Shown here one piece after another: positions 1-64,000 of a DNA stretch of 64,000 bases. The notes under the pieces were generated by a model. That model was not told the DNA's origin and searched no databases. It worked only from the letters and a program-made list of their open reading frames with translations. The position numbers were made by a program, and so were the translations under genes. The DNA is from Microbacterium sorbitolivorans (GTDB lineage Bacteria > Actinomycetota > Actinomycetes > Actinomycetales > Microbacteriaceae): NCBI RefSeq assembly GCF_003327285.1, contig NZ_KZ848474.1:248001-312000 (forward strand). Reading direction: 5' to 3'. How positions within the stretch are numbered: the first letter of the stretch is position 1; each line of letters begins with the position of its first letter.

Positions 1-613
1 AAATGTTCACGATGATGTCGGCGTCGCTGTAGACGCCGGATCCATCGCCGTAGTTCGTGATCGTGACGGTGCCGTCTTCGTACACGCCGGTTCCGTCGCC
101 GTAGTTGGTGACGGTCACGCCGTTGAGCGTGAAGGTTCCGGATCCGTCGCCGTAGTTCACGGAGGCGCCGTCCGGGCCCGTAAACGTGCCGGATCCGTCG
201 CCGTAGAGATACGCGGATCCGTTGCCCGCCGACACCGTGCCGGCCTCGTCACAGTGCGCGGGCGAGACCGTGACGCCCGGGATCGGGGCGACGTCGTCGC
301 GGAGGTCGAGCGTGAAGCCGTCGGCCGATGCGGTGTCGAGCAGCGACAGGTCGGGCAGCTGGAAGAGCGGCACGGCGGGGAACTCGCCGACGTCGTAGCC
401 GGGGACGGTCGGGAGGGTGGTGGTTTCCTCCGGGGCCTCCGTTTCTTCGGGGGCCTCGGTCTCCGCGACCGCCTCCGTCACCGGTTCGGCCGACGTCGTC
501 GTCGCAGGCGCCGCGTCGGCGTCTGCGTCGTTCGCGGATCCGCACGCGGTGAGCGATACGGCGAGCATTCCGGCGCCGAGGAGGGCGATACCGGCGCGGG
601 CGGGGATGTTCAT
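1..613 (-). CDS. Putative lipoprotein with NYGDGSG repeats (partial)
   Basis: The reading frame starts at an ATG at 613 and runs off the left edge, so about 204 residues are visible and the C-terminus is missing. The N-terminus has a signal peptide ending in a lipobox (LTAC, Cys24), which predicts lipid anchoring on the outer face of the membrane. A Thr/Glu-rich linker (about residues 27-70) follows. From about residue 135 there are back-to-back repeats around the core NYGDGSG/NYGDGTG, each followed by an aromatic and a Thr/Val-rich strand, suggesting a beta-solenoid or beta-sheet repeat domain. I do not recognise a specific function. It is divergent from the LOG gene. Confidence that it is a real secreted protein is high. 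Confidence 0.8.
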   Translation of the reverse strand, partial: MNIPARAGIALLGAGMLAVSLTACGSANDADADAAPATTTSAEPVTEAVAETEAPEETEAPEETTTLPTVPGYDVGEFPAVPLFQLPDLSLLDTASADGFTLDLRDDVAPIPGVTVSPAHCDEAGTVSAGNGSAYLYGDGSGTFTGPDGASVNYGDGSGTFTLNGVTVTNYGDGTGVYEDGTVTITNYGDGSGVYSDADIIVNI

Positions 614-690
614 GATCTGAGAGTATCGAAGCGATGTCGCCGCCATATCGCCGCGATGTCGCAGTTTCGCGACAATTCACCCGCACCTTC

Positions 691-696
691 TAGGGT
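691..696 (+). promoter_or_regulatory. -10-like element of a predicted leaderless LOG transcript
   Basis: TAGGGT ends 7 nt before the ATG at 704. There is no good Shine-Dalgarno sequence, so transcription probably starts at or next to the start codon. This is inferred from spacing only. Confidence 0.45.
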
Positions 697-703
697 GTGG
701 AGC

Positions 704-1294
704 ATGAGTGCTTTATCTCGCGTCGTCGTTTTCACCGGATCCGCGGGCGGCACCGACCCCGCATACCTCGCCGCGGCGACCGCCGTCGGCACGGCCATCG
801 CCCGCGCGGGCCTCGGCCTCGTCTACGGCGGCGGCAACGTCGGCCTGATGGGCGCGGTCGCGAGCGCCGGTCGCACGGCGGGCGGTGAGGTCGTCGGCGT
901 GATCCCCGAGGCCCTCGTCGACAAGGAGATCGCGCACCACGACCTGACGCGCCTCGAGGTCGTCGCCGACATGCACGAGCGCAAGATGCGCATGGCCGAG
1001 CTGAGCGACGCGTTCGTGATGCTTCCGGGCGGCGCGGGCACGCTCGAGGAGTTCTTCGAGGCGTGGACGTGGCAGCAGCTCGGGATCCACGCGAAGCCGA
1101 TCGCGGTCTACGACGTGAACGGTTTCTGGGATCCGCTGATCACGATGCTCGACAACATCGTCGCGCAGGGCTTCATCGCCCCGCGCTTCCGCGACCGCCT
1201 GATCGTCGCGTCGGATCCGGACGAGCTTCTCGAGAAGCTCGCGGCCTGGGAGCCGCCGGCGGCGAAGTGGACCGTGCCGGAGGACGTCGCGTAG
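704..1294 (+). CDS. LOG family protein (TIGR00730-type Rossmann fold)
   Basis: This 196-residue protein carries the LOG/lysine-decarboxylase-like signature: a glycine-rich YGGGNVGLMG early and PGGAGTLEEF near residue 110. Family members cleave cytokinin riboside 5'-monophosphate or other nucleoside monophosphates to the base and ribose 5-phosphate; the physiological substrate in bacteria is often unknown. An upstream in-frame extension to position 254 exists but overlaps the divergent lipoprotein, and the true start at 704 has a -10-like box 7 nt before it. Length matches the family. It converges with the MFS gene across a perfect 24-bp-arm hairpin. Confidence 0.9.
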   Translation: MSALSRVVVFTGSAGGTDPAYLAAATAVGTAIARAGLGLVYGGGNVGLMGAVASAGRTAGGEVVGVIPEALVDKEIAHHDLTRLEVVADMHERKMRMAELSDAFVMLPGGAGTLEEFFEAWTWQQLGIHAKPIAVYDVNGFWDPLITMLDNIVAQGFIAPRFRDRLIVASDPDELLEKLAAWEPPAAKWTVPEDVA

Positions 1295-1322
1295 GCGCGG
1301 CCTCTGGGGTGATCCCCCTGCG

Positions 1323-1385
1323 CGGAGATGGCCCCTTACTGCGGAAGAGGAACAGCTTTTGTTCCGCAGTAAGGGGCCATCTCCG
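1323..1385. repeat. Perfect 24-bp-arm palindrome, family P3 (single copy)
   Basis: Arms at 1323-1346 and 1362-1385 are perfect inverted copies (CGGAGATGGCCCC...) around a 15-nt loop. The element lies between the convergent LOG and MFS genes and could be a bidirectional terminator. The same sequence family forms a five-unit array at 49.6-50.2 kb. Confidence 0.85.
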
Positions 1386-1402
1386 TAGTTCTGGCGGCTT
1401 GG

Positions 1403-2686
1403 TTACGCGCCGACCTTGCCGTAGCGCTCTTCCTCGATCTCCTCGAGACTCTTGCCCTGGGTGTTCGGCGCCCAGATGGTGCCGACGAGCATCGAGACCG
1501 CGAGGATCGCGATGAGGATCGCGGCGAGCGTGTGCAGGCCGAGCACCTCGAGCCAGACGGGGAAGCCGTAGCTGAGCACGCCGACCATGATGCGGGCGGT
1601 GAAGAACAGCACGCCCTGCGCCGAGGCGCGGTACTGCGTCGCGAACAGCTCGGCGGTCCAGAGGCCGTAGAAGGCCTGGGCGCCGATACCCGAGGCGAAG
1701 CCCCAGAGAATCGCGAAGCCGAAGAGCGAGACCGGGCCGCTCGGCAGGTACACGAGCACGACCCAACCGGCGATGCCGAGCACGGCGCCGATGAAGAACA
1801 GCAGGCGGCGCGACATGCGGTCGCCGAGCCACATGAACGTGAACGTACCGACGACGGTCATGGTCCAGAGGAACGACTGCAGGAAGTACTGCTGCGCCGA
1901 GTCGGTCAGGCCGGTCGCGTTGTAGACGTCGGGCATGAACATGCCCGCCTGGCCCGCGACGGTGTTCCAGAAGGCGTAGACGCCGACGAGGAAGAGCAGC
2001 GCGAGGATGTTCTGCTTGCGCCCGAGCAGCGCCTTGAAGCCTTGGCCGGCCGCGGCCTTGTTGCCCTGCTGGGTGCGGATGGCCTGCGTGTCCTTCCAGT
2101 TCTTCGACTCTTCGAGGCCGCGGCGCACCCACCAGGTGATGAACGCGACGACGAAGAGGTGCAGGAAGATGATGCGGGATCCGAGCAGGCCCGCGGGCGT
2201 GAGGAGCGCGGCGAGCAAGAAGCCGATCGCGGGGCCGACCGACCACGCGAGCTGGGCCATGCCGACGTGCGCGGCGCGCCTGTCGCTCGGCGCCTCCTCG
2301 GCGATGTAGGTCCACGACGCGGGAACGCCGGCACCGACCGCGATACCCGTCACGATGAACGCGCCGAGCAGCATCCACTGGTTCACCGCGAACGCGGCGA
2401 CGAGTACGCCGACCATGTAGACGAGCAGGTCGTAGGTGTAGATGAACTTGCGGCCGTACTTATCGCAGAGCGGGCCGCCGATGATGGCGCCGATCGCCGC
2501 GCCGAAGGCGTTGGCGCTCAGCGCGGCGAGCAGGCCCTTGAAGGCCTCGTCGAAACCGAACTGGCCCTGCCAGAAGACCATCGAGGTGGCGATCGCGATG
2601 ATCGACCCGGCCTCGATGTAGTTGGACATCGCGACGGCTGCGGTGGCCTTCCACCCCGTCGTCTTCTTCGCACCGATGCGTGCCAT
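1403..2686 (-). CDS. MFS sugar-type transporter
   Basis: This 427-residue polytopic membrane protein shows about twelve hydrophobic segments. It has the MFS loop 2-3 motif near GGPLCDKYGRK and ends in the sugar-porter-like tail TQGKSLEEIEEERYG. It probably imports a sugar or polyol by proton symport; the substrate cannot be read from sequence. The ATG at 2686 is preceded by GAAGAAGG at good spacing, so I prefer it over the longer frame that begins at 2770. No catabolic gene lies next to it. Confidence 0.85.
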   Translation of the reverse strand: MARIGAKKTTGWKATAAVAMSNYIEAGSIIAIATSMVFWQGQFGFDEAFKGLLAALSANAFGAAIGAIIGGPLCDKYGRKFIYTYDLLVYMVGVLVAAFAVNQWMLLGAFIVTGIAVGAGVPASWTYIAEEAPSDRRAAHVGMAQLAWSVGPAIGFLLAALLTPAGLLGSRIIFLHLFVVAFITWWVRRGLEESKNWKDTQAIRTQQGNKAAAGQGFKALLGRKQNILALLFLVGVYAFWNTVAGQAGMFMPDVYNATGLTDSAQQYFLQSFLWTMTVVGTFTFMWLGDRMSRRLLFFIGAVLGIAGWVVLVYLPSGPVSLFGFAILWGFASGIGAQAFYGLWTAELFATQYRASAQGVLFFTARIMVGVLSYGFPVWLEVLGLHTLAAILIAILAVSMLVGTIWAPNTQGKSLEEIEEERYGKVGA

Positions 2687-2842
2687 TGTGTTGCCTTCTT
2701 CTCCGTTGAAATCTTGCGACTGAGACCGCTCTGGCATGAAACGATTCAGTGCCGAGGGGAGAGTGTACACCGCGACACCTGACGATTAGTGTCCCGCCAC
2801 CCTGGCACATCGAAAGAAAGCTCGTGTTCACTCTTCCTTTTA

Positions 2843-2858
2843 TAGAAGATTTCTTCTA
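2843..2858. promoter_or_regulatory. AT-rich palindrome upstream of HNH pseudogene
   Basis: TAGAAGA-TT-TCTTCTA is a perfect palindrome 10 nt before the ATG at 2869 and overlaps where RNA polymerase or a ribosome would bind. It may be a regulator site; this is inferred from symmetry alone. Confidence 0.3.
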
Positions 2859-2868
2859 AACTGGAGAC

Positions 2869-4350
2869 ATGGCAACGACGCAGAACCCCGAGATCACAGC
2901 ACTCCCCATGTGTGATCGCATCACGTCCGCGCTTCCCTTTCTCGAGAAACTATAGAACGAAGTTTCCCATCTGTCTGGCGCCGAACTTGTTGCCGCATCG
3001 ACGCTCCTCGAAGACCTCGGGCGCCACGTCGACGCGGCTCGCGTGCGCGTGGCGGGCGAGGTTGATGCCCGCTCCGCCGGCGAATGAGACCGGTCACTTG
3101 CCCGCCAATACGACTGCACCACTGCCGGCAATCTCCTCGCCCTGACAACGCACGCTTCCCCTTCCGAGATCCGGGAGCGCATCGCGCTCGATCGCCGCAC
3201 CCGCGGATCCGTCGCTCTCACGGGCGAGCCGCTCCCGGCCGCATTCCCCGCAGTCGCCGCGGCGCTCCACGCGGGGGCGATCGGCGTCGACGTCGCTTCC
3301 GACCTCACTCGCGCTCTCGAGAAGGCCTCGCGCGATTCAGTGATCGACCCGATCGAGGCCGAGACCGCCGAACGCGAGATCGTCTACGCCACCGCCGCGG
3401 GGTTCACGGGTAAGGGCCCGCTCGCAGGCTCCGACGAGGCACTGCCGCAGACATTCGACGACTACCAGGCGATCGCGGGCGTGTGGCTCGAGTACCTCAC
3501 GCGCGACGGCATCGAGCCCACCGCCGACACCGCGGCGCGCTATCGCTATGTGTCGGTTGGCCGCGTTCGAGGTGGCCTCGTGCGCCTTTCGGGCAACATC
3601 ACCCCTGAAGCCGCGGGCTCGCTGAAGCGGTTGCTCGACGCACACGTCGGTTCGCCCGTACAGTTCTCATCACACGCCGCGAGCGCGGCCGACGATGAGC
3701 CTTGGTCAGACGACCAAGCACCGACCGACACCCGAACGGCGGGCCAGCGACGCCACGATGCGCTCATCTCGATCGTGCAGGCCGCGGCCGCGTCGGAAGA
3801 CTCCCCGACGATCGGCGGTGCGGCCCCGACCCTCGTCGTCACGATCGACGCAGACCAGCTCGCAGACCCCTCGGGGGTCGCCGACATCGATGGCGTTGAC
3901 ATCTCGATCCCCGCCAAGATCGCGCATCGCGTCGCCTGCACGGGCGCGATCCAGCGGGTCATGCTCGACGCGACCGGCCGAATCATCAGCCTCGGATCCC
4001 CACAAAGACTCTTCACGCCGCATCAGCGCCGCGCGATCTCTCTTCGCGACGGCGGATGCGTCATCCCCGGGTGCACAATCCCCGCCGCCTGGTGCGAAGT
4101 CCATCACGTCGAAGAGCACTCTGCAGGCGGTGCAACGCACACCGACAACGGCGTTCTCCTCTGCTGGGCCCACCATCACGATATCGACCGCTCCGGCTGG
4201 GAAATTGAGATGCGCGAGGGCGTCCCCCACGTGAAGGCCCCGCACTGGGTCGACGATCGCGAGGTCTTCCGGCGCGTCATCAATCGCCGCAGCCTCCGCG
4301 AGGAAATTCGGCGCCGCCGACGAGGCGAGCCCGCACCGCCCGGTGCCTAG
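2869..4350 (+). pseudogene. DUF222/HNH endonuclease gene with two in-frame stops
   Basis: One continuous reading frame from ATG 2869 to 4350 encodes a DUF222 domain followed by a C-terminal HNH nuclease (GCVIPGC...HHVEEHSAGG...N..LLCWAHHH). It is broken by TAG at 2953-2955 and TGA at 3085-3087 without any frameshift. Homologous-looking sequence (LSGAELVAASTLLEDLGRHV, RSLARQYDC) continues across both stops, so the stops are recent point changes or are read through. A truncated product could start at GTG 3340 and would keep most of DUF222 and all of HNH. Such genes are multi-copy in actinobacteria and often decay. GGAG 3-6 nt upstream of the ATG is a weak ribosome site. Confidence 0.85.
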
Positions 4351-4357
4351 CGGGTGC

Positions 4358-4393
4358 GTGGGCTGCAGGGCGGGAGTCTGCCCTGCAGCCCAC
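4358..4393. terminator. Hairpin after the HNH pseudogene
   Basis: Fourteen-base perfect arms (4358-4371 and 4380-4393) with an 8-nt loop sit directly after the stop at 4350. No clear T-tract follows. Confidence 0.6.
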
Positions 4394-4408
4394 ACCGGCG
4401 GGTAGCCG

Positions 4409-4523
4409 CTATGGCGCCGTCGAGAACGCGCGCAGATCGATACGGTCGAGCGCGCCTGTCAAATCCAGCACGTACCACTCAGAGTCGATCTCGTCCCACA
4501 CAAGCTCGTCCCCCGCATTCGCC
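4409..4523 (-). pseudogene. Possible 3' coding remnant downstream of rocD
   Basis: Between the HNH terminator and rocD, the minus strand reads as an open frame of about 40 codons ending at TAG 4409-4411, with protein-like content (DSEWYVLDLTG, ALDRIDLRAF) but no start codon. It may be the tail of a lost gene. I do not recognise the family. Confidence 0.25.
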
Positions 4524-5693
4524 CTACGCCAGCACGATGCTCAGTTGCTCCACCGCCCAGTCGAGCTCAGTCGTGCGGATCGACAGCGGCGGGGCGAAGC
4601 GGATCGTCTGGCCGTGCGTGTCCTTCGCGAGCAGGCCGCGCGCCATGAGGTGCTCGCACACCTCGCGGCCCGTGCCGATGGCCGGGTCGATGTCGATACC
4701 GGCCCACAGGCCCGCGCGGCGCACCGCGGTGACGCCGTGGCCGATGAGCGGATCCAGCTTCTCACCCAGGTGCTCGCCGAGAAGGCGGGCGCGCTCCTGC
4801 CACTCGCCGGTCTCAAGCATGCGCACGACCTCGAGGCCGACGGCCGCCGCGAGCGGGTTACCGCCGAAGGTGGAGCCGTGCTGGCCCGGCTCGAAGACGC
4901 CGAGCACCTCCTCGTCCGCGACGACCGCCGAGACGGGAACGACGCCGCCGCCGAGCGCCTTGCCGAGCAGGTAGACGTCGGGCACGACGCCCTCGCGGTC
5001 GCACGCGAAGGTCTCGCCGACGCGGCCGAGGCCCGATTGGATCTCGTCGGCGATGAACAGCACGCCCCGCTCGGCGGTGATCTCGCGCACGCGGGCGAGG
5101 TATCCCTCGGGCGGGATGATGACGCCCGCCTCGCCCTGGATCGGCTCGATCAGCACGGCGGCGGTGTCGTCGTCGATGGCCGCGGCGAGCGCGTCGGCGT
5201 CGCCGAAGGGCACCGTGACGAATCCGGGCGTGAACGGGTCGAAGTCTTCGCGGGCGTCGGGGTCGCTCGAGAAGCTGACGATCGTGGTCGTGCGGCCGTG
5301 GAAGTTGTTCGCGGCAACGACGACCTTCGCGCGGCCGGCGGGGATCCCCTTGACGCGGTATCCCCAGGCGCGGGCGAGCTTGATGCCGGTCTCGACCGCC
5401 TCGGCGCCGGTGTTCATCGGCAGCACGAGGTCCTTGCCGCAGAGGGCCGCGAGCGCCTCGGCGAAGGGTTCGAGGGCGGCGGATCCGAAGGCGCGGCTCG
5501 TGAGGGTCACGCGGCCCAGCTGCTCGCGCGCGGCCGCGATGAGGCCGGGGTGGCGGTGCCCGAAGTTCAGCGCCGAGTATCCGGCGAGCATGTCGAGGTA
5601 TCGCTTGCCGGTGACGTCGGTCACCCAGGCGCCCTCGGCGGTGTCGATGTCGACGGGCAGGGGCGCGTAGTTCCGCGCGAGGTGGGAGGTCAT
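4524..5693 (-). CDS. rocD: Ornithine--oxo-acid transaminase
   Basis: A 389-residue class III PLP aminotransferase that converts ornithine plus 2-oxoglutarate to glutamate-5-semialdehyde and glutamate. Visible features are GAEAVETGIKLARAWGY, NNFHGRT, the PLP-aspartate strand FIADEIQSGLGR and the lysine strand LLGKALGGG. The ATG at 5693 overlaps the ddaH stop by ATGA, showing translational coupling and fixing the start. With ddaH it forms a two-gene operon for arginine or methylarginine breakdown to glutamate semialdehyde. Confidence 0.93.
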   Translation of the reverse strand: MTSHLARNYAPLPVDIDTAEGAWVTDVTGKRYLDMLAGYSALNFGHRHPGLIAAAREQLGRVTLTSRAFGSAALEPFAEALAALCGKDLVLPMNTGAEAVETGIKLARAWGYRVKGIPAGRAKVVVAANNFHGRTTTIVSFSSDPDAREDFDPFTPGFVTVPFGDADALAAAIDDDTAAVLIEPIQGEAGVIIPPEGYLARVREITAERGVLFIADEIQSGLGRVGETFACDREGVVPDVYLLGKALGGGVVPVSAVVADEEVLGVFEPGQHGSTFGGNPLAAAVGLEVVRMLETGEWQERARLLGEHLGEKLDPLIGHGVTAVRRAGLWAGIDIDPAIGTGREVCEHLMARGLLAKDTHGQTIRFAPPLSIRTTELDWAVEQLSIVLA

Positions 5694-6511
5694 TTCCTCA
5701 GCTCCAGGGTGCAGCACTTGATGCCGCCGCCGCCGAGCAGCAGCTCCGACAGGTCGACCGTCACGGGCGTGTACCCGCGCTCGGCGACCTGGGCGATGAA
5801 GCCCGTCGCGCGCGGCGAGAGGAACACGTTCTCGCCGTCGCTGGCCGAGTTCAGGCCGAAGACGGATCCGTCCTCGTCCGACACCCGGATGGCGTTCGGG
5901 AAGTGCTCCTCGAGCACCTCGCGGCTGGCGTCGTCGAACGCGCCGGGCAGGTACGCGATGGTGGGTTCGGCGCCGGGCGCGACGACCGGATCCAGCACGC
6001 TGAGGGCCGTGTCGAGGTGGTAGAACCGCGGATCCACGAGGGTCAGCGAGAGCACCTCGCGGCCGAAGAGGTCGGCGATCTCGCGGTGGCTGTCGTCGGC
6101 GGATCGGAAGCCGCGGCCGGCGAGGATTCGCTCGCCCGCGAGCAGGAAGTCACCCTCGCCCTCGTTGGTGTATTCGGGCTCGAGCACCTCGTAGCCGTTG
6201 TCGCGGAACCAGTCGGCGAAGAGGGCCGACTCGGGCTGCCGCTCGGCGTAGCGGAACTTCGGGATGTACGCCCTGCCATCGATCACGAAACCGCCGTTGG
6301 CGGTGTAGACCATGTCGGGAAGGCCCGGCGCCTGCTCGATCAGCTCGACCTCGTGGCCGAGCGCGATGTACGCGTCGTACAGCTTCTGCCACTGCGCGAC
6401 GGCGCGGGCCGTGTCGGTCGGATCCGCGGGGTGCATCCACGGGTTGATCGAGTACGAGACCGTGAAGTGATCCGGCCGACTCATGAGGTAGGTCCTGCGG
6501 TTAAGAGCCAT
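5690..6511 (-). CDS. ddaH: Dimethylarginine dimethylaminohydrolase-like guanidino hydrolase
   Basis: A 273-residue amidinotransferase-fold enzyme with YTANGG near the substrate site, the catalytic His in FYHLDT and the nucleophilic Cys in GGGIKCCTLEL. Members hydrolyse the guanidino carbon of (methyl)arginine to citrulline; some related arginine dihydrolases go on to ornithine. The neighbour rocD needs ornithine, which would fit a dihydrolase or a citrulline-to-ornithine step elsewhere; sequence alone does not decide. The ATG at 6511 has GAGGAG upstream, better than the extension to 6571. Confidence 0.85.
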   Translation of the reverse strand: MALNRRTYLMSRPDHFTVSYSINPWMHPADPTDTARAVAQWQKLYDAYIALGHEVELIEQAPGLPDMVYTANGGFVIDGRAYIPKFRYAERQPESALFADWFRDNGYEVLEPEYTNEGEGDFLLAGERILAGRGFRSADDSHREIADLFGREVLSLTLVDPRFYHLDTALSVLDPVVAPGAEPTIAYLPGAFDDASREVLEEHFPNAIRVSDEDGSVFGLNSASDGENVFLSPRATGFIAQVAERGYTPVTVDLSELLLGGGGIKCCTLELRK

Positions 6512-6642
6512 CGTCTTTTGCTCCTCGTTGTTCACCACTGGCGGACGCTGTCCTGGGGCCCGGCGGAGCAACTAAACGCCTACGCTCGAGCACGCCTTTT
6601 TCATATTGTGCCCCTCGATTCGCATCCGGGGCGGGTGCGCAA

Positions 6643-6648
6643 TAGGCT
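6643..6648 (+). promoter_or_regulatory. -10-like element of a predicted leaderless GNAT transcript
   Basis: TAGGCT ends 6 nt before ATG 6655, and no Shine-Dalgarno is present. Inferred from spacing. Confidence 0.45.
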
Positions 6649-6654
6649 CGCGCC

Positions 6655-7173
6655 ATGAGCACCGACACGAGCAGTACAGCACAACTCGAGGTTCTGATCC
6701 GCCCCATACGCGATGTCGACGCCGTCGAGATGGGCAAGGTTCACGCCAAGGTCTGGCACGAGACCTACGACGGCATGATCTCGACGGCGGCCCTCGAGGC
6801 CGTTTCACCCAAGCGTCTCGCCGACCTGTGGAGCAACTACGCCGACCGCGGCGAGGAGCACCGCCACGCCGCCGCGCTCGTCGACGGCGAGATCGTCGGC
6901 TTCGCCGCCTCGGGCCCCGCCCGCGACGACGACGCCCCCGCAGAGCGCGAGCTCTACTTCGTGTTCCTTCTCGACAGCTGGCACCGCAAGGGCATCGGCC
7001 GTCAGCTCTTCGACGCCGTCGTCGACGATGACGAGCCGCTGTACGGCTGGATCGCCGAGAACTACCCCGGCGGAACCGACTTCTACACGAAGCGCGGCTT
7101 CGAGATCGACGGCACGAAGCGCTCCGAGCCGTTCCTCGGCGAGGAGCTCACGGAGATCCGTTTCAGCCGGTGA
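6655..7173 (+). CDS. GNAT family N-acetyltransferase
   Basis: A 172-residue single GNAT domain. Beta strand 4 (YFVFLLDSWH) leads into the acetyl-CoA loop RKGIGRQLFD (Q/RxxGxG/A type), followed by YGWIAENYPGGTDFYTKRGFEIDG, the usual motif B with YxxxGF. It transfers an acetyl group from acetyl-CoA to an unknown amine. It is divergent from ddaH with 143 bp between them and is followed by a strong hairpin, so it is probably monocistronic. Confidence 0.88.
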   Translation: MSTDTSSTAQLEVLIRPIRDVDAVEMGKVHAKVWHETYDGMISTAALEAVSPKRLADLWSNYADRGEEHRHAAALVDGEIVGFAASGPARDDDAPAERELYFVFLLDSWHRKGIGRQLFDAVVDDDEPLYGWIAENYPGGTDFYTKRGFEIDGTKRSEPFLGEELTEIRFSR

Positions 7174-7183
7174 TCCACCGGCT

Positions 7184-7223
7184 GCGAGGGGCGGGCATCG
7201 ACAGGTCGGTGCCCGCCCCTCGC
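7184..7223 (+). terminator. Hairpin terminator after GNAT gene
   Basis: Perfect 14-bp arms (7184-7197, 7210-7223) with a 12-nt loop start about 10 nt after the stop codon. Confidence 0.7.
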
Positions 7224-7254
7224 GCATGAACGCGACGCAAAGTAAGGACACATC

Positions 7255-8049
7255 ATGATGCAGATCTGGGGCCTTCACGGCATCGGCGAGATCGTCACGG
7301 GCGACGACCTCGCGACGATCATCGGCGACGCGGCCGAGCACGCGGATCCGGGGCTCGCGGGCGGCGACATCGTCGTCGTCACGAGCAAGATCGTCTCGAA
7401 GGCCGAGGGGCGCTTCGTCACCGCCGACGACCGCGAGGATGCGATCACGGCCGAAACCGTGCGCGTCGTGGCGTCGCGCACGAACCCGAACACCGGATCC
7501 ACGACCCGCATCGTCGAGAACCGGCTCGGCATCGTGCAGGCCGCGGCGGGCGTCGACGCGTCGAACACCCCCGAGGGCACGGTGCTGCTCCTGCCCGAGG
7601 ACCCGGACGCGTCGGCGCGCCGGATCGCGGCCGCGCTGCGCGAGCGCTTCGGCTGCGACGTCGGCGTGCTCGTCAGCGACACCCTCGGCCGCGCCTGGCG
7701 CGACGGGCAGATCGACCAGGCGATCGGATCCGCGGGGGTGACGGTCTTCGAGGACCTGCGCGGATCCACCGACGCGCAGGGGCGCCCCCTCGTCGTCACC
7801 CTGCCGTGCGTCGCCGACGAGCTCTGCTCGGCCGCCGAGCTCGTGAAGGGCAAGGCGACGGGGATCCCGGTCGCCGTCGTGCGCGGACGCGGCGACCTCG
7901 TCGGCTCGCTCGACCTGCCGGGCGCGCGGACGATCCCGCGCACGGGCCCGAGCGACATGTTCCGCAAAGGGTACGACGAGGCGTACGCGGACGGGTACGA
8001 GGCCGGGTACTCAGAGGGATATGAGGCCGGTTTCGAGGCTTCTTCATAA
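7255..8049 (+). CDS. cofE: Coenzyme F420-0:L-glutamate ligase with Tyr-rich tail
   Basis: A 264-residue CofE-family ligase that adds glutamate to F420-0 with GTP. Visible family blocks include [47 protein letters not shown] and [20 protein letters not shown]. Unlike mycobacterial FbiB there is no C-terminal nitroreductase domain. Instead the last 27 residues carry aromatics every fourth residue ([20 protein letters not shown]). Start at ATG 7255 (or 7258) with AAGGA upstream. Other F420 genes are at 29.9-35.5 kb; cofD and a dehydro-F420 reductase are not in the window. Confidence 0.92.
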
Positions 8050-8153
8050 ACATTTCACCCAGGAGTCTCGCGCGGAGCATATCGAAGCACTAGAAAAGTG
8101 GGGATGCCTCCTTCTGGGGCACGTTTCTAACCGTGAGGACCTGTGAGGACCCC

Positions 8154-10238
8154 ATGCGAATCACATCGCACACTTTCCCCCGAGCGTCGGTTCGGCGTTG
8201 CATCGGCGCGGGCGCGGCGTTCGCGACCGCCGGCGCGCTGCTGTTCGTGCCGCAGGCGGCGCTCGCCGCTGACGGCGACACCGACCTGAACGCCATCGTC
8301 GCATCGACGACCGACATTCAGATCGTCGGCATCAACGACTTCCACGGCCGCATCGAGGCCGACGCTTACGGCGGACTGCCGGGCGCCTCGGGCCTCGTCG
8401 GCGCCGTTCGCGCGCTCGAAGCCGAGAACCCGAACACGCTCTTCGTCTCGTCGGGCGACAACATCGGCGCCTCGACGTTCACGTCGTTCATCCAGCAGGA
8501 CACCCCGACGATGGAGTCGCTCGGCCTCGGTGGCCTCGACGTCAGCGTTGTCGGTAATCACGAGTTCGACCAGGGCTTCGCCGACCTGACCGACCGCGTG
8601 CAGCCGTTCTACCAGCAGTTCGGTGGCGACAACGCAGAGTACGGCGCCGACCTCACGCTCGGTGCGAACGTGTACAAGAAGGGCACGACCGAGCCCGCCC
8701 TCAAGGAGTACGCGATCCGCGAGGTCGACGGCATCAAGATCGGCTTCATCGGCACGATCACCGCCGACACGCAGACGCTCGTCTCGCCCGCCGGCATCGC
8801 CGACATCGAGTTCGGCGACCAGCTCGAGGCCGTCAACCGCGTCGCCGCCGAGATCGACGACCAGGTCGACGTGACGATCCTCCTCACGCACTCGGGTGCC
8901 GAGGTTTCCGGATCCGACGACACCACCTGCACCGACATCGAGAACGAAGACACCGACTTCGGCGCACTCGTTCGCGGCGCCTCGCCGGCCGTCGACGCGA
9001 TCCTCTCGGGTCACACGCACCAGAACTACCCCTGCACGATCGAGGGTCGCCCCGTTCTGCAGACCGGCAGCTACGGCGCCAACCTGTCGAAGCTCGATAT
9101 CCAGGTCTCGACCGACAACGCCGGCGTGACCTCGCTCGTGTCGATCGACTCGTCGCTCCTGCCCCTGACCGACGAAGAGGGTAACCCCGCCTACGCCCCG
9201 GCCGAAGACGTGCAGGCCGTCGTTGACGACGCCGTCGCCTACGCCGAGATTCAGGGCAACGAGCCCGTCGGCACGATCAGCGCCGACATCCTCCGCGGTG
9301 GCGAGGTTCCCGGTGACGACCGCGGTGTCGAGTCGACGATGGGTAACCTCGTCGCCGACATGTACCTCTGGGCCACGACCGACTACGCCAAGTACGGCGG
9401 AGAAGCGGCCGACATCGCCTTCATGAACCCGGGTGGTCTGCGCGACGACCTCATCTTCGCGTCGAGCAACGTCGGAGAGGGCGACGGTGTGGTGACCTAC
9501 GCCGAGGCCGCCGCCGTGCAGCCCTTCGCCAACACGCTCACGACGAGCGAGCTGACCGGTGCCGACATCAAGGAGATCCTTGAGGAGCAGTGGCAGCCCG
9601 GCAACGACCGCCCGAAGCTTCACCTCGGTGTGTCGGACGGTTTCAGCTACGAGTACATCGAAGACGCCGCCGCCGGTGAGCACGTCGTCTCGATGACGCT
9701 CGACGGCGCCGAGATCGACCCGGCCGCGACCTACACGGTCACGACCAACTCGTTCATCGCCGCGGGTGGCGACGGCTTCACCTCGTTCTCGAACGCCCCG
9801 TACCGCGACACGGGCCTCATCGACCTCGAGGCCTCGGTCGACTACCTGAGCGAGCACGACGTTGTCGACCCGGCCCCGCTGGGCCGCGCCGTCGAGTACG
9901 TCGAGGAAGAGCCCACGCCGGAGCCCACGGTCGAGCCGACCGCTGAGCCCACCGCCGAGCCCACGGTCGAGCCGACCGCTGAGCCGACCGCCGAGCCCAC
10001 CGCTGAGCCGACCGCGGAGCCCACGGCTGAGCCGACGACCGAGCCCACCACGGAGCCCACGGCCGAGCCGACCGCTACCGCTGAGCCCACCGCGACCGCC
10101 GAGCCCACGCCCAGCGAGACCCCGGGCAACGAGCTCTCGCCGACCGGTGGCGAGATGAGCTGGGGCCTCGGCCTCGGTGCCGCGTTCATGATCGCGGCCG
10201 GTCTCGTAATCGCGACGCGCATGCGCCGCAAGGCCTAA
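8154..10238 (+). CDS. Secreted 5'-nucleotidase/metallophosphatase with LSPTG wall anchor
   Basis: A 694-residue precursor. A signal peptide ends near ALAADGD. The calcineurin-like metallophosphatase domain has GINDFHGR, SSGDNIGAS, GNHEFDQG and LSGHTHQ. The 5'-nucleotidase C-terminal domain has NPGGLRDD, YAEAAAVQPFANTL and FIAAGGDGF. About 35 Glu-Pro-Thr repeats make a cell-wall spacer, followed by LSPTGG, a hydrophobic segment and RMRRKA, a sortase signal. It probably dephosphorylates extracellular nucleotides for phosphate and nucleoside uptake. GAGGACCCC precedes ATG 8154. Codon use is less rich in GGATCC than its neighbours. Confidence 0.93.
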   Translation: MRITSHTFPRASVRRCIGAGAAFATAGALLFVPQAALAADGDTDLNAIVASTTDIQIVGINDFHGRIEADAYGGLPGASGLVGAVRALEAENPNTLFVSSGDNIGASTFTSFIQQDTPTMESLGLGGLDVSVVGNHEFDQGFADLTDRVQPFYQQFGGDNAEYGADLTLGANVYKKGTTEPALKEYAIREVDGIKIGFIGTITADTQTLVSPAGIADIEFGDQLEAVNRVAAEIDDQVDVTILLTHSGAEVSGSDDTTCTDIENEDTDFGALVRGASPAVDAILSGHTHQNYPCTIEGRPVLQTGSYGANLSKLDIQVSTDNAGVTSLVSIDSSLLPLTDEEGNPAYAPAEDVQAVVDDAVAYAEIQGNEPVGTISADILRGGEVPGDDRGVESTMGNLVADMYLWATTDYAKYGGEAADIAFMNPGGLRDDLIFASSNVGEGDGVVTYAEAAAVQPFANTLTTSELTGADIKEILEEQWQPGNDRPKLHLGVSDGFSYEYIEDAAAGEHVVSMTLDGAEIDPAATYTVTTNSFIAAGGDGFTSFSNAPYRDTGLIDLEASVDYLSEHDVVDPAPLGRAVEYVEEEPTPEPTVEPTAEPTAEPTVEPTAEPTAEPTAEPTAEPTAEPTTEPTTEPTAEPTATAEPTATAEPTPSETPGNELSPTGGEMSWGLGLGAAFMIAAGLVIATRMRRKA

Positions 10239-10257
10239 GCGCCGGATCCATCGCCCG

Positions 10258-10291
10258 AACGGGCCCGCATCCTCCGAGGTGCGGGCCCGTT
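10258..10291 (+). terminator. Hairpin terminator after the 5'-nucleotidase gene
   Basis: Perfect 12-bp GC-rich arms (10258-10269, 10280-10291) with a 10-nt loop, 20 nt after the stop. Confidence 0.7.
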
Positions 10292-10357
10292 CCGCGTACA
10301 CGCTGTGTTCACCGGGCAGACACCCCGTGACTACCCGTGGCCACAAAAATTGCACGC

Positions 10358-12574
10358 ATGTCCCGACTCCCACGCATTCTGCTTGCCTCCGGCGCTGCCT
10401 GCGCCCTGGCACTGAGCCCCGTCGTCGCCTTCGCGGCGCAGCCGGGCAGCATCGAGCCGATCTACGACGCGATCGACGACGCTCCCTTCGACCTCTCCGT
10501 TGCCGGCACCTTCGAGACCGGCATCTTCGACGCCGGCGCGAGCGAGATCGTGCAGGCCTACAAGGACCGCCTCTTCTCGGTCAACGCCGACGCCGGCACG
10601 GTGTTCGCGATCGACATGAGCGACCCCGCCAACATGACCGAGCTGTACCAGGTCGGTGCCGAGGGCGCCGTCGCCAACTCGGTCGCGATCCGCGCAGACG
10701 GCCTCGGCGTCGTCGCGCTCGAAGACGCGAACGACAAGACGGCCCCCGGCCGCGTGCTCTTCTTCGACGCGAACGCCGACGAGCCGACCATCCTCGGCAC
10801 CGTGGTTGCCGGATCCCTGCCCGACATGGTGACCGTCTCGCCCGACGGCGCCTACGCCGTCGTCGCCAACGAGGGCGAGCCGGCCGACGACTTCTCGAGC
10901 GACCCCGAGGGATCCGTGGGCGTCATCGCGCTGCCCGCCGGCATCGCGGCGCCGACGCAGGCCGATGTGCGCGTCGCCGACTTCCACGCGTACGAAGACG
11001 TCGAGCTCGACGAGTCGGTGCGCGACGCGTTCGGCCCGATCCTCAACGACGAGTTCCCGCGCTCGACCAACTGGGAGCCCGAGTACATCACGGTGCAGGA
11101 CGGCGTCGCCTACGTCTCGCTGCAGGAGGCCAACGCCATCGCGACGGTCGACCTCGACTCGGCGACCGTGACCGACGTCTTCGGCCTCGGCTTCATCGAC
11201 CGCGGCGTCGTGCCGCTCGACGCGTCCGACCGCGACCCCAAGGACGACCCGACGATCAACATCGCCACCTACCCGGGCCTCTACGGCGTGCCGATGCCCG
11301 ACGGCATCCACTCGTTCCAGTCCGGCGGCGAGACCTACATCGTCACGGCCAACGAGGGAGATGCCCGCGAGTGGGGCGACTACGTCGAGCCCGCCCGCGT
11401 GAAGCACCTCGGCGACGAGGAAGAGGCCCCCGGAACGGGGCCGCTGTGCGAGGAGATCGCCGACTACGCAGACGATGCGGCCCTCGGCCGCCTCGAGGTC
11501 ACCAAGGAGATGGGCTTCAACGAGGAGCGCGGCTGCTACGACGAGCTGTACGCCTTCGGCGGCCGCTCGTTCGCGATCTACACGACCGACGGCGAACTCG
11601 TCTTCGACTCGGGCTCGCAGTTCGAGGAGCTCGAGGCGCGCCTCTCCGAGTCGACCGACCTCGTCTTCAACTCGGGCCACGACGACAACGAGTTCGACAG
11701 CCGCAGCGACGCCAAGGGCGTCGAGCCCGAGAACCTCACCATCGGTGAGATCGACGGCCGCACCTACGCCTTCATCGGCTTCGAGCGCCTCGGCGGCGTC
11801 GCCGTCTACGACATCACGACGCCCGCCGCCCCGACGTACGTCGAGTACATCAACAACCGCTCCTTCGACGTGTCGCTCGGCGACGCCTACGAGGAGCTCG
11901 AGGACGCCGGCGCCACGGACGAGGAACTCGCCGAGCTCGTCAACTCGGTCGGCGACCTCGGCCCCGAGGGCCTCGACTTCATCGCCGCCGACGACTCGCC
12001 GACGGGCATCCCGATGATCGTCACGGGCAACGAGGTCTCGGGCACGACGACGCTCTTCACGCTGGATGGGGCGCCGACTGCGGAGCCGACCGAGGAGCCG
12101 ACGGAAGAGCCGACCGGAGAGCCGACGGAGCCCACGCAGGAGCCCACGGTCGAGCCCTCGGTCGAGCCCTCCGAGGAGCCCTCCGAGGAGCCTTCGGTGG
12201 AGCCCACGACGGAGCCTTCCGTCGAGCCGACTTCGGAGCCGACGGCTGAGCCGACCGCCGCGCCCACTTCGGAGCCGACCGCTGAGCCCACCGCCGAACC
12301 GACGGCTGAGCCCACCGCCGAACCCACGGCTGAGCCCACCGCCGAACCCACGGCTGAGCCCACCGCCGAACCCACGGCTGAGCCCACCGCCGAGCCCACG
12401 GCCGAGCCGACGGCCGGTCCGCAGGATCCTTCGCCGACCGCCGCACCCACGGCCAGCCCCGACGACGAGCTCTCGCCGACCGGCGGAGACATGGGTTACG
12501 GCCTCGCGATGGGCGCCGCCGCGCTCATCGCCGCGGGTCTCGTGATCGGACTCCGCAGCCGCCGCAAGGCCTGA
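10358..12574 (+). CDS. Choice-of-anchor I family secreted protein with LSPTG wall anchor
   Basis: A 738-residue precursor (745 if GTG 10337 is used; neither start has a clear ribosome site). After the signal peptide (about residues 1-27) there is a beta-propeller-like choice-of-anchor I region: [46 protein letters not shown] long Glu-Pro-Thr/Ser repeat region follows, then [12 protein letters not shown], a membrane segment and RSRRKA. The anchor is nearly identical in design to the preceding nucleotidase, so both are likely sorted by the same enzyme. The enzymatic role is unknown; the family is often found with phosphatases. Confidence 0.88.
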
Positions 12575-12590
12575 TCCCACGGGATCCCAC

Positions 12591-12622
12591 GCGGGCCCGC
12601 CCCCTTCGGGGAGCGGGCCCGC
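12591..12622 (+). terminator. Strong hairpin terminator after choice-of-anchor gene
   Basis: GCGGGCCCGC arms (12591-12600, 12613-12622) enclose an inner CCC-TTCG-GGG tetraloop stem. Confidence 0.75.
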
Positions 12623-12715
12623 GCTCGTGTCTGTGACGGGATCCGCAGCCGCAGAGAACACCCCGAAAGAGGGCGAACTCCGCGCCCGCCCAGCGAAATC
12701 GGTGAGAATATTCGG

Positions 12716-13627
12716 GTGAGTGACAACCTTCCGCGTCCGACCTGGGTCCAGGTCGTCGCCGGCCTTTTCGGCGCCGCGGCGCTCGTGCTCGCCGCCTGGT
12801 GCGTCGTCTTTATCGTGCGGGGCGTGCTATCGACGCCGGAGCTGCAGGGCTTCCTCGACCGCTATCCGGGAGACGCGCCGCAGCCAGCGTCGACGCCCGA
12901 GGGTTTCCCGGCGTGGCTGTCGTGGACGCACTTCCTCAACGCGTTCTTCCTCGTCCTCATCGTGCGCACCGGCATCCGCGTGCGCACCGAGAAGCGCGCG
13001 GGAGGGCTCTGGACGTCGACGCGCGTCAAGAAGCGCCGCATGTCGCTCGCGCTCTGGGGGCACATCGCGGTCGACTGCTTCTGGATCCTGAACGGCGTCG
13101 TCTTCGTCGTCTTGCTCTTCGCGACGGGCCACTGGGCGCGCATCGTGCCGACGAGCTGGGAGGTCTTCCCGAACGCGCTCTCGGCGCTGCTGCAGTACGT
13201 GTCGCTCGACTGGCCGACGCAGAACAGCTGGGCCTATTACAACGCGCTGCAGCAGCTGAGCTACTTCGCGATCGTGTTCCTCGCGGCTCCCCTCGCGGCC
13301 ATCACGGGCTTCCGGCTGAGCACCTTCTACCCGCCGAAGTGGGAGCGCGCGTTCTCATGGGACCTCGCGAAGCGGATCCACTTCCCCACCATGCTCTTCT
13401 TCGTCGCCTTCGTCATCGTGCACGTCGGGCTCGTGCTGACGACCGGGGTACTGCGCAACCTCAACCACATGTACGCGGGGCGCGACGACGTGAGCTGGAT
13501 CGGCTTCGCGGTGTTCGCGGGCTCGATCGTGCTCATGGTCTTCGGCTGGCGCGCGGCGATGCGCGACGACTGGATCGCGCGCCCCGCCCGCATCTTCGGC
13601 AACGTGAAGGTGCTCCCGAAGCGCTAA
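12716..13627 (+). CDS. Cytochrome b561/Ni-hydrogenase-type membrane protein
   Basis: A 303-residue protein with about five to six membrane spans and membrane-embedded histidines (SWTHFLN, LWGHIAVD, IHFPTM, FVIVHVGL) arranged as in di-heme cytochrome b domains. It probably carries electrons between quinone and a periplasmic molybdoenzyme, but no such partner is adjacent. GTG 12716 lies 6 nt after a GAGAAT -10-like box and also has GGTGAG upstream. It faces rlmN across a perfect hairpin. Confidence 0.75.
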   Translation: MSDNLPRPTWVQVVAGLFGAAALVLAAWCVVFIVRGVLSTPELQGFLDRYPGDAPQPASTPEGFPAWLSWTHFLNAFFLVLIVRTGIRVRTEKRAGGLWTSTRVKKRRMSLALWGHIAVDCFWILNGVVFVVLLFATGHWARIVPTSWEVFPNALSALLQYVSLDWPTQNSWAYYNALQQLSYFAIVFLAAPLAAITGFRLSTFYPPKWERAFSWDLAKRIHFPTMLFFVAFVIVHVGLVLTTGVLRNLNHMYAGRDDVSWIGFAVFAGSIVLMVFGWRAAMRDDWIARPARIFGNVKVLPKR

Positions 13628-13632
13628 CTCTG

Positions 13633-13683
13633 CAATTCTCCGCGCGGTCATCTGCTATTCGCAGATGACCGCGCGGAGAATTG
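13633..13683. repeat. Perfect 23-bp-arm palindrome, family P2
   Basis: Arms at 13633-13655 and 13661-13683 (CAATTCTCCGCGCGG...) are perfect inverted copies around TATTC. It lies between convergent genes and may terminate both. It matches no other palindrome in the window by eye. Confidence 0.85.
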
Positions 13684-13719
13684 ACGGCTGAGCGGGAAAG
13701 TGCGGAGTTACAACCCCGC

Positions 13720-14940
13720 TTAGACCGCGGCGGCCTCCGAGGCGCGCTCGTCCTCTTCCGTCACGACGAGCTGACCGCAGGCGCCGTCGATCTCCTTGCC
13801 GCGGGTGTCGCGGATCGTCGTCGGAATGCCCTTGTCATTGAGGCGACGCACGAACTCGCGCTGGGCGGGCAGCGTCGAGGCATCCCAGACGGATCCGGGG
13901 GTCGGGTTCAGCGGGATCGGGTTGACGTGCACCCATCCCTTACCGCGGGCGAGCAGCTTCTCGGCGAGGAGGTCTGCGCGCCACGGGTGGTCGTTCATGT
14001 CCTTGATGAGGGCGTACTCGATCGACACGCGGCGGCCGGTCTTGTCGAAGTAGGCGCGCGCGGCGTCGAGCACCTCGTCGACCTTCCAGCGCGAGTTCAC
14101 GGGGATCATCTCGTCGCGCAGCTCGTCGTCGGGAGCGTGCAGCGAGAGCGCGAAGGTGACGGGGATGTCTTCCTCGGTGAGCTTGCGGATCGCGGGCGCG
14201 AGGCCGACGGTCGAGACCGTGATGCCTCGGGCGCTCATGCCGAGGCCCTCCTTCTTGTCGACCATCGTGCGCACGGCCTGCATGACGCGGGCGTAGTTCG
14301 CGAGCGGCTCGCCCATGCCCATGAAGACGATGTTGCTGACGCGCTCGGCGCTATTGTCGTCCTCGCGCTTGCCGCCGAGCTCGCCCTTGGCGATGATCTC
14401 GTTGGCGCGCACGACCTGGTCGACGATCTCGGCCGCCGACATGTTGCGGGTCAGGCCGTTCTGGCCCGTCGCACAGAAGGGGCAGTTCATGCCGCAGCCG
14501 GCCTGCGAGCTCACGCACAGCGTGATGCGGCCGGGGTAGCGCATGAGAACCGACTCGACGAGGGCGCCGTCGTGCAGCTTCCAGAGGAACTTGATGGTGT
14601 CGCCGCCGTCGGTCTGCAGGCGTCGTACCTCGGTCAGGAGCGTCGGGAGCATGCCGTTCACGAGCTCCTCGCGGCCGTCCTTCGGGAGGTCGGTCATGAG
14701 CTCGGGGTCGCGCGTGTAGCGCTCGAAGTAGTGCTTCGCGAGCTGCTTGGCACGGAAGCCCGGCAGGCCGAGCTCCTTCACCTTCTCGACGCGCTGCTCG
14801 GGGGTCAGATCCGCGAGGTGCACCGGCGGCTTGCCGCGCTTCGGGCTCGCGAACTGCAGCAGCGGTCGCCCGCTGTTGTCCTTGCGCTGCTCCCAGCCCT
14901 CGGCCTTGGGCTTGACCTGGCGAATTCCCGACGTCGTCAT
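13720..14940 (-). CDS. rlmN: 23S rRNA (adenine(2503)-C(2))-methyltransferase RlmN
   Basis: A 406-residue radical SAM enzyme that methylates A2503 of 23S rRNA (and A37 of some tRNAs). It has [18 protein letters not shown] with the CxxxCxxC cluster motif (C-GMN-C-PF-C), [18 protein letters not shown] and the C-terminal resolving cysteine in [11 protein letters not shown]. The long open frame extending upstream is repeat DNA; ATG 14940 fits the family start. A TACCGT box ends 7 nt before the start. The upstream region is the P4 palindrome array. Confidence 0.95.
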
Positions 14941-14994
14941 GCCTTCTACGGTACGGGTTCTGCCTGATGAACGCCCGTCCTTCTGCCGTGCTCT

Positions 14995-15600
14995 CCCCCG
15001 GCCCTCCGGTCGCGCAAACTGCTCCTCCCGGATCCGCCGAAGGACAGGTTGCGCGACCGGAGGCGCGGCCCGGCCGCTCCGGTTTGAGAATCTGCTCCTC
15101 CTCGCCGGTTTTAGAGCAGATTTCCGCACCGGAACCGCGGCCCCGCCGCTCCCGTCGCTCAAACTGCTGCTCGCGGGCACCACAAACGACCGATTGCGCG
15201 ACCGGAACCGCGGCCCGCCCGCTCCGGTTTGAAAATCTGCTCCTCCCGGCGAGATCTGGAGCAGATTTCCGAACCGGAACCAGCCGCCCGCCTGTTCCCG
15301 TCGCGCAAACTGCTCTTCCCGGATCCGCTGAAGGACCGATTACGCGACCGGAACCGCCCACCCGCCGCTCCCGTCGCTCAGGCTGCTCCTCCCGGGCACC
15401 ACAAAGGACCGATTGCGCGACCGGAGGCACGGCCCGACCGCTCCCGTTTGAGAATCTGCTCCTCCTCGCCGGTTTTGGAGCAGATTTCCGAACCGGAACC
15501 AGCCGCCCGCCCGCTCCCGTCGCGCAAACTGCTCTTCCCGGGCACCACGAAGGACCGATTGCGCGACCGGAACCGCGGCGAACAGCCGATTGGGCGACCG
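14995..15600. repeat. Eight-unit alternating palindrome array (family P4, types A and B)
   Basis: Units begin near 15006(A), 15077(B), 15147(A), 15221(B), 15294(A), 15367(A), 15441(B) and 15514(A), a period of 70-74 bp. Type A is an imperfect hairpin with GTCGCGCAAACTGCTC on the left and GATTGCGCGACCGG on the right. Type B has GTTTGAGAATCTGCTCC on the left and GGAGCAGATTTCCGAACCGG on the right. Both share CTGCTCCTCC in the left arm. It fills the 735-bp gap between the divergent rlmN and LLM genes. Its open frames are repeat translations, not genes. Confidence 0.85.
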
Positions 15601-15675
15601 GAACGGCCCGCCCGCCGGTTGTGGGGCCGCCACAAACGAAGCGGCCGTGACAGCAAATGTTGGCAGGCTGGACGC

Positions 15676-16638
15676 ATGCAGATCGATCTGGGCGTCAGAG
15701 ACGCCGCACCAGATAATGCCCTCGCCGCCGCCCGCCGCGCAGAAGCCGGCGGCTTTGATGGGATCCAGTTCCCCGAGCTCGCGCACGATCCCCTCGTCGC
15801 GTGCGCGCTGGCGGGCTCCGCGACCGAACGGATCCGCACCGCGACGAGCGTGACCGTCGCGTTCGCGCGCAACCCAATGGTCGTCGCGCAGGCGGCGAAC
15901 GACGCGCAGCTCGCGTCGCACGGCCGCTTCTCGCTGGGCCTCGGATCGCAGGTGAAGGCGCACATCGAGCGCCGCTTCTCGATGCCGTGGACGGCCCCCG
16001 CGCCGCGCATGCGCGAGTTCATCGGTGCCGTGCGGGCGATCTGGCGCTCGTGGGAGTCGGGCGAGAAGCTCGCATTCGAGGGCGAGCACTATTCGCACTC
16101 GCTCATGACACCGATGTTCTCGCCGGGTCCGAACCCGCACGGATCCCCCGACATCTGGCTCGCCGCCGTCGGCCCCGCGATGACAAAGCTCGCGGGCGAG
16201 GCCGCCGACGGATTCATCGCCCACGCGTTCACGACCGCCGACTACATCGAGCAGGTCAGCCTGCCGGCGCTCGCGGAGGGCCGCGACCGCACCGGCCGCG
16301 AGAGCACCGACGTCATCGTGACCCCGTTCGTCGTCACCGGATCCGACGAGGCCGCCCGCGCCGCCAGCGAGCGGGCGGTGCGCGAGCAGATCGCGTTCTA
16401 CGGATCCACGCCCAGCTACCGCGGCGTCATGGAGCTGCATGGTTGGGAGGACACGGCCGACGCGCTTCACGCTGCAAGCCGGCGCGGCGAGTGGTCGGCG
16501 ATGGGATCGCTCATCACCGACGACATGATGTCGGCGTTCGCGATCGACTGCCCGAGCCCCGACGTCGAGGCGCTTCGGCGCGCCGTCGAGGAGCGCTTCG
16601 GGCTCTCCGCTCACCGCGCCTGCATCACGCTCGGATAG
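15676..16638 (+). CDS. LLM class F420-dependent oxidoreductase
   Basis: A 320-residue luciferase-like TIM barrel: GVRDAAPDNALAAARRAEAGGFDGIQFPE, TSVTVAFARNP, FSLGLGSQVKAHIERRF and DIWLAAVGPAMTKLAGEAADG. These enzymes use reduced F420 (or FMN) to act on unknown substrates; the TIGR03617-like pattern favours F420. ATG 15676 follows a CAGGCT box by 6 nt. Consistent with F420 synthesis genes elsewhere in the window. Confidence 0.85.
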   Translation: MQIDLGVRDAAPDNALAAARRAEAGGFDGIQFPELAHDPLVACALAGSATERIRTATSVTVAFARNPMVVAQAANDAQLASHGRFSLGLGSQVKAHIERRFSMPWTAPAPRMREFIGAVRAIWRSWESGEKLAFEGEHYSHSLMTPMFSPGPNPHGSPDIWLAAVGPAMTKLAGEAADGFIAHAFTTADYIEQVSLPALAEGRDRTGRESTDVIVTPFVVTGSDEAARAASERAVREQIAFYGSTPSYRGVMELHGWEDTADALHAASRRGEWSAMGSLITDDMMSAFAIDCPSPDVEALRRAVEERFGLSAHRACITLG

Positions 16639-16735
16639 CCCGCGATGCCCGTTATTCCGCGAATGTCACCGAATCGTGAGACGCAACCGGCGGGCCCGCG
16701 CCTGTATCACAGCCAGGATCCAGTAAGTTGACCGC

Positions 16736-18976
16736 GTGGGGAGTCTCGAGGACACGGACGGGCGCGACGAGCGCGATGTGATCGGCGACCCCGCCGGCGC
16801 GTCACCGGCCGACGAGATCGAGGCGGGCGCGCCCGCGGATCCAGTGGACGAGACCCCCGAGGACTCGATCGTGCCGGATCCGGTCGACGACGTCCCGGAG
16901 GAGGCTCCCGAGACGAGCGAGGTCGCCCCCGAGCAGACCGAGCCCGAGCAGACCGAGCCCGAGCCGATCGAGTTCGCTACCCAGGCGACCGAGGTCAGCC
17001 CCAAGCCGACCGAGCCTGCGCCGGTCGAGGTCGCGTCCGAAGAGGTCGAGGCCGAACTGGCCGAGGCCGCTCCCGAGCCGACCGAGGTCGCACCTGAGCC
17101 GAGCGAGCCCGAGCCGACCGAGATCGCCCCCGACCCGGAGGATCCCGCCCCCGCCCCCGAGACCGACGCGGTGCCCACGTTCCTCGGGCTGTTCGCGAGC
17201 GAGCCGGCACCGGATCCGGAGATCGACGTGGCGCCCGAGGCGCCCGCGGCCCCGGCCGAATCGACCGATACCGACTCGGTGCGGATCTTCGCCGAGATGT
17301 TCCGCGGCTTCCGTCGCGGATCCGCCGCCGAGGCGCCGCAGGAGCCCGACGCCGGCGCGGACGACGGCACCGACGACGAGGCCGACGCGGAGTCGGTCGA
17401 CGACGCCGCGGGCGACGAGGCGACCGGATCCATCGCGGTGATTGCGGCAGCCGCCGCGGCCGCGACGCCGGCCGACTTCGCGACGGTGATTTCCGGATCC
17501 GCCGCCCCGACGACGCACACCAGCAAGGAGAACGACGTGTCGAGCAGCGAGCCGTCCGGCCCCGCGACCGCCCGCCCGGTCAAAACCACCTACGTGCCGA
17601 GCGACGCGAACAACGAGACCGAGCAGGCGCTCGCCTGGCTCGCGTCCGAGAACGTGGCGTCGGGGCAGGCCCCGGCCATCGGATCCGCGGTGTCGATCGT
17701 TCCTCGCCGCCGCAGCCGCTGGGTGGCGGCGGTCGTCGCGCCGTTCGTCACGGCGCTGATCCTCGCGGTCGTCTACCTCGTCGCCTTCGCGGTCTGGCCG
17801 CTCAGTAACGTCAACCCGACGGCGGCGAACGCCGAGATCTCGACGCCGGTCGCGCCGGTCGCGAACCTGCCCTGGCCCGAGACCGGCCAGGCGGCGCTGC
17901 TCGTGGGCGATGACGAGACCCCGCTGACGTCGGGCGATGCCGACGCGACGCTCAGCCCCGCCGCGACGGCGAGCCTCGCGAAGGTCATCACGGTCATGAC
18001 GATCCTGAACAAGCAGCCGCTCGCCGAGGGCGAGGACGGCCCCGACTACGAGTTCGGTTGGGCCGACAAGCAGCAGTACGACAACCTGCTCTGGAGCGGC
18101 GAGTCGGTGCTCGAGGTGCCCGTCGACGGCACGCTCACGTACCGCCAGGTGCTCGAGGGAATCATGCTGGCCTCGGCCGGAAACTACGTGAACAAGCTCG
18201 TCGACGATCTGTGGGATTACAACCGCGACGCCTTCCGCAACGACGCCCTGACGTGGCTGCAGCAGAACGGCTTGAGCGACACGAACCTCGTCGACCCGAC
18301 GGGCATCAACCCGCTGACGCAGTCGACCGCGACCGACCTCGTGCAGATCGCGAAGATCGCAATGCAAAACCCGACCTTCGCCGAGATCGTGGGCGAGGAT
18401 CAGGTGGTCCTGCCGGGCGCCGGCGTGGTCGAAAACTCGAACCCGCTGCTCGGCGAGTTGGGCGTAATCGGCATCAAGACCGGCCACCTCAACACGTGGA
18501 GCCTGGTGAGCTACAACCTCATGACGGCCGCCGACGTGCCGCTGTCCGACGAGGCGGGCGCCGAGACGGTGCGCGTCTACTCGGTCGTGACGGGCCAGCC
18601 CGAGCCGACGGAGCAGAGCCCCTTCGGCGAGGAGACCCGCGAGCTGCTGCAGGCCATCACTGACGCCCTCCAGCCCGTCGAGGTGATGGCGGCCGGAACC
18701 GTCGTCGGCACCGTGACGACGCCGTGGGGCGAGTCGACGAACATCATCGCGTCCGAGACCGCCGACCTCAGCCTCTGGAACGGCGAGGAGGCCGACGTGA
18801 CGGTCGATTACGACGTTCCGCTTGGCACCGCGGCCGGAACCGAGGTGGGCACCGTGACGCTCACGAGCGAGTTCGGATCCACGACAATTCCCCTGACCAC
18901 GACGAAGGAACTGCCGCGGCCGTCGGTCGAGTGGCGCCTCTCGCACCCCCTCGAGCTGCTGGGATTCGGGAAGTAA
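16736..18976 (+). CDS. D-alanyl-D-alanine carboxypeptidase-like PBP with long acidic head
   Basis: A 746-residue protein. Residues 1 to about 320 are a disordered, strongly acidic Pro/Glu/Asp/Ala region. RRRSR and a transmembrane helix follow (about 323-350), then an extracellular serine peptidase domain with SLAK (Ser413), SAGN and KTGH, the three active-site motifs of class C low-molecular-weight PBPs, and a C-terminal beta domain. It should trim the terminal D-Ala of peptidoglycan stems. The large cytoplasmic head is unusual for this family. GTG 16736 lies 6 nt after TAAGTT, suggesting leaderless initiation. Confidence 0.88.
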   Translation: MGSLEDTDGRDERDVIGDPAGASPADEIEAGAPADPVDETPEDSIVPDPVDDVPEEAPETSEVAPEQTEPEQTEPEPIEFATQATEVSPKPTEPAPVEVASEEVEAELAEAAPEPTEVAPEPSEPEPTEIAPDPEDPAPAPETDAVPTFLGLFASEPAPDPEIDVAPEAPAAPAESTDTDSVRIFAEMFRGFRRGSAAEAPQEPDAGADDGTDDEADAESVDDAAGDEATGSIAVIAAAAAAATPADFATVISGSAAPTTHTSKENDVSSSEPSGPATARPVKTTYVPSDANNETEQALAWLASENVASGQAPAIGSAVSIVPRRRSRWVAAVVAPFVTALILAVVYLVAFAVWPLSNVNPTAANAEISTPVAPVANLPWPETGQAALLVGDDETPLTSGDADATLSPAATASLAKVITVMTILNKQPLAEGEDGPDYEFGWADKQQYDNLLWSGESVLEVPVDGTLTYRQVLEGIMLASAGNYVNKLVDDLWDYNRDAFRNDALTWLQQNGLSDTNLVDPTGINPLTQSTATDLVQIAKIAMQNPTFAEIVGEDQVVLPGAGVVENSNPLLGELGVIGIKTGHLNTWSLVSYNLMTAADVPLSDEAGAETVRVYSVVTGQPEPTEQSPFGEETRELLQAITDALQPVEVMAAGTVVGTVTTPWGESTNIIASETADLSLWNGEEADVTVDYDVPLGTAAGTEVGTVTLTSEFGSTTIPLTTTKELPRPSVEWRLSHPLELLGFGK

Positions 18977-19004
18977 TCTCTTCCCATTCATAACGAGACG
19001 GGGT

Positions 19005-19010
19005 TAGGGT
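19005..19010 (+). promoter_or_regulatory. -10-like element of a predicted leaderless small membrane protein transcript
   Basis: TAGGGT ends 7 nt before ATG 19018; no ribosome site is visible. Confidence 0.45.
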
Positions 19011-19017
19011 TTCCGAC

Positions 19018-19209
19018 ATGAATATGCGCGCAACGTATGCGGCAAGCGCCGCCATCATCGCGGCCCTCGCGTGTGTGCTGTGCGCCGTCGTGGTCTTCGC
19101 CCACGCCCCGCTCGTCATCACGATCGCGATGATCGGCAGCGCCCTGCTCGCGATCGTCATCGCGGGCGGCCTCGTCGGCATGGCCGTGAGGGCCGGGGAG
19201 AGCTCCTAG
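19018..19209 (+). CDS. Small two-helix membrane protein
   Basis: A 63-residue protein made almost entirely of two hydrophobic helices (about residues 7-29 and 32-56) with a short charged tail. I do not recognise it. It starts 39 nt after the carboxypeptidase gene but has its own TAGGGT box, so it may be separately transcribed. Its last codons overlap by 4 bp the end of the convergent aminotransferase-like gene. Confidence 0.6.
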   Translation: MNMRATYAASAAIIAALACVLCAVVVFAHAPLVITIAMIGSALLAIVIAGGLVGMAVRAGESS

Positions 19210-20252
19210 CGGGTCGCCCACTCGGCGACGGCGTCGATGAACGCGTCGTTGTGGGCCTCGTCGATGACGGTGTAGCGCACGCCCTCGCCCGCGAACGACC
19301 GCGGGGCAAGGCCGGTGCCTGCCAGGTGATCGCGCAGCTCGTCGGCCCTCTCGCCGACCGGGATCCACACGAAGTTCCCGTCCGAGTGCACGATCTCGAT
19401 GAACGGCTTGCCGTCGATCTCGGCGCGCTCCATGCGGTCGCGGAGCGTGCGCTCGATGCGCTGGCGCTCGGCCTTGATCCACTCGACCCGGTCCTCGATC
19501 TGGGCGAGGCCGTCGGGCGAAAAACTGTGCTCCGTCGACGCGATCGCGAGGCGGTCGACGGCCTCCTGCGCGCCGGCGATGGCCTCCACGACCCGCGGAT
19601 CCGCGATCAGGTACCCGATCCCGAAGCCCGCCAGCGCGACGACGGTCGAGATCGACCGCACGACGACGACGTTCTCGGGCACGCGCATGAGATCGCGCTC
19701 GAGGGGCGCGACGAAGGCCGCGCGGGGGCTCGAGGCGAACTCGCTGTGCGCCTCGTCGAGCGCGAGCATGACGTCGCCCGGCACCTCGGCGATGAGCCGC
19801 GCGAGCTGGTCGCGCGTCAGCGCCCTGCCCGTGAGCGCGTGGGGGCTCGCGATCAACAGGATCCGCGTGCGCGGCGTGATCGCGGCGAGCAGCGCGTCGA
19901 CGTCATGGGATCCGTCGGGTGCGGTCGCGACCCGCGTCGCGGATCCCCACCCGAGCCCGCTCACGACGACCTCGTCGCCCGGCCCGCACACCGCGCCCGC
20001 GAGGGCACGCAACAGGTCCGCGGGCCCGGATCCGAGAAGCACCCGCTCGGGATCCGTTCCGTGCGCGCGGGCGATCGCGCGGGTCGCCTGCTCGACGCGG
20101 GATCCGTGCTCGCCGTTGTGCGCGAGTTCGGCGTCGACCGCCTCCGCGAGCCCCGCGATCGGGGCGAAGTGCGACTCATTCGCCGCGGGGGCTCCGTCTG
20201 ACTCATGGAGCGAGGAGGTCTGGTCGTGCGCGGCGCGGAACGTGAGGGCCAT
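19206..20252 (-). CDS. HisC-like class I aminotransferase fold protein lacking PLP lysine
   Basis: A 348-residue protein with the fold I aminotransferase layout: N-terminal substrate loop (ESHFAPI), GSGPADLLRAL, the cofactor-ring aspartate in LALDEAHSEF, and the region RSISTVVALAGFGIGYL. In histidinol-phosphate and related aminotransferases this region reads SxSKxxxLAGxRxGY, and Lys forms the PLP Schiff base. Here the codon is ACC (Thr203), so normal transamination is not expected. The conserved Tyr of DEAY is also His. It is otherwise intact, so it may be a pseudoenzyme with a binding or regulatory role. It is preceded by a CAGAAT box 6 nt before the ATG. Confidence 0.82.
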   Translation of the reverse strand: MALTFRAAHDQTSSLHESDGAPAANESHFAPIAGLAEAVDAELAHNGEHGSRVEQATRAIARAHGTDPERVLLGSGPADLLRALAGAVCGPGDEVVVSGLGWGSATRVATAPDGSHDVDALLAAITPRTRILLIASPHALTGRALTRDQLARLIAEVPGDVMLALDEAHSEFASSPRAAFVAPLERDLMRVPENVVVVRSISTVVALAGFGIGYLIADPRVVEAIAGAQEAVDRLAIASTEHSFSPDGLAQIEDRVEWIKAERQRIERTLRDRMERAEIDGKPFIEIVHSDGNFVWIPVGERADELRDHLAGTGLAPRSFAGEGVRYTVIDEAHNDAFIDAVAEWATR

Positions 20253-20258
20253 GGGCCC

Positions 20259-20264
20259 ATTCTG
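20259..20264 (-). promoter_or_regulatory. -10-like element of a predicted leaderless aminotransferase-like transcript
   Basis: On the minus strand CAGAAT ends 6 nt before ATG 20252; no ribosome site is visible. Confidence 0.4.
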
Positions 20265-20330
20265 TCCGATCGACCCTAAATACTGCCCGGAACGTTTCGT
20301 TTGTCAGTGGTCCGTGGTTGGCTTCTTATC

Positions 20331-22073
20331 GTGCTCCTCAAACTCCTCGTGCGGTACCTCGCCAGGTACAAGATCCTCCTGGCGGGTGTGCTCGTGTTCC
20401 AATTCGCGTCGGCGCTCGCCGCGCTCTACCTGCCGACCCTCAACGCCGACCTCATCGACACCGGCGTGACGACGGGCGATGTGCCGTACATCGTACGCAC
20501 TGGCCTGTGGATGCTGCTGGTCGCGCTGGGTCAGATCCTCGCCGCGATCATCGCGACGTATTGCGCCGCGCGCGCAGCGATGGGGCTCGGCCGGGACATC
20601 CGCCGCGACGTGTACCAGCGCGTGAGCGGGTTCAGCGAGCGCGAGGTGTCGGGCTTCGGCGCCGGCTCGCTCATCACCCGCAACACCAACGACGTGCAGC
20701 AGGTGCAGATGCTGGCGATGATGAGCGCGACGATGCTCATCATGGCGCCCATGATGGCCATCGGCGGCATCATCATGGCGCTGCGCCAAGACGTGAGCCT
20801 GAGCTGGATCCTGGCGGTCTCGATCCCCGTACTGCTACTCGTGGCGGCGCTCGTGATCAGCCGCATGGTGCCGCTGTTCCGCAGCTTCCAGGGCAAGCTC
20901 GACGCCGTGAACCGCGTCATGCGCGAGCAGCTGACCGGCGTCCGCGTCGTGCGCGCCTTCGTGCGCGAGTCGATCGAGGAAGAGCGCTTCCGCCTCGCCA
21001 ACACCGACATCTACCTCGTGGGCCGCAGGGTCGGCTCGCTCTTCGTGCTGATGTTCCCGCTCGTCATGCTCGTGCTCAACGTCACGATCGTGGGCGTCGT
21101 GTGGTTCGGCGGCGTCGAGGTCGACGCCGGCACGACCGAGATCGGCACGCTGTTCGCCTTCATGCAGTACGTCGGTCAGATCCTCGGCGGCGTGATGATG
21201 GCGAGCTTCATGGCGATCATGATCCCGCGCGCGGCCGTCTCCGCCGACCGTATCGGCGAGGTGCTCGACAGCGAGTCGTCGCTCGTGCGCCCCGAGAATC
21301 CCGTCACCGAGATGGCAGAGCCGGGCGTCGTCGCCTTCGACGACGTGTCGTTCACCTACCCGGGCGCCGAGCAGCCGATCCTCTCGCACGTGACGTTCCG
21401 CGCTGACCCCGGCGAGACCGTCGCCGTCATCGGCTCCACCGGATCCGGAAAGACGACCCTCGTCTCGCTGATCCCGCGCCTCTTCGACGCGACCAGCGGA
21501 TCCGTGAGCGTGCAGGGCGTCGACGTCGCGCGCGCCGACCTCGACGAGCTGTGGAAGGGCATCGGCCTCGTGCCGCAGCGCCCGTTCCTGTTCTCAGGCA
21601 CGATCGCCTCGAACCTCCGGTTCGGGCGCGAGGAGGCCACAGACGACGAGCTCTGGCACGCGCTCGAGATCGCCCAGGCGGCCGACTTCGTGCGTGAGAG
21701 GCCCGAGGGCCTCGACGCGCCGATCGCCCAGGGCGGCACGAACGTCTCGGGCGGCCAGCGCCAGCGCCTCGCGATCGCCCGCGCGATCGTGCGCCAGCCC
21801 GACATTCTCGTCTTCGACGACTCGTTCTCGGCGCTCGACCTCACGACCGACGCCCGCCTGCGGCAGGCGCTGTGGCGCGAGCTGCCGCAGGTGACGAAGA
21901 TCGTCGTCGCGCAACGCGTCTCGACGATCGTCGACGCCGACCGGATCCTCGTGCTCGACGATGGCAAGGTCGCAGGCTACGGCACGCACGAGCAGCTGCT
22001 CGAGTCGAGCACCACCTACCAAGAGATCGCGCAATCGCAGATGGGCGCAGACGAAAGCGAGGTCGGGGCATGA
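20331..22073 (+). CDS. ABC exporter subunit A (membrane + degenerate ATPase)
   Basis: A 580-residue half-transporter: six membrane helices (about residues 1-300), then the nucleotide-binding domain with Walker A GSTGSGKTT, signature VSGGQRQR and Walker B ILVFDDSFSALD. The catalytic Glu after Walker B is Asp, as in one subunit of heterodimeric exporters. GTG 20331 (LLKLLVRYL...) matches the usual family N-terminus; TTG 20301 and GTG 20307 are possible. It is coupled by ATGA overlap to subunit B. Substrate unknown; drugs or lipids are typical. Confidence 0.9.
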   Translation: MLLKLLVRYLARYKILLAGVLVFQFASALAALYLPTLNADLIDTGVTTGDVPYIVRTGLWMLLVALGQILAAIIATYCAARAAMGLGRDIRRDVYQRVSGFSEREVSGFGAGSLITRNTNDVQQVQMLAMMSATMLIMAPMMAIGGIIMALRQDVSLSWILAVSIPVLLLVAALVISRMVPLFRSFQGKLDAVNRVMREQLTGVRVVRAFVRESIEEERFRLANTDIYLVGRRVGSLFVLMFPLVMLVLNVTIVGVVWFGGVEVDAGTTEIGTLFAFMQYVGQILGGVMMASFMAIMIPRAAVSADRIGEVLDSESSLVRPENPVTEMAEPGVVAFDDVSFTYPGAEQPILSHVTFRADPGETVAVIGSTGSGKTTLVSLIPRLFDATSGSVSVQGVDVARADLDELWKGIGLVPQRPFLFSGTIASNLRFGREEATDDELWHALEIAQAADFVRERPEGLDAPIAQGGTNVSGGQRQRLAIARAIVRQPDILVFDDSFSALDLTTDARLRQALWRELPQVTKIVVAQRVSTIVDADRILVLDDGKVAGYGTHEQLLESSTTYQEIAQSQMGADESEVGA

Positions 22074-24064
22074 GCGACAACACCGCTCTCCACGACGAAG
22101 ATCAGGCCGCGCAAGACGCCATGATCGCGGCGGGCGCCAACGAGCCCGGAGCTATGGGCGGCAAGGCCAAAGACTTCTGGCCAAGCTTCCGCCGCTTCCT
22201 CGGCCTGCTCGCGCCCTACAAGTGGGCCTTCGCGTTCGCGTCGCTGCTCGGCGCCATCGGTGTCGTGCTCGCCGTCGCGGGCCCGAAGATCCTCGGCGAG
22301 GCCACCAACATCGTCTTCGAGGGCGTGCTCTCGAAGACCTACGGCGCGCAGTTCGAGGGCATGACGAAGGCCGAGGCCGTCGCCGCGCTCCGCGACGCCG
22401 GCCAGGGCGACGTCGCCGACATCATCGCCAAGATGGACAACTTCAACCCCGGCTCGGGCATCGACTTCGAGAGCCTGCGCGTCGTCGTCCTCTGGGCCGT
22501 CGCGGTGTACGTTGTCGCCTCGATCCTGCAGTGGCTGCAGGGCTACATCGTCAACGTCATCATGGTCCGCACCATGTGGCGCGTGCGCGAAGACATCGAG
22601 CGCAAGATCAACCGCCTGCCCCTGTCGTACTTCGACAAGGTGCAGCGCGGCGAGCTCATTAGCCGCGTCACCAACGACGTCGACAACATGACGCAGACGC
22701 TGCAGCAGTCGCTCTCGGGTGCGATCACCTCGATGCTCACCGTCGTCGGCGTCATCGCCATGATGTTCTCGATCTCGTGGCAGCTCGCCCTCGTGGCCCT
22801 CATCGCGCTGCCGCTCATCGGCGTCATCATGGGCGTCATCGGCCCGAAGTCGCAGAAGGCCTTCCAGGCGCAGTGGAAGAAGGTCGGCCGCCTCAACTCC
22901 CGCGTCGAGGAGTCGTTCTCCGGCCACGCGCTCGTCAAGGTCTACGGCCGCGAGAAGGCCATGAGCGAGGCATTCGAGGGCGAGAACGAAGAGCTCTACG
23001 AGGCATCGTTCAAGGCCCAGTTCCTCTCCGGCGTGATGATGCCGTCGATGCAGTTCGTCGGCTACCTCAGCTACGCCGGCATCGCCGTGCTCGGCGGCGT
23101 CATGGTCGCGAACGGCCAGATCCGCATCGGCGACGTGCAGGCCTTCGTGCAGTACTCGCAGCAGTTCACCCAGCCCCTCACCGAACTCGGCGGCATGCTA
23201 CCCGTCGTCCAGTCCGGCACCGCCTCCGCCGAGCGCGTCTTCGCGCTGCTCGACGAAGACGAGGAAGAGCCCGACGCCGTCGACGCGCCGACCGTTCCCG
23301 AAGACGGCCGCGGCGTTATCGAGTTCCGCGACGTCAGCTTCTCGTACTCCGACGACCAGCCGCTCATCGACAATGTGTCGTTCCGCGTCGAGCCCGGCCA
23401 GACGGTCGCGATCGTCGGCCCCACCGGTGCCGGCAAGACGACCCTCGTGAACCTCCTCATGCGGTTCTACGAGACCAAGGGCGGCGCCATCCTGCTCGAC
23501 GGCCAGCCCGTCGCCGAGATGAGCCGCGCCGACCTCCGCTCCCGCACCGGAATGGTCCTCCAGGATCCCTGGCTCTTCGCCGGCACCATCCGCGAGAACA
23601 TCCGCTACGGCAACGCCTCCGCGACCGACGACGAGGTACACGCCGCCGCCGAGGCCACCTACGTCGACCGCTTCGTGCACTCGCTGCCCGACGGCTACGA
23701 CACCGTGCTCGAGGAAGACGCCGCGAACGTCTCCGCCGGCGAACGCCAGCTCATCACCATCGCGCGCGCATTCGTCCGCCGGCCCCAGGTGCTCATCCTC
23801 GACGAGGCCACCAGCTCCGTCGACACCCGCACCGAGCTCCTCCTGCAGAAGGCCATGGCCGCCCTCCGCGAGGGCCGCACCTCCTTCGTCATCGCCCACC
23901 GCCTCTCGACGATCCGCGACGCCGACCTGATCCTGGTCATGGAACACGGATCCATCGTCGAGCAGGGCAACCACGAAGAGCTCATCGCCCGCCAGGGCGC
24001 CTACTGGCGCCTCTACCAGAGCCAGTTCGAGCACGCCGCCGACGCCGCCGAGGGCGACGACTAA
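22070..24064 (+). CDS. ABC exporter subunit B (membrane + canonical ATPase)
   Basis: A 664-residue half-transporter with a soluble N-terminal extension, a membrane domain containing an insertion (about residues 85-135: YGAQFEGMTKAEAVAALRDA...), and an ATPase with Walker A GPTGAGKTT, signature NVSAGERQ (variant of LSGGQ) and Walker B VLILDEATSSVD with the catalytic Glu. Together with subunit A this gives one intact and one degenerate ATP site. The start at 22070 overlaps the upstream stop. A strong hairpin follows. Confidence 0.92.
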   Translation: MSDNTALHDEDQAAQDAMIAAGANEPGAMGGKAKDFWPSFRRFLGLLAPYKWAFAFASLLGAIGVVLAVAGPKILGEATNIVFEGVLSKTYGAQFEGMTKAEAVAALRDAGQGDVADIIAKMDNFNPGSGIDFESLRVVVLWAVAVYVVASILQWLQGYIVNVIMVRTMWRVREDIERKINRLPLSYFDKVQRGELISRVTNDVDNMTQTLQQSLSGAITSMLTVVGVIAMMFSISWQLALVALIALPLIGVIMGVIGPKSQKAFQAQWKKVGRLNSRVEESFSGHALVKVYGREKAMSEAFEGENEELYEASFKAQFLSGVMMPSMQFVGYLSYAGIAVLGGVMVANGQIRIGDVQAFVQYSQQFTQPLTELGGMLPVVQSGTASAERVFALLDEDEEEPDAVDAPTVPEDGRGVIEFRDVSFSYSDDQPLIDNVSFRVEPGQTVAIVGPTGAGKTTLVNLLMRFYETKGGAILLDGQPVAEMSRADLRSRTGMVLQDPWLFAGTIRENIRYGNASATDDEVHAAAEATYVDRFVHSLPDGYDTVLEEDAANVSAGERQLITIARAFVRRPQVLILDEATSSVDTRTELLLQKAMAALREGRTSFVIAHRLSTIRDADLILVMEHGSIVEQGNHEELIARQGAYWRLYQSQFEHAADAAEGDD

Positions 24065-24080
24065 CGCGCCACTCCCCCGC

Positions 24081-24105
24081 GCGGGCGCCCCGTTGGGGCG
24101 CCCGC
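24081..24105 (+). terminator. Terminator of the ABC exporter operon
   Basis: Perfect 11-bp arms GCGGGCGCCCC (24081-24091, 24095-24105) with GTT loop, 17 nt after the stop. Confidence 0.8.
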
Positions 24106-24190
24106 GTTGTGCTTTGTGGGGGCTTGCTGGAGCTTTTGCGGTGGCCCCTGTTGCCGTTGGGTCGTCCCGCTTCGTTGCGTTGCCCCACCT

Positions 24191-24316
24191 CGTTGCGTTC
24201 GCTTCGTTGCGTTCGCTTCGTTGCGTTCGCTTCGTTGCGTTCGCTTCGTTGCGTTCGCTTCGTTGCGTTCGCTTCGTTGCGTTCGCTTCGTTGCGTTCGC
24301 TTCGTTGCGTTCGCTT
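24191..24316. repeat. 14-bp tandem repeat, nine perfect copies
   Basis: The unit CGTTGCGTTCGCTT is repeated nine times without mismatch; degenerate copies flank it on the left. Fourteen is not a multiple of three, so long open frames here are repeat artefacts. It lies in the 630-bp gap between the ABC operon end and the convergent LLM gene. It should be length-variable between strains. Confidence 0.95.
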
Positions 24317-24441
24317 CGCGGGCGCCGACTTGTCGCCGCAGTCCCCTCGAGTCCGCTCCGCGGCCTCTCACCGCCAATCCCGATGCCGGCGGCGCCAAGC
24401 CGGCGCCCGCTGCGCTCGGTAGGCGGCCCCACCATCACTGC

Positions 24442-24645
24442 GGGATGCGTTCGCGTCGTTACGAGGCGCCATAACGACACGATGCCATCCCCCAAGTGGG
24501 AGCCACACCCTGCGGGATGCCTTCATGTCGTTATGAACGGCCAGAACGGCACAACGACATCCCTCAGGCGCGCCTGACCCCTGGCGACGCCTTGAAGGAT
24601 GCGTTCGTGTCGCTATGGGGCGTCAGAACGACACGACGGCATCCC
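24442..24645. repeat. Three-copy palindrome cluster, family P5
   Basis: Units at 24442-24491, 24514-24563 and 24597-24645 each run from (G)GGATGC...GTCGTTA to ACGACA...CATCCC, an imperfect hairpin of about 50 bp. Spacing is 72 and 83 bp. A partial arm (AAAACGACACAACGA) continues to about 24690, at the end of the LLM gene. Confidence 0.75.
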
Positions 24646-24691
24646 CTGGCGGGAGCGACGCGCCACGCCCCGCCAAAACGACACAACGAGC

Positions 24692-25546
24692 CTACTTCGT
24701 CAGCCCCAGGGCGTCGGCGACGCGTTCTAGGTCACCGAGGGGGTCGTGGCCTACGGGCTGCACGGCGACGTGGTCGGCGCCGGCCTTGAGGTGGGCGCGC
24801 AGGCCCGCGGCCGCGATCTCGGCGCTCGGGCCGGCGCACACCTGATCGATGAGGGCGTCGGATCCGCCGCCCTCGAAGTCGGCGTCGCTTGCACCGAAAC
24901 GCTTCAGCATGCCCACGTAGTTCTCGAGGGCGAAGTAGCTCGCGAGGTAGTCGCGGGCGCGACGCCGCGCGGCCTCGGGGCTCGCGTCGAGCGTGACCTT
25001 CAGCTCGGGCGCCAGGAGGGGCGCCTCGCCCAGGATCTCGCGGGCGTGGGCCGTGTGGGCGGGCGTCGTCAGGTAGGGGTGCGCGCCCAGCGACCGCGTA
25101 GCCGCGAGCGCGAGCGTCTTGTCGCCGAGCGCCGCGAGCACGCGGGCGTGCGCCGGGACGCCGGCGTCGTCGAGCACGTCGAGGTAGTCGTTCAGGGCCG
25201 CGAGCGGACGCACGCGCTGCTGATCGCGTTCGCGGTGCCCGGATCCGATACCCAGCACGAAGCGCCCCGGGTGCTCCTCCTGGATCCGCAGGTACGACTC
25301 GGCGACCTCGAGCGCGTCGGCCTTCCAGATGTTCACGATCCCCGTCGCGACGGTGACGTGCTCGGTCTCATTGAGGATGGCGGAGGCGCTTTCCAGGCCA
25401 GCGGCGGGGGAACCGCCGATCCAGAGCGTGCGGTAGCCGAGTCGCTCCGCCACGGCCGCGGTGCCGGGTACCCACGCACCCTCGCCAAGCCAGACGCCGA
25501 ATGCACCAAAGGCTCCGCTGTGACCGTGTTGCTTCTTGCTGACCAT
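24692..25546 (-). CDS. LLM class F420-dependent oxidoreductase
   Basis: A 284-residue luciferase-like barrel: FGVWLGEGAWVPGTAAVAERLGY, LWIGGSP, VATGIVNIW, GRFVLGIGSGH and ADHVAVQPVGHDPLG. The overall pattern resembles the MSMEG_4141-type F420-dependent group. The reaction is unknown. ATG 25546 has AGGAGGGGAG upstream, one of the clearest ribosome sites in the window. It is convergent with the P5 cluster and the ABC operon. Confidence 0.85.
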   Translation of the reverse strand: MVSKKQHGHSGAFGAFGVWLGEGAWVPGTAAVAERLGYRTLWIGGSPAAGLESASAILNETEHVTVATGIVNIWKADALEVAESYLRIQEEHPGRFVLGIGSGHRERDQQRVRPLAALNDYLDVLDDAGVPAHARVLAALGDKTLALAATRSLGAHPYLTTPAHTAHAREILGEAPLLAPELKVTLDASPEAARRRARDYLASYFALENYVGMLKRFGASDADFEGGGSDALIDQVCAGPSAEIAAAGLRAHLKAGADHVAVQPVGHDPLGDLERVADALGLTK

Positions 25547-25657
25547 GGTCTCCCCTCCTGGTCGCTGAGTAGCCCACCCTACGCACTAGAGGTTTCAATG
25601 TGGTGTCTATGACGTAACCGGGCGCAACCCTGGGACGCACCGGACCCCCTGGAAACG

Positions 25658-26764
25658 TCAGCCGAAGAGCGGCGTGGCCTCGTGCTCGAACGCCGATTCG
25701 ACGAGTTCGCGCGTCACCTGCGTGTCGCTCGTGAGCTGCCAGCGGGGCGCGGCGTCCTTGTCGATCATCTGCGCGCGGATCCCCTCGACCATGTCGGGCT
25801 GCGTCGTCACGTACCACATCATGAGGCGGTACTCCTGCTCGATGACGGCCTTCAGGTCGCCGTTTTCGCGGGCCCGGCGCACCGATTCGAGCGTGATCGC
25901 GAGCGCGAGCGGCGGGCGCTGCTCCAGCAGAGCGAGCGCCGCCGCGGGCGTATGCGGCCCGAGATCGGCCTGCTCTGCGAGAGCCGGATCCGCCGCGAGC
26001 TCCGCGAGCCGGGCGCGGATCTCCGGCACGGATCCGCGAGAGAAGGCGTCGTCGACCCAGCCGCGTGCCGCGGCGAGGGCCGCCGGATCCGGGGTCTCGT
26101 CGAAGAGGAGGATCAGTTCGCCGGGGGTCGACGGATCCGCGCGGGTCTCGAGCGCCTCGCGCACGGCCGCGAGATCCTCGAAGCGCACGAGGTGGTCGGC
26201 GAATCCGGCGTAGATTGCATCGGCGGCGTCCATCTCGGCGCTCGTCAGGGCGAGGTACTCGCCGATGCGGCCCGGGGCGTTGGCGAGCAGCAGCGTGCCG
26301 CCGACGTCGGGGGTGAATCCGATGCGGGTCTCGGGCATCGCGAGGCGCGAGGTCTCGGTCACGATGCGCACGGGGGCGTGGCACGCGAGGCCCACGCCGC
26401 CGCCCATCGTCACGCCGTTCGCGAAGGTCACGACGGGGTGCGGGAAGTCGGCGATCGCGGCGTCGAGCGTGTACTCCGCACGGAAGAATCGGTCGACGGC
26501 CTCGATGTCGCCATCGGTGATCTGCTGGTGCAGGCGGCGCAGGTCTCCGCCCGAGCAGAAGCCCCGGTCGTCGGTCGCGTCGAGCAGCAGGGTGTCGATG
26601 TCGGTGTCGGTCGCGAGGGCCGCGAGGGCCTCGGCGAATGCCTCGACCATGCCGGTGTCGAGCGCCCCGATGGCGCGGGGGCGGTCGATCGTGATGCGTC
26701 CGAGCGCGGTGTGCTTCTTGACGAGGATCCGCTCGTCGGAGACAGTCTGGGTCACGTTCTTCAC
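25658..26764 (-). CDS. Enoyl-CoA hydratase/isomerase family, 3-hydroxyisobutyryl-CoA hydrolase type
   Basis: A 368-residue crotonase-fold protein. The oxyanion-hole segments are GFCSGGDLRRL and GVTMGGGVGLA, with ETRIGFTPDVGGT and the C-terminal HIBCH-type extension SLE/ESVRRAR...EQEYRL with IRAQMIDKDAAPRW. The enzyme hydrolyses 3-hydroxyisobutyryl-CoA in valine breakdown. GTG 26764 is the long start; GTG 26755 lies 7 nt after a TACCGT box and may be the real leaderless start. No other valine genes are adjacent. Confidence 0.82.
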   Translation of the reverse strand: MKNVTQTVSDERILVKKHTALGRITIDRPRAIGALDTGMVEAFAEALAALATDTDIDTLLLDATDDRGFCSGGDLRRLHQQITDGDIEAVDRFFRAEYTLDAAIADFPHPVVTFANGVTMGGGVGLACHAPVRIVTETSRLAMPETRIGFTPDVGGTLLLANAPGRIGEYLALTSAEMDAADAIYAGFADHLVRFEDLAAVREALETRADPSTPGELILLFDETPDPAALAAARGWVDDAFSRGSVPEIRARLAELAADPALAEQADLGPHTPAAALALLEQRPPLALAITLESVRRARENGDLKAVIEQEYRLMMWYVTTQPDMVEGIRAQMIDKDAAPRWQLTSDTQVTRELVESAFEHEATPLFG

Positions 26765-26878
26765 GGTAGTCGCCCCGCACCGGATCCGCGTTCCCGCAAA
26801 TAAAACACGCCCCTGCTACGCAAGGATCCAGCCTTATCCGCAAAGATGGGAAGACGTTCTGGTTATAAGGAGGGTGCC

Positions 26879-28807
26879 GTGAGCGAAGGCAAGGTGATCG
26901 AGTTCGTCGGAGTGTCGATGACATTCGGCGATACTCCCGCCGTCGAAGACCTCACCGCGCGCGTCGAGCCCGGGCGCGTGACCGCGTTCCTCGGCCCGAA
27001 CGGCGCCGGCAAGACGACGACGCTCCGCATGCTCCTCGGCGACCTGCGCGCCACGAACGGCACCGCGACGATCGGCGGCACCGAGTACACGCGCATCGCG
27101 AAGCCGGCCTCCTCCATCGGCGCCGTCATGTCGATCGCGCCGCTCGAGCGCGCGCGCCGCAAGACGGCCACCAAGTACCTCACGCGCTCCGCGCGCCGCA
27201 TCGGCGTCGGATCCTCGCGCGTCCGCGAGGTGCTACAGATCGTCGGCCTCGGCGAGATGGGCGACATGCGCATCGGCAGCCTCTCGCTCGGCATGAAGCA
27301 CCGCCTCGCCGTCGCCGAGGCGCTCCTCGGCGACCCGGGCGTGCTCGTTTTTGACGAGCCCGCGAACGGGCTGGATCCGGAGGGGATCCGCTGGATCCGC
27401 CTGCTCATGCGCGGCTTCGCCGACGAGGGCCGCACCGTGCTCATGTCGTCGCACCTGCTGAGCGAGGTCGAGCAGGTCGCCGACGCGCTACTGATTCTCA
27501 ACGAGGGCCGGGTGCTCTTCGAGGGCCCCATCGAGCTGCTCGCCGAGGCCGAGGGTGGCATGGTCACCGTCGACGCCGACGACCGCGCCGCGCTCGCGAA
27601 GGCGCTCACGAGCGCCGGGCTCTCGTACCGCGTGCTGCGTTCGGGCCTCGCGATCGACGACACGACGACCTCCGAGATCGGATCCCTCGCGAAGACCGCC
27701 GGCATCGCGCTGACGACGCTCACGCACCGCGGGCCGACGCTCGAGGACGTCTACCTGCAGATCATCGACGGATCCTGGGTCGCCCCCGCGCGCACCGCCG
27801 CTCTCGCGCCGGCGCCGCTGTCGTTCGACGACGTGCTGGTGGGCGAGCCCGCGGATGCCGAGGGTGAGGCCGCTGTTGTTGCGACCGGGGCTGCCGGGGT
27901 GGCGGCCGGGGGTGCCGCGGGTGCTGGTGCTGCCGCTGCGGGTACCGCCGCGGGTGCCGGTCTTGCTGCCGCTGGTCTTGCCGGCGCGGCTGCGGCCGGT
28001 AGCGACTCGGATGACGACGCCGCGCCCGCCGAGTCGGGCGAGGCGGATCCGGTGGACGAGGATCCGGAGGTCGCTGAAAACAATGCGATCTCGCGGGATT
28101 CCGAAGGCGACGACGCCGAGGCGACCGACGAGGATCCGGCGGACGCGAAGGACCCCGAAAAGAGTGAGACCTCGCGGGATGCGGAGGCTGACGACGCCGA
28201 GGACACCGAAAAGAGTGAGACCTCGCGGGATGCGGAGGCTGACGACGCCGAGGACACCGAAAAGAGTGAGACCTCGCGGGATGGCGCCGAAGGCGCCGCG
28301 GCGGCGGGGTTCCCGGCGGCGAGCTTCGCGCTTGCGGCGGACGACGAGGGCTCCGCGTTCCCCGCGGCGAGCTTCGAGCTGCCCGCGGACGAGGCCGAAG
28401 ACGACGCCGCGAACTCCGTGTTCCCCGCCGGGACGTTCGACGACACCACCACCGCCCGCACCGCGGCGGTGGCCGCCGGATCCCTGCCCGGGGTCGCCGG
28501 GCTCGCGGGGCTCGCGAACGGGCTGCGCTCGGACGACGAGGCGTCGGACGACGACATCCCCGACGGGCTCGTCTCCCCCGGCCTTGCCGCCGCGTTCGCG
28601 CGGGCGGGCGAGCTCGAGGCTCAGATGGGCGACATCGAGGCCGACATCGAGACGCAGGAGATCCGCGCCGACAACGTCGACGCGGTCGCCGAGATCGAGG
28701 CGATGTTCGAGACCCGCGACGCCGACGGCGCGACCGCGACCGTCATCGAGGTCGACCCGTTCCCGGGCGAGGGTCTGGGCGACGCCGACGGGGGCGACGG
28801 AGACTAA
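26879..28807 (+). CDS. ABC transporter ATP-binding protein with long repetitive acidic tail
   Basis: A 642-residue protein. Residues 1 to about 300 are a complete ABC ATPase of the ABC-2 type (GPNGAGKTTTLRML, SLGMKHRLAVAEALLGDPGVLVFDEPANGLDP). Residues 320 to 642 are low-complexity: Ala/Gly-rich, then Asp/Glu-rich, including 17-residue repeats EKSETSRDAEADDAEDT. The DNA behind the repeats resembles intergenic palindrome family P9. There is no adjacent permease gene, so its partner must be elsewhere. GTG 26879 has AAGGAGGG upstream. Confidence 0.85.
   Translation: MSEGKVIEFVGVSMTFGDTPAVEDLTARVEPGRVTAFLGPNGAGKTTTLRMLLGDLRATNGTATIGGTEYTRIAKPASSIGAVMSIAPLERARRKTATKYLTRSARRIGVGSSRVREVLQIVGLGEMGDMRIGSLSLGMKHRLAVAEALLGDPGVLVFDEPANGLDPEGIRWIRLLMRGFADEGRTVLMSSHLLSEVEQVADALLILNEGRVLFEGPIELLAEAEGGMVTVDADDRAALAKALTSAGLSYRVLRSGLAIDDTTTSEIGSLAKTAGIALTTLTHRGPTLEDVYLQIIDGSWVAPARTAALAPAPLSFDDVLVGEPADAEGEAAVVATGAAGVAAGGAAGAGAAAAGTAAGAGLAAAGLAGAAAAGSDSDDDAAPAESGEADPVDEDPEVAENNAISRDSEGDDAEATDEDPADAKDPEKSETSRDAEADDAEDTEKSETSRDAEADDAEDTEKSETSRDGAEGAAAAGFPAASFALAADDEGSAFPAASFELPADEAEDDAANSVFPAGTFDDTTTARTAAVAAGSLPGVAGLAGLANGLRSDDEASDDDIPDGLVSPGLAAAFARAGELEAQMGDIEADIETQEIRADNVDAVAEIEAMFETRDADGATATVIEVDPFPGEGLGDADGGDGD
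28157..28285 (+). repeat. 51-bp in-frame direct repeat within the ABC ATPase gene
   Basis: Units start at 28157, 28208 and 28259 (the third is partial, about 27 bp). The core GAAAAGAGTGAGACCTCGCG matches the right arm of the intergenic palindrome at 39081-39106 (GAAAAGAGTGCGATCTCGCG) at 18 of 20 bases. A diverged copy (GAAAACAATGCGATCTCGCG) lies at about 28075. Confidence 0.8.
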
Positions 28808-29191
28808 CTACTCGAGCTCCGACACGTCTCCGGTGTCGACGCCCTCGCGCTGCAGGGCCTTCACCAGGCCGATGCCGTGCTTGGTGGTGACGACGATGCG
28901 CTCGAACTCGGGGTCACCCTCGAGGTCGATGACGACGCCGGGGCGCCCGGTGCGCACTGCGGCGAAGTCGGATCCGAAGACCGATCGCCAGGTGCCGTAG
29001 GCGAGGCGGCCGGGCACGTGGGATCCGGGGGCGCGCACGCCGCGCAGCCACGTGAACGGGTCGTCGGTCAACTGCACCTTGCGAATATGGGCGCGGTCCA
29101 CGCGCACGCTCAGCTTGCGGAGCGCGAGGGTGCGCTCGAGCGAGGAGAGCTGAACCTCGAGTTCGTCGGAATCCACCAGCAGCCTGACCAT
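28808..29191 (-). CDS. Conserved hypothetical protein
   Basis: A 127-residue soluble protein beginning MVRLLVDSDELEVQLSSLER with mixed beta strands and no signal or membrane segment. It contains VIDLEGDPEFERIVVTTK. I recognise it only as an uncharacterised protein of a type common in actinobacteria. AGAAGG precedes ATG 29191. Its stop abuts the stop of the convergent ABC ATPase gene with no gap. Confidence 0.75.
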   Translation of the reverse strand: MVRLLVDSDELEVQLSSLERTLALRKLSVRVDRAHIRKVQLTDDPFTWLRGVRAPGSHVPGRLAYGTWRSVFGSDFAAVRTGRPGVVIDLEGDPEFERIVVTTKHGIGLVKALQREGVDTGDVSELE

Positions 29192-29225
29192 GCCTTCTAT
29201 CCTGGCACTTCGCGCGGCGGGCCGC

Positions 29226-29598
29226 TCATTGAATTGGCGGGCTTGTCGTCTCGCGCACGACGAGTGACGTCGCGAGATCGACGTGGTGCGAGACCGGGGC
29301 GACGCCGTCGCGCAGCCCGAGCACGGTGCGCACCGCGAGCGCCCCGAGCTCCGGAACCGGCGTGTGCACGGTCGTGAGGAGCCTCGGCGCCGGCAACATC
29401 GCGTAGGTGTCGTCGTAGCCGATGACGCTGACGTCCTCGGGGATCCGGAAGCCGTCGCGGGTGAGGCTGCGGATCACGTCGAGAGCCGAGGGGTCGCTCG
29501 CCGCGAAGATCGCGGTCGGCGGATCCGCGAGATCGAGCATCGCTCGCGCGGGCGCGCCCGCGCCGATCATGCCGAGCTCCGAGACGAGGGCCGGATCC
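29226..29598 (-). pseudogene. LacI-family regulator, C-terminal remnant
   Basis: The minus strand encodes only the distal ligand-binding part of a LacI regulator (PPTAIFAASDPSALDVIRSL, PEDVSVIGYDDTYAMLPAPRLTTV-type region). The helix-turn-helix and first half are absent. The sequence breaks off near 29598, where a plus-strand glycosidase fragment begins. Confidence 0.8.
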
Positions 29599-29901
29599 TC
29601 CGCGCTCGTCGCGGGCGACTCCGACCTCGCCTACGTCGCGCTCGAGCTGCGAGACGCCGACGGGGTGCTCGTCGCCGACGCCGACACCGAGGTGACCGTC
29701 ACGGTGACGGGATCCGCCGAGCTCGCCGGTATGGCGAGCGCCAACCCGAAGACGACCGAGCGCTTCGCCGACACCACGTGGCGCACCTTCGACGGGCGGG
29801 CGATCGCGGTGATCCGGCCGACGGACGAGGGCCCCGCGGAGGTCACGGCCCGGTCGAGCGCCGGGGAGGCGACCGTCGCGCTGACGGTCACCGCGACGTA
29901 G
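29599..29901 (+). pseudogene. Glycoside hydrolase family 2, C-terminal remnant
   Basis: About 100 codons (SDLAYVALELRDADGVLV, LAGMASANPKT, FDGRAIAVIRPTDEGPAEV) match the C-terminal immunoglobulin-like domain typical of family 2 beta-galactosidases. The catalytic part is missing and there is no start codon. The head-to-head position against the lacI remnant indicates one deletion that removed the 5' parts of a divergent regulator/enzyme pair. Confidence 0.7.
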
Positions 29902-29939
29902 CGGGCCCCGGGCGCGCGGTCGGTGGAAGACTGGGAGTG

Positions 29940-32336
29940 ATGACTTCGCTCGCACCCGTCCTCGACCGCGCCGCCCGCGGCGAGCGCCTCGACGCCAACG
30001 ACGCCGAGGCCCTGCTCTCGGCCACCGGAGCCGACTTCGACCGCCTGCTCGAGATCGCCGGATCCCTGCGCGACGAGGGCCTGCGCCTCGCGGGGCGCGA
30101 GGGCATCATCACCTACTCGCGCAAGGTGTTCATCCCGCTGACGACGCTGTGCCGCGACCGCTGCCACTACTGCGTTTTCGTCGACACCCCGAACCAGCTT
30201 CTCGCGAAGCACAAGCCCGCCTACATGTCGGCGAGCCAGGTGCTCGCGGTCGCGCGGCAGGGTCAGGCGAAGGGGTGCAAGGAGGCGCTGCTGACGCTCG
30301 GCGACCGCCCCGAGGACCGCTGGCCCGAGGCGCGCGCCTGGCTCGACGAGCACGGCTACGGTTCGACGCTCGAATACGTCGCCGACATGGCCCGGCTGAT
30401 CCGCGACGAGACGGGGCTCCTCCCCCACATCAACCCCGGCGTCATGCACCCCGACGAGCTCGCGATGCTGCGCGCCACGGCGCCGTCGATGGGCATCATG
30501 CTCGAGACGACGTCGCGGGCGCTCTTCGAGAACCGGGGCGAGGTGCACTACGGATCCCCGGACAAGGATCCCGCCCTGCGCCTCACCGTCATCGACAACG
30601 CGGGCGCCGCGCGGATCCCGTTCACGACCGGCATCCTCGTCGGCATCGGCGAGACGCTGCGCGACCGCGCCGAGTCGATGGTGGCGCTGCGCGAATCGCA
30701 CGAGCGGCACGGGCACATCCAAGAGGTGATCGTGCAGAACTTCCGCGCGAAGCCCCGCACGGCGATGCAGAACGCGCCCGACGCGCAGCTCATGGAGTAC
30801 ACCGCGGCCGTCGCCGTGACGCGGATCGTGATGGGGCCGCGGATGCGGATCCAGGTGCCGCCGAACCTTCAGGACATCGTCGAGCTGTCGCTGCTCGCCC
30901 GGGCCGGGGCGGATGACTGGGGCGGGGTGTCGCCGCTGACGGCCGACCACGTCAACCCCGAGCGGCCGTGGCCGCACCTCGACGACCTCGCCGCGCGCAC
31001 CGCCGAGCTCGGCTTCACCCTGCGCGAGCGCCTGACGGCGCACCCCGAGTACCTGCGCGACGAGTGGCTCGCGCCCGAGATGCGCGAGGCGACGCGCGCC
31101 CTCGCCGACCCGGCGACGGGCCTCGCCATCGAGGGGGCGCTGCCGGTGAGCCACGCTTCGGGGTCTGCTTCGGGTGCGCGCCACGCTCCGGGTGGGCGCG
31201 CCACTTCGCTTGGGTCGCCAAAAAATGTCGCCTTCGGGGCACCCGAGGCGACATTTTTTGGCGACCCTGCGGAGGCGGAGGACGCGCCTGTGCTGTTCGC
31301 GCCGGGCGGGCTCGTGGCCGCGCTCGTCGAGCGGGCGGCGGAGGATCCCGGATCCCTCGACGACGGCGAGTGGGTGCGCCTTCTCACCGCCACGGGCGAC
31401 GAGCTCGACGCCGTCGTGCAGGCCGCCGACGATGTTCGCCGCTACACCGTCGGCGAGGCCGTGTCGCTCGTCGCGAACCGCAACATCGCGTCGACGCTCT
31501 ACGGATCCGCGGACGACGGCGGATACGACCTCGCGCAGCTCGCCGACATGGCGCGCGATGCGGCGGACCTCGGCCTGACCGAGATCTGCGTGCAGGGCGT
31601 CGTGCCCGGCCCCGCCGAGGGCTACCTCGAGATCGCGCGCGCCATCAAGGCCGCGGCCCCCGGGATCCACCTGCACGCCTACCGCCCGCAGGACGTGCGC
31701 GACTTCGCCGACCGCAGCGGGCTCTCGCTCGAAGCTGCGCTGTCGGCCCTGCGCGAGGCGGGCGTCGACACCGTCCCCGGCACGGGGGTGAAGGTGCTCT
31801 CCGAGCGGGTGCGCCGCGAGGTCGCGCCGGGCGACCTCGCGATCTCCGATTGGATCCGCGGGATCACCGCCGCGCACCGCGCCGGCTTCACCTCGACCTC
31901 GGTGATGTTCTACGGCCACGTCGAGACGGCGGAGGAACGGATCGCGCACCTGCGCGAGCTGATCCGGATCCAGAACGAGACGGGCGGCTTCACGGAGTTC
32001 GTGCCGATCCCGATGCCGGGCTGGGGCCGCCCGCTCGTCGAGGGCCGCGCCGACATCGACGAGCACCGCGCGATGGTCGCGGTGTCGCGCCTCATGCTGT
32101 CGGGCACGATCGCGCACATCCAGCTGCCGTGGACGCGCCTCGGGCTGCCCGCGACCGCGATCCTGCTGAATGCCGGCGGAGACGACCTCGGCGGCACGCT
32201 GCTCGACGGACGCGTGGGCCCGCGAAGCGGCGTCGAGGCCGGCGCCACGCTCACCTTCGACGACGCCCGCGCGCTCGTGCGGCCCCTGTTCCGCCCGCTG
32301 CGCGAGCGCACCACCAGCTACGGCGAGGTGTCGTGA
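29940..32336 (+). CDS. fbiC: FbiC-like CofGH fusion (FO synthase) with degenerate CofH half
   Basis: A 798-residue fusion. The CofG half has an intact radical SAM motif (Cys71, Cys75, Cys78 in TLCRDRCHYCVF). The linker (about residues 400-450) contains an in-frame copy of palindrome family P1 (residues 425-443). The CofH half keeps VANRNI, HLHAYRPQDV, GYxEIAR-type and FYGHVETAEERIAHLRELIR...ETGGFTEFVPIP segments. However, where CofH normally has NVCxxxCxFCAF after NRNI, this protein reads NRNIASTLYGSADDGGYDL and has no cysteines. The first enzyme of FO synthesis should therefore lack its second cluster. GGGAG precedes ATG 29940. First gene of the F420 operon. Confidence 0.88.
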   Translation: MTSLAPVLDRAARGERLDANDAEALLSATGADFDRLLEIAGSLRDEGLRLAGREGIITYSRKVFIPLTTLCRDRCHYCVFVDTPNQLLAKHKPAYMSASQVLAVARQGQAKGCKEALLTLGDRPEDRWPEARAWLDEHGYGSTLEYVADMARLIRDETGLLPHINPGVMHPDELAMLRATAPSMGIMLETTSRALFENRGEVHYGSPDKDPALRLTVIDNAGAARIPFTTGILVGIGETLRDRAESMVALRESHERHGHIQEVIVQNFRAKPRTAMQNAPDAQLMEYTAAVAVTRIVMGPRMRIQVPPNLQDIVELSLLARAGADDWGGVSPLTADHVNPERPWPHLDDLAARTAELGFTLRERLTAHPEYLRDEWLAPEMREATRALADPATGLAIEGALPVSHASGSASGARHAPGGRATSLGSPKNVAFGAPEATFFGDPAEAEDAPVLFAPGGLVAALVERAAEDPGSLDDGEWVRLLTATGDELDAVVQAADDVRRYTVGEAVSLVANRNIASTLYGSADDGGYDLAQLADMARDAADLGLTEICVQGVVPGPAEGYLEIARAIKAAAPGIHLHAYRPQDVRDFADRSGLSLEAALSALREAGVDTVPGTGVKVLSERVRREVAPGDLAISDWIRGITAAHRAGFTSTSVMFYGHVETAEERIAHLRELIRIQNETGGFTEFVPIPMPGWGRPLVEGRADIDEHRAMVAVSRLMLSGTIAHIQLPWTRLGLPATAILLNAGGDDLGGTLLDGRVGPRSGVEAGATLTFDDARALVRPLFRPLRERTTSYGEVS
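31212..31267. repeat. Palindrome family P1, copy inside fbiC
   Basis: Perfect 22-bp arms (31212-31233, 31246-31267) beginning GGGTCGCCAAAAAATG, with an inner GGG/CCC stem. It is in frame in the CofG-CofH linker and encodes SPKNVAFGAPEATFFGDP. Confidence 0.9.
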
Positions 32337-33853
32337 CCGTACGCGTCGATGCCCTCATCATCGGGGCGGGCTTCGCCGGTATTGCCCAGGGGCTCACCCT
32401 GCGCGATGCCGGGGTGAGGTCGTTCTTCATCGCGGAGCGCGCCGAGTCGGTCGGCGGCACGTGGCGCGACAACTCCTACCCCGGCATCGCCTGCGACGTG
32501 CCCTCACACCTCTACGGCCTCGAGACCCACCCGTGGCCCGGGTGGTCGCGGGTCTTCGCGCCGGGTGCCGAGATCCGCGAGTACCTCGAGCGCGTCGTGG
32601 TCACGGAGGGGCTCGACCGCCACCTGTTGCTCGGATCCACCATGACCTCGGCCCGGTGGGACGGCTCGACCTGGCACGTCACCCTCACCACCCCCTTCCC
32701 CGTCACCCCCGTACATAACGACGCAAATTCTCGGCCAAAAGTGTCAGAAACCGGTACCCGCGGGGGTCGGGGCCAAAAACTTGCGTCGTTGTGTACGCGG
32801 GAGGTTGTAGCCGACAGCCTGATCCTGGCCGCCGGCCGCCTGACTGAGCCCAAAATCCCCCAGATTCCGGGCCTCCACACCTTCCCGGGCCCCATGTTCC
32901 ACTCCGCCCGGTGGCGCCACGACCTCGATCTGGCAGACAAGAGGGTCGCGGTGGTCGGCACGGGCGCCACGGCGATCCAACTCGCGCCCGCCCTCGCCCG
33001 CCTCGGCGCCCGCGTCACCCTCTTCCAGCGCACCCCCGCGTGGATCGTTCCGCGCGGCGACCGCGCCGTCGACGGATCCGAGATGCGCGCCTACGAGGAC
33101 GACCCGGCCCTGCTCGCCCGGCACCGCGACGAGCTCTACGCCGAGGGCGAGGCGCGCTTCGCGTCGCGGTCCGGGGATCCGGACGCGGCCGCAGCCGCCG
33201 AGCGCATCGCGCGAGATCACCTCGCGGCGCAGGTCGCGGATCCGCTGCTGCGCGAGCAGCTCACCCCCGGATACGCGTTCGGCTGCAAGCGCGTGCTGTT
33301 GAGCGACGATTTCTACCCGGCGATCGCCGACGGATCCATCGCTCTCGAACCGTCCGCGCTCGCGGCGGTGCGCGGATCCCGCCTCGTCGCCGCCAGCGGC
33401 GCGAGCTACGACGCCGACGTCGTCGTGCTCGCGACCGGCTTCGAGACCACCCGCCAGCCGTACGCGGCGCTCGTCATGGGCGAGTTCGAGACGCTCGACG
33501 AACACTGGGCGCGCGGCATGACGGCGGTCGCGTCGACGCTCGTGTCGGGGTTCCCGAACCTGTACGTGCTCAACGGGCCGAACGCGTCGCTGGGGCACAA
33601 CTCGTCGATCCTCATCTCGGAGGCGCAGGCGCGGTTCGCCGCCGGCCTCATCGCGCGCGGCGATCGGGTGTCGGTGACGGCCGAGGCCGAGCGCGAATCG
33701 ACGGCCGATATCGCCCGTCGCGCCGCCCGCACGCCCTGGCTCACCGGCGGATGCCAGAATTGGTATGTGGACGAACGCAGCGGCGCACTCGCCCTCTTAT
33801 GGCCCGGCACTGTCGCCGAATTCCGGCAAAGACTAGAAGGAACACTCCCATGA
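32333..33853 (+). CDS. Flavin-containing (Baeyer-Villiger type) monooxygenase
   Basis: A 506-residue two-dinucleotide-domain flavoprotein: FAD motif IIGAGFAGI, GGTWRDNSYPGIACDVPSHLY, the BVMO fingerprint FPGPMFHSARW (FxGxxxHxxxW), NADPH motif VVGTGATAIQ and ATGFETT. It oxygenates an unknown ketone or heteroatom. GTG 32333 overlaps the fbiC stop, and its own stop overlaps the fgd-like ATG, so it is translationally coupled in the F420 operon. About 30 residues near position 125-160 come from an inserted palindrome (family P6) in a loop before DSLILAAGRL. Confidence 0.88.
   Translation: MTVRVDALIIGAGFAGIAQGLTLRDAGVRSFFIAERAESVGGTWRDNSYPGIACDVPSHLYGLETHPWPGWSRVFAPGAEIREYLERVVVTEGLDRHLLLGSTMTSARWDGSTWHVTLTTPFPVTPVHNDANSRPKVSETGTRGGRGQKLASLCTREVVADSLILAAGRLTEPKIPQIPGLHTFPGPMFHSARWRHDLDLADKRVAVVGTGATAIQLAPALARLGARVTLFQRTPAWIVPRGDRAVDGSEMRAYEDDPALLARHRDELYAEGEARFASRSGDPDAAAAAERIARDHLAAQVADPLLREQLTPGYAFGCKRVLLSDDFYPAIADGSIALEPSALAAVRGSRLVAASGASYDADVVVLATGFETTRQPYAALVMGEFETLDEHWARGMTAVASTLVSGFPNLYVLNGPNASLGHNSSILISEAQARFAAGLIARGDRVSVTAEAERESTADIARRAARTPWLTGGCQNWYVDERSGALALLWPGTVAEFRQRLEGTLP
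32711..32796. repeat. Palindrome family P6, inside monooxygenase gene
   Basis: Arms 32711-32726 (GTACATAACGACGCAA) and 32781-32796 pair with one mismatch; an inner GGCC...GGCC follows. The 86-bp element is in frame and interrupts a region that is short in relatives. Confidence 0.75.
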
Positions 33854-34848
33854 CTATTCGCTTCGGATACAAGGCCTCGAGCGAGCAGTTCGGCCCGAGC
33901 GAGCTGCTCGACTACGCCGTCGGGGCGGAGGAGAACGGCTTCGACTCGGTGTTCCTCAGCGATCACCTGCAGCCCTGGATGCACGAGGGCGGGCACGCGC
34001 CGGCGGCGATCCCGTGGCTCGGTGCGGCGGGGCAGGCGACGTCGCGCGTGCTGCTCGGCACCTCGGTTCTCACGCCAACCTTCCGCTACCACCCGGGCGT
34101 GATCGCGCAGGAGTTCGCGACCCTCGGATCCATGAACCCCGGGCGCATCATCCTCGGCGTCGGCACGGGCGAGGCGCTCAACGAGGTCACGCTGGGGCAG
34201 ACGTGGCCGGATCCGCCGGAGCGGTTCCAGCGGATGAAGGAGGCGATCCTGTTGATCCGCGGGCTGTGGCGCGGCGAACGGGTGAGCTATGACGGAACGT
34301 TCTATCAGGTGAACAACGCGACGATCTACGATCGCCCGGAGCAGGAGGTGCCGATCTACATCGGCGCGTCCGGGCCCGCGGCGACGCGGCTCGCCGGCCG
34401 CATGGCCGACGGCTGGATCACGACGAGCGGCAAGGATCCGTCGCTGTACACCGAGACGCTCATCCCCGCGTTCGAGGATGGGCTCGCGAAGGGCGGCCAG
34501 ACGGGCGTCGACCGCATGCTCGAGGTGAAGGTGTCGTTCCGTCCGGACCGCGCCAAGGCCCTCGAGAACACGCGTTTTTGGGCGCCGCTCGCGCTGAGCC
34601 CCGAGGAGAAAACGGGCGTTCACGATCCGGTCGAGATGCAGCGCCTCGCCGAGCAGCTGCCGATCGAGCGCGCCGCCAGCCGCTTCATCGTCTCGGACGA
34701 CCCCGACGAGCACGTCGCGCAGATTCAGCGCTACCTCGACCTCGGCTTCACGCACCTCGTGTTCCACGATCCGGGTCACGATCAGGCCGACTTCCTCGAC
34801 ATCTACGGACGTGATGTCTTGCCAAAGCTCCGGGCCGCGGTAGCCTAG
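33850..34848 (+). CDS. fgd: F420-dependent glucose-6-phosphate dehydrogenase-type LLM enzyme
   Basis: A 332-residue luciferase-like barrel close to Fgd1: FGYKASSEQFGPSELLDYAV, FLSDHLQPWMHEGGHAP, TSVLTPTFRYHPGVIAQ, GRIILGVGTGEALNEV, VPIYIGASGPAATRLAG and DGWITTSGKDP. Fgd reduces F420 with glucose 6-phosphate and supplies F420H2. AGAAGGA precedes ATG 33850, which overlaps the monooxygenase stop (ATGA). Position next to fbiC and cofC supports an F420 role. Confidence 0.9.
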   Translation: MTIRFGYKASSEQFGPSELLDYAVGAEENGFDSVFLSDHLQPWMHEGGHAPAAIPWLGAAGQATSRVLLGTSVLTPTFRYHPGVIAQEFATLGSMNPGRIILGVGTGEALNEVTLGQTWPDPPERFQRMKEAILLIRGLWRGERVSYDGTFYQVNNATIYDRPEQEVPIYIGASGPAATRLAGRMADGWITTSGKDPSLYTETLIPAFEDGLAKGGQTGVDRMLEVKVSFRPDRAKALENTRFWAPLALSPEEKTGVHDPVEMQRLAEQLPIERAASRFIVSDDPDEHVAQIQRYLDLGFTHLVFHDPGHDQADFLDIYGRDVLPKLRAAVA

Positions 34849-34879
34849 GGCCTGCCCTGTCCTCCCCTGAAGGGATCCC

Positions 34880-35503
34880 ATGCTCTGGAGCGTCATCATT
34901 CCCGTGAAGACCACCCAGGCCGCGAAAACGCGCCTGGAACTTCCCGGGACCGACCGCCCCCAGCTCGCCCTCGCGATCGCGCTCGACACGATTGCGGCCG
35001 CCGCGAGCGCCGAAACCGTCGGCGAAGTGCTCGTCGTGACGAGCGACGCCGACGTGCAGGCCGGCGTCGACCAGATCGACGGGGCCGCGTGGATCTCGGA
35101 TCCCGGCATGGGCCTCAACGGCGCCGCCCGGGCGGGCCTCGAGCGCGCCACGCACGACGCGCGCGTCGCGATGCTCGGCGACCTGCCCGCGCTACGCCCG
35201 ACCGACCTCGACCGGGCGCTGCTCTCGGCGTCGGCCGAGGAGCGCTCGTTCGTTCCCGACGCCGAGGAGACCGGCACGATCTTCGTCGCGTGGCGCACCC
35301 CCGCGACGTTCGAGCCGCACTTCGGATCCGGATCCGCCGACAAGCACGCCGAGGCCGGCCACGTGCGCCTGCCCGTGCCCGCGACGAGCACGCTGCGGCG
35401 CGACGTCGACACCGTCGAGCACCTCGACGCGGCGTACGAGCTCGGCGTCGGCCCGCGCACCGCAGCCCTGCTGAACGCCGCCCGCGCCCGCTCGGTGGCG
35501 TAG
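34880..35503 (+). CDS. cofC: Phosphoenolpyruvate/2-phospho-L-lactate guanylyltransferase
   Basis: A 207-residue nucleotidyltransferase (CofC/FbiD) that activates phospholactate or phosphoenolpyruvate with GTP for F420 assembly. Visible features are IIPVKTTQAAKTRL at the N-terminus, ALDTIAAAASAE, VVTSDADV, GLNGAARAGL and MLGDLPALRPTDLD, with the C-terminal STLRRDVDTVEHL. It follows the fgd-like gene by 31 bp with AAGGGA before ATG 34880 and ends the operon. Confidence 0.92.
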   Translation: MLWSVIIPVKTTQAAKTRLELPGTDRPQLALAIALDTIAAAASAETVGEVLVVTSDADVQAGVDQIDGAAWISDPGMGLNGAARAGLERATHDARVAMLGDLPALRPTDLDRALLSASAEERSFVPDAEETGTIFVAWRTPATFEPHFGSGSADKHAEAGHVRLPVPATSTLRRDVDTVEHLDAAYELGVGPRTAALLNAARARSVA

Positions 35504-35514
35504 GCGCTGGGGGC

Positions 35515-35685
35515 GTGTCCCAGTTTGGGTGGGAATAGCGCCCTCATTCCGACACAAAGTGGGACATACCCCGGAGCGTGTCCCACTTAATGTGGGAATA
35601 GCGCCCTCATTCCCGCCACAACTGGGACATGCTTAGGAGCGTGTCCCACTTAGTGTGGGAATAACGACCGAAAGTGGGACATGCC
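35515..35685. repeat. Three-copy palindrome array, family P7
   Basis: Units begin at 35515, 35578 and 35641 (period 63 bp). Each starts GTGTCCCA and ends TGGGACAT, with GGGAATAGCGCCCTCATTCC in the first two centres. The third unit is shorter. The final ACATG supplies the start codon of the AGT-like gene. Confidence 0.85.
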
Positions 35686-36196
35686 TCGGAGTGGCTACCT
35701 TTACACCGTCACGGCGACGCCCTTCGGGGCCGCCGTCGCGGTGTTCACGCCGGCCGACGCGCTGGTCGCGCTCGGCACGGCCGAGGATCCGCTCTGGGTG
35801 GTCGACGCGGTCGCGCGCGAGATCCGCGGATCCCTCGCGCCGGCCGACGGCGACGTCGCGGGTCTCGGATCCCAGCTCGGCGAATACTTCGACGGATCCC
35901 GCACAGCGTTCGACGTCGAGATCGACTGGGCGCTGACCGACGGATTCGCGCGCGACGCCCTGCAGTGCGTCACCGAAATCCCCTACGGCGAGACCGCGAG
36001 CTACGGCGAGGTGGCTGAGATGGCGGGGCGCCCGCGCGCGCACCGCGCCGTAGGCACGGCCTGCCGCTTCACGCCGCTGACGCTCGTGGTGCCGGTGCAC
36101 CGGGTGATCCGGGCCGACGGATCCGCGGGAGAGTTCTCCGGCCGCGAGGACGTGAAGCGCTTCCTCCTCGAGCTCGAGGGCGCGACGTTTAAGTAG
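35681..36196 (+). CDS. AGT-like protein without the acceptor cysteine
   Basis: A 171-residue protein with the two-domain layout of methylated-DNA-protein cysteine methyltransferase: YGETASYGEVAEMAGRPRAHRAVGTA (recognition helix and arginine finger) then LVVPVHRVIR. Active enzymes have PCHRV; here the codon is GTG (Val139). It is therefore more like an alkyltransferase-like protein (PWHR or PAHR in known cases), which binds O6-alkylguanine and flags it for excision repair. The Asn before the active site is also changed (RFTP for RxNP). ATG 35681 lies within the last P7 repeat. Confidence 0.85.
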   Translation: MPRSGYLYTVTATPFGAAVAVFTPADALVALGTAEDPLWVVDAVAREIRGSLAPADGDVAGLGSQLGEYFDGSRTAFDVEIDWALTDGFARDALQCVTEIPYGETASYGEVAEMAGRPRAHRAVGTACRFTPLTLVVPVHRVIRADGSAGEFSGREDVKRFLLELEGATFK

Positions 36197-36206
36197 CGCC
36201 CCGAAT

Positions 36207-36262
36207 GGGTCGCCAAAAAATGCCGTCTGAACGCACGCGCAGGCGACGTTTTGTGGCGACCC
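36207..36262. repeat. Palindrome family P1, intergenic copy
   Basis: Arms 36207-36228 and 36241-36262 start with GGGTCGCC and end with GGCGACCC. The two arms are imperfect copies of each other. Confidence 0.85.
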
Positions 36263-36275
36263 TCACCCAACACAT

Positions 36276-36331
36276 GGGTCGCCAAAAAACGTCGCCTCAA
36301 GCCACGCCGAGGCGACGATTTATGGCGACCC
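36276..36331. repeat. Palindrome family P1, second tandem intergenic copy
   Basis: Arms 36276-36297 and 36310-36331, 13 bp after the previous copy. The pair lies between convergent genes (AGT-like and hemL). Confidence 0.85.
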
Positions 36332-36342
36332 AACCGGGAGGG

Positions 36343-37656
36343 TTAGGCCCGGGCCGCCGCCGCGGCCGCCGCGGGGAGGGCCGCGGCGATGCGTGCCAGC
36401 GCCTCCTCGTCGTGCGCCATCGTGACGAACCACGCCTCGTAGATGCTCGGCGGCAGGTTCACACCGCTGTCGAGCATCGAGTGGAAGAACGGCGTGAAGC
36501 GGTGCGCGTCCTGCGTCTTCGCCTCGTCGTAGTCGCCCGGCTTGTCGGACATGAAGGCGAGGCCGAAGAGGGATCCGACGCGCGAGATCGAGTGCGCGAC
36601 GCCCTCGGCGTCGAGCGCGGCCGTGAGGTCGGCGATCACGCGATCGGCGGCGCGGTCGAGCTGCTCGTAGACGGCGGGCGTCGCGAGTTCGAGCGTCTTG
36701 ATGCCGGCCGCGACCGACAGCGGGTTACCCGAGAGCGTGCCCGCCTGGTAGACGGGGCCGACGGGAGCGAGGTACTCCATGACCTCGCGTCGACCGCCGA
36801 GCGCCGCGAGCGGCATGCCGCCGCCGACGACCTTGCCGAACGTGATGATGTCGGGCGTGTAGGCGTGGCCCGCCTCGACCTGGCGCCCCCACTCGCCCGC
36901 GGGGTGCACGCGGAAACCGGTGAGCACCTCGTCGACGATCAGAAGGGATCCGCTCGCGTGCGCGATCTCGGCGAGCGCCGCGTTGAAGCCCGCGGGCGGC
37001 TCGATGACGCCCATGTTGGCGGGCGCCGCCTCGACGATGATCGCGGCGATGTTGTCGCCGTGCGCCGCGAAGACCTCGCGCACCGCGTCGAGGTCGCCGT
37101 AGGGAACCACGAGCGTCGACGCCGCGACCGACGCCGGGACGCCGGCGGTACCGGGCAGGGCGAGGGTCGCAACCCCGGATCCGGCGGCCGCGAGCAGCCC
37201 GTCGGAGTGCCCGTGGTAGTTGCCGTCGAACTTCACGAGCAGGTCGCGGCTCGTGAATCCGCGGGCGAGGCGGATCGCGGTCATCGTCGCCTCCGTGCCC
37301 GTCGACACGAGGCGCACCTCGTCGACGGGCGCGAGGCCGCCGGCCTGCACGCGCTCGACGATCATCTCGGCGAGGCGGATCTCGCCCTCGGTCGGGGCGC
37401 CGAACGACAGCCCGCGCGCGGCGGCCTGCTGCACCGCCTCGACGACCTCGGGGTGCGCGTGGCCGAGCAGCGCCGGGCCCCACGTGGCGACGAGGTCGAC
37501 GTATTCGCGGCCCGCGGCGTCGGTCACGTACGCGCCCCTCGCGGAGGCGAGGAAGCGCGGGGTGCCGCCGACGGATCCGTAGGCCCGAACGGGCGAGTTC
37601 ACGCCGCCCGGGATGACCTTCTGGGCGCGATCGTTGAGGGAGTCGTTGCGATCCAT
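36343..37656 (-). CDS. hemL: Glutamate-1-semialdehyde 2,1-aminomutase
   Basis: A 437-residue class III PLP enzyme that makes 5-aminolevulinate from glutamate-1-semialdehyde in the C5 heme pathway. Visible are [49 protein letters not shown] and the PLP lysine in [11 protein letters not shown]. It works with HemA (48.3 kb). ATG 37656 lies 6 nt after GACAAT on the minus strand, so it may be leaderless. It is last in the broader minus-strand heme block. Confidence 0.95.
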
Positions 37657-37695
37657 GCGTCTATTGTCTCGCGCCGAGCGTCACGTCCGCCGAAC

Positions 37696-37753
37696 GCACA
37701 AGCTTTACCCGAACGGATACGAAATAACGTAGGCGTTCGGGCAAATCTTGTGC
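37696..37753. repeat. Palindrome family P8
   Basis: Twenty-base arms (37696-37715 and 37734-37753; GCACAAG...CCCGAACG) pair with two mismatches around an 18-nt centre. It lies between the hemL start and the end of the MFS gene. Confidence 0.75.
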
Positions 37754-37774
37754 GCTCGCGGGGCGGGGCAGCAC

Positions 37775-38947
37775 TCACCGCACCCGCAGGTTGCGGGCCA
37801 CCACCAGCAGGCACGCCGCGCAGACCGCAGCGATGATGATCAGGCTCGACAGGTAACTCAGTACCGGCAGGAGCGCGGCGACCAGCGTCGGAAGGAGGAA
37901 TCCGACGTACGTCAGCGAGTAGTACACGCCCGTGATACCGGCGAGGTCGCTCGGCGTCGCGAGGCTCTGCGCGACCACGAGGCCCGACACCATGCACACG
38001 CCGTACGACGCCCCGAGCACCGCGGCGACGAGGAACGCGAGCGCCGGATCACCGATCTCGGCCGAGACGGCGGCGAGGATCATACCGGCCGTCATCCCCG
38101 ACAGCCCCACGATGAGGGCGCGGCCGCGGGTGATGCGGTTGATCCACGGCACGAGCGTCTGGAACACCGCGCCGACGCCGAGGGTCACGACCGTCAGCGC
38201 CGTGGCGTAGAGCGTCGCGTGCGCGCCGAGCCGGTGCTCGACGACGCTCGGCATGATCGCGTAGGCGACGCCGGCGGCCGCGAACACCCACGGAGCCGCC
38301 GGGAGAACGATGCGCAGGAAGGGACGCTGCGCCGCCGATGGCACCCGCAGGTCCTTCCACCAGGGGCCCGCGGCGCGGCGGGCCGGATCCAGTGATTCGG
38401 GCGCGCGCAGGAGCGCCGCCGCCGCGACCACGCAGAGCGCCAGGTGCACGAAATACGGAAGCTCTGCGGGGAGCGGGCCCCACTGCGCGAGCACGCCCGT
38501 GACGCCGGCGCCGAGGCCGAAGCCCAGCGTCAGGGTCATCGACGAGCGCCGCGCGCCCGCCGTGGGCGAGGGCGCGCCGGACGAGAGCTCCTTGATCCAG
38601 CTGGATCCCACCGACATCGCGACACCCACGCCGAGGCCCGCGAAGATGCGGCCGATGCAGAGCAGCGTGAGGGATCCGAACCCCGCGGCGAGCAGGCCGC
38701 TCGCGATCGCGGAGACCGCGAGGCCGATCCAGGTGGCGGACCGGCGGCCGTGCTGGTCCGAGAACGCCGACGCGACGAGCAGGCCTGGGACGAGCCCGAA
38801 CACGTACATGCCGAGCAGCAGGTTGGCCTGCCACGGGGCGTATCCGCCGAGCGATTCGTACAGGTGCAGCAGCGGCGTGAAGTGGTTGCCGCCCCACGCG
38901 AGTACGAACACCGTCGGCACGGGCAGCAGCCACGCGCGCCGGTTCAT
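37775..38947 (-). CDS. MFS transporter
   Basis: A 390-residue protein with about twelve membrane spans, starting WLLPVPTVFVLAWGGNHFTPLL, with MFS motif SDQHGRRSATW after helix 2 and GRIFAGLGVGVAMSVGSSW in helix 4. Substrate unknown; the pattern suggests drug or metabolite efflux. It follows the GntR gene on the same strand with 172 bp between, mostly palindrome P9, so the regulator may control it. ATG 38947 was chosen over the longer frame. Confidence 0.82.
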   Translation of the reverse strand: MNRRAWLLPVPTVFVLAWGGNHFTPLLHLYESLGGYAPWQANLLLGMYVFGLVPGLLVASAFSDQHGRRSATWIGLAVSAIASGLLAAGFGSLTLLCIGRIFAGLGVGVAMSVGSSWIKELSSGAPSPTAGARRSSMTLTLGFGLGAGVTGVLAQWGPLPAELPYFVHLALCVVAAAALLRAPESLDPARRAAGPWWKDLRVPSAAQRPFLRIVLPAAPWVFAAAGVAYAIMPSVVEHRLGAHATLYATALTVVTLGVGAVFQTLVPWINRITRGRALIVGLSGMTAGMILAAVSAEIGDPALAFLVAAVLGASYGVCMVSGLVVAQSLATPSDLAGITGVYYSLTYVGFLLPTLVAALLPVLSYLSSLIIIAAVCAACLLVVARNLRVR

Positions 38948-38996
38948 CGCGCGCCCCGGATCCCGGACCCCGCGCACATGCCCGCATCGACCCCAC

Positions 38997-39106
38997 CCCG
39001 CGAGATCTCACTCTTCTCGCGAGATCGCACCGAATTCAGTGCGACCTCGCGAAATGAATGCGACCTCGCGGGGGAGGGCTCGCGAAAAGAGTGCGATCTC
39101 GCGGGG
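38997..39106. repeat. Palindrome family P9, compound element
   Basis: Outer 26-base arms (38997 to about 39022 and 39081-39106) pair with two mismatches: CCCCGCGAGATC...CGCG against CGCG...GATCTCGCGGGG. The inside holds two further inverted motifs based on GCGAGATCGCA and TGCGACCTCGC. The right arm resembles coding repeats at 28.1-28.3 kb. Confidence 0.8.
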
Positions 39107-39119
39107 AGAGTAACCCCGG

Positions 39120-39779
39120 TCATTCCGCCACCTCGTAGCCCGCGTGGCCGGCGCCGATGTGCTGCGCCATGAGGTCGCGGAACAGCTCGGCGTCGCCGTC
39201 GCGCAGCGCGCCCGCGAGCGCGACGTGCTCGGCGTGGAGCCGCCCGAGGTCGACCGCGTTCACGACGGCGAGGTGGGTCAGCCGGTAGAGCCGCGGCGCG
39301 AGCGAGCGCGAGATCTCGGCGACGACGCGGTTGTCGTCATGCCCGATGATCTCGAGGTGGAAGACATAGTCGAGCAGGGCAAAGCGCTCCGGATCCGCGA
39401 GCGCGGCGACCTGCCCCCGCAGGTTCTCGTCGAGGAGGGTGGCGAGGCGCTCGCGCGCCGCCGGATCCGCGGCGATCGACGCCGCCGCGCTCGCCTCGAG
39501 CATCGATCGCACCGCGAGCAGCTCGCGGCGCTCGCGCGCCGACGGGTTCGTCACGACGGCGCCCTTCTTGGGCGCGAGGCGCACGAGCCCCCAGCGCTCG
39601 AGCTTGAGCATCGCCTCGCGCGCGGGCGTGCGGCTCGCCTCGAACTCGGCGGCGACCTCAACCTCGGTCAGGACCTCCCCCGGCTCGATCTCACCCTCGG
39701 CGATGCGGCGGGCGAGGGATCCGGCGACGCGATCAGCGATCGTCGTCGCGCCGATGTTGCTCCAGGGAAGTTCGATCAC
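39120..39779 (-). CDS. GntR family regulator, FCD (FadR-type) subfamily
   Basis: A 219-residue repressor-type protein: winged helix (residues 15-75: IADRVAGSLARRIAEGEIEPG, SRTPAREAMLKLERWGLV) and helical FCD effector domain with the metal-binding pattern D...H...H (LDYVFHLEIIG, LTHLAVVNA, HAEHVALAGAL, MAQHIGAGH). It likely senses a carboxylate metabolite and controls itself and the downstream MFS gene. GTG 39779 lies 6 nt after a consensus TATACT, a clear leaderless arrangement. Confidence 0.88.
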   Translation of the reverse strand: MIELPWSNIGATTIADRVAGSLARRIAEGEIEPGEVLTEVEVAAEFEASRTPAREAMLKLERWGLVRLAPKKGAVVTNPSARERRELLAVRSMLEASAAASIAADPAARERLATLLDENLRGQVAALADPERFALLDYVFHLEIIGHDDNRVVAEISRSLAPRLYRLTHLAVVNAVDLGRLHAEHVALAGALRDGDAELFRDLMAQHIGAGHAGYEVAE

Positions 39780-39785
39780 GCCTCA

Positions 39786-39812
39786 AGTATACATTGATGC
39801 ATGCATTACAAG
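39786..39812 (-). promoter_or_regulatory. -10 element and palindromic region upstream of gntR
   Basis: TATACT (39786-39791, minus strand) ends 6 nt before the GTG start. An adjacent TGCATGCA palindrome within AT-rich sequence could be the regulator's own operator. Inferred from position. Confidence 0.5.
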
Positions 39813-39844
39813 GTACGCGGCGCGAACCGCGGGAGGCGGACCCC

Positions 39845-40828
39845 CTACAGCCCCTCGCGGATCCAGCCGGCGGCCTCCGTCGCCCAGTACGTCAGCACGG
39901 CGTCGGCGCCCGCGCGGTTGAACGCGGTGAGCGAGTCGAGGATGGTGGCGCGGCGGTCGATCCAGCCGCGCTCTGCGGCGGCCTCGACCATCGAGTACTC
40001 GCCCGAGACCTGGTACGCCCAGACAGGCACGTCGACCGCGGAGCGCACCTCGGCGAGCACGTCGAGGTAGGGCAGGCCCGGCTTCACCATGACGATGTCG
40101 GCGCCCTCTTCGACGTCGAGCAGCGCCTCGCGCACGCCCTCGCGGGCGTTGGGCGGATCCATCTGGTACGTGCGGCGGTCGCCCTTCAGCTGCGAGTCGA
40201 CGGCCTCGCGGAAGGGGCCGTAGAACGCGCCGGCGTACTTCGCCGAGTACGCCATGATGATCGTGTCGGTGAAGCCCTCGGCATCCAATCCCGAGCGAAT
40301 CGCGGCGACCTGGCCGTCCATCATGCCCGAGAGCCCGAGCAGCTGGGATCCGGCGCGCGCCTGCGCGATGCCCATCGACACGTAGCGCTCGAGCGTCGCG
40401 TCGTTGTCGACGGCGCCGTCCTCGCGCAGCACGCCGCAGTGGCCGTGGTCGGTGAACTCGTCGAGGCAGAGGTCGGTCTGCACGACGAGGGCGTCGCCGA
40501 CCTCGCGCTGGAGCGCCTCGGTGGCGACGTTGAGGATCCCCTCGGGGTCGTCGGCCCCGCTGCCCACGGCATCGCGCACCGCGGGCACGCCGAACAGCAT
40601 CACGCCGCCGACGCCCGCCTCGGCCGCCTCCACCGCGACGCGGCGCAGCGAGTCGAGCGTGTGCTGGCTCTGGCCGGGCATCGACGAGATCGGCTGCGGA
40701 TCCTGGATCCCCTCACGCACGAACAGCGGCAGGACCAGCTGCGACGGCACGATGTGGTTCTCGGCCATGAGGCGGCGAACCGGCGCCGACTGGCGCAGGC
40801 GGCGGGGGCGATGCGTGGGGAACACCAT
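39845..40828 (-). CDS. hemB: Porphobilinogen synthase
   Basis: A 327-residue enzyme that condenses two 5-aminolevulinates to porphobilinogen. Visible are the metal-site segment DLCLDEFTDHGHCG, the two Schiff-base lysines in MAYSAKYAGAFYGPFR and VMVKPGLPYLD, and WAYQVSGEYSM. The cysteines suggest a zinc site. It follows hemD by 5 bp in the minus-strand heme operon. Confidence 0.95.
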   Translation of the reverse strand: MVFPTHRPRRLRQSAPVRRLMAENHIVPSQLVLPLFVREGIQDPQPISSMPGQSQHTLDSLRRVAVEAAEAGVGGVMLFGVPAVRDAVGSGADDPEGILNVATEALQREVGDALVVQTDLCLDEFTDHGHCGVLREDGAVDNDATLERYVSMGIAQARAGSQLLGLSGMMDGQVAAIRSGLDAEGFTDTIIMAYSAKYAGAFYGPFREAVDSQLKGDRRTYQMDPPNAREGVREALLDVEEGADIVMVKPGLPYLDVLAEVRSAVDVPVWAYQVSGEYSMVEAAAERGWIDRRATILDSLTAFNRAGADAVLTYWATEAAGWIREGL

Positions 40829-40833
40829 GGGGA

Positions 40834-41685
40834 CTACTTGCCTTCTTCGTTGTTCCGATCGAGCGGCAGCAGAAGCACGTCGGTCGGGGGAACCTGCAGC
40901 GCGGCCGTCGTGGGTTCGGGCACGCGGTATTCGCTGAGCGCCTCGATGAGGCTCTCGATCGTGCGCTCGGGCGCGATCACGCGAATCGGGAGATTGATGT
41001 CGCGCGAGTCCTGCGCCGTGCGCGGGCCGATCGCGGCGATGACCGTCTGATCCGGGATCGACGGGAACTGCGCGCGCACCTGCTCGGCAACGGATCCGCT
41101 GGTCACGAGGATCGCATTGATGCGGCCGTTGTTGACGTCGCGCTCGGCGCGCTCGGTCGCGGGCACGCCGACCGTGCGGTAGGCGACGACGGCGGTCACG
41201 TCGTGACCGGCGTCGGCGAGGCGCACCGACAGCTCGGGCTTCGCGAGCTCGGAGCGCAGGCTCAGAACCTTCACCGGCTCCTTCTCGAGCCCGATCATCG
41301 CGAGCGCGACCCCGGTCGCCGAGTTGTCGGCCTCGGGGACGAGGTCGACGGGGTATCCGACGGCCGCGAGCGCCGCGGCGGTCGTCTCACCGACGGCGGC
41401 GACCTTGGTCGTCGCGGGGATCTTCGCGCCGTACGCGTGCAGCACATCGACCGTCGTCGCGCTCGTGACGGTCAGCCAGTCGTAGCGGCCGATCGAGAGC
41501 TCGGCGATGACGCGCTCGAGCTCGGAACTGTCCTCGGGAGGAGCGAAGTTGATGAGCGGCGAAACGACCGGAATGGCTCCCTTGTTGCGCAGAAGCGCCG
41601 CGGCGTTGTCGCCCCAGGGGCCGCCGCGGGGAACGAGAACTCGCCAACCGGTAAGCGGTTTATCGGCCTTGACGTCCTTCGTCAT
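40834..41685 (-). CDS. hemD: Uroporphyrinogen-III synthase
   Basis: A 283-residue two-lobe protein of the HemD family, which is poorly conserved. WRVLVPRGGPWGDNAAALL, DWLTVTSATTVDVL, VAAVGETTAAAL and AILVTSGSVAEQV (second-lobe motif) with VIAAIGPRTAQ are visible. It cyclises hydroxymethylbilane with ring D inversion. The ATG overlaps the hemC stop by ATGA, which places it in the operon. Confidence 0.9.
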   Translation of the reverse strand: MTKDVKADKPLTGWRVLVPRGGPWGDNAAALLRNKGAIPVVSPLINFAPPEDSSELERVIAELSIGRYDWLTVTSATTVDVLHAYGAKIPATTKVAAVGETTAAALAAVGYPVDLVPEADNSATGVALAMIGLEKEPVKVLSLRSELAKPELSVRLADAGHDVTAVVAYRTVGVPATERAERDVNNGRINAILVTSGSVAEQVRAQFPSIPDQTVIAAIGPRTAQDSRDINLPIRVIAPERTIESLIEALSEYRVPEPTTAALQVPPTDVLLLPLDRNNEEGK

Positions 41686-42719
41686 GTAGTGGGGGCTGCC
41701 TCTCTTGTCACAATGTCAGCCGCCCCGTTTTCGAGCAGCCGACGCGCGAGACCGTCTCCGATCTCCCGTGCTCGAACCAGAAGATCCGAGCTGCCGGCAG
41801 CTGCACCGCTGCCACGTGCCTGAATATACCCTTCAATCAGGGATTCGAATGCCGCAATGGGCTCCGAGTGGTCGAGTGTGACGTCTTCGTGATGATCGGC
41901 ACCGTACACATCGACCCGCACGTGCACGTGCGAATCGCTCGTCCAGGCGTGCGCTCCGACGGGTGCGTGGCAGCCCGCCTCGATGCCGCCGAGGATGGCG
42001 CGCTCGAGCGTCACGGCGAAGCGCGTGAGCGGCGCGTCGAGCTCGCCGATCCAGGCGAGCAGCTGCGGATCCGCGTCTGCGGCGGTCTCGACCGCCAACG
42101 ACGCCTGCCCGGCGGCGGTCGGCCAGCCCGGCAGGTTCTGCGCCTCGACATACAGGCCGGCGACCGTCGGGGTCTCGCCGCCGTCGGCGTCGACGCGCGT
42201 CAGGCCCGCGGCGGCGAGCACGACGGCGTCGAGCGTGCTGTCGCGCACCTGCTGCATGCGCGAGTCGATGTTGCCACGGATGTCGACGACATCGACACCC
42301 GGGTTCGCGCGCAGCACCTGCGCGACGCGGCGCGGGGATCCGGTCCCCACCCGGGATCCCTTCGGCAGCTCCGCGAGCGGGGTGCCGTCGCGCGTGATGA
42401 CGACGTCGCGCGGGTCGACGCGCGCCGGCGTGGCCGCGATGATCAGGCCGGGGGCCTGCTCGACCGGCAGGTCCTTCAGCGAGTGCACGAGCAGATCGCA
42501 CTCGCCCGCGAGCAGGGCTTCGCGGAGGCTCGTCGCGAACACTCCGGCGCCGCCGAGCGACGCGAGCGACGCGCGGTTGGTGTCGCCCTCCGAGGTGATC
42601 TGCACGAGCTCGACGGGGCGTCCGGAGACGCGCTCGAGCTCGCGGGCGACGAGGCCCGACTGGGCGACCGCGAGGCGACTGCGGCGGGTGCCGAGGCGGA
42701 TCGGCTGCGTGGCATTCAT
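41682..42719 (-). CDS. hemC: Hydroxymethylbilane synthase (porphobilinogen deaminase)
   Basis: A 345-residue enzyme that links four porphobilinogens. Visible are LGTRRSRLAVAQSGLV, LLVHSLKDLPVE, GSPRRVAQVL, RGNIDSRM and the dipyrromethane-attachment cysteine in GGIEAGCHAPVGA. ATG 42719 sits 5 bp after hemQ's stop. The open frame that extends further upstream overlaps hemQ and is not used. Confidence 0.95.
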   Translation of the reverse strand: MNATQPIRLGTRRSRLAVAQSGLVARELERVSGRPVELVQITSEGDTNRASLASLGGAGVFATSLREALLAGECDLLVHSLKDLPVEQAPGLIIAATPARVDPRDVVITRDGTPLAELPKGSRVGTGSPRRVAQVLRANPGVDVVDIRGNIDSRMQQVRDSTLDAVVLAAAGLTRVDADGGETPTVAGLYVEAQNLPGWPTAAGQASLAVETAADADPQLLAWIGELDAPLTRFAVTLERAILGGIEAGCHAPVGAHAWTSDSHVHVRVDVYGADHHEDVTLDHSEPIAAFESLIEGYIQARGSGAAAGSSDLLVRAREIGDGLARRLLENGAADIVTREAAPTT

Positions 42720-42724
42720 CGTCG

Positions 42725-43402
42725 TTACCGCACGACCTCGGCAACGTCGGCGACAGAAATGAGGCGGCCCGTGTGGAAGGGCAGCTCGTCGCGCACGTGC
42801 AGGCGGGCGTCGGTGTAGCGCAGGTCTCGCATCATGTCGACGAGATCGGTCAGCACGTCCGACTCCATCGGGAGCATCCACTCGTAGTCGCCGAGCGCGA
42901 ACGCCGGCATCGTGTTGGCGACGACACTCTTGTACGCGGCGCCCTTGCGGCCGTGGTCGGCGAGCATCTTGCTGCGCTCTTCGCCGGGAAGCAGGTACCA
43001 GTCGTAGCTGCGCACGAACGGGTACACCACGAGCCACTCGCGGGCGTGCTCGCCGCGGAGGTAGCCGGGAACGTGCGACTTGTTGAACTCGCTGTCGCGG
43101 TGCACGGCCATGCCGCTCCAGCTGATGACGAGGTTCTCGAGCAGCGCGGTGCGGCGCAGGCGGCGCACGGCGGCCTGCAGGTCTTCCGCGACGGCGCCGT
43201 GGAGCCAGACCATGAGGTCGGCGTCGGCGCGCATCGCGCTGACGTCGTAGAAGCCGCGAACCGTCACGCCCTGCGCGGCGAGCTCGTCGACGGCGGCCTG
43301 AAGTTCGGCGCTGTCGTCACTCGTCACGGGGTTCTGCGGCTGGCGACGCCAGACGGTCCACAGGCTGTAGTTGTCACCGGAGGGAGCTTCGAAATCTGAC
43401 AT
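42725..43402 (-). CDS. hemQ: Coproheme decarboxylase (chlorite-dismutase family)
   Basis: A 225-residue HemQ/ChdC that converts coproheme to heme b, the last step of the coproporphyrin-dependent pathway of Gram-positive bacteria. Visible are LWTVWRRQ, WLHGAVAEDLQAAVR, HVPGYLRGEHAREWLVVYPFVRSYDWYLLP and FALGDYEWMLPMES. The start MSDFEAP at 43402 follows GGAGG by about 12 nt. It joins hemCDB and hemEG in one strand block. Confidence 0.93.
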   Translation of the reverse strand: MSDFEAPSGDNYSLWTVWRRQPQNPVTSDDSAELQAAVDELAAQGVTVRGFYDVSAMRADADLMVWLHGAVAEDLQAAVRRLRRTALLENLVISWSGMAVHRDSEFNKSHVPGYLRGEHAREWLVVYPFVRSYDWYLLPGEERSKMLADHGRKGAAYKSVVANTMPAFALGDYEWMLPMESDVLTDLVDMMRDLRYTDARLHVRDELPFHTGRLISVADVAEVVR

Positions 43403-43458
43403 ACCCCCATCATCCTCCGGACAGCTGACAACGGCCAATCGGAGCGCTCAGGCTGGTT

Positions 43459-43514
43459 GGGTCGCCAAAAAATGCCGGGTCGCGTACGCGACACCCGGCA
43501 TTTTTTGGCGACCC
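43459..43514. repeat. Palindrome family P1, copy upstream of hemQ
   Basis: Perfect 22-bp arms (43459-43480, 43493-43514) starting GGGTCGCCAAAAAATGCC around CGCGTACGCGAC. Confidence 0.9.
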
Positions 43515-43561
43515 AATCTGCGGCGGAACGCCGCACGCGCGGGAACCGCGCCAATAAACAC

Positions 43562-43600
43562 AGCGCCGCGGCCCGCTCTCTCCGAGCGGGCCGCGGCGCT
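43562..43600 (-). terminator. Strong terminator after the DUF3618 gene
   Basis: Perfect 17-bp GC-rich arms (43562-43578, 43584-43600) with a 5-nt loop directly after the minus-strand stop at 43602. It separates the envelope genes from hemQ. Confidence 0.8.
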
Positions 43601-43601
43601 T

Positions 43602-43868
43602 CTAGCGGGAGATGCTCCGCGCGATTCCCCACACCGCCGTACCGAGCGCGGCGGATCCGACGATGATGCCTGTGAGCGCCACGACGGGCTTCTTCTCGGC
43701 GATCGTGCGGGCCTTCGCGGCGATGCGGCTCGAGGCCTCGCTGATGCGCTTGGGGTAGTTGGCCTTGATCTCGATCGCGGCGAGCGCGGCCTTCAGCTCG
43801 GCGCGGGCGAGCTGCACCGGGTCGTTGATACCGCTGGGGACGACGGTCGGGGCGTGCTCAGAACTCAT
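43602..43868 (-). CDS. DUF3618 family membrane protein
   Basis: An 88-residue protein with an N-terminal amphipathic region (DPVQLARAELKAALAAIEI) typical of DUF3618 and a C-terminal hydrophobic segment. It overlaps the Holin-X gene by 11 bp. Function unknown; such proteins commonly travel with Holin-X and YtxH proteins. Confidence 0.8.
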   Translation of the reverse strand: MSSEHAPTVVPSGINDPVQLARAELKAALAAIEIKANYPKRISEASSRIAAKARTIAEKKPVVALTGIIVGSAALGTAVWGIARSISR

Positions 43869-44277
43869 CCGAGAACTCCTTCACGATGGCGGCGTCGGCC
43901 TTGGCCGCGGCCCCGGGCGACTCGAGCTTCATGATGGCGCGCACGTGGCGCACGTATGCCCAGAGCCCGCACACGGCGATCATGACGACGCCGATGCCGA
44001 GCACGATGAGCGCCGAGGCCCAGAGCGGCATCCACAGGTCGAGCAGGATGATGAGGAACGCGAGGAACGCGGGCACGGTCCAGAACAGGAAGAACAGCGC
44101 GGCGATCGCGAAGATCAGCGTCCATCCGCCGTGCTTGACGAGCGTGCCGACGTACTTCTTGAGAGCCTCGAGCTCGGCCTTGACGAGGTTCTTCACCAGG
44201 TCCGGCACGTCACCGATCAGGGTGAAGAGGCTGTCGTCGGCGCGGTCGCGCAGGGGTGCCTTCTTCTGATCGGTCAT
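43858..44277 (-). CDS. Holin-X family (phage holin superfamily III-like) membrane protein
   Basis: A 139-residue protein with an N-terminal amphipathic helix (LVKNLVKAELEALKKYV) and two closely spaced hydrophobic helices (about residues 52-78 and 85-108). The family name is historical; there are no phage genes nearby, so it is probably a host envelope protein. Its ATG overlaps the preceding stop by one base (TAATG). Confidence 0.82.
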   Translation of the reverse strand: MTDQKKAPLRDRADDSLFTLIGDVPDLVKNLVKAELEALKKYVGTLVKHGGWTLIFAIAALFFLFWTVPAFLAFLIILLDLWMPLWASALIVLGIGVVMIAVCGLWAYVRHVRAIMKLESPGAAAKADAAIVKEFSDEF

Positions 44278-44510
44278 TACTGGCCCTTGCTTTCCGGCGC
44301 CGTGCCCGTCTTCGACTGCACGAACTGCACGGCGGCGCCCGGCAGGCGCTTTGCCGCGGCCTTGACCTTGTCGACCTGCTTCTGCACGGGCGGCAGCTCC
44401 CAGATCTTCTCGGCCTGCTTCTTGATCTGCTCGTAGCGTGCGCGCCCGGCGCGCGTGCCGAGCACGTATCCGGCACCCAGGCCGATAACCAGCCCGATCT
44501 TTCCTCGCAT
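44277..44510 (-). CDS. YtxH-like small protein
   Basis: A 77-residue protein: a short Gly-rich hydrophobic N-terminus (MRGKIGLVIGLGAGYVLGTRAGRARYEQI) followed by a Lys/Gln-rich helix, as in YtxH-domain proteins. It is likely a membrane-tethered helix of unknown role. The start at 44510 has AGGGGG upstream; longer frames overlap hemG. Confidence 0.78.
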   Translation of the reverse strand: MRGKIGLVIGLGAGYVLGTRAGRARYEQIKKQAEKIWELPPVQKQVDKVKAAAKRLPGAAVQFVQSKTGTAPESKGQ

Positions 44511-44550
44511 GGGGATCCCCCTCGTCGTGTCGATCTTCGCTTGCACTACG

Positions 44551-46041
44551 TTACTGGTCGCGGAACAATACCGCGCGGCGAACCCGGTCTGTTTCTGTCT
44601 TGGCGTCGGGAACGACCTGCGCGAGCCCGGTGCCCGACAGCCACGCGCCGACGGCGCCGAGCGTCGGAACGGCACGGATCGCGTCGCGCGCCTTCTCGGT
44701 CTGCTCGCGGTGCCCGTGGGTCGCCGCGGGTTGCGATTGCTGGAATCGCTCGATCCGGGATCCGCGGATCGCCGCCGCGGGGATCTCGACCCCGAGCAGC
44801 TTCGAGGCCTGATCGCGGGCGAGCTCGGCCTGCTGGTCCGGGGCGAGCCCGTCGGTCGCCGGATCCTCGGCGATACTGCCGAACGAGACCCGCACGACGT
44901 GCGTTCCGTCGCCTGCGGCCTCCCGCACCCACGCCCACTTCGCGGTCGCGTGGGTGAGCGCCTTCGCGCGATGGGATCCGGGGACGGTGAGCACGCCCGT
45001 GCCGCGCGGCGCGGCGTCGAGGGCGGGCAGGTCGACGACGAGCGTGACGATCGCGACGGCGGGGCCGGCGACGGGCGGCGTCGCCGCGAGACCGGATCCG
45101 ACGAGCGGCGCGAGCAGGCGCCGCGCGGGGGCCTCCTCGGTCGCGACGATGACGGCGTCGGCGTCGAGCGCGAGTGGGCCGGCTTCCTCGTCCTCGACGA
45201 GGTCGGTCACGACGCGCCACTCGGTGTCGTCGCCCGCGACGATCTCGGTGACGGCGACGCCCGTGCGCACCTCTCCCCCACGCTCGGCGATGTCGGCGGC
45301 GAGCGCCTCGACGAGGCGGCCCATGCCGCCGCGCAGGCCCTTGACGGCGCCTCCAGGGGCCGACTTGCGCTGCTCCTGCAGCTCGAGAACGGCGCCCGCG
45401 AGGGATCCGGTGCGGGTGAGCGCGACGTTGAGGCCGGGGGCCGCGATCGCGGGGTCGATGTCGTCGGCCGACGCCGAGTAGACGCCGCTTGTGACGGGCG
45501 CGATGAGGCGGTCCAACACCTTGGCGCCCATGCGCGAGCGCACGAGCTGGCCGAGCGAGGTCGCGTGCCCGATGCGCAGGTTCGGCCGCACGCGGTCGAG
45601 GTAGGCGCGCCACGCGCCGCCCCAGCCGATCACCCGGCGCACGTCCTCCGCGAACGGGTTCGAGGGGATCCCGAGGATCCCGCCCTTCGGCAGCGGCGCG
45701 GATCCGACGCCGGGGACGCCCGCGACCCACGCGCCCCCCGCGGAGTGGTCGGGCTCGACGACATCGCCCGAGAGCCCGAGCTCGTCGACGAGCGTCTGCA
45801 CGTGCCCGCCGCGGGTCGCGAAGCTCTCCGCGCCGAGATCCAGGCGGATCCCCGCGACCTCGCCCGAGCGGATCGCGCCGCCCGCGACGCCCGCGGCCTC
45901 GAGAACCGTCACCCGGATCCCGAGCCGCGCCATCTCGCGCGCCGCGACGAGGCCCGAGACGCCCGCGCCGACGACGACGACGTGGCGCCCCGCCGCGCGC
46001 TCGGCGAGGCCGGCGATGTCGTATTGCGCGTCGCCGGTCAC
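44551..46041 (-). CDS. hemG: Coproporphyrinogen/protoporphyrinogen III oxidase
   Basis: A 496-residue FAD oxidase (HemY/CgoX type) that oxidises coproporphyrinogen III to coproporphyrin III in this pathway. Visible are [57 protein letters not shown] and the C-terminal [16 protein letters not shown] 46041 overlaps the hemE stop (GTGA), fixing the start although the frame is open far upstream. The N-terminus has about 14 residues before the FAD motif. Confidence 0.93.
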
Positions 46042-47072
46042 AGCGAGTGGACGAGCTCGACGATGCGGGTCAGCACGGCCGGATCCGTCTCCGGCGGCAC
46101 GCCGTGGCCCAGGTTGACGACGTGGGCGCGGGCCGCGCGGCCGGACTCCACGACGTCGCGGACGTGGGTCTCGAGGACCTCCCACGGCGCCTGCAGCATG
46201 GCGGGGTCGATGTTGCCCTGCAGCGTCGTGTTCGGGCCGACGATCGCTGCAGCGTCGGCGAGCGAGGTGCGCCAGTCGACGCCCACGGCATCGGCGAGGC
46301 CGCCCAGCGCCATGTCGTCGAGGAACGGGCCGGTTCCGACGCCGAAGTGGATCCGCGGGACGCCCGCGACGGATCCGAGGGCGCGGGCCGAGTGCGGCTG
46401 CACGAAGGCGCGGTAATCGGCGCGCGAGAGCGAGCCGGCCCACGAGTCGAAGAGCTGGATCGCCTGCGCGCCCGCCTCGACCTGGATGCCGAGGAACGCC
46501 GCCGAAATCTCGGCGAGCCAGCCGGCGAGGCGGTTCCACGATTCCGGATCCGAGTGCATCATCGCGCGGGCCCGCATGTGCTCCTTCGACGGGCCGCCCT
46601 CGACGAGGTAGGCCGCGAGCGTGAAGGGCGCGCCGGCGAAGCCGATGAGCGGGGTGCCGCGGCCGTAGAGCTCCTCGGTCGTGATGCGCACGGCCTCGCG
46701 GATCGGCTCGGACGCGTCGATGACCGCCGACGCCGGGATGCTCGTGATGCGGTCGACGTCGGCGGCGGTGCGCACGGGGTGTTCGAAGACCGGGCCGCGG
46801 CCCGGGACGATCTCGACCTCGATGCCGGCCATCTTGAGCGGCACGACGATGTCGCTGAAGAAGATCGCGGCGTCCACATCGTGGCGGCGCACGGGCTGCA
46901 GCGTGATCTCGGCGGCCATGTCGGGCGTCAGGCATGCGTCGAGCATGTGCGTTCCGACGCGCAGCTCGCGGTATTCGGGAAGCGAACGACCCGCCTGGCG
47001 CATGAACCAGATGGGCAGACGATCGGGACGCGTACCGCGCAGGGCGGCTACCAGGGGAGCTTCGTGGGCCAT
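46038..47072 (-). CDS. hemE: Uroporphyrinogen decarboxylase
   Basis: A 344-residue enzyme that removes the four acetate carboxyls to give coproporphyrinogen III. Visible are [61 protein letters not shown] and [19 protein letters not shown] ends 6 nt before ATG 47072, a possible leaderless start. First gene of the minus-strand heme operon hemE-hemG-(small genes)-hemQ-hemC-hemD-hemB. Confidence 0.95.
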
Positions 47073-47102
47073 GACTCCATCATGGCACCTGCATCCGACG
47101 CG

Positions 47103-48191
47103 TTATCTGGCGGTCTGATCCCGCCACGGTTTCGCGGCCGCCTCATCGTCGCCCGTGAGCCAGCGCAACCAGCTATGCGCCGGATCCGACTCGAGGATAA
47201 ACGCCCTCACGAGCAGCGTCAGCGGCACCGCGAGGATCGCGCCGAGGGGCCCGATCACGACGGTCCAGAACACGACCGAGAAGAAGCTCAGCGTGAGGGT
47301 AATGCCGACGGCGTCGCTCACGAACTTCGGCTGCACGAGCACCTGGAGCGTGACGTTCGCGACGATGTAGACCGCGATGACGATGAGCGACGTCACCCAG
47401 TCGTTGGTGACGAGCGAGATGAGCGCGGGCGGCACGAGACCCAGGATGAAGCCGACGTTCGGGATGAAGTTCGTGACGAACGACAGGATCCCCCACACGA
47501 GCGGTGCAGGGACGTCGAGGATGTAGAGCGCGATCGTGTCGACGACCGCGACGATGAGGCCGAAGACCGCGTTGACGACGAAGTAGCGGCGGACACCGGC
47601 GCAGTACGAGCGGATCCGGTCGAGCACGGGGCGCACCTGCGGGCCGAACGCATGCTCGGCCCGGGCATAGCGCGAGACGTCGACGCTCATGAAGATCACG
47701 TAGGCGAGCACGAAGAACAGCGCCGTCACGACGCTGATGACGCTACCCGAGAGCGACGTGGCGACGTCGATGAGGCGCGAGGTGTTCAGCATCGCCGAGA
47801 TCTGCGTGCCGATCTCGGCGTCGACGCCCAGGTCGCGCAGCCACATATAGACCTGCTGCGTGAGGCGCGTGAGGTCGGGCATCAGCTCGGTCACGAGCCG
47901 CACGAACTCGGTGATCGCGAAGGCGAGCAGCGCCGCGAGCACGCCGAGGATCACGTATCCGAGCAGGATCACCGCCGTGGATCCGACCCAGCGCGGCGCG
48001 CCCCAGCGCGTGATCGCGGTGCCGAGCGGATAACAGATGATGACGATCACGGCGCCGATCGCGAGCGGGCCGATCACGTCGCGCGCCAGCCACATTCCGC
48101 CGAGCGCGATAACTGAGCAGGCCAGCACCACCAGAATGCGGATCGCGGGTGGCAGCGCGGCTACGCGACGAGGGGCGCGGTCGATGCTCAT
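47103..48191 (-). CDS. AI-2E family transporter (PerM-like)
   Basis: A 362-residue membrane protein with about eight helices in the AI-2E pattern: paired N-terminal helices, a soluble middle (residues 110-170), then VRRYFVVNAVFGLIVAV, FVTNFIPNVGFILGLVPP and LVQPKFVSDAVGITLTLSFF. Substrates in the family range from autoinducer-2 to sodium/proton exchange; here unknown. ATG 48191 is 6 nt after TATATT. It is divergent from hemA. Confidence 0.85.
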   Translation of the reverse strand: MSIDRAPRRVAALPPAIRILVVLACSVIALGGMWLARDVIGPLAIGAVIVIICYPLGTAITRWGAPRWVGSTAVILLGYVILGVLAALLAFAITEFVRLVTELMPDLTRLTQQVYMWLRDLGVDAEIGTQISAMLNTSRLIDVATSLSGSVISVVTALFFVLAYVIFMSVDVSRYARAEHAFGPQVRPVLDRIRSYCAGVRRYFVVNAVFGLIVAVVDTIALYILDVPAPLVWGILSFVTNFIPNVGFILGLVPPALISLVTNDWVTSLIVIAVYIVANVTLQVLVQPKFVSDAVGITLTLSFFSVVFWTVVIGPLGAILAVPLTLLVRAFILESDPAHSWLRWLTGDDEAAAKPWRDQTAR

Positions 48192-48197
48192 GGCCCC

Positions 48198-48203
48198 AAT
48201 ATA
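48198..48203 (-). promoter_or_regulatory. -10 element of a predicted leaderless AI-2E transporter transcript
   Basis: TATATT on the minus strand ends 6 nt before ATG 48191. Confidence 0.5.
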
Positions 48204-48283
48204 GAGCGGATCCATGACCGTTCAGACGAGATTAGGGTCACCTATCTTCTCTGGAATCATTCAGATCTGGCTTCGACACGCTG

Positions 48284-48289
48284 TAGAAT
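48284..48289 (+). promoter_or_regulatory. -10 element of hemA
   Basis: TAGAAT ends 8 nt before the GTG at 48298; no Shine-Dalgarno is seen, so hemA mRNA is probably leaderless or nearly so. Confidence 0.5.
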
Positions 48290-48297
48290 AGTGAATT

Positions 48298-49551
48298 GTG
48301 CTGCTGTGTGTCTCTGCGAGTCATCAGACCGCTCCGTTCGAGGTGCTCGAACGTCTGAGCGGCCACACTGCGCCCCTCGCCCCGGCAATCGCCGAGCATC
48401 CGTCGGTCGCAGGTGCCGTCGTCGTCTCTACGTGTAACCGCGTCGAGGCATACGTCGACACCGCGTCCCCCGATGCCGCCGTCGCCGCTGCCCGAGTCGC
48501 GCTCTCCGAGGCGACGGGCGTTCCGCTCGCCGAGCTTCACGATTCGCAGATCGTCACGCAGGGCAAGCAGACGGTCGAGCACCTCTTCGCCGTCGCTTCC
48601 GGCCTCGAGTCGGTCGTCGTCGGCGAGGGCGAGATCGGCGGCCAGGTGCGCCGCTCCCTCGACGAGGCCCGCAAGCAGGGCACGACCACGAGCGAGCTCG
48701 AGCGCCTCTTCCAGCGCGCGACCGAGACGCAGAAGACCGTCAAGAACACCACCGCGCTCGGCCGCGCCGGCCGTTCGCTCGTGCGCCTCGCGCTCGAGCT
48801 CGCCGACAGCCGCATCGTCGATTGGTCTGAGCTCGACGTGCTGCTCGTCGGCACGGGCGCCTACGCCGCCGCGACCCTCGCGGCGCTGCGCGACCGCGGC
48901 GTGCGCGACGTGACGGTCTACTCGCCGTCGAGCCGCCGCCAGTTCGCCACCAAGCACGGCCTCACGCAGGTCTTCGGCGAGGAAGACTTCGCCTACGCCG
49001 CCGCGGGCGCCGACATGGTCGTCACCTGCACCTCGCGCGAGGAGCCGGTGCTGTCGGCGCAGACCCTGCGCGACGGCGACTACTCCGGATCCTCGTTCGT
49101 CATCGACCTCGGCCTGCCCCGCAACGTGCACCCCGACGTCGCGACCGTGCCGGGCGTGACGCTGCTCGACCTCGAGACCATCCGCGTGCACGCCCCCCTC
49201 GAGGAGCTGCAGGCGACCGACGCCGCCCGCGAGATCGTGCGCGACGCCACCGCGAAGTTCGTCGGCGAGACCCGCGAGCAGAGCGCCCAGCCCGCCGTCG
49301 TCGCGCTGCGCAAGCATGTCTTCAGCGTGCTCGAGCGCGAGCTCGAGCGCGGCGGATCCGACGAGGTTGCGGAGGCCCTCCGCCACTTCACCGGCATGCT
49401 GCTGCACACCCCGACCGTCCGCGCGAAGGACGCCGCCGGATCCGGCGATGCCGAATCGGTCTTCGCCGCCGTCGAGACCCTGTTCGGGATCGACGCGCGG
49501 CCCGCGGCTGCCGCCGCACCCGCGGAGTGCCCGGTCCACAAGCTGGCGTGA
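48298..49551 (+). CDS. hemA: Glutamyl-tRNA reductase
   Basis: A 417-residue NADPH enzyme that reduces glutamyl-tRNA to glutamate-1-semialdehyde, the committed step of C5 heme synthesis. Visible are SHQTAPFEVLERL, the catalytic Cys in VVSTCNRVEAY, GLESVVVGEGEIGGQVR, the NADPH-binding VLLVGTGAYAAATLAAL and VIDLGLPRNV. Start GTG 48298 (MLLCVSASHQTAP). It is transcribed away from the rest of the heme genes, giving separate control of the entry step. Confidence 0.95.
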   Translation: MLLCVSASHQTAPFEVLERLSGHTAPLAPAIAEHPSVAGAVVVSTCNRVEAYVDTASPDAAVAAARVALSEATGVPLAELHDSQIVTQGKQTVEHLFAVASGLESVVVGEGEIGGQVRRSLDEARKQGTTTSELERLFQRATETQKTVKNTTALGRAGRSLVRLALELADSRIVDWSELDVLLVGTGAYAAATLAALRDRGVRDVTVYSPSSRRQFATKHGLTQVFGEEDFAYAAAGADMVVTCTSREEPVLSAQTLRDGDYSGSSFVIDLGLPRNVHPDVATVPGVTLLDLETIRVHAPLEELQATDAAREIVRDATAKFVGETREQSAQPAVVALRKHVFSVLERELERGGSDEVAEALRHFTGMLLHTPTVRAKDAAGSGDAESVFAAVETLFGIDARPAAAAAPAECPVHKLA

Positions 49552-49599
49552 GGGGCGGGGCGCCCTGCGGCCCTGGGCCCTGGGCTGTGCGGCCCTGCG

Positions 49600-50215
49600 G
49601 CCCGCAACTGCGGAATTGACCCCGATCTGCGGACCCACCTGCCCCTTTCTTCCGCAGTAAGGGACCACCTCCGCACTTCGGCGCCAGAAGCCCCGCTGAG
49701 GCTTGCTGCACCGCGGCTGTCAGGAGCACCGCACTGCAGCACACACCACCGGGGTCATCACCTCATGCCCCACCCCTGACCCGCAAGTGCGGAGATGGCC
49801 CGCAATTACGGATCCAGGTGGCATCCCCTTCCGCAGGATGGGGCCATCTCCGCACTTCGGGACCAGGGACACTCAGCCCGCAAGTACGGAGATGAGCCCT
49901 AAGTGCGGAGGCACGAGGCACATTCCTCCGCAGTAAGGGACCAACTCCGCAATTCCGGGCCAAGAGGGAAAGGGGTGCCCGGCCTGAAGTACGCCGAGCG
50001 CTAACTACGGGGATGACCCGTAAGTGCGGAAGCACAAGCCCCTGCCTTCCGCAGTTCGGGACCACCTCCGCACTTCGGGGCCACTCGGGCACAGGTGTGC
50101 CCGACGCCAGCGCGCGCCGAGCCCCAACTGCGGAGGTGACCCCCAGCTGCGGAGGCACAGGGCACATTCCTCCGTATTAAGGGGCCACTTCCGCAATTGC
50201 AGACCGCGCCTACAC
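49600..50215. repeat. Five-unit palindrome array, family P3
   Basis: Imperfect hairpin units of about 78 bp start near 49605, 49785, 49881, 50002 and 50124. Each opens with TGCGGAGATG-like sequence, repeats TGCGGA, and closes with CCGCAGTAAGGGGCCA-like sequence and CTCCGCA. The single perfect copy at 1323-1385 belongs to the same family. It fills the 670-bp gap between hemA and the ASCH gene; apart from the palindromes and a -10-like box at the right end I see nothing else. Confidence 0.8.
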
Positions 50216-50216
50216 T
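50211..50216 (+). promoter_or_regulatory. -10 element of a predicted leaderless ASCH transcript
   Basis: TACACT ends 6 nt before ATG 50223, directly at the end of the P3 array. Confidence 0.45.
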
Positions 50217-50222
50217 GGGCAA

Positions 50223-50684
50223 ATGAGTCGTATTGCCACATTTTGGGCCGCCGCGCGGGCGGCGGCGCCGGAGCTGCCGGAGGATCCGCCCGCAGCCGAT
50301 CGCATCTGGGGATTCGGCGCGACGCCCGAGCATGCCGATAGCCTGCTCGCGCTCGTGCTCGCGGGCGTGAAGACGGGCACCGCGAGCTATCTGTGGGAGT
50401 ACGAGGCGGAGGGCGAACCCCTCCCCGCCGCCGGAGAATACGACATCATTCTCGACGGATCCGGGCACCCGCGGGCGGTCACCGTCACCAATTCCGTCGA
50501 GGTCGTGCCGTTCGACGAGGTCACGGACGAGCATGCCCGCGCGGAGGGCGAGGACGACCGCAGCCTCGAGTCGTGGCGCCGCATCCACCGCGACTTCTAC
50601 GAGCAGCATGTCGACCTCGCCCGCCCCTTCGCGAGCGACATGCCGATGGTGTGCGAGCGCTTCCGCGTGGTGTTCGCGGGATAG
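50223..50684 (+). CDS. ASCH domain protein
   Basis: A 153-residue protein with the ASCH (PUA-like) pattern: WGFGATPEHADSLLALVLAGVKTGTASYLWEYEAEGEPLPAAGEYDIILDG, then TVTNSVEVVPFDEVTDEHARAEGEDDRSLESWRRIHRDFYE. ASCH proteins bind RNA or modified nucleosides; some hydrolyse N4-acetylcytidine. It is followed 3 bp later by a DUF1801 gene. Confidence 0.88.
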   Translation: MSRIATFWAAARAAAPELPEDPPAADRIWGFGATPEHADSLLALVLAGVKTGTASYLWEYEAEGEPLPAAGEYDIILDGSGHPRAVTVTNSVEVVPFDEVTDEHARAEGEDDRSLESWRRIHRDFYEQHVDLARPFASDMPMVCERFRVVFAG

Positions 50685-50687
50685 CCC

Positions 50688-51083
50688 ATGGACGAGACCT
50701 TCGCCGATGTCACGCCCGCCGCGCGCCGGCGCGACGCCGTCACGCTGCTGGCGATGATGCGCGAGATCACGGGCAGGGATCCGGTGGTCGACCGCGGGAT
50801 CGTCGGCTTCGGCACGTACCACTACCGCTATGCGTCCGGGCGCGAGGGCGATGCGCCGGCGGCGGCCTTCGCGCCGCGGAAAGCGGCCATGTCGATCTAC
50901 CTGGCCGATGGGATCGACGCGCACGCGGAGGCGCTCGCGGGGCTCGGCCCCCACACCTCGGGCGTCGGATGCCTCTACGTCAAAGACCTTGAGGCCTGCG
51001 ACCTCGACGTGCTGCGCGGGGTCATCGAGCGCTCATACCGCACGGCGATCGCCGGAATCACGGCGAACCCGGCGCGCGAGTAA
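50688..51083 (+). CDS. DUF1801 domain protein
   Basis: A 131-residue protein with the DUF1801 (YdhG-like) pattern: MMREITGRDPVVDRGIVGFGTYHYRYASGREG, FAPRKAAMSIYLADG and LYVKDLEACDLDVLRGVIERSY. The fold resembles a frataxin/YdhG domain; function unknown. It is probably co-transcribed with the ASCH gene. Its last 51 bp overlap the end of the DUF2809 gene on the other strand. Confidence 0.85.
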   Translation: MDETFADVTPAARRRDAVTLLAMMREITGRDPVVDRGIVGFGTYHYRYASGREGDAPAAAFAPRKAAMSIYLADGIDAHAEALAGLGPHTSGVGCLYVKDLEACDLDVLRGVIERSYRTAIAGITANPARE

Positions 51084-51410
51084 GACCCGATCGACGCCCG
51101 CGGCGAGCGCGACGCCCACCGCGTAGAAGACGAGGTCGGTCCACGCGAAGCCGGATCCGAAGACCAGCGTCCACGGCGATCCCCACGCCGCCGGCCACCC
51201 CGTCAGCTGAAAGAATTCAACGCCGACGCACCAGGCGAGGGCGAGGATCCACGCCCCGCGGCGCAGCGCGAACGCCGCGAGCAGGTAGATCAGGATCGCG
51301 TAGAGCGCGTCGCCCGCGGCGTCGGCCGCGAAGCCGGATCCGATCGCATGCACGCCGAGCCCGACCGTGATCGTGACGATCGCGGCGGCGGCGAGCAGGA
51401 TCCGGCGCAT
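51033..51410 (-). CDS. DUF2809 family membrane protein
   Basis: A 125-residue membrane protein with about four helices, containing GDALYAILIYLLAAF, GVEFFQLTGWPAAW and LVFGSGFAWTDLVFYAVGV, characteristic of DUF2809. Function unknown. It is tail-to-tail with DUF1801 and overlaps it by 51 bp. Confidence 0.82.
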   Translation of the reverse strand: MRRILLAAAAIVTITVGLGVHAIGSGFAADAAGDALYAILIYLLAAFALRRGAWILALAWCVGVEFFQLTGWPAAWGSPWTLVFGSGFAWTDLVFYAVGVALAAGVDRVLLARRVRRDSGDRRAV

Positions 51411-51456
51411 GGGGCGAGGGTAGCGCGCGGTCCTGGCGTCTGCCCGGGGCCCGGCC

Positions 51457-52815
51457 TCACTCCCCCGACGCCGCCGTGTACGTCTCGTACATGCTGACGC
51501 GCGTCGTCGTGTCCTCGACCGCGATCGACGTGATGATGCCGTTCTCGAGGGTGTAGGTGCCGAACTCGTCGTCCTGGTTCGCGAGCCCGGGGGCCGAGAA
51601 GCTGATGAGCATGCCCGAAGCGTCGGCGAAGCCGTACTGCTGCACGCCCGGCGCGAGCTTGTAGGTGACGGTCCCGCCGGGGAACGCCTCGCTCGCCGCG
51701 ACGGCGGTGTCGCCGATGCGCACCCCGCCCGCCGTCGGCAGGGCGCTGCCGTCCGGATCCGCGACCTCGGCCGAGTAGTCGTAGTCGGCCTGCACCGTGA
51801 CGGCGCTCACGCGGTCGTCGGTGAAGGTGATCCCGAGGGTGCCGCCGTCGACCTGCTGCGACCAGGAGGTCTGGTTGGCATTGACGAAGTAGTTTTCGCC
51901 CTCGACGGGCTCGTCGAGCCAGTCGACGGCCGCCTGCACGTCGTCGATGGTGTCGCCGATGCGGATCGGGCCGATGCCGCCGGATCCGGCCTGCCAGTCG
52001 GCGAGCGGAGTGGCGCCGTCGGCGGCCGGGGCGGCGGGCAGCGACGCGGCGCCGACCGTGAGCTCGCCGATCGCGCTCTCGAGCGCGTCGGCGACGGACG
52101 TCGCAATCGCCTGCGGATCCGCGCCGTCCTCGGCGGGCACCGAGATGCTCACGAGGGCGTTGCCGGCGCGAGCCTGCACCTGGAGACTAGCGGTGGCGCC
52201 GTCGCCACCCGCGAGCGTGCCGACAATAACGTCGACGTTGTCGCGCGTCTCCTCCGCGCCCGGCGTCCACTCGTAGACGATGTCGGTGATGTCCTCGCGA
52301 GGCGTGAAGGTCGTGCAGCTCTCGCTGGCGGCGTGGAACCACTCGAGGCTGTCCTCGGCCTGCCGGATGCTCGGCGCCTGCACCGCGTACTCCGAGCCGT
52401 AGCGGGCTTCGGCGTCGGTGCCCGTCCAGGCGGTGCTGCGCACCCCGACCGTGAGCGCCCAGTCGGAGCTCCACAGGAGCGGCATGCACGTGGCCGGGTC
52501 GCCGATCTGGCCCTCGGTCTCGCCGACGGAGGGGTCGTAGTCGCTCACCTCGCCGACGCCCGTGACGCTCGGAAAAATGGCGGCGACCTGGTCGGCATCG
52601 AGGATCACCTTTTCGAGATCGTCACCCACGAAAACGGGTGCGATCTCGGGATCCGGGGTTTCGGTTTCGACCGGATCCGCGGATGCGGTTTCGGACGGAT
52701 CCGTCGCGGTCGGATCCGGATCCGGGTCGGCGGCCGGCGCCGACGAATCGCACCCAGCCGCGGCCAAACCGACGAGGGCGACGACGCCCACGAACCAAGC
52801 GGAATTACGTGACAT
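51457..52815 (-). CDS. Lipoprotein with PknH-like sensor domain
   Basis: A 452-residue precursor with signal peptide and lipobox AAAGC (Cys22). An acidic Thr/Asp/Pro linker (to about residue 60) is followed by a domain beginning ILDADQVAAIFPSVTG with spaced cysteines (ATCMPL, SESCTTF), like the extracellular PknH-type sensor domain. The C-terminal part contains two GGxRIGDT/GPIRIGDTIDDV-type repeats. It probably binds an envelope ligand; this is inferred. GGGGAG precedes ATG 52815. Divergent from purL. Confidence 0.78.
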   Translation of the reverse strand: MSRNSAWFVGVVALVGLAAAGCDSSAPAADPDPDPTATDPSETASADPVETETPDPEIAPVFVGDDLEKVILDADQVAAIFPSVTGVGEVSDYDPSVGETEGQIGDPATCMPLLWSSDWALTVGVRSTAWTGTDAEARYGSEYAVQAPSIRQAEDSLEWFHAASESCTTFTPREDITDIVYEWTPGAEETRDNVDVIVGTLAGGDGATASLQVQARAGNALVSISVPAEDGADPQAIATSVADALESAIGELTVGAASLPAAPAADGATPLADWQAGSGGIGPIRIGDTIDDVQAAVDWLDEPVEGENYFVNANQTSWSQQVDGGTLGITFTDDRVSAVTVQADYDYSAEVADPDGSALPTAGGVRIGDTAVAASEAFPGGTVTYKLAPGVQQYGFADASGMLISFSAPGLANQDDEFGTYTLENGIITSIAVEDTTTRVSMYETYTAASGE

Positions 52816-52926
52816 AGCCAGCTCCCCACTCGCCGGAGCGCCAAGTCGCGCTCCTGTCACGTCACACGATATCCACTGCGATGCGGCGCCGGAAGAGGCG
52901 AGGGCGGGGAATCCGGCCCGCGCGCC

Positions 52927-52932
52927 TAGAAT
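52927..52932 (+). promoter_or_regulatory. -10 element of purL
   Basis: TAGAAT lies 38 nt before the GTG start, giving a short leader with GGAG at the ribosome site. Confidence 0.45.
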
Positions 52933-52970
52933 GGAAGGAATCTTGCCCCACTGACTCATGGAGCTCACGC

Positions 52971-55277
52971 GTGACTACCGAACACGTCGCCGACACTGTC
53001 GAGAACGCCGCCGCAACGCCGGACAAGGAGCAGCCGTACGGCGCTCTGGGCCTGAAGCCCGACGAGTACGAGCAGATCCGCGAGATCCTCGGCCGCCGCC
53101 CCACGTCGGGCGAGCTGGCCATGTACTCGGTCATGTGGAGCGAGCACTGCTCCTACAAGAGCTCGAAGAAGTACCTGCGCCGCTTCGGCGACAAGGTGAC
53201 CGATGAGATGAAGGAACGTCTCATGGTCGGCATGGGCCAGAACGCCGGCGTCGTCGACGTGGGCGAGGGCTGGGCCGTCACCTTCAAGGTCGAGTCGCAC
53301 AACCACCCCTCGTACATCGAGCCGTTCCAGGGCGCCGCGACCGGCGTCGGCGGCATCGTCCGCGACATCATCTCGATGGGCGCGCGCCCCGTCGCCGTCA
53401 TGGACCAGCTGCGCTTCGGCGCGATCGATGACCCCGACACGGCCCGCGTCGTGCACGGCGTGGTCTCGGGCATCTCGTCGTACGGCAATTGCCTCGGCCT
53501 GCCGAACATCGGCGGCGAGACGGTCTTCGACGCCGTCTACCAGGCGAACCCCCTCGTCAACGCCCTCGCGGTCGGCGTCATGCGCCACGAGGACATCCGC
53601 CTCGCGAACGCGACCGGCGCCGGCAACAAGGTCGTGCTCTTCGGTGCGCGCACGGGTGGCGACGGCATCGGCGGCGCGTCGATCCTCGCGTCCGACTCGT
53701 TCAGCGACGGCGGCCCGACTAAGCGCCCGGCCGTTCAGGTCGGCGACCCCTTCGCCGAGAAGGTGCTCATCGAGTGCTGCCTCGAGCTCTACAAGGACGA
53801 GCTCGTCGAGGCGATCCAGGACCTCGGCGCGGCCGGCATCTCGTGCGCGACGAGCGAGCTCGCCGCGAACGGCGGATCCGGTATGAACGTCGAGCTCACC
53901 AACGTCCTGCTGCGCGACCCCTCACTCACCGCCGAGGAAATCCTCATGAGCGAGTCGCAGGAGCGCATGATGGCGATCGTGACGCCCGAGAAGCTCGACG
54001 CCTTCATGGCCGTCGTGAACAAGTGGGACGTCGAGACGAGCGTGCTCGGCGAGGTCACGGGCGACGGCCGCCTCATCATCACGTGGGAGGGCGAGGTCAT
54101 CGTCGACGTGGATCCCTCGACCGTCGCGGTCGACGGCCCGGTCTACGACCGCCCCGTCGCGTACCCGACCTGGATCGACGCGCTGCAGGCCGACTCGGCC
54201 GCGAAGCTCCCGCGCATCTCGAAGCCGGAAGAGGCCGCCGAGCAGTTCGAGAAGCTCATCAAGAGCCCGAACCTCGCCGACACCAGCTGGATCACGAACC
54301 AGTACGACTACTACGTGCTCGGCAACACGGCGCTGTCGTTCCCGGACGACGCGGGCATGATCCGCGTCGACGAGGAGTCGGGCCTCGGCTTCTCGATCGC
54401 GACCGACGCCAACGGCCGCTACTGCCAGCTCGACCCGTTCGCGGGCGCGCAGCTCGCCCTCGCCGAGGCGTACCGCAACGTCGCCGTCACGGGCGCCGTG
54501 CCCACGGCCGTCACCGACTGCCTGAACTTCGGTAGCCCCGAGAACCCCGAGGTTATGTGGCAGTTCGAGCGGGCCGTCGACGGCCTGTCGGACGCCTGCA
54601 TGGAGCTCGGCGTTCCGGTCACCGGCGGCAACGTGTCGTTCTACAACCAGACGGGCGAGACCCCGATCCACCCGACGCCCGTCGTTGGCGTGCTCGGCAT
54701 CATGGACGACGTCTCGCGCCGTATCCCGAGCGGATGGCAGGACGCGGGCGAGAACATCTACCTCCTCGGCACCACCGCCGATGAGCTCGATGGCTCGGCC
54801 TGGGCCGACGTCATCCACAGCCACCTCGGCGGCCTGCCCCCGAAGGTCGACCTCGCGGGCGAGAAGCGACTCGCGGGCCTGCTGCAGGGCGCGCGCGACG
54901 AGTGGATGGTCTCGAGCGCTCACGACCTGTCGGAGGGTGGCCTCGCGCTCGCCCTCGCCGAGGGAGTCATGCGCTTCGGCGTCGGCGCCCGCGTGTGGCT
55001 CAACGAGCTGATGAGTCGCGATGGCCTCGACCTGACGGCGGCTCTGTTCTCGGAGTCGACGGGTCGCGTCATCGTCACGGTTCCCCGCGAGGAGGACGTG
55101 AAGTTCCGCGGTCTCTGCGAGGGTCGCGGCTACCCGGTGCTGCGCATCGGCGTGACCGACACCGAGCCCGTCCTCGAGATCCAGGACGTCTTCTCGTACA
55201 CGGCCGCCGAGCTCCGCGCCATGTCGACCGAGACGCTGCCGAAGTACTTTGGCGAGACGGTCGTGGAGCCCGCGTGA
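52971..55277 (+). CDS. purL: Phosphoribosylformylglycinamidine synthase subunit PurL
   Basis: A 768-residue ATP-dependent amidotransferase synthetase of purine synthesis (FGAR to FGAM); it needs PurQ and PurS, which are not adjacent. Visible are [92 protein letters not shown] and [15 protein letters not shown] 52971 with GGAG upstream. The stop overlaps the next small gene by GTGA. Confidence 0.95.
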
Positions 55278-55426
55278 GCGACCCCTCCTACGAAGGCATT
55301 TCCGACGAAGACTACGGCCGCCTCACGCGCCGCAATCGCCGGATCCGCGGAATAGCCTGGATCGTCGTCGCCGCCCTGATCGTGGGCGGCGGCGGATCCA
55401 CGATCCTCCTCGCCCTCTTCGGCTGA
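55274..55426 (+). CDS. Small single-helix membrane protein coupled to purL
   Basis: A 50-residue protein: a polar N-terminus ([20 protein letters not shown]) then a hydrophobic helix ([20 protein letters not shown]). GTG 55274 overlaps the purL stop, so it is translated with purL. Function unknown. A hairpin follows within 10 nt. Confidence 0.65.
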
Positions 55427-55428
55427 TA

Positions 55429-55463
55429 AGAGCGCCGGACCCCTTTCGGGATCCGGCGCTCTT
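55429..55463 (+). terminator. Terminator of the purL operon
   Basis: AAGAGCGCCGGA pairs with TCCGGCGCTCTT around an 11-nt loop, immediately after the stop. Confidence 0.8.
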
Positions 55464-55472
55464 CCCTTCAAT

Positions 55473-55528
55473 GGGTCGCCAAAAAATGTCGCCGCAACTG
55501 CGTTGCAGGCGACATTTTTTGGCGACCC
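55473..55528. repeat. Palindrome family P1, copy upstream of gntR-ABC
   Basis: Perfect 21-bp arms (55473-55493, 55508-55528) starting GGGTCGCCAAAAAATG; the 14-nt loop GCAACTGCGTTGCA is itself nearly palindromic. Confidence 0.9.
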
Positions 55529-55542
55529 ATTGGGGTCCGGGG

Positions 55543-55582
55543 TTGACACCGCCCCACTTGCATGGTTAGTTAGTTGAGTAAC
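55543..55582 (+). promoter_or_regulatory. Promoter and operator-like palindrome of gntR-ABC operon
   Basis: TTGACA (55543-55548) is 17 bp before a TTAGTT -10-like box. The box overlaps GTTAGTTAGTTGAGTAAC (55565-55582), whose ends GTTA and TAAC are inverted. YtrA-type GntR repressors commonly bind such sites over their own promoter. Confidence 0.55.
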
Positions 55583-55607
55583 GAACCACCACACCTCAGG
55601 AGGACGC

Positions 55608-55991
55608 ATGGACGAGAGCAAGCCGCTCTTCGTGCAGATCGCCGAAATGGTCGAAGATCAGATCGTCGACGGCACGCTCCGGGAGGAAGACAAGGCGCCG
55701 TCGACGAACGAGATCGCGGCGTTCGCACGCATCAACCCGGCCACCGCCGCCAAGGGAGTGAACATGCTGGTTGACAACGGGATCCTGTACAAGCGCCGCG
55801 GCATCGGCATGTTCGTCGCCCCCGGCGCCCGCGACAAGGTGCTCGGCGAGCGCAAGGCTGCCTTCGCCGATACCTATGTCGCCCCTCTCATCGCGGAGGC
55901 CCGGAAGCTCGGGCTTTCCGCCGACGATGTCGCGCAGCTCATCAGCGAGCGCGCGGCCCAGACTTCCGAGCTTCGAACGAAGGACAACTGA
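55608..55991 (+). CDS. GntR family regulator, YtrA subfamily
   Basis: A 127-residue winged-helix regulator with a short C-terminal dimer helix pair: KPLFVQIAEMVEDQIVDGTL, APSTNEIAAFARINPATAAKGVNML and GILYKRRGIGMFVAPGA. This size and its place before an ABC pair are typical of YtrA regulators of antibiotic-responsive ABC exporters. AGGAGG precedes ATG 55608. Its stop overlaps the ATPase ATG. Confidence 0.9.
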   Translation: MDESKPLFVQIAEMVEDQIVDGTLREEDKAPSTNEIAAFARINPATAAKGVNMLVDNGILYKRRGIGMFVAPGARDKVLGERKAAFADTYVAPLIAEARKLGLSADDVAQLISERAAQTSELRTKDN

Positions 55992-56890
55992 TGGACACCG
56001 TCATCCAGGTCCGCGACCTCACCAAGACCTACAAGGACACCGCCGCGCTCGACGGCGTCAGCTTCGACATCGAGCGGAACACGATCTATGGCTTCCTCGG
56101 CCGCAACGGCGCGGGGAAGACGACCGCGATGTCGATCCTGACGGCGCAGAACTTCGCGACGAGCGGATCCGTGCGGGTCTTCGGCGAGGATCCGTATGAG
56201 AACCCGCGCGTTCTGAGCCGCATGTGCTTCGTGCGCGAGAGTCAGAAGTACCCGGACGAGGCAACGGCGCGCAGCGCGTTCCGTTCGGCCGCGATGTTCT
56301 TCCCGAACTGGGATCAGGACCTGTGCGAGCGGCTGATCGCCGACTTCCAGGTGCCGCTCAAGACGGTCGTCAAGAAGCTCTCGCGCGGCCAGCTCTCGGC
56401 CGTCGGCGTGATCATCGGCCTCGCGTCGCGGGCGGAGATCACGTTCTTCGACGAGCCGTACCTCGGCCTCGACGCCGTGGCCCGCCAGATCTTCTACGAC
56501 CGCCTGCTGGAGGACTACGCGGAGCACCCGCGCACCATCATCCTCTCGAGTCACCTCATCGACGAGATCTCGCACCTGATCGAGCGGGTGATCGTGATCG
56601 ATGCGGGGCGAATCATCATGGATCAGTCGGCGGAGGAGGCGCGCGAGCGCGCGACGAACGTCGTCGGCGACGCCGAGGCGGTCGAGTCCCTCGTCGCGGG
56701 CCGCGAGGTGCTGCACCGCGAGGGCCTGGGCCGCGTCGCGAGCGTCACCTTCCTCGGCACCCTGACTGAAGACGAGCGCCGCGCGGTCGAGGCGTCGGGC
56801 CTCGAGCTGGCGCCGGTTCCGCTCCAGCAGCTGATCGTGCGCCTCACCCAGCACCAGAACACCAGCGAGACAGAAGGAGCCCTGCGATGA
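55991..56890 (+). CDS. ABC transporter ATP-binding protein
   Basis: A 299-residue ATPase of the ABC-2 exporter class: GFLGRNGAGKTTAMSIL, signature KKLSRGQLSAVGV (Arg instead of Gly in LSGGQ), Walker B ITFFDEPYLGLD and switch His in ILSSHLIDEI. Partner of the following permease. It starts within the gntR stop (TGATG) and ends overlapping the permease ATG, so all three are coupled. Confidence 0.92.
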   Translation: MDTVIQVRDLTKTYKDTAALDGVSFDIERNTIYGFLGRNGAGKTTAMSILTAQNFATSGSVRVFGEDPYENPRVLSRMCFVRESQKYPDEATARSAFRSAAMFFPNWDQDLCERLIADFQVPLKTVVKKLSRGQLSAVGVIIGLASRAEITFFDEPYLGLDAVARQIFYDRLLEDYAEHPRTIILSSHLIDEISHLIERVIVIDAGRIIMDQSAEEARERATNVVGDAEAVESLVAGREVLHREGLGRVASVTFLGTLTEDERRAVEASGLELAPVPLQQLIVRLTQHQNTSETEGALR

Positions 56891-57606
56891 CCACCGCAAC
56901 GGCCGCCCCGCGGCCCCTCACCAACCGCACGCTGGGCGTCGTGCGCCTGCAGCTCATCAACACCCAGTCGCTCGTCTGGGTCCCCCTCATCGTCCTGGCG
57001 GGCGCCGTGGCGATATCGCTCATGATCATCCCGCTCATCCCCTTCGAGAGCACACGCATCGTCGGCTCCGCGCAGGCGCCGCTGTGGTACTTCGTCGCGC
57101 TCGGAGTGCAGGCGATGACGCTCGCGTTCCCGTTCTCGCAGGCCATGAGCATCACGCGGCGCGAGTTCTTCGTGGGGACGCTGATCCTGGGGGTGATCGC
57201 GAGCGCCATGATGGCGTCGATCTTCATCCTGCTCGCAGGCTTCGAGGTGCTCAGCGACGGCTACTGGATGAACGGGCACATCGCGTATCTGCCCTATCTC
57301 TTCGAATCGGGATGGATCGTCGGCTGGCTCATCTACTTCACCGTGACGATGTTCCTCTTCGTCATCGGGTTCTGGATGGCCACGATCTGGAAGCGCTTCG
57401 GGACGTTCGCCGTCGTGTCGATCGGCGTCGCGCTGGCGTTGCTCGTCACCTTCGCGATCTTCCTCATCACGAAGATGCAGTGGTGGGTCGCGGTCGTCAC
57501 CTGGTTCGTCGATATCGGCGTCCTCGGCGTGACCCTCGGCGGCCTCGCCCTCACGGCTGTCCTGGCGCTCGGCACCTACGCCACCCTCCGCCGGGCAACG
57601 GTCTGA
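56887..57606 (+). CDS. ABC transporter permease
   Basis: A 239-residue membrane protein with six hydrophobic segments and no ATPase, coupled to the upstream ATPase by a 4-bp overlap. It begins GVVRLQLINTQSLVWVPL and contains AFPFSQAMSITRREFFVGTL. Substrate unknown; peptide antibiotic or cell-envelope stress export is typical of YtrA-linked systems. Confidence 0.88.
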   Translation: MTTATAAPRPLTNRTLGVVRLQLINTQSLVWVPLIVLAGAVAISLMIIPLIPFESTRIVGSAQAPLWYFVALGVQAMTLAFPFSQAMSITRREFFVGTLILGVIASAMMASIFILLAGFEVLSDGYWMNGHIAYLPYLFESGWIVGWLIYFTVTMFLFVIGFWMATIWKRFGTFAVVSIGVALALLVTFAIFLITKMQWWVAVVTWFVDIGVLGVTLGGLALTAVLALGTYATLRRATV

Positions 57607-57614
57607 TACCCGAT

Positions 57615-57644
57615 GGGCCCGCGGCGTCCTCGCGCCGCGGGCCC
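57615..57644 (+). terminator. Terminator of the gntR-ABC operon
   Basis: Perfect 12-bp arms GGGCCCGCGGCG and CGCCGCGGGCCC with a 6-nt loop, 9 nt after the stop. Confidence 0.8.
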
Positions 57645-57651
57645 GTCGGCA

Positions 57652-57657
57652 TAGGCT
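57652..57657 (+). promoter_or_regulatory. -10-like element of a predicted leaderless membrane coiled-coil transcript
   Basis: TAGGCT ends 7 nt before ATG 57665. Confidence 0.4.
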
Positions 57658-57664
57658 GGGGGTC

Positions 57665-58372
57665 ATGGATGCGCTGTTCCACTTCCTCGGCAGCTACTGG
57701 TGGCTCCTGCTCGTCTTCGGCGGGGCGATCGGGAGCGGCTTCAGCGCGCTGGGCAGCTGGACGTCGAAGCAGCAGAAGCTCCGCCACAAGCGCAAGCTCG
57801 AGCTGATCGAGGCGAAGGCTCGGGCGAAGTCGCTGACGGCGTCGACGGATCCGGCGGCGATCGAGAAGGCCGACGCCGCGGATCGCGCGCGGCGGATCCA
57901 ACGCCTCATGGACACGCACGACGAGGTGTCGCGGCGTTGGCTCGACTACGAGCTCGATGCGGCGAAACTCATCGCCTTCCCAACCATGAGCGACGGGCGG
58001 GACCCGCACACCGGCGCGTTCCTGCGCGCGAAGAAGGTCGCCGACTCGCTGCGCCCGGACTCGGCGAACGAGCGCGTGGACGCCGAGACCTACGCCGAGT
58101 ACCGCGACGCCGTGCACGACTTCGAGGTCGCGTTCGACGTCGCGGAGCAGGAGGCGCGGCGCGTGCGCGCGAGCGGCTTCACGGAGGCCGAGCGCCAGCG
58201 CCTCGACCGCGCGCAGCACATGCTAAACGTGGCGGTCGACCAGTCGGCGACGGCCGCCGAACGCCAGACGGCGTACCGCCGCGTGCGCGAGGAGCTCGAC
58301 GGCCTCATCGTGATCTCGAACGCGGCCGACGAGGAACTCCGCCGCCGCATCGCGGGCCACCTCGAGCGGTAG
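57665..58372 (+). CDS. Membrane-anchored coiled-coil protein
   Basis: A 235-residue protein with one N-terminal membrane helix (YWWLLLVFGGAIGSGFSAL) followed by a long charged, mostly helical cytoplasmic region (KQQKLRHKRKLELIEAKARA... to the end) with Glu/Arg heptad character. I do not recognise a named family; similar proteins are common in Microbacteriaceae. It is convergent with chorismate mutase across P1 and a long hairpin. Confidence 0.72.
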   Translation: MDALFHFLGSYWWLLLVFGGAIGSGFSALGSWTSKQQKLRHKRKLELIEAKARAKSLTASTDPAAIEKADAADRARRIQRLMDTHDEVSRRWLDYELDAAKLIAFPTMSDGRDPHTGAFLRAKKVADSLRPDSANERVDAETYAEYRDAVHDFEVAFDVAEQEARRVRASGFTEAERQRLDRAQHMLNVAVDQSATAAERQTAYRRVREELDGLIVISNAADEELRRRIAGHLER

Positions 58373-58388
58373 CGCTACCCCTTAGGTA

Positions 58389-58444
58389 GGGTCGCCAAAA
58401 AACGTCGCCTCGGGGCCCCGCGAGGCGACATTTTGTGGCGACCC
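58389..58444. repeat. Palindrome family P1, copy between convergent genes
   Basis: Arms 58389-58410 and 58423-58444 (GGGTCGCCAAAAAACG...), imperfect by two bases, with a GGGGCCCC centre. Confidence 0.85.
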
Positions 58445-58528
58445 AAAAGTGCGGAGCGAAGCGACCGCACGCCCACTCCCCACTCCCCGCGCATGCACTC
58501 GCACTCGCACCCTATTGTGCGGAGCGAA

Positions 58529-58618
58529 GCGACCGCACCCGCGGGCCCGCTGGCTCGGGCCTGGCGGGCGGATCCACGCAGTGGATCCGCGGGATTGCGG
58601 GCCCGCGGGTGCGGTCGC
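58529..58618. repeat. Long nested hairpin downstream of chorismate mutase
   Basis: Perfect 22-bp arms (58529-58550, 58597-58618) enclose a second palindrome GGATCCAC-GCA-GTGGATCC (58571-58589). Two short GTGCGG...CCGCAC hairpins lie to the left (about 58449-58471 and 58517-58537). It may terminate the minus-strand gene ending at 58640. Confidence 0.8.
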
Positions 58619-58639
58619 GTAGCGGCCAGGATCCGCTAG

Positions 58640-58942
58640 TTAGCCGGCGTTCTTCGCCTGCATGTGGTGGTGAATCACCTCGGCGACGACGAAGTTGAAC
58701 CACTTCTCGGCGAACGCGGGATCGAGATCGGCGTCTTCGGCGAGCTGGCGGAGGCGCGCGGTCTGGCGCTCCTCGCGGGCGGGATCGCTCGCGGGCAGGT
58801 CGTGTGAGGCCTTGAGCGCGCCGACCTGCTTGGTGCAGCGGAACCGCTCGGCGAGCATATAGGTCAGCGCGGCGTCAATGTTGTCGATGCTGGCGCGCAG
58901 GCGGAGCAGCTCGGCCATCGGGTCGGAAGTCGCATCGGTCAT
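58640..58942 (-). CDS. Chorismate mutase (AroQ type)
   Basis: A 100-residue all-helical AroQ-class protein: LLRLRASIDNIDAALTYMLAERFRCTKQVGALKASHDLP, then ARLRQLAEDADLDPAFAEKWFNFVVAEVIHHH. The catalytic pattern (Arg in helix 1, Lys in KQVG, Asp before PAREE) matches bacterial chorismate mutases that make prephenate for Phe/Tyr. ATG 58942 follows TAGCAT by 6 nt. Confidence 0.88.
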   Translation of the reverse strand: MTDATSDPMAELLRLRASIDNIDAALTYMLAERFRCTKQVGALKASHDLPASDPAREERQTARLRQLAEDADLDPAFAEKWFNFVVAEVIHHHMQAKNAG

Positions 58943-58948
58943 GTCGAA

Positions 58949-58954
58949 ATGCTA
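58949..58954 (-). promoter_or_regulatory. -10 element of a predicted leaderless chorismate mutase transcript
   Basis: TAGCAT on the minus strand ends 6 nt before ATG 58942. Confidence 0.45.
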
Positions 58955-59014
58955 TCTGGGTTCTTCGTTTGTCAGACGCGGCAGATAGCGTGGAAGTAGA
59001 CGGAAGGGATCCGC

Positions 59015-60016
59015 ATGACCGATCAGAACACCCCGCTCACCGAGGGCGAACTCCAGGTCGCGAACGGCATTATTGCGCGAGTTTCGGGCGCGTATGCCGC
59101 GAAGATGGTGGGGCAGGAACGCCTGCGCGCGAGCCTGTTGATCGCGCTGATCGCGGGCGGGCACATTCTGCTCGAGTCGGTCCCCGGTCTCGCGAAGACG
59201 ACGGCGGCGCAGTCGCTCGCCGACACGGTCCAGGCGAGTTTCCGACGGATCCAGTGCACGCCCGATCTGCTTCCGAGCGACATCACGGGCACGCAGATTT
59301 ACGACGCACAGGCGTCGTCGTTCCGCACGGTGCTGGGCCCCGTGCACTCGAACTTCGTGCTGCTCGACGAGATCAACCGCTCGAGCGCGAAGACGCAGTC
59401 GGCGATGCTCGAGGCGATGCAGGAACGCCAGACGACGATCGGCGGTGAGGTGCACGCGCTGCCGAAGCCATTCCTCGTGATCGCGACGCAGAACCCGATC
59501 GAGCAGGAGGGCACGTACGAGCTGCCCGAGGCGCAGCTCGACCGCTTCCTCTTGAAGGAGATCGTGTCGTACCCGAGCCCCGAGGAAGAGTTCGAGGTAC
59601 TATCGCGCATCGACTCGGGCGTTCTGGATCCGGCGAAGCACCTCGCGCCGTCGGCGTCGCTCGCCGACGTCGAGACGCTGCAGCGCACGGCGGCGCGCGT
59701 GCACGTGAGCGACGCGATTCGCCGCTACATCGTGGGCCTCATGTACGTCACGCGCAACCCCGCGGGCTACATCGGCGAGGAGAACGCGCGCTACATCAAG
59801 TACGGCGCGAGCCCGCGCGGTTCGATCGCGTTCCTGCAGGCGACGCGCGCGTTCGCGCTCTTGCAGGGCCGCTCGCACGTGCTGCCGGAAGACGTGCGCT
59901 CGCTGCGCCATGTCATCCTGCGTCACCGCGTGCTGCTGACCTTCGAGGCCGAGGCCGACGGCGTGCGCAGCGAGGATCTCATCGACCAGATCTTCGCGGC
60001 GGTCCCGACCCCCTGA
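59015..60016 (+). CDS. MoxR-family AAA+ ATPase
   Basis: A 333-residue MoxR chaperone ATPase: KMVGQERLRASLLIAL, Walker A-type ESVPGLAKTTAAQ, Walker B FVLLDEINRSSAKTQSAMLEAMQE, sensor 1 VIATQNPIEQEGTYELPEAQLDRFLL and the C-terminal lid ASPRGSIAFLQATRAFALLQGR. MoxR proteins remodel or activate partner proteins with vWA domains, exactly the genes that follow. AAGGGA precedes ATG 59015. Confidence 0.94.
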   Translation: MTDQNTPLTEGELQVANGIIARVSGAYAAKMVGQERLRASLLIALIAGGHILLESVPGLAKTTAAQSLADTVQASFRRIQCTPDLLPSDITGTQIYDAQASSFRTVLGPVHSNFVLLDEINRSSAKTQSAMLEAMQERQTTIGGEVHALPKPFLVIATQNPIEQEGTYELPEAQLDRFLLKEIVSYPSPEEEFEVLSRIDSGVLDPAKHLAPSASLADVETLQRTAARVHVSDAIRRYIVGLMYVTRNPAGYIGEENARYIKYGASPRGSIAFLQATRAFALLQGRSHVLPEDVRSLRHVILRHRVLLTFEAEADGVRSEDLIDQIFAAVPTP

Positions 60017-60020
60017 TCTC

Positions 60021-60899
60021 ATGACGTCTCTGCTGCCCGCCGTCGCCAGCCGCCTGTTTGTGCACACGCGGCTCGCTTCGGCGCACCCGCTCGACGGCGC
60101 GTACGCGTCGCTCGTGCGCGGGCGCAGCATGGATTTCGAAGACCTGCGCGATTACCAGTTCGGCGACGACGTGCGCGACGTCGACTGGAAGGCGACGGCC
60201 CGTCACGGCGAGCTGCTCGTGAAGCGCTCGCGGGCGCGGCGCATGCACTCGGTCGTCTTCGCGGTCGACACGGGCCTCGACATGGCGTCGCTGTCGCCGG
60301 ACGAGCGGCCGAAGTCCGAGCTTGCGATCCTCGCGGTCGGTGCGATCGGGCTGCTCTCGCACCGGCACGGCGACGACCTGTCGATGATCCTGGCCGATGA
60401 GGGCGGATCCCGGCGGTTGCCGGCGCGCCGGTCGGAGGGCGCGCTCGAGCTCGCGCTGCGCGAGATCCGCGACCGCACCGCCGACACGCGGGCCGCGAGC
60501 GACCGCGCGGCGCTGCTCGCGGCGATCGTGAGCACCGTGAAGCGGCGCTCGATCGTCGTGGTTGTGGCGGGTGAGGCTCCGCTCGACGAGCGCGAAGAAA
60601 AGCTGCTGCGCCGCCTGCAGGCGCAGCACGATGTGGTGTGGGTGTCGGTGCGCGACGCCGATCCGGTCGTGCCGCGCGGCGCCGTCGACGCGCGCACGCG
60701 CTGGGTCGTCCCGGCGCACCTGCGCGGCAATAAGAACGTGCTCGCCGAGATCGCCGAGCAGCGCCGGCGCGATGACGCGGCGCGCGACGGGCTGCTCGAC
60801 AGCCTCGAGGTCAGCCACGTCGAGCTGGCCCACGCCGACACGGCCGTGCCGCAGGTCTTGCGCATGCTCGCGAGGAGGCCCCGTGTCCGAGGTTCCTGA
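60021..60899 (+). CDS. DUF58 domain protein
   Basis: A 292-residue protein with the DUF58 signature GRSMDFEDLRDYQFGDDVRDVDWKATARHGELLVK followed by a vWA-like fold (HSVVFAVDTGLDMASL). It is typically the second gene of MoxR operons and a candidate MoxR client. It starts 4 bp after moxR and overlaps the next gene by 17 bp. Confidence 0.92.
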   Translation: MTSLLPAVASRLFVHTRLASAHPLDGAYASLVRGRSMDFEDLRDYQFGDDVRDVDWKATARHGELLVKRSRARRMHSVVFAVDTGLDMASLSPDERPKSELAILAVGAIGLLSHRHGDDLSMILADEGGSRRLPARRSEGALELALREIRDRTADTRAASDRAALLAAIVSTVKRRSIVVVVAGEAPLDEREEKLLRRLQAQHDVVWVSVRDADPVVPRGAVDARTRWVVPAHLRGNKNVLAEIAEQRRRDDAARDGLLDSLEVSHVELAHADTAVPQVLRMLARRPRVRGS

Positions 60900-61356
60900 G
60901 CTGTACCCGCCCGTGCAGTACGAGTGGTGGTGGCTGGCGCTGGCCGTCGCCGTGCTGGTCGTGCTCGCGGCCGCGGGGTGGACGGTGTGGGCGCTCACGC
61001 GACCGCGCCGCGAGAAGCCGGTGCGCCTCGCCCCGCTCGACGAGCGCCTCGAGGCGCTGCGCCTCGAGCACCTCGCCCAGATCGACGAGGTGGCCCGGCG
61101 CTACGCGGCGCGCGAGCTACCGCCGCGCGAGGCGAACGCCGAGCTCAGCCGCATCACGCGCGCCTTCGTCAACGACTACACCGGCGTCGAGACGCCGGTG
61201 CTCCCGCTCGCCGAGCTGCAGGCGCGGGGCCTCAGCCCCGACCTCATCGACGCCGTGCGCCGCCACTTCTATCCGAGCCTCTACGCCGAGGGCCCGCCGA
61301 TCGATCCGGTCGCAAGCGCCGAGGCCGCGCGCAGGGTGGTGACCGGATGGCACTAG
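60883..61356 (+). CDS. Single-pass membrane protein of the MoxR operon (DUF4381-like)
   Basis: A 157-residue protein: short periplasmic N-terminus ELYPPVQYEWWWL, one membrane helix (about residues 14-36), then a helical cytoplasmic region LDERLEALRLEHLAQIDEVARRYAARELPPREANAELSRITRAF. It occupies the DUF4381 position between DUF58 and the vWA genes. GTG 60883 has GAGGAGG upstream. It overlaps the next gene by 10 bp. Confidence 0.78.
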   Translation: MSEVPELYPPVQYEWWWLALAVAVLVVLAAAGWTVWALTRPRREKPVRLAPLDERLEALRLEHLAQIDEVARRYAARELPPREANAELSRITRAFVNDYTGVETPVLPLAELQARGLSPDLIDAVRRHFYPSLYAEGPPIDPVASAEAARRVVTGWH

Positions 61357-62327
61357 ACAATCCCTGGTGGATCCTCGTCGCCGCCGGCGTCGCGCTCGTC
61401 GCGATCGCGGCCGGCCTGTTCTGGCGCCGCGCTCCCCGCGCGGGCGCGGGCGCGCCGGTCGCGCGCGCCGAGCGGATCCGCGGAATGGAGTCCGTGCGCC
61501 GCGCGGCCCGGATCCGCGCGGCCGGGCTCGCCGCCGTCTGCGTGCTCGGGGTGGCCGGCATCCTCGTGGGCGGCGCGATCGCCGCCAAGCCGATGTCGGT
61601 TCAGCGGGTGACGCCCGAGAACCACAACCGCGACGTCATGCTCTGCCTCGACGTGTCGGGGTCGATGAGCGACGTCGACATCGAGATCCTCGACGTGTTC
61701 GACGAGCTGCTCGACGATTTCCAGGGCGAGCGCATCGGCCTCACGATCTTCAACGCCTCGCCCGTGCAGGTCTTTCCGCTGACCGACGACTATGGCTTCG
61801 TGCGCACGCACCTGCAGTCGCTGCGCGACAGCATCGACTGGGGCACGTCGACGGGCGAGGTGCCGGAGCACTGGGTGGGCACGCTCGACGGCCCCGGATC
61901 CTCGCTCATCGGCGACGGGCTCGCGGCGTGCGCGCTGCGGTTTGACCGCGTGGGCGAGGACCGCTCGCGGTCGATCATCCTCGCGACCGACAACGAGCTC
62001 GAGGGCGCAGCCATCATGACGCTCGCGCAATCGGCCGACTACGCGGCGCGCAACAACATCCGCGTCTTCGCGCTGAACCCGATCCAAGACGCCTCGCCGC
62101 TCAGCGACGACCTCGTGCAGGCGGCCGAGTCGACGGGCGGTAAGGCCTACGCCCTGCGGGGCGAGACGACCGTCGGCGACATCGTGGCCGAGGTCGAGAA
62201 GCAAGACGCGGCGGTGACGCAGCAGAACGAGCGCGTCGTCTGGACCGACGCCCCGGCTCCCTGGATCGCGGGCCTCTGCGCCGCCGTCGGGGCGCTCCTG
62301 ATCGTGCTGTGGAGGGTTCGCGCATGA
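61347..62327 (+). CDS. vWA domain membrane protein (BatA-like)
   Basis: A 326-residue protein: N-terminal helix (WWILVAAGVALVAIAAGLFW), a second helix (about residues 55-75), then a von Willebrand A domain with intact MIDAS (CLDVSGSMSD) and GDGLAACAL, ILATDNELEG, and a C-terminal helix. BatA-type proteins sit in the membrane and are thought to work with MoxR in envelope or stress functions. Translationally coupled (ATGA) to the next gene. Confidence 0.9.
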   Translation: MALDNPWWILVAAGVALVAIAAGLFWRRAPRAGAGAPVARAERIRGMESVRRAARIRAAGLAAVCVLGVAGILVGGAIAAKPMSVQRVTPENHNRDVMLCLDVSGSMSDVDIEILDVFDELLDDFQGERIGLTIFNASPVQVFPLTDDYGFVRTHLQSLRDSIDWGTSTGEVPEHWVGTLDGPGSSLIGDGLAACALRFDRVGEDRSRSIILATDNELEGAAIMTLAQSADYAARNNIRVFALNPIQDASPLSDDLVQAAESTGGKAYALRGETTVGDIVAEVEKQDAAVTQQNERVVWTDAPAPWIAGLCAAVGALLIVLWRVRA

Positions 62328-63346
62328 GTTTCCTCCCCATCGCCCACCCCGCCCTCATCGCGGTCGTCGCCCTCGCGGCGCTCGGGCTCGTCGCGTGGCG
62401 GCTCATCGCCGACCGCGACGGCCGGGCCCGCTGGATCCCGCGCCTGTTCCTCGTGCTCGCGTGCGCGCTGCTGGCGCTGCGCCCGGGCATCCCGGAGGGA
62501 TCCGCGCAGCAGGTCGTCGCCGACGTCGACGTCGTCCTCGTGGTCGACAGCACGACCTCGATGGTCGCGGAAGACTGGAACGGCGGGCCGCGCCTCGACG
62601 GCGTGCGCGCCGACGTGCAGCAGCTGATCGACGCCTACCCGGGCGCGCGGTTCTCGCTCATCACGTTCGACAACTCGGCGTCGCAGCGCCTGCCGCTGAC
62701 GACCGACGTCGACGCCGTCATGTCGGCTCTCGAGGTGCTGACGCCGCCGACGACGGCGTATGCCCGCGGATCCGATATCGGCGTCGCCGCCTCCCTGCTC
62801 GCGCAGGTGCTGACGGCGCAGGAGGCCGCGTCCGACGAGTTCGCGCAGGCGTCGACCGTGACGGCCGCCGCGTCCGCGCGGGCGCAGTTCGTGTTCTACT
62901 TCGGCGACGGCGAGCAGACCGCCGAGACCCCGCCGACGTCGTTCGCCGGGGCGTCGAGCCTCGTCGCGGGCGGCGAGGTGTTCGGATACGGCACCGCCGA
63001 GGGCGGCCGCATGCCGGTCGACACGGGCAACGTCGCCGAACAGGGCGAGACCGAGTACCTGCAATACGAGGGATCCGACGCGCTCTCGGTGATCGACGAG
63101 GAGAACCTCGCGACCGTGGCGGCCGACCTGGGCGTTACGTACGCGCACCGCTCCCCCGATACGCCGCTCGAGCTGCCGGATCCGCCGCGGGTGTCGGCGT
63201 CGCTCACCGATTCCGCGAGCGTCGGCGCGCGCACGGAGCTCTCGTGGATCCTCGCCCTTGCGATCGCGGGCCTCCTCGCGTGGGAGCTCGCGGGCGCCGC
63301 GCGGCGCGTGCGCCAGACCATCACCGACGTGCGGAGGGCTACATGA
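62324..63346 (+). CDS. vWA domain membrane protein (BatB-like)
   Basis: A 340-residue protein with two N-terminal helices, a vWA domain whose MIDAS is DSTTSM (DxTxS variant), FYFGDGEQTAE and a C-terminal helix before RRVRQTITDVRR. It is the second vWA subunit of the MoxR operon, starting in the previous stop and ending in the next start (ATGA both sides). Confidence 0.9.
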   Translation: MSFLPIAHPALIAVVALAALGLVAWRLIADRDGRARWIPRLFLVLACALLALRPGIPEGSAQQVVADVDVVLVVDSTTSMVAEDWNGGPRLDGVRADVQQLIDAYPGARFSLITFDNSASQRLPLTTDVDAVMSALEVLTPPTTAYARGSDIGVAASLLAQVLTAQEAASDEFAQASTVTAAASARAQFVFYFGDGEQTAETPPTSFAGASSLVAGGEVFGYGTAEGGRMPVDTGNVAEQGETEYLQYEGSDALSVIDEENLATVAADLGVTYAHRSPDTPLELPDPPRVSASLTDSASVGARTELSWILALAIAGLLAWELAGAARRVRQTITDVRRAT

Positions 63347-64000
63347 GCAATCGTCGCCGCCAGGCACGCATGTGGATCGGGATCGCGAGCATCCCGGTCG
63401 TGCTGCTCGCGCTCGCCCTTGTGGGCAAGTGGCTCTCGTTGTATGTCTTCGCGCAGGGCGCCATCGCGGCGCACATCCAGGAGGACGGCCCGGCGGGCAT
63501 CGCGCGCGCCGAGAAGCTCGAGCCGTTCAATTGGTTCGAGGAGTGGAAGGCGCCCTACGACAAGGGCGTCGCCCTCGCCGACGCCGACCGGCTCACCGAC
63601 TCGCGCGCGAGCTTCGAGGAGGCGCTGGGGCTCGCGACGGGCCTCAACGTGTGCCCCGTGCGCACGAACCTCGGCCTCGTGATCGAGCTCATGGGCGACC
63701 AGGCGCGCGGCGTCAACCCCGACTGGGCCACGCAGCTCTACAGCGAGGCGCTCACGATCACGCTCGAGACGCCGAAGGAGTGCCGCTCGGACGAGGCCCG
63801 CGACCAGTCGCCGGATCCGTCGCGCGACCCCGACCAGGAGCTCGACGACACCGAGCAGCGCCTGCGCGAGAAGATGGAGGATCCGCCGCAGCAGGACCCG
63901 CCGCCGGAGCAGGATCCCGAGGAGCAGGAGCCGCAGGACGACGATTCGCTCGGCGACATCGAAGACCGGCTGCAGGAGGGCCAGCGCCAGCGCGACGAGC
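63343..64000 (+). CDS. TPR-like membrane protein of the MoxR operon (BatC/D-like, partial)
   Basis: At least 219 residues are visible; the gene continues past the window. A membrane helix (about residues 11-35) is followed by a helical repeat resembling one TPR unit (YDKGVALADADRLTDSRASFEEALGLA...NVCPVRTNLGLVIELMGD) and a Pro/Glu/Gln-rich acidic region. It is coupled by ATGA to the second vWA gene. Confidence 0.8.
   Translation, partial: MSNRRRQARMWIGIASIPVVLLALALVGKWLSLYVFAQGAIAAHIQEDGPAGIARAEKLEPFNWFEEWKAPYDKGVALADADRLTDSRASFEEALGLATGLNVCPVRTNLGLVIELMGDQARGVNPDWATQLYSEALTITLETPKECRSDEARDQSPDPSRDPDQELDDTEQRLREKMEDPPQQDPPPEQDPEEQEPQDDDSLGDIEDRLQEGQRQRDE

Follow-up and report, generated by a model that had tools for sequence, protein, structure and literature searches.

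A dispersed family of Microbacterium palindromes that turns over in concert and grows into local arrays

An array of eight near-palindromes in a 64,000-nucleotide stretch of Microbacterium sorbitolivorans DNA (hereafter the window) belongs to a palindrome family that is dispersed across Microbacterium, and concerted turnover and local array growth in this family are well supported by genome-wide and genus-wide comparison. Taken as a whole, the observations are probably best explained by an interspersed family of REP/BIME-like palindromes that is free of RAYT, was expanded locally and has been turned over in concert. What moves the palindromes and what they do we infer, and both are worded below as such.

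The array spans window positions 15004 to 15603, with eight units in the order A-B-A-B-A-A-B-A between 15004 and 15572. On the plus strand, 59-bp palindromes of type A lie at 15004–15062 (unit 1, found by nhmmer and covariance model R1) and, detected by R1, at 15149–15207, 15295–15353, 15368–15426 and 15514–15572 (units 3, 5, 6 and 8), while model R2 places type B palindromes at 15077–15134 (unit 2, 58 bp), 15222–15279 and 15441–15498 (units 4 and 7). A lone right half of a type A unit follows at 15577–15603 of the same strand, seen both as a partial nhmmer hit and as a lone half-site in a pattern search of the M. sorbitolivorans genome. Successive unit centres are 72.5, 72.5, 72.5, 73.5, 73, 72.5 and 73.5 bp apart, and half-sites are far more frequent in the window than in shuffled sequence (nine A half matches against 0.74 expected with two mismatches; five B half matches against 0.03 with three mismatches). 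An array of eight palindromes with a period of about 73 bp, as proposed in an earlier note on this DNA, is thus confirmed by coordinates, spacing and half-site excess; a coding repeat was considered and rejected, since 73 bp is no multiple of three. Two consecutive 219-bp blocks of three units each (15119–15337 and 15338–15556, plus strand, repeat family D1) are 85% identical and form a segmental duplication, indicating growth by multi-unit blocks. The flanking genes, both taken from the gene finder and their translations and named by the earlier note, are rlmN on the minus strand (13720–14940), whose start lies 63 bp from the array, and an LLM gene on the plus strand (15676–16638), whose start lies 72 bp away.

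Units of the family are palindromes of 58–60 bp in which a pair of inverted arms, each about 24 bp long, encloses a centre of 9–11 bp, and their outer 10 bp most often read YTCCSGTCGC, with other outer arms also occurring. The consensus arm of type A lies near TTCCGGTCGCNCAAWCTGCTC and returns inverted after the centre, and that of type B lies near TTCCGGTTYGRRAATCTGCTC. Both types have in common the outer end, an AAWCTGCTC segment and a near-equal size, and they differ in roughly six intervening bases, CGCNCA in A and TYGRRA in B, as read from alignments. The earlier description of both as hairpins holds insofar as both are palindromic, but the arms of B are imperfect, with 15–20 of 24 positions in Watson-Crick pairs. 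Type A units within arrays also share internal mismatches, a C-A in 18 of 21 and a T-G in 17 of 21 when three arrays are flipped by R1 score.

Arm pairing gives results that point in different directions, the units of M. sorbitolivorans resembling independent half-sites and those of relatives preserving their pairing. In M. sorbitolivorans the arms show no covariation (80.7% standard pairs in A against 80.3% when shuffled; 77.2% in B against 78.3%), so that these units give no sign of selection on folding. Among 86 units of named relatives, inner stem pairing reaches 0.728 against 0.470 ± 0.016 in shuffled arms, and with arms shuffled within genomes it is 0.736 against 0.651 ± 0.020, a value attained in 0 of 1000 shuffles. 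The named units of this set and of the gene-context set below were selected by requiring a perfect outer arm and one set length, which makes the constancy of both properties a matter of design; the pairing set omits the Amycolatopsis and Streptomyces loci (L154 and L184), which the gene-context set includes.

In the 3.06-Mb draft genome, covariance models built from 28 A units (R1) and 19 B units (R2) place the family at 17 sites; nine of these are arrays and eight are single units, and a lone half lies beside one single unit. Full A units number 29 (21 of them in arrays, eight alone) and full B units 19, each of which (19/19) adjoins another unit; a degenerate unit at L032:2431 and the lone halves are excluded from the A count. 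Such numbers dispose of the possibility that A and B are random pieces present once. The genome-wide count proposed in the earlier note, of whether the two types always pair, came out negative, with eight of the 29 A units standing alone and two sites consisting of B-B only. Likewise, the strict alternation that had been read into the window array fails at its own A-A step and across the genome, where 16 of 31 neighbouring pairs are unlike, against 15.8 ± 2.8 in random order (the 31 adjacencies omit a 123-bp gap that counts among the 32 pitches below). The longest array, at C2:183k, has nine units in the order ABBAABBAA, which contains a four-unit repeat with units 86–97% alike; the array at C2:66k reads AAAA, truncated B, BA, its first A being degenerate; that at C3:310k reads ABBAA; and the remaining orders are AB, BBBAA, BB, BB and AB.

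Like units within arrays point in the same direction in 42 of 43 pairs, a comparison confined to like units. Pairs of A run head to tail in 29 of 30 cases, and those of B in 13 of 13 when taken from the window array and from C2:183k, C2:66k, C3:310k and C2:656k; for the four B units pooled from two neighbouring sites at C3:300k, three of six pairs share an orientation. Owing to block duplication, pairs from one array do not count as independent.

At least three further palindrome families are present in the window beside A and B. Family C, at window positions 31212, 36207, 36276, 43459, 55473 and 58389, is laid out as GGTCGCCAAAAAA, a variable GC stem and TTTTTTGGCGACC, with a constant GGGTCGCCAAAAAA outer arm and a T run in the other arm; its GC stem varies from copy to copy yet remains paired, and from this layout the family looks like a set of bidirectional terminators with a common frame. 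Exact matches to it number 11 in the M. sorbitolivorans genome and five in the genome G103, with none in the other 147 of 149 Microbacterium genomes. Family D consists of 50-bp palindromes (GGGATGCSTTCGTGTCG..), with three units between convergent genes at 24442–24645 of the window and six on contig C4 (L273, 2095–2547). Array E, at 35515–35700 between two same-strand genes, has three units with GTGTCCCACTTA.. arms, and nested GCGAGATCGCAC-like palindromic pieces lie at 39000–39105 within a 172-bp gap. The pitches of these families in the genome are 72 and 82–83 bp for D, 63 bp for E and 69 bp for C.

For A and B units, the centre-to-centre pitch is 71–73.5 bp in 28 of the 32 adjacent pairs of the genome. 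The exceptions are 62.5 bp twice, 68 bp beside a degenerate unit and 123 bp across a truncated one; the two instances of 62.5 bp, about ten bp below the rule, represent one event copied by the four-unit duplication. Linkers are mostly 14–15 bp long, and their identity is 0.541 between arrays against 0.525 ± 0.005 for letter-shuffled linkers, and 0.640 within arrays against 0.553. Linker length is thus kept while linker sequence is nearly free, and shared ancestry of the arrays may explain part of this: a three-unit block of the window array is 80% identical to C3:310350-310582, showing that array ancestry is partly shared.

A length of 73 bp corresponds to seven turns of B-DNA. Over 24 pitches, a set assembled by hand with one value per distinct pitch per array, the vector length is 0.655 at a period of 10.45 bp (P about 3e-5) and 0.667 at 11.0 bp, and P is 0.02–0.07 for the 13 values left when the A/B arrays are removed. 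Helical phasing is accordingly a suggestion and no result, as the period is not resolved and the signal rests mostly on the A/B arrays. Tandem units at 83–84 bp start to start were also observed in loci L198, L220 and L169 (M. bovistercoris, Microbacterium sp. MAH-37 and SD291). A tandem-unit pattern matches 51 of 366 genomes across the genus; many of the matches listed look coding-like by eye, and the pattern was left out of the spacing statistics.

Beyond this genome, R1 matches 48 of 149 sampled Microbacterium genomes (E 1e-4) and R2 matches 10 of 149, strongly only in M. sorbitolivorans itself and M. nanhaiense CGMCC 4.7181 (G057). A pattern of TTCCGGTCGC, 38–40 bases and GCGACCGGAR occurs in at least 116 stretches of GTDB genomes; among the 80 matches listed, 75 are from Microbacterium, and the other five are from Mycetocola (twice), one member of Microbacteriaceae, Amycolatopsis and Streptomyces. 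The strict A pattern had no match in named genomes, a set from which M. sorbitolivorans and very near genomes are perhaps missing. No similar DNA was found in plasmid and phage collections; the outer-arm pattern is present in one viral contig, and the type C pattern in none. Furthermore, Rfam gave no gathering-level match for window positions 13000–17500 and nine loci, and a full-text literature search for palindromic repeats or REP in Microbacterium or Microbacteriaceae turned up no publication that describes such elements.

The relatives' units combine a widespread outer arm with inner arms typical of each genome. An outer arm of YTC(C/A)(G/C)GTCGC or a one-base variant is found in 35 of 51 units fetched from eight relatives, the remainder carrying TTCGAATCGC, TTCGTGTGAC, CCGAGAACGC or others. 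For 99 units from nine genomes, which comprise every fetched unit (those of B in M. sorbitolivorans and off-types included) rather than every match, genome-averaged inner-arm identity is 0.758 within genomes and 0.470 between them; over all pairs it is 0.662 against 0.500, and the largest difference in 1000 permutations was 0.038. Outer arms follow their genome to a lesser degree (0.838 within and 0.656 between, genome-averaged). A second set of ten genomes, restricted to the main types for four of them by omitting the off-types of G057, G148 and G064 and the B units of M. sorbitolivorans, gives inner-arm identities of 0.70 within and 0.41 between.

Comparison of orthologous sites reveals the palindrome persisting at several of them while its type or number changes, a concerted turnover as in REP elements, which is well supported. 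For example, the site at C3:310k holds A-B-B-A-A in M. sorbitolivorans, one unit of another type in G148 and none in M. nanhaiense. At C3:299.8k, B-B is matched in M. nanhaiense by one A-like unit, and G148 has one unit of its own type just beyond the aligned flank; at C3:301k, B-B corresponds to one B-like unit in M. nanhaiense; and at C2:183k nine units stand against two in that species. Turnover is not uniform, as the single unit at C3:560k is nearly identical in sequence in M. sorbitolivorans and M. nanhaiense. The single unit at C3:288.7k has no counterpart in M. nanhaiense, where the flanks are too divergent to define an empty site, and target duplication at an empty site was not observed in any of the orthologous comparisons. 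The window site itself has no palindrome unit in M. nanhaiense or G148, both of which have a small lipoprotein-like gene there, flanked by the same neighbours. Its products in these genomes are 53% identical (E 6e-34), and the gene was not found in the window, including the interval 14941–15675, or in the other stretches of the M. sorbitolivorans genome that were searched.

Gene context is biased. Among 87 distinct units in named loci, 29 lie between convergent genes, 45 between tandem genes and three between divergent genes, with five at locus edges and five inside predicted genes. For the relatives' scorable units this amounts to 29/77 convergent and 3/77 divergent, compared with 53 convergent, 168 tandem and 85 divergent among the 306 gaps of 60 bp or more within those loci; the divergent deficit has a P of 1e-6 and the convergent excess a P of 3e-4. 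The median distance from a stop codon to a unit in the relatives is 23 bp. By the gene finder, 16 of the 17 M. sorbitolivorans sites are intergenic, with 11 convergent, four tandem, one inside a predicted gene and one divergent, the last being the window array. Its position between rlmN and the LLM gene, given in the earlier note, is therefore real but exceptional for the family. With respect to the chromosome, nine of the 17 sites are on contig C2, which makes up 23% of the genome (P 0.007) and carries dnaA at C2:441068, and one of the 17 is on C1, which at 1.19 Mb makes up 39% (P 0.003). A bias towards the origin is only hinted at by these numbers.

Several known systems resemble these elements in part. 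REPs are described in passages of PMC3733652 and PMC8266576 as palindromes of 20–50 nt preceded by GTAG (or CGTC), a conserved bulge is noted for those of E. coli in a passage of PMC8266576, and BIMEs are characterized by alternating REP orientation in passages of PMC3733652, PMC8266576 and PMC2817692. Like REP/RAYT systems (REPtrons), the present palindromes are dispersed, extragenic, clustered and genome-typical, and their common C-A and T-G stem mismatches recall the conserved bulge of E. coli REPs; like BIMEs, their clusters mix two palindrome types at regular spacing. Even so, classical REP/BIME elements spread by RAYT (TnpA-REP) are a very improbable explanation. The RAYT domain (Y1 transposase, PF01797) is absent from the M. 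sorbitolivorans genome and was found in one of the 149 Microbacterium genomes including it, by a search that was positive in five of 14 control genomes, and the sole positive genome, G041, has no R1 match. Moreover, the units measure 58–60 bp rather than 20–50, no GTAG or CGTC tag was seen by eye, copies number about 50 rather than hundreds, like units run head to tail where BIMEs alternate orientation, and the alternation of types is at chance level. In the strict sense, REP/RAYT is refuted unless almost all of the genus has lost the cognate RAYT. Of the earlier note's phrase, a mosaic REP array rather than decay, the mosaic array of repeated palindromes stands, with both types present genome-wide, and the label REP in its defined sense does not. 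Other resemblances are more superficial: CRISPR arrays also have repeats separated by linkers of constant length and variable sequence, but by repeat layout the repeat here (58–59 bp) is nearly fully palindromic, the linker is 14–15 bp and linkers within an array are related. Integron attC sites (59-base elements) are likewise imperfect palindromes of about 59 bp, with GTTRRRY as core motif, but no such core was noticed by eye and no gene cassettes lie between units.

Among the remaining explanations, the units may be duplex binding sites of a dimeric protein, such as a nucleoid protein, a gyrase-like enzyme or a regulator, with each arm a half-site and the arrays serving as one-face scaffolds. 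We regard this as possible, if on the doubtful side. It fits the halves in M. sorbitolivorans, which keep a consensus yet vary independently, the clustering of A/B pitches at 72–73.5 bp with 62.5 bp in one duplicated exception, the pitches of D and E, and the site counts on the dnaA contig and C1; against it, the phasing leans on the A/B arrays, its period is not resolved, C has a pitch of 69 bp, the arms of relatives pair beyond their consensus, and no candidate protein was identified. A role as bidirectional transcription terminators, whereby the hairpins would end transcription from both convergent sides and arrays would act as reinforced terminators, appears unlikely. Long hairpins between convergent genes are what such terminators have in common with the units, whose 3'-end and convergent bias and predicted RNA folds (mean -25 to -37 kcal/mol) agree with this role, and family C, with a T run after its variable stem, resembles a real bidirectional terminator. 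Intrinsic terminators differ from the units in their following T-run, however, and none of 103 3'-side flanks in relatives has at least five T in 10 bases (T fraction 0.117). Tandem units in turn lack the strand signature of an RNA, with 48 G-U mismatches and 54 A-C and hence no G-U excess, and by eye an ordinary GC-rich, terminator-like hairpin adjoins units at C3:299.8k, C3:301k and C2:66k. Genome-typical sequence would be unnecessary for such a role, arrays of up to nine units are unlike ordinary terminators, and the window array lies upstream of both its flanking genes. Improbable, too, is a minimal MITE with arms that are the terminal inverted repeats of an insertion sequence located at another genomic position. 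The relatives do share an outer arm around a variable interior, but in a search of the M. sorbitolivorans genome with A half-sites only, all 50 matches with at most two mismatches lie inside unit sites; two of them are unpaired halves next to units, an insert the size of a gene is flanked by none, and the orthologous sites showed no target duplication. Lastly, some of these patterns could also come from recombination by itself or from independent palindromes at shared favoured sites.

Under the preferred reading, a RAYT-free family turned over in concert, the window array would be a local expansion of a genus-wide interspersed palindrome family through duplication of multi-unit blocks. Copies may be homogenised or re-seeded by a palindrome-reading, trans-acting enzyme or a recombination route other than RAYT; no mover was found. 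At the 3' ends of genes the palindromes would be tolerated because they lie outside coding and promoter DNA, and they may perhaps be useful there as bidirectional hairpins or protein-binding sites. In M. sorbitolivorans, unequal recombination between units may have produced the arrays with a fixed pitch of about 73 bp, a spacing perhaps kept since by protein binding or by selection for helical phase. A more far-reaching version, to which we give little credence, would have several coexisting RAYT-independent families (A/B, C, D and E) with one architecture, renewed in concert in each species by an enzyme or binder that coevolves with the inner arm. Their pitch would take only whole numbers of helical turns (about 6, 7 or 8) because the units would act as a phased scaffold for protein, chiefly on the part of the chromosome that bears the origin.

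Interspersed palindromes of bacteria are usually explained by RAYT transposases, and the Microbacterium family turns over almost wholly without that domain. It also offers a clean system for comparison: intergenic sites are shared, the architecture is common to all, inner arms are typical of their genome, and in one species arrays reach nine units. Should a protein track the inner arm, it can be looked for by co-variation, and the regularity of the 73-bp pitch opens helical phasing to testing. The interest of the family lies chiefly in this combination of a missing usual mover and the possibility of site-by-site comparison across the genus.
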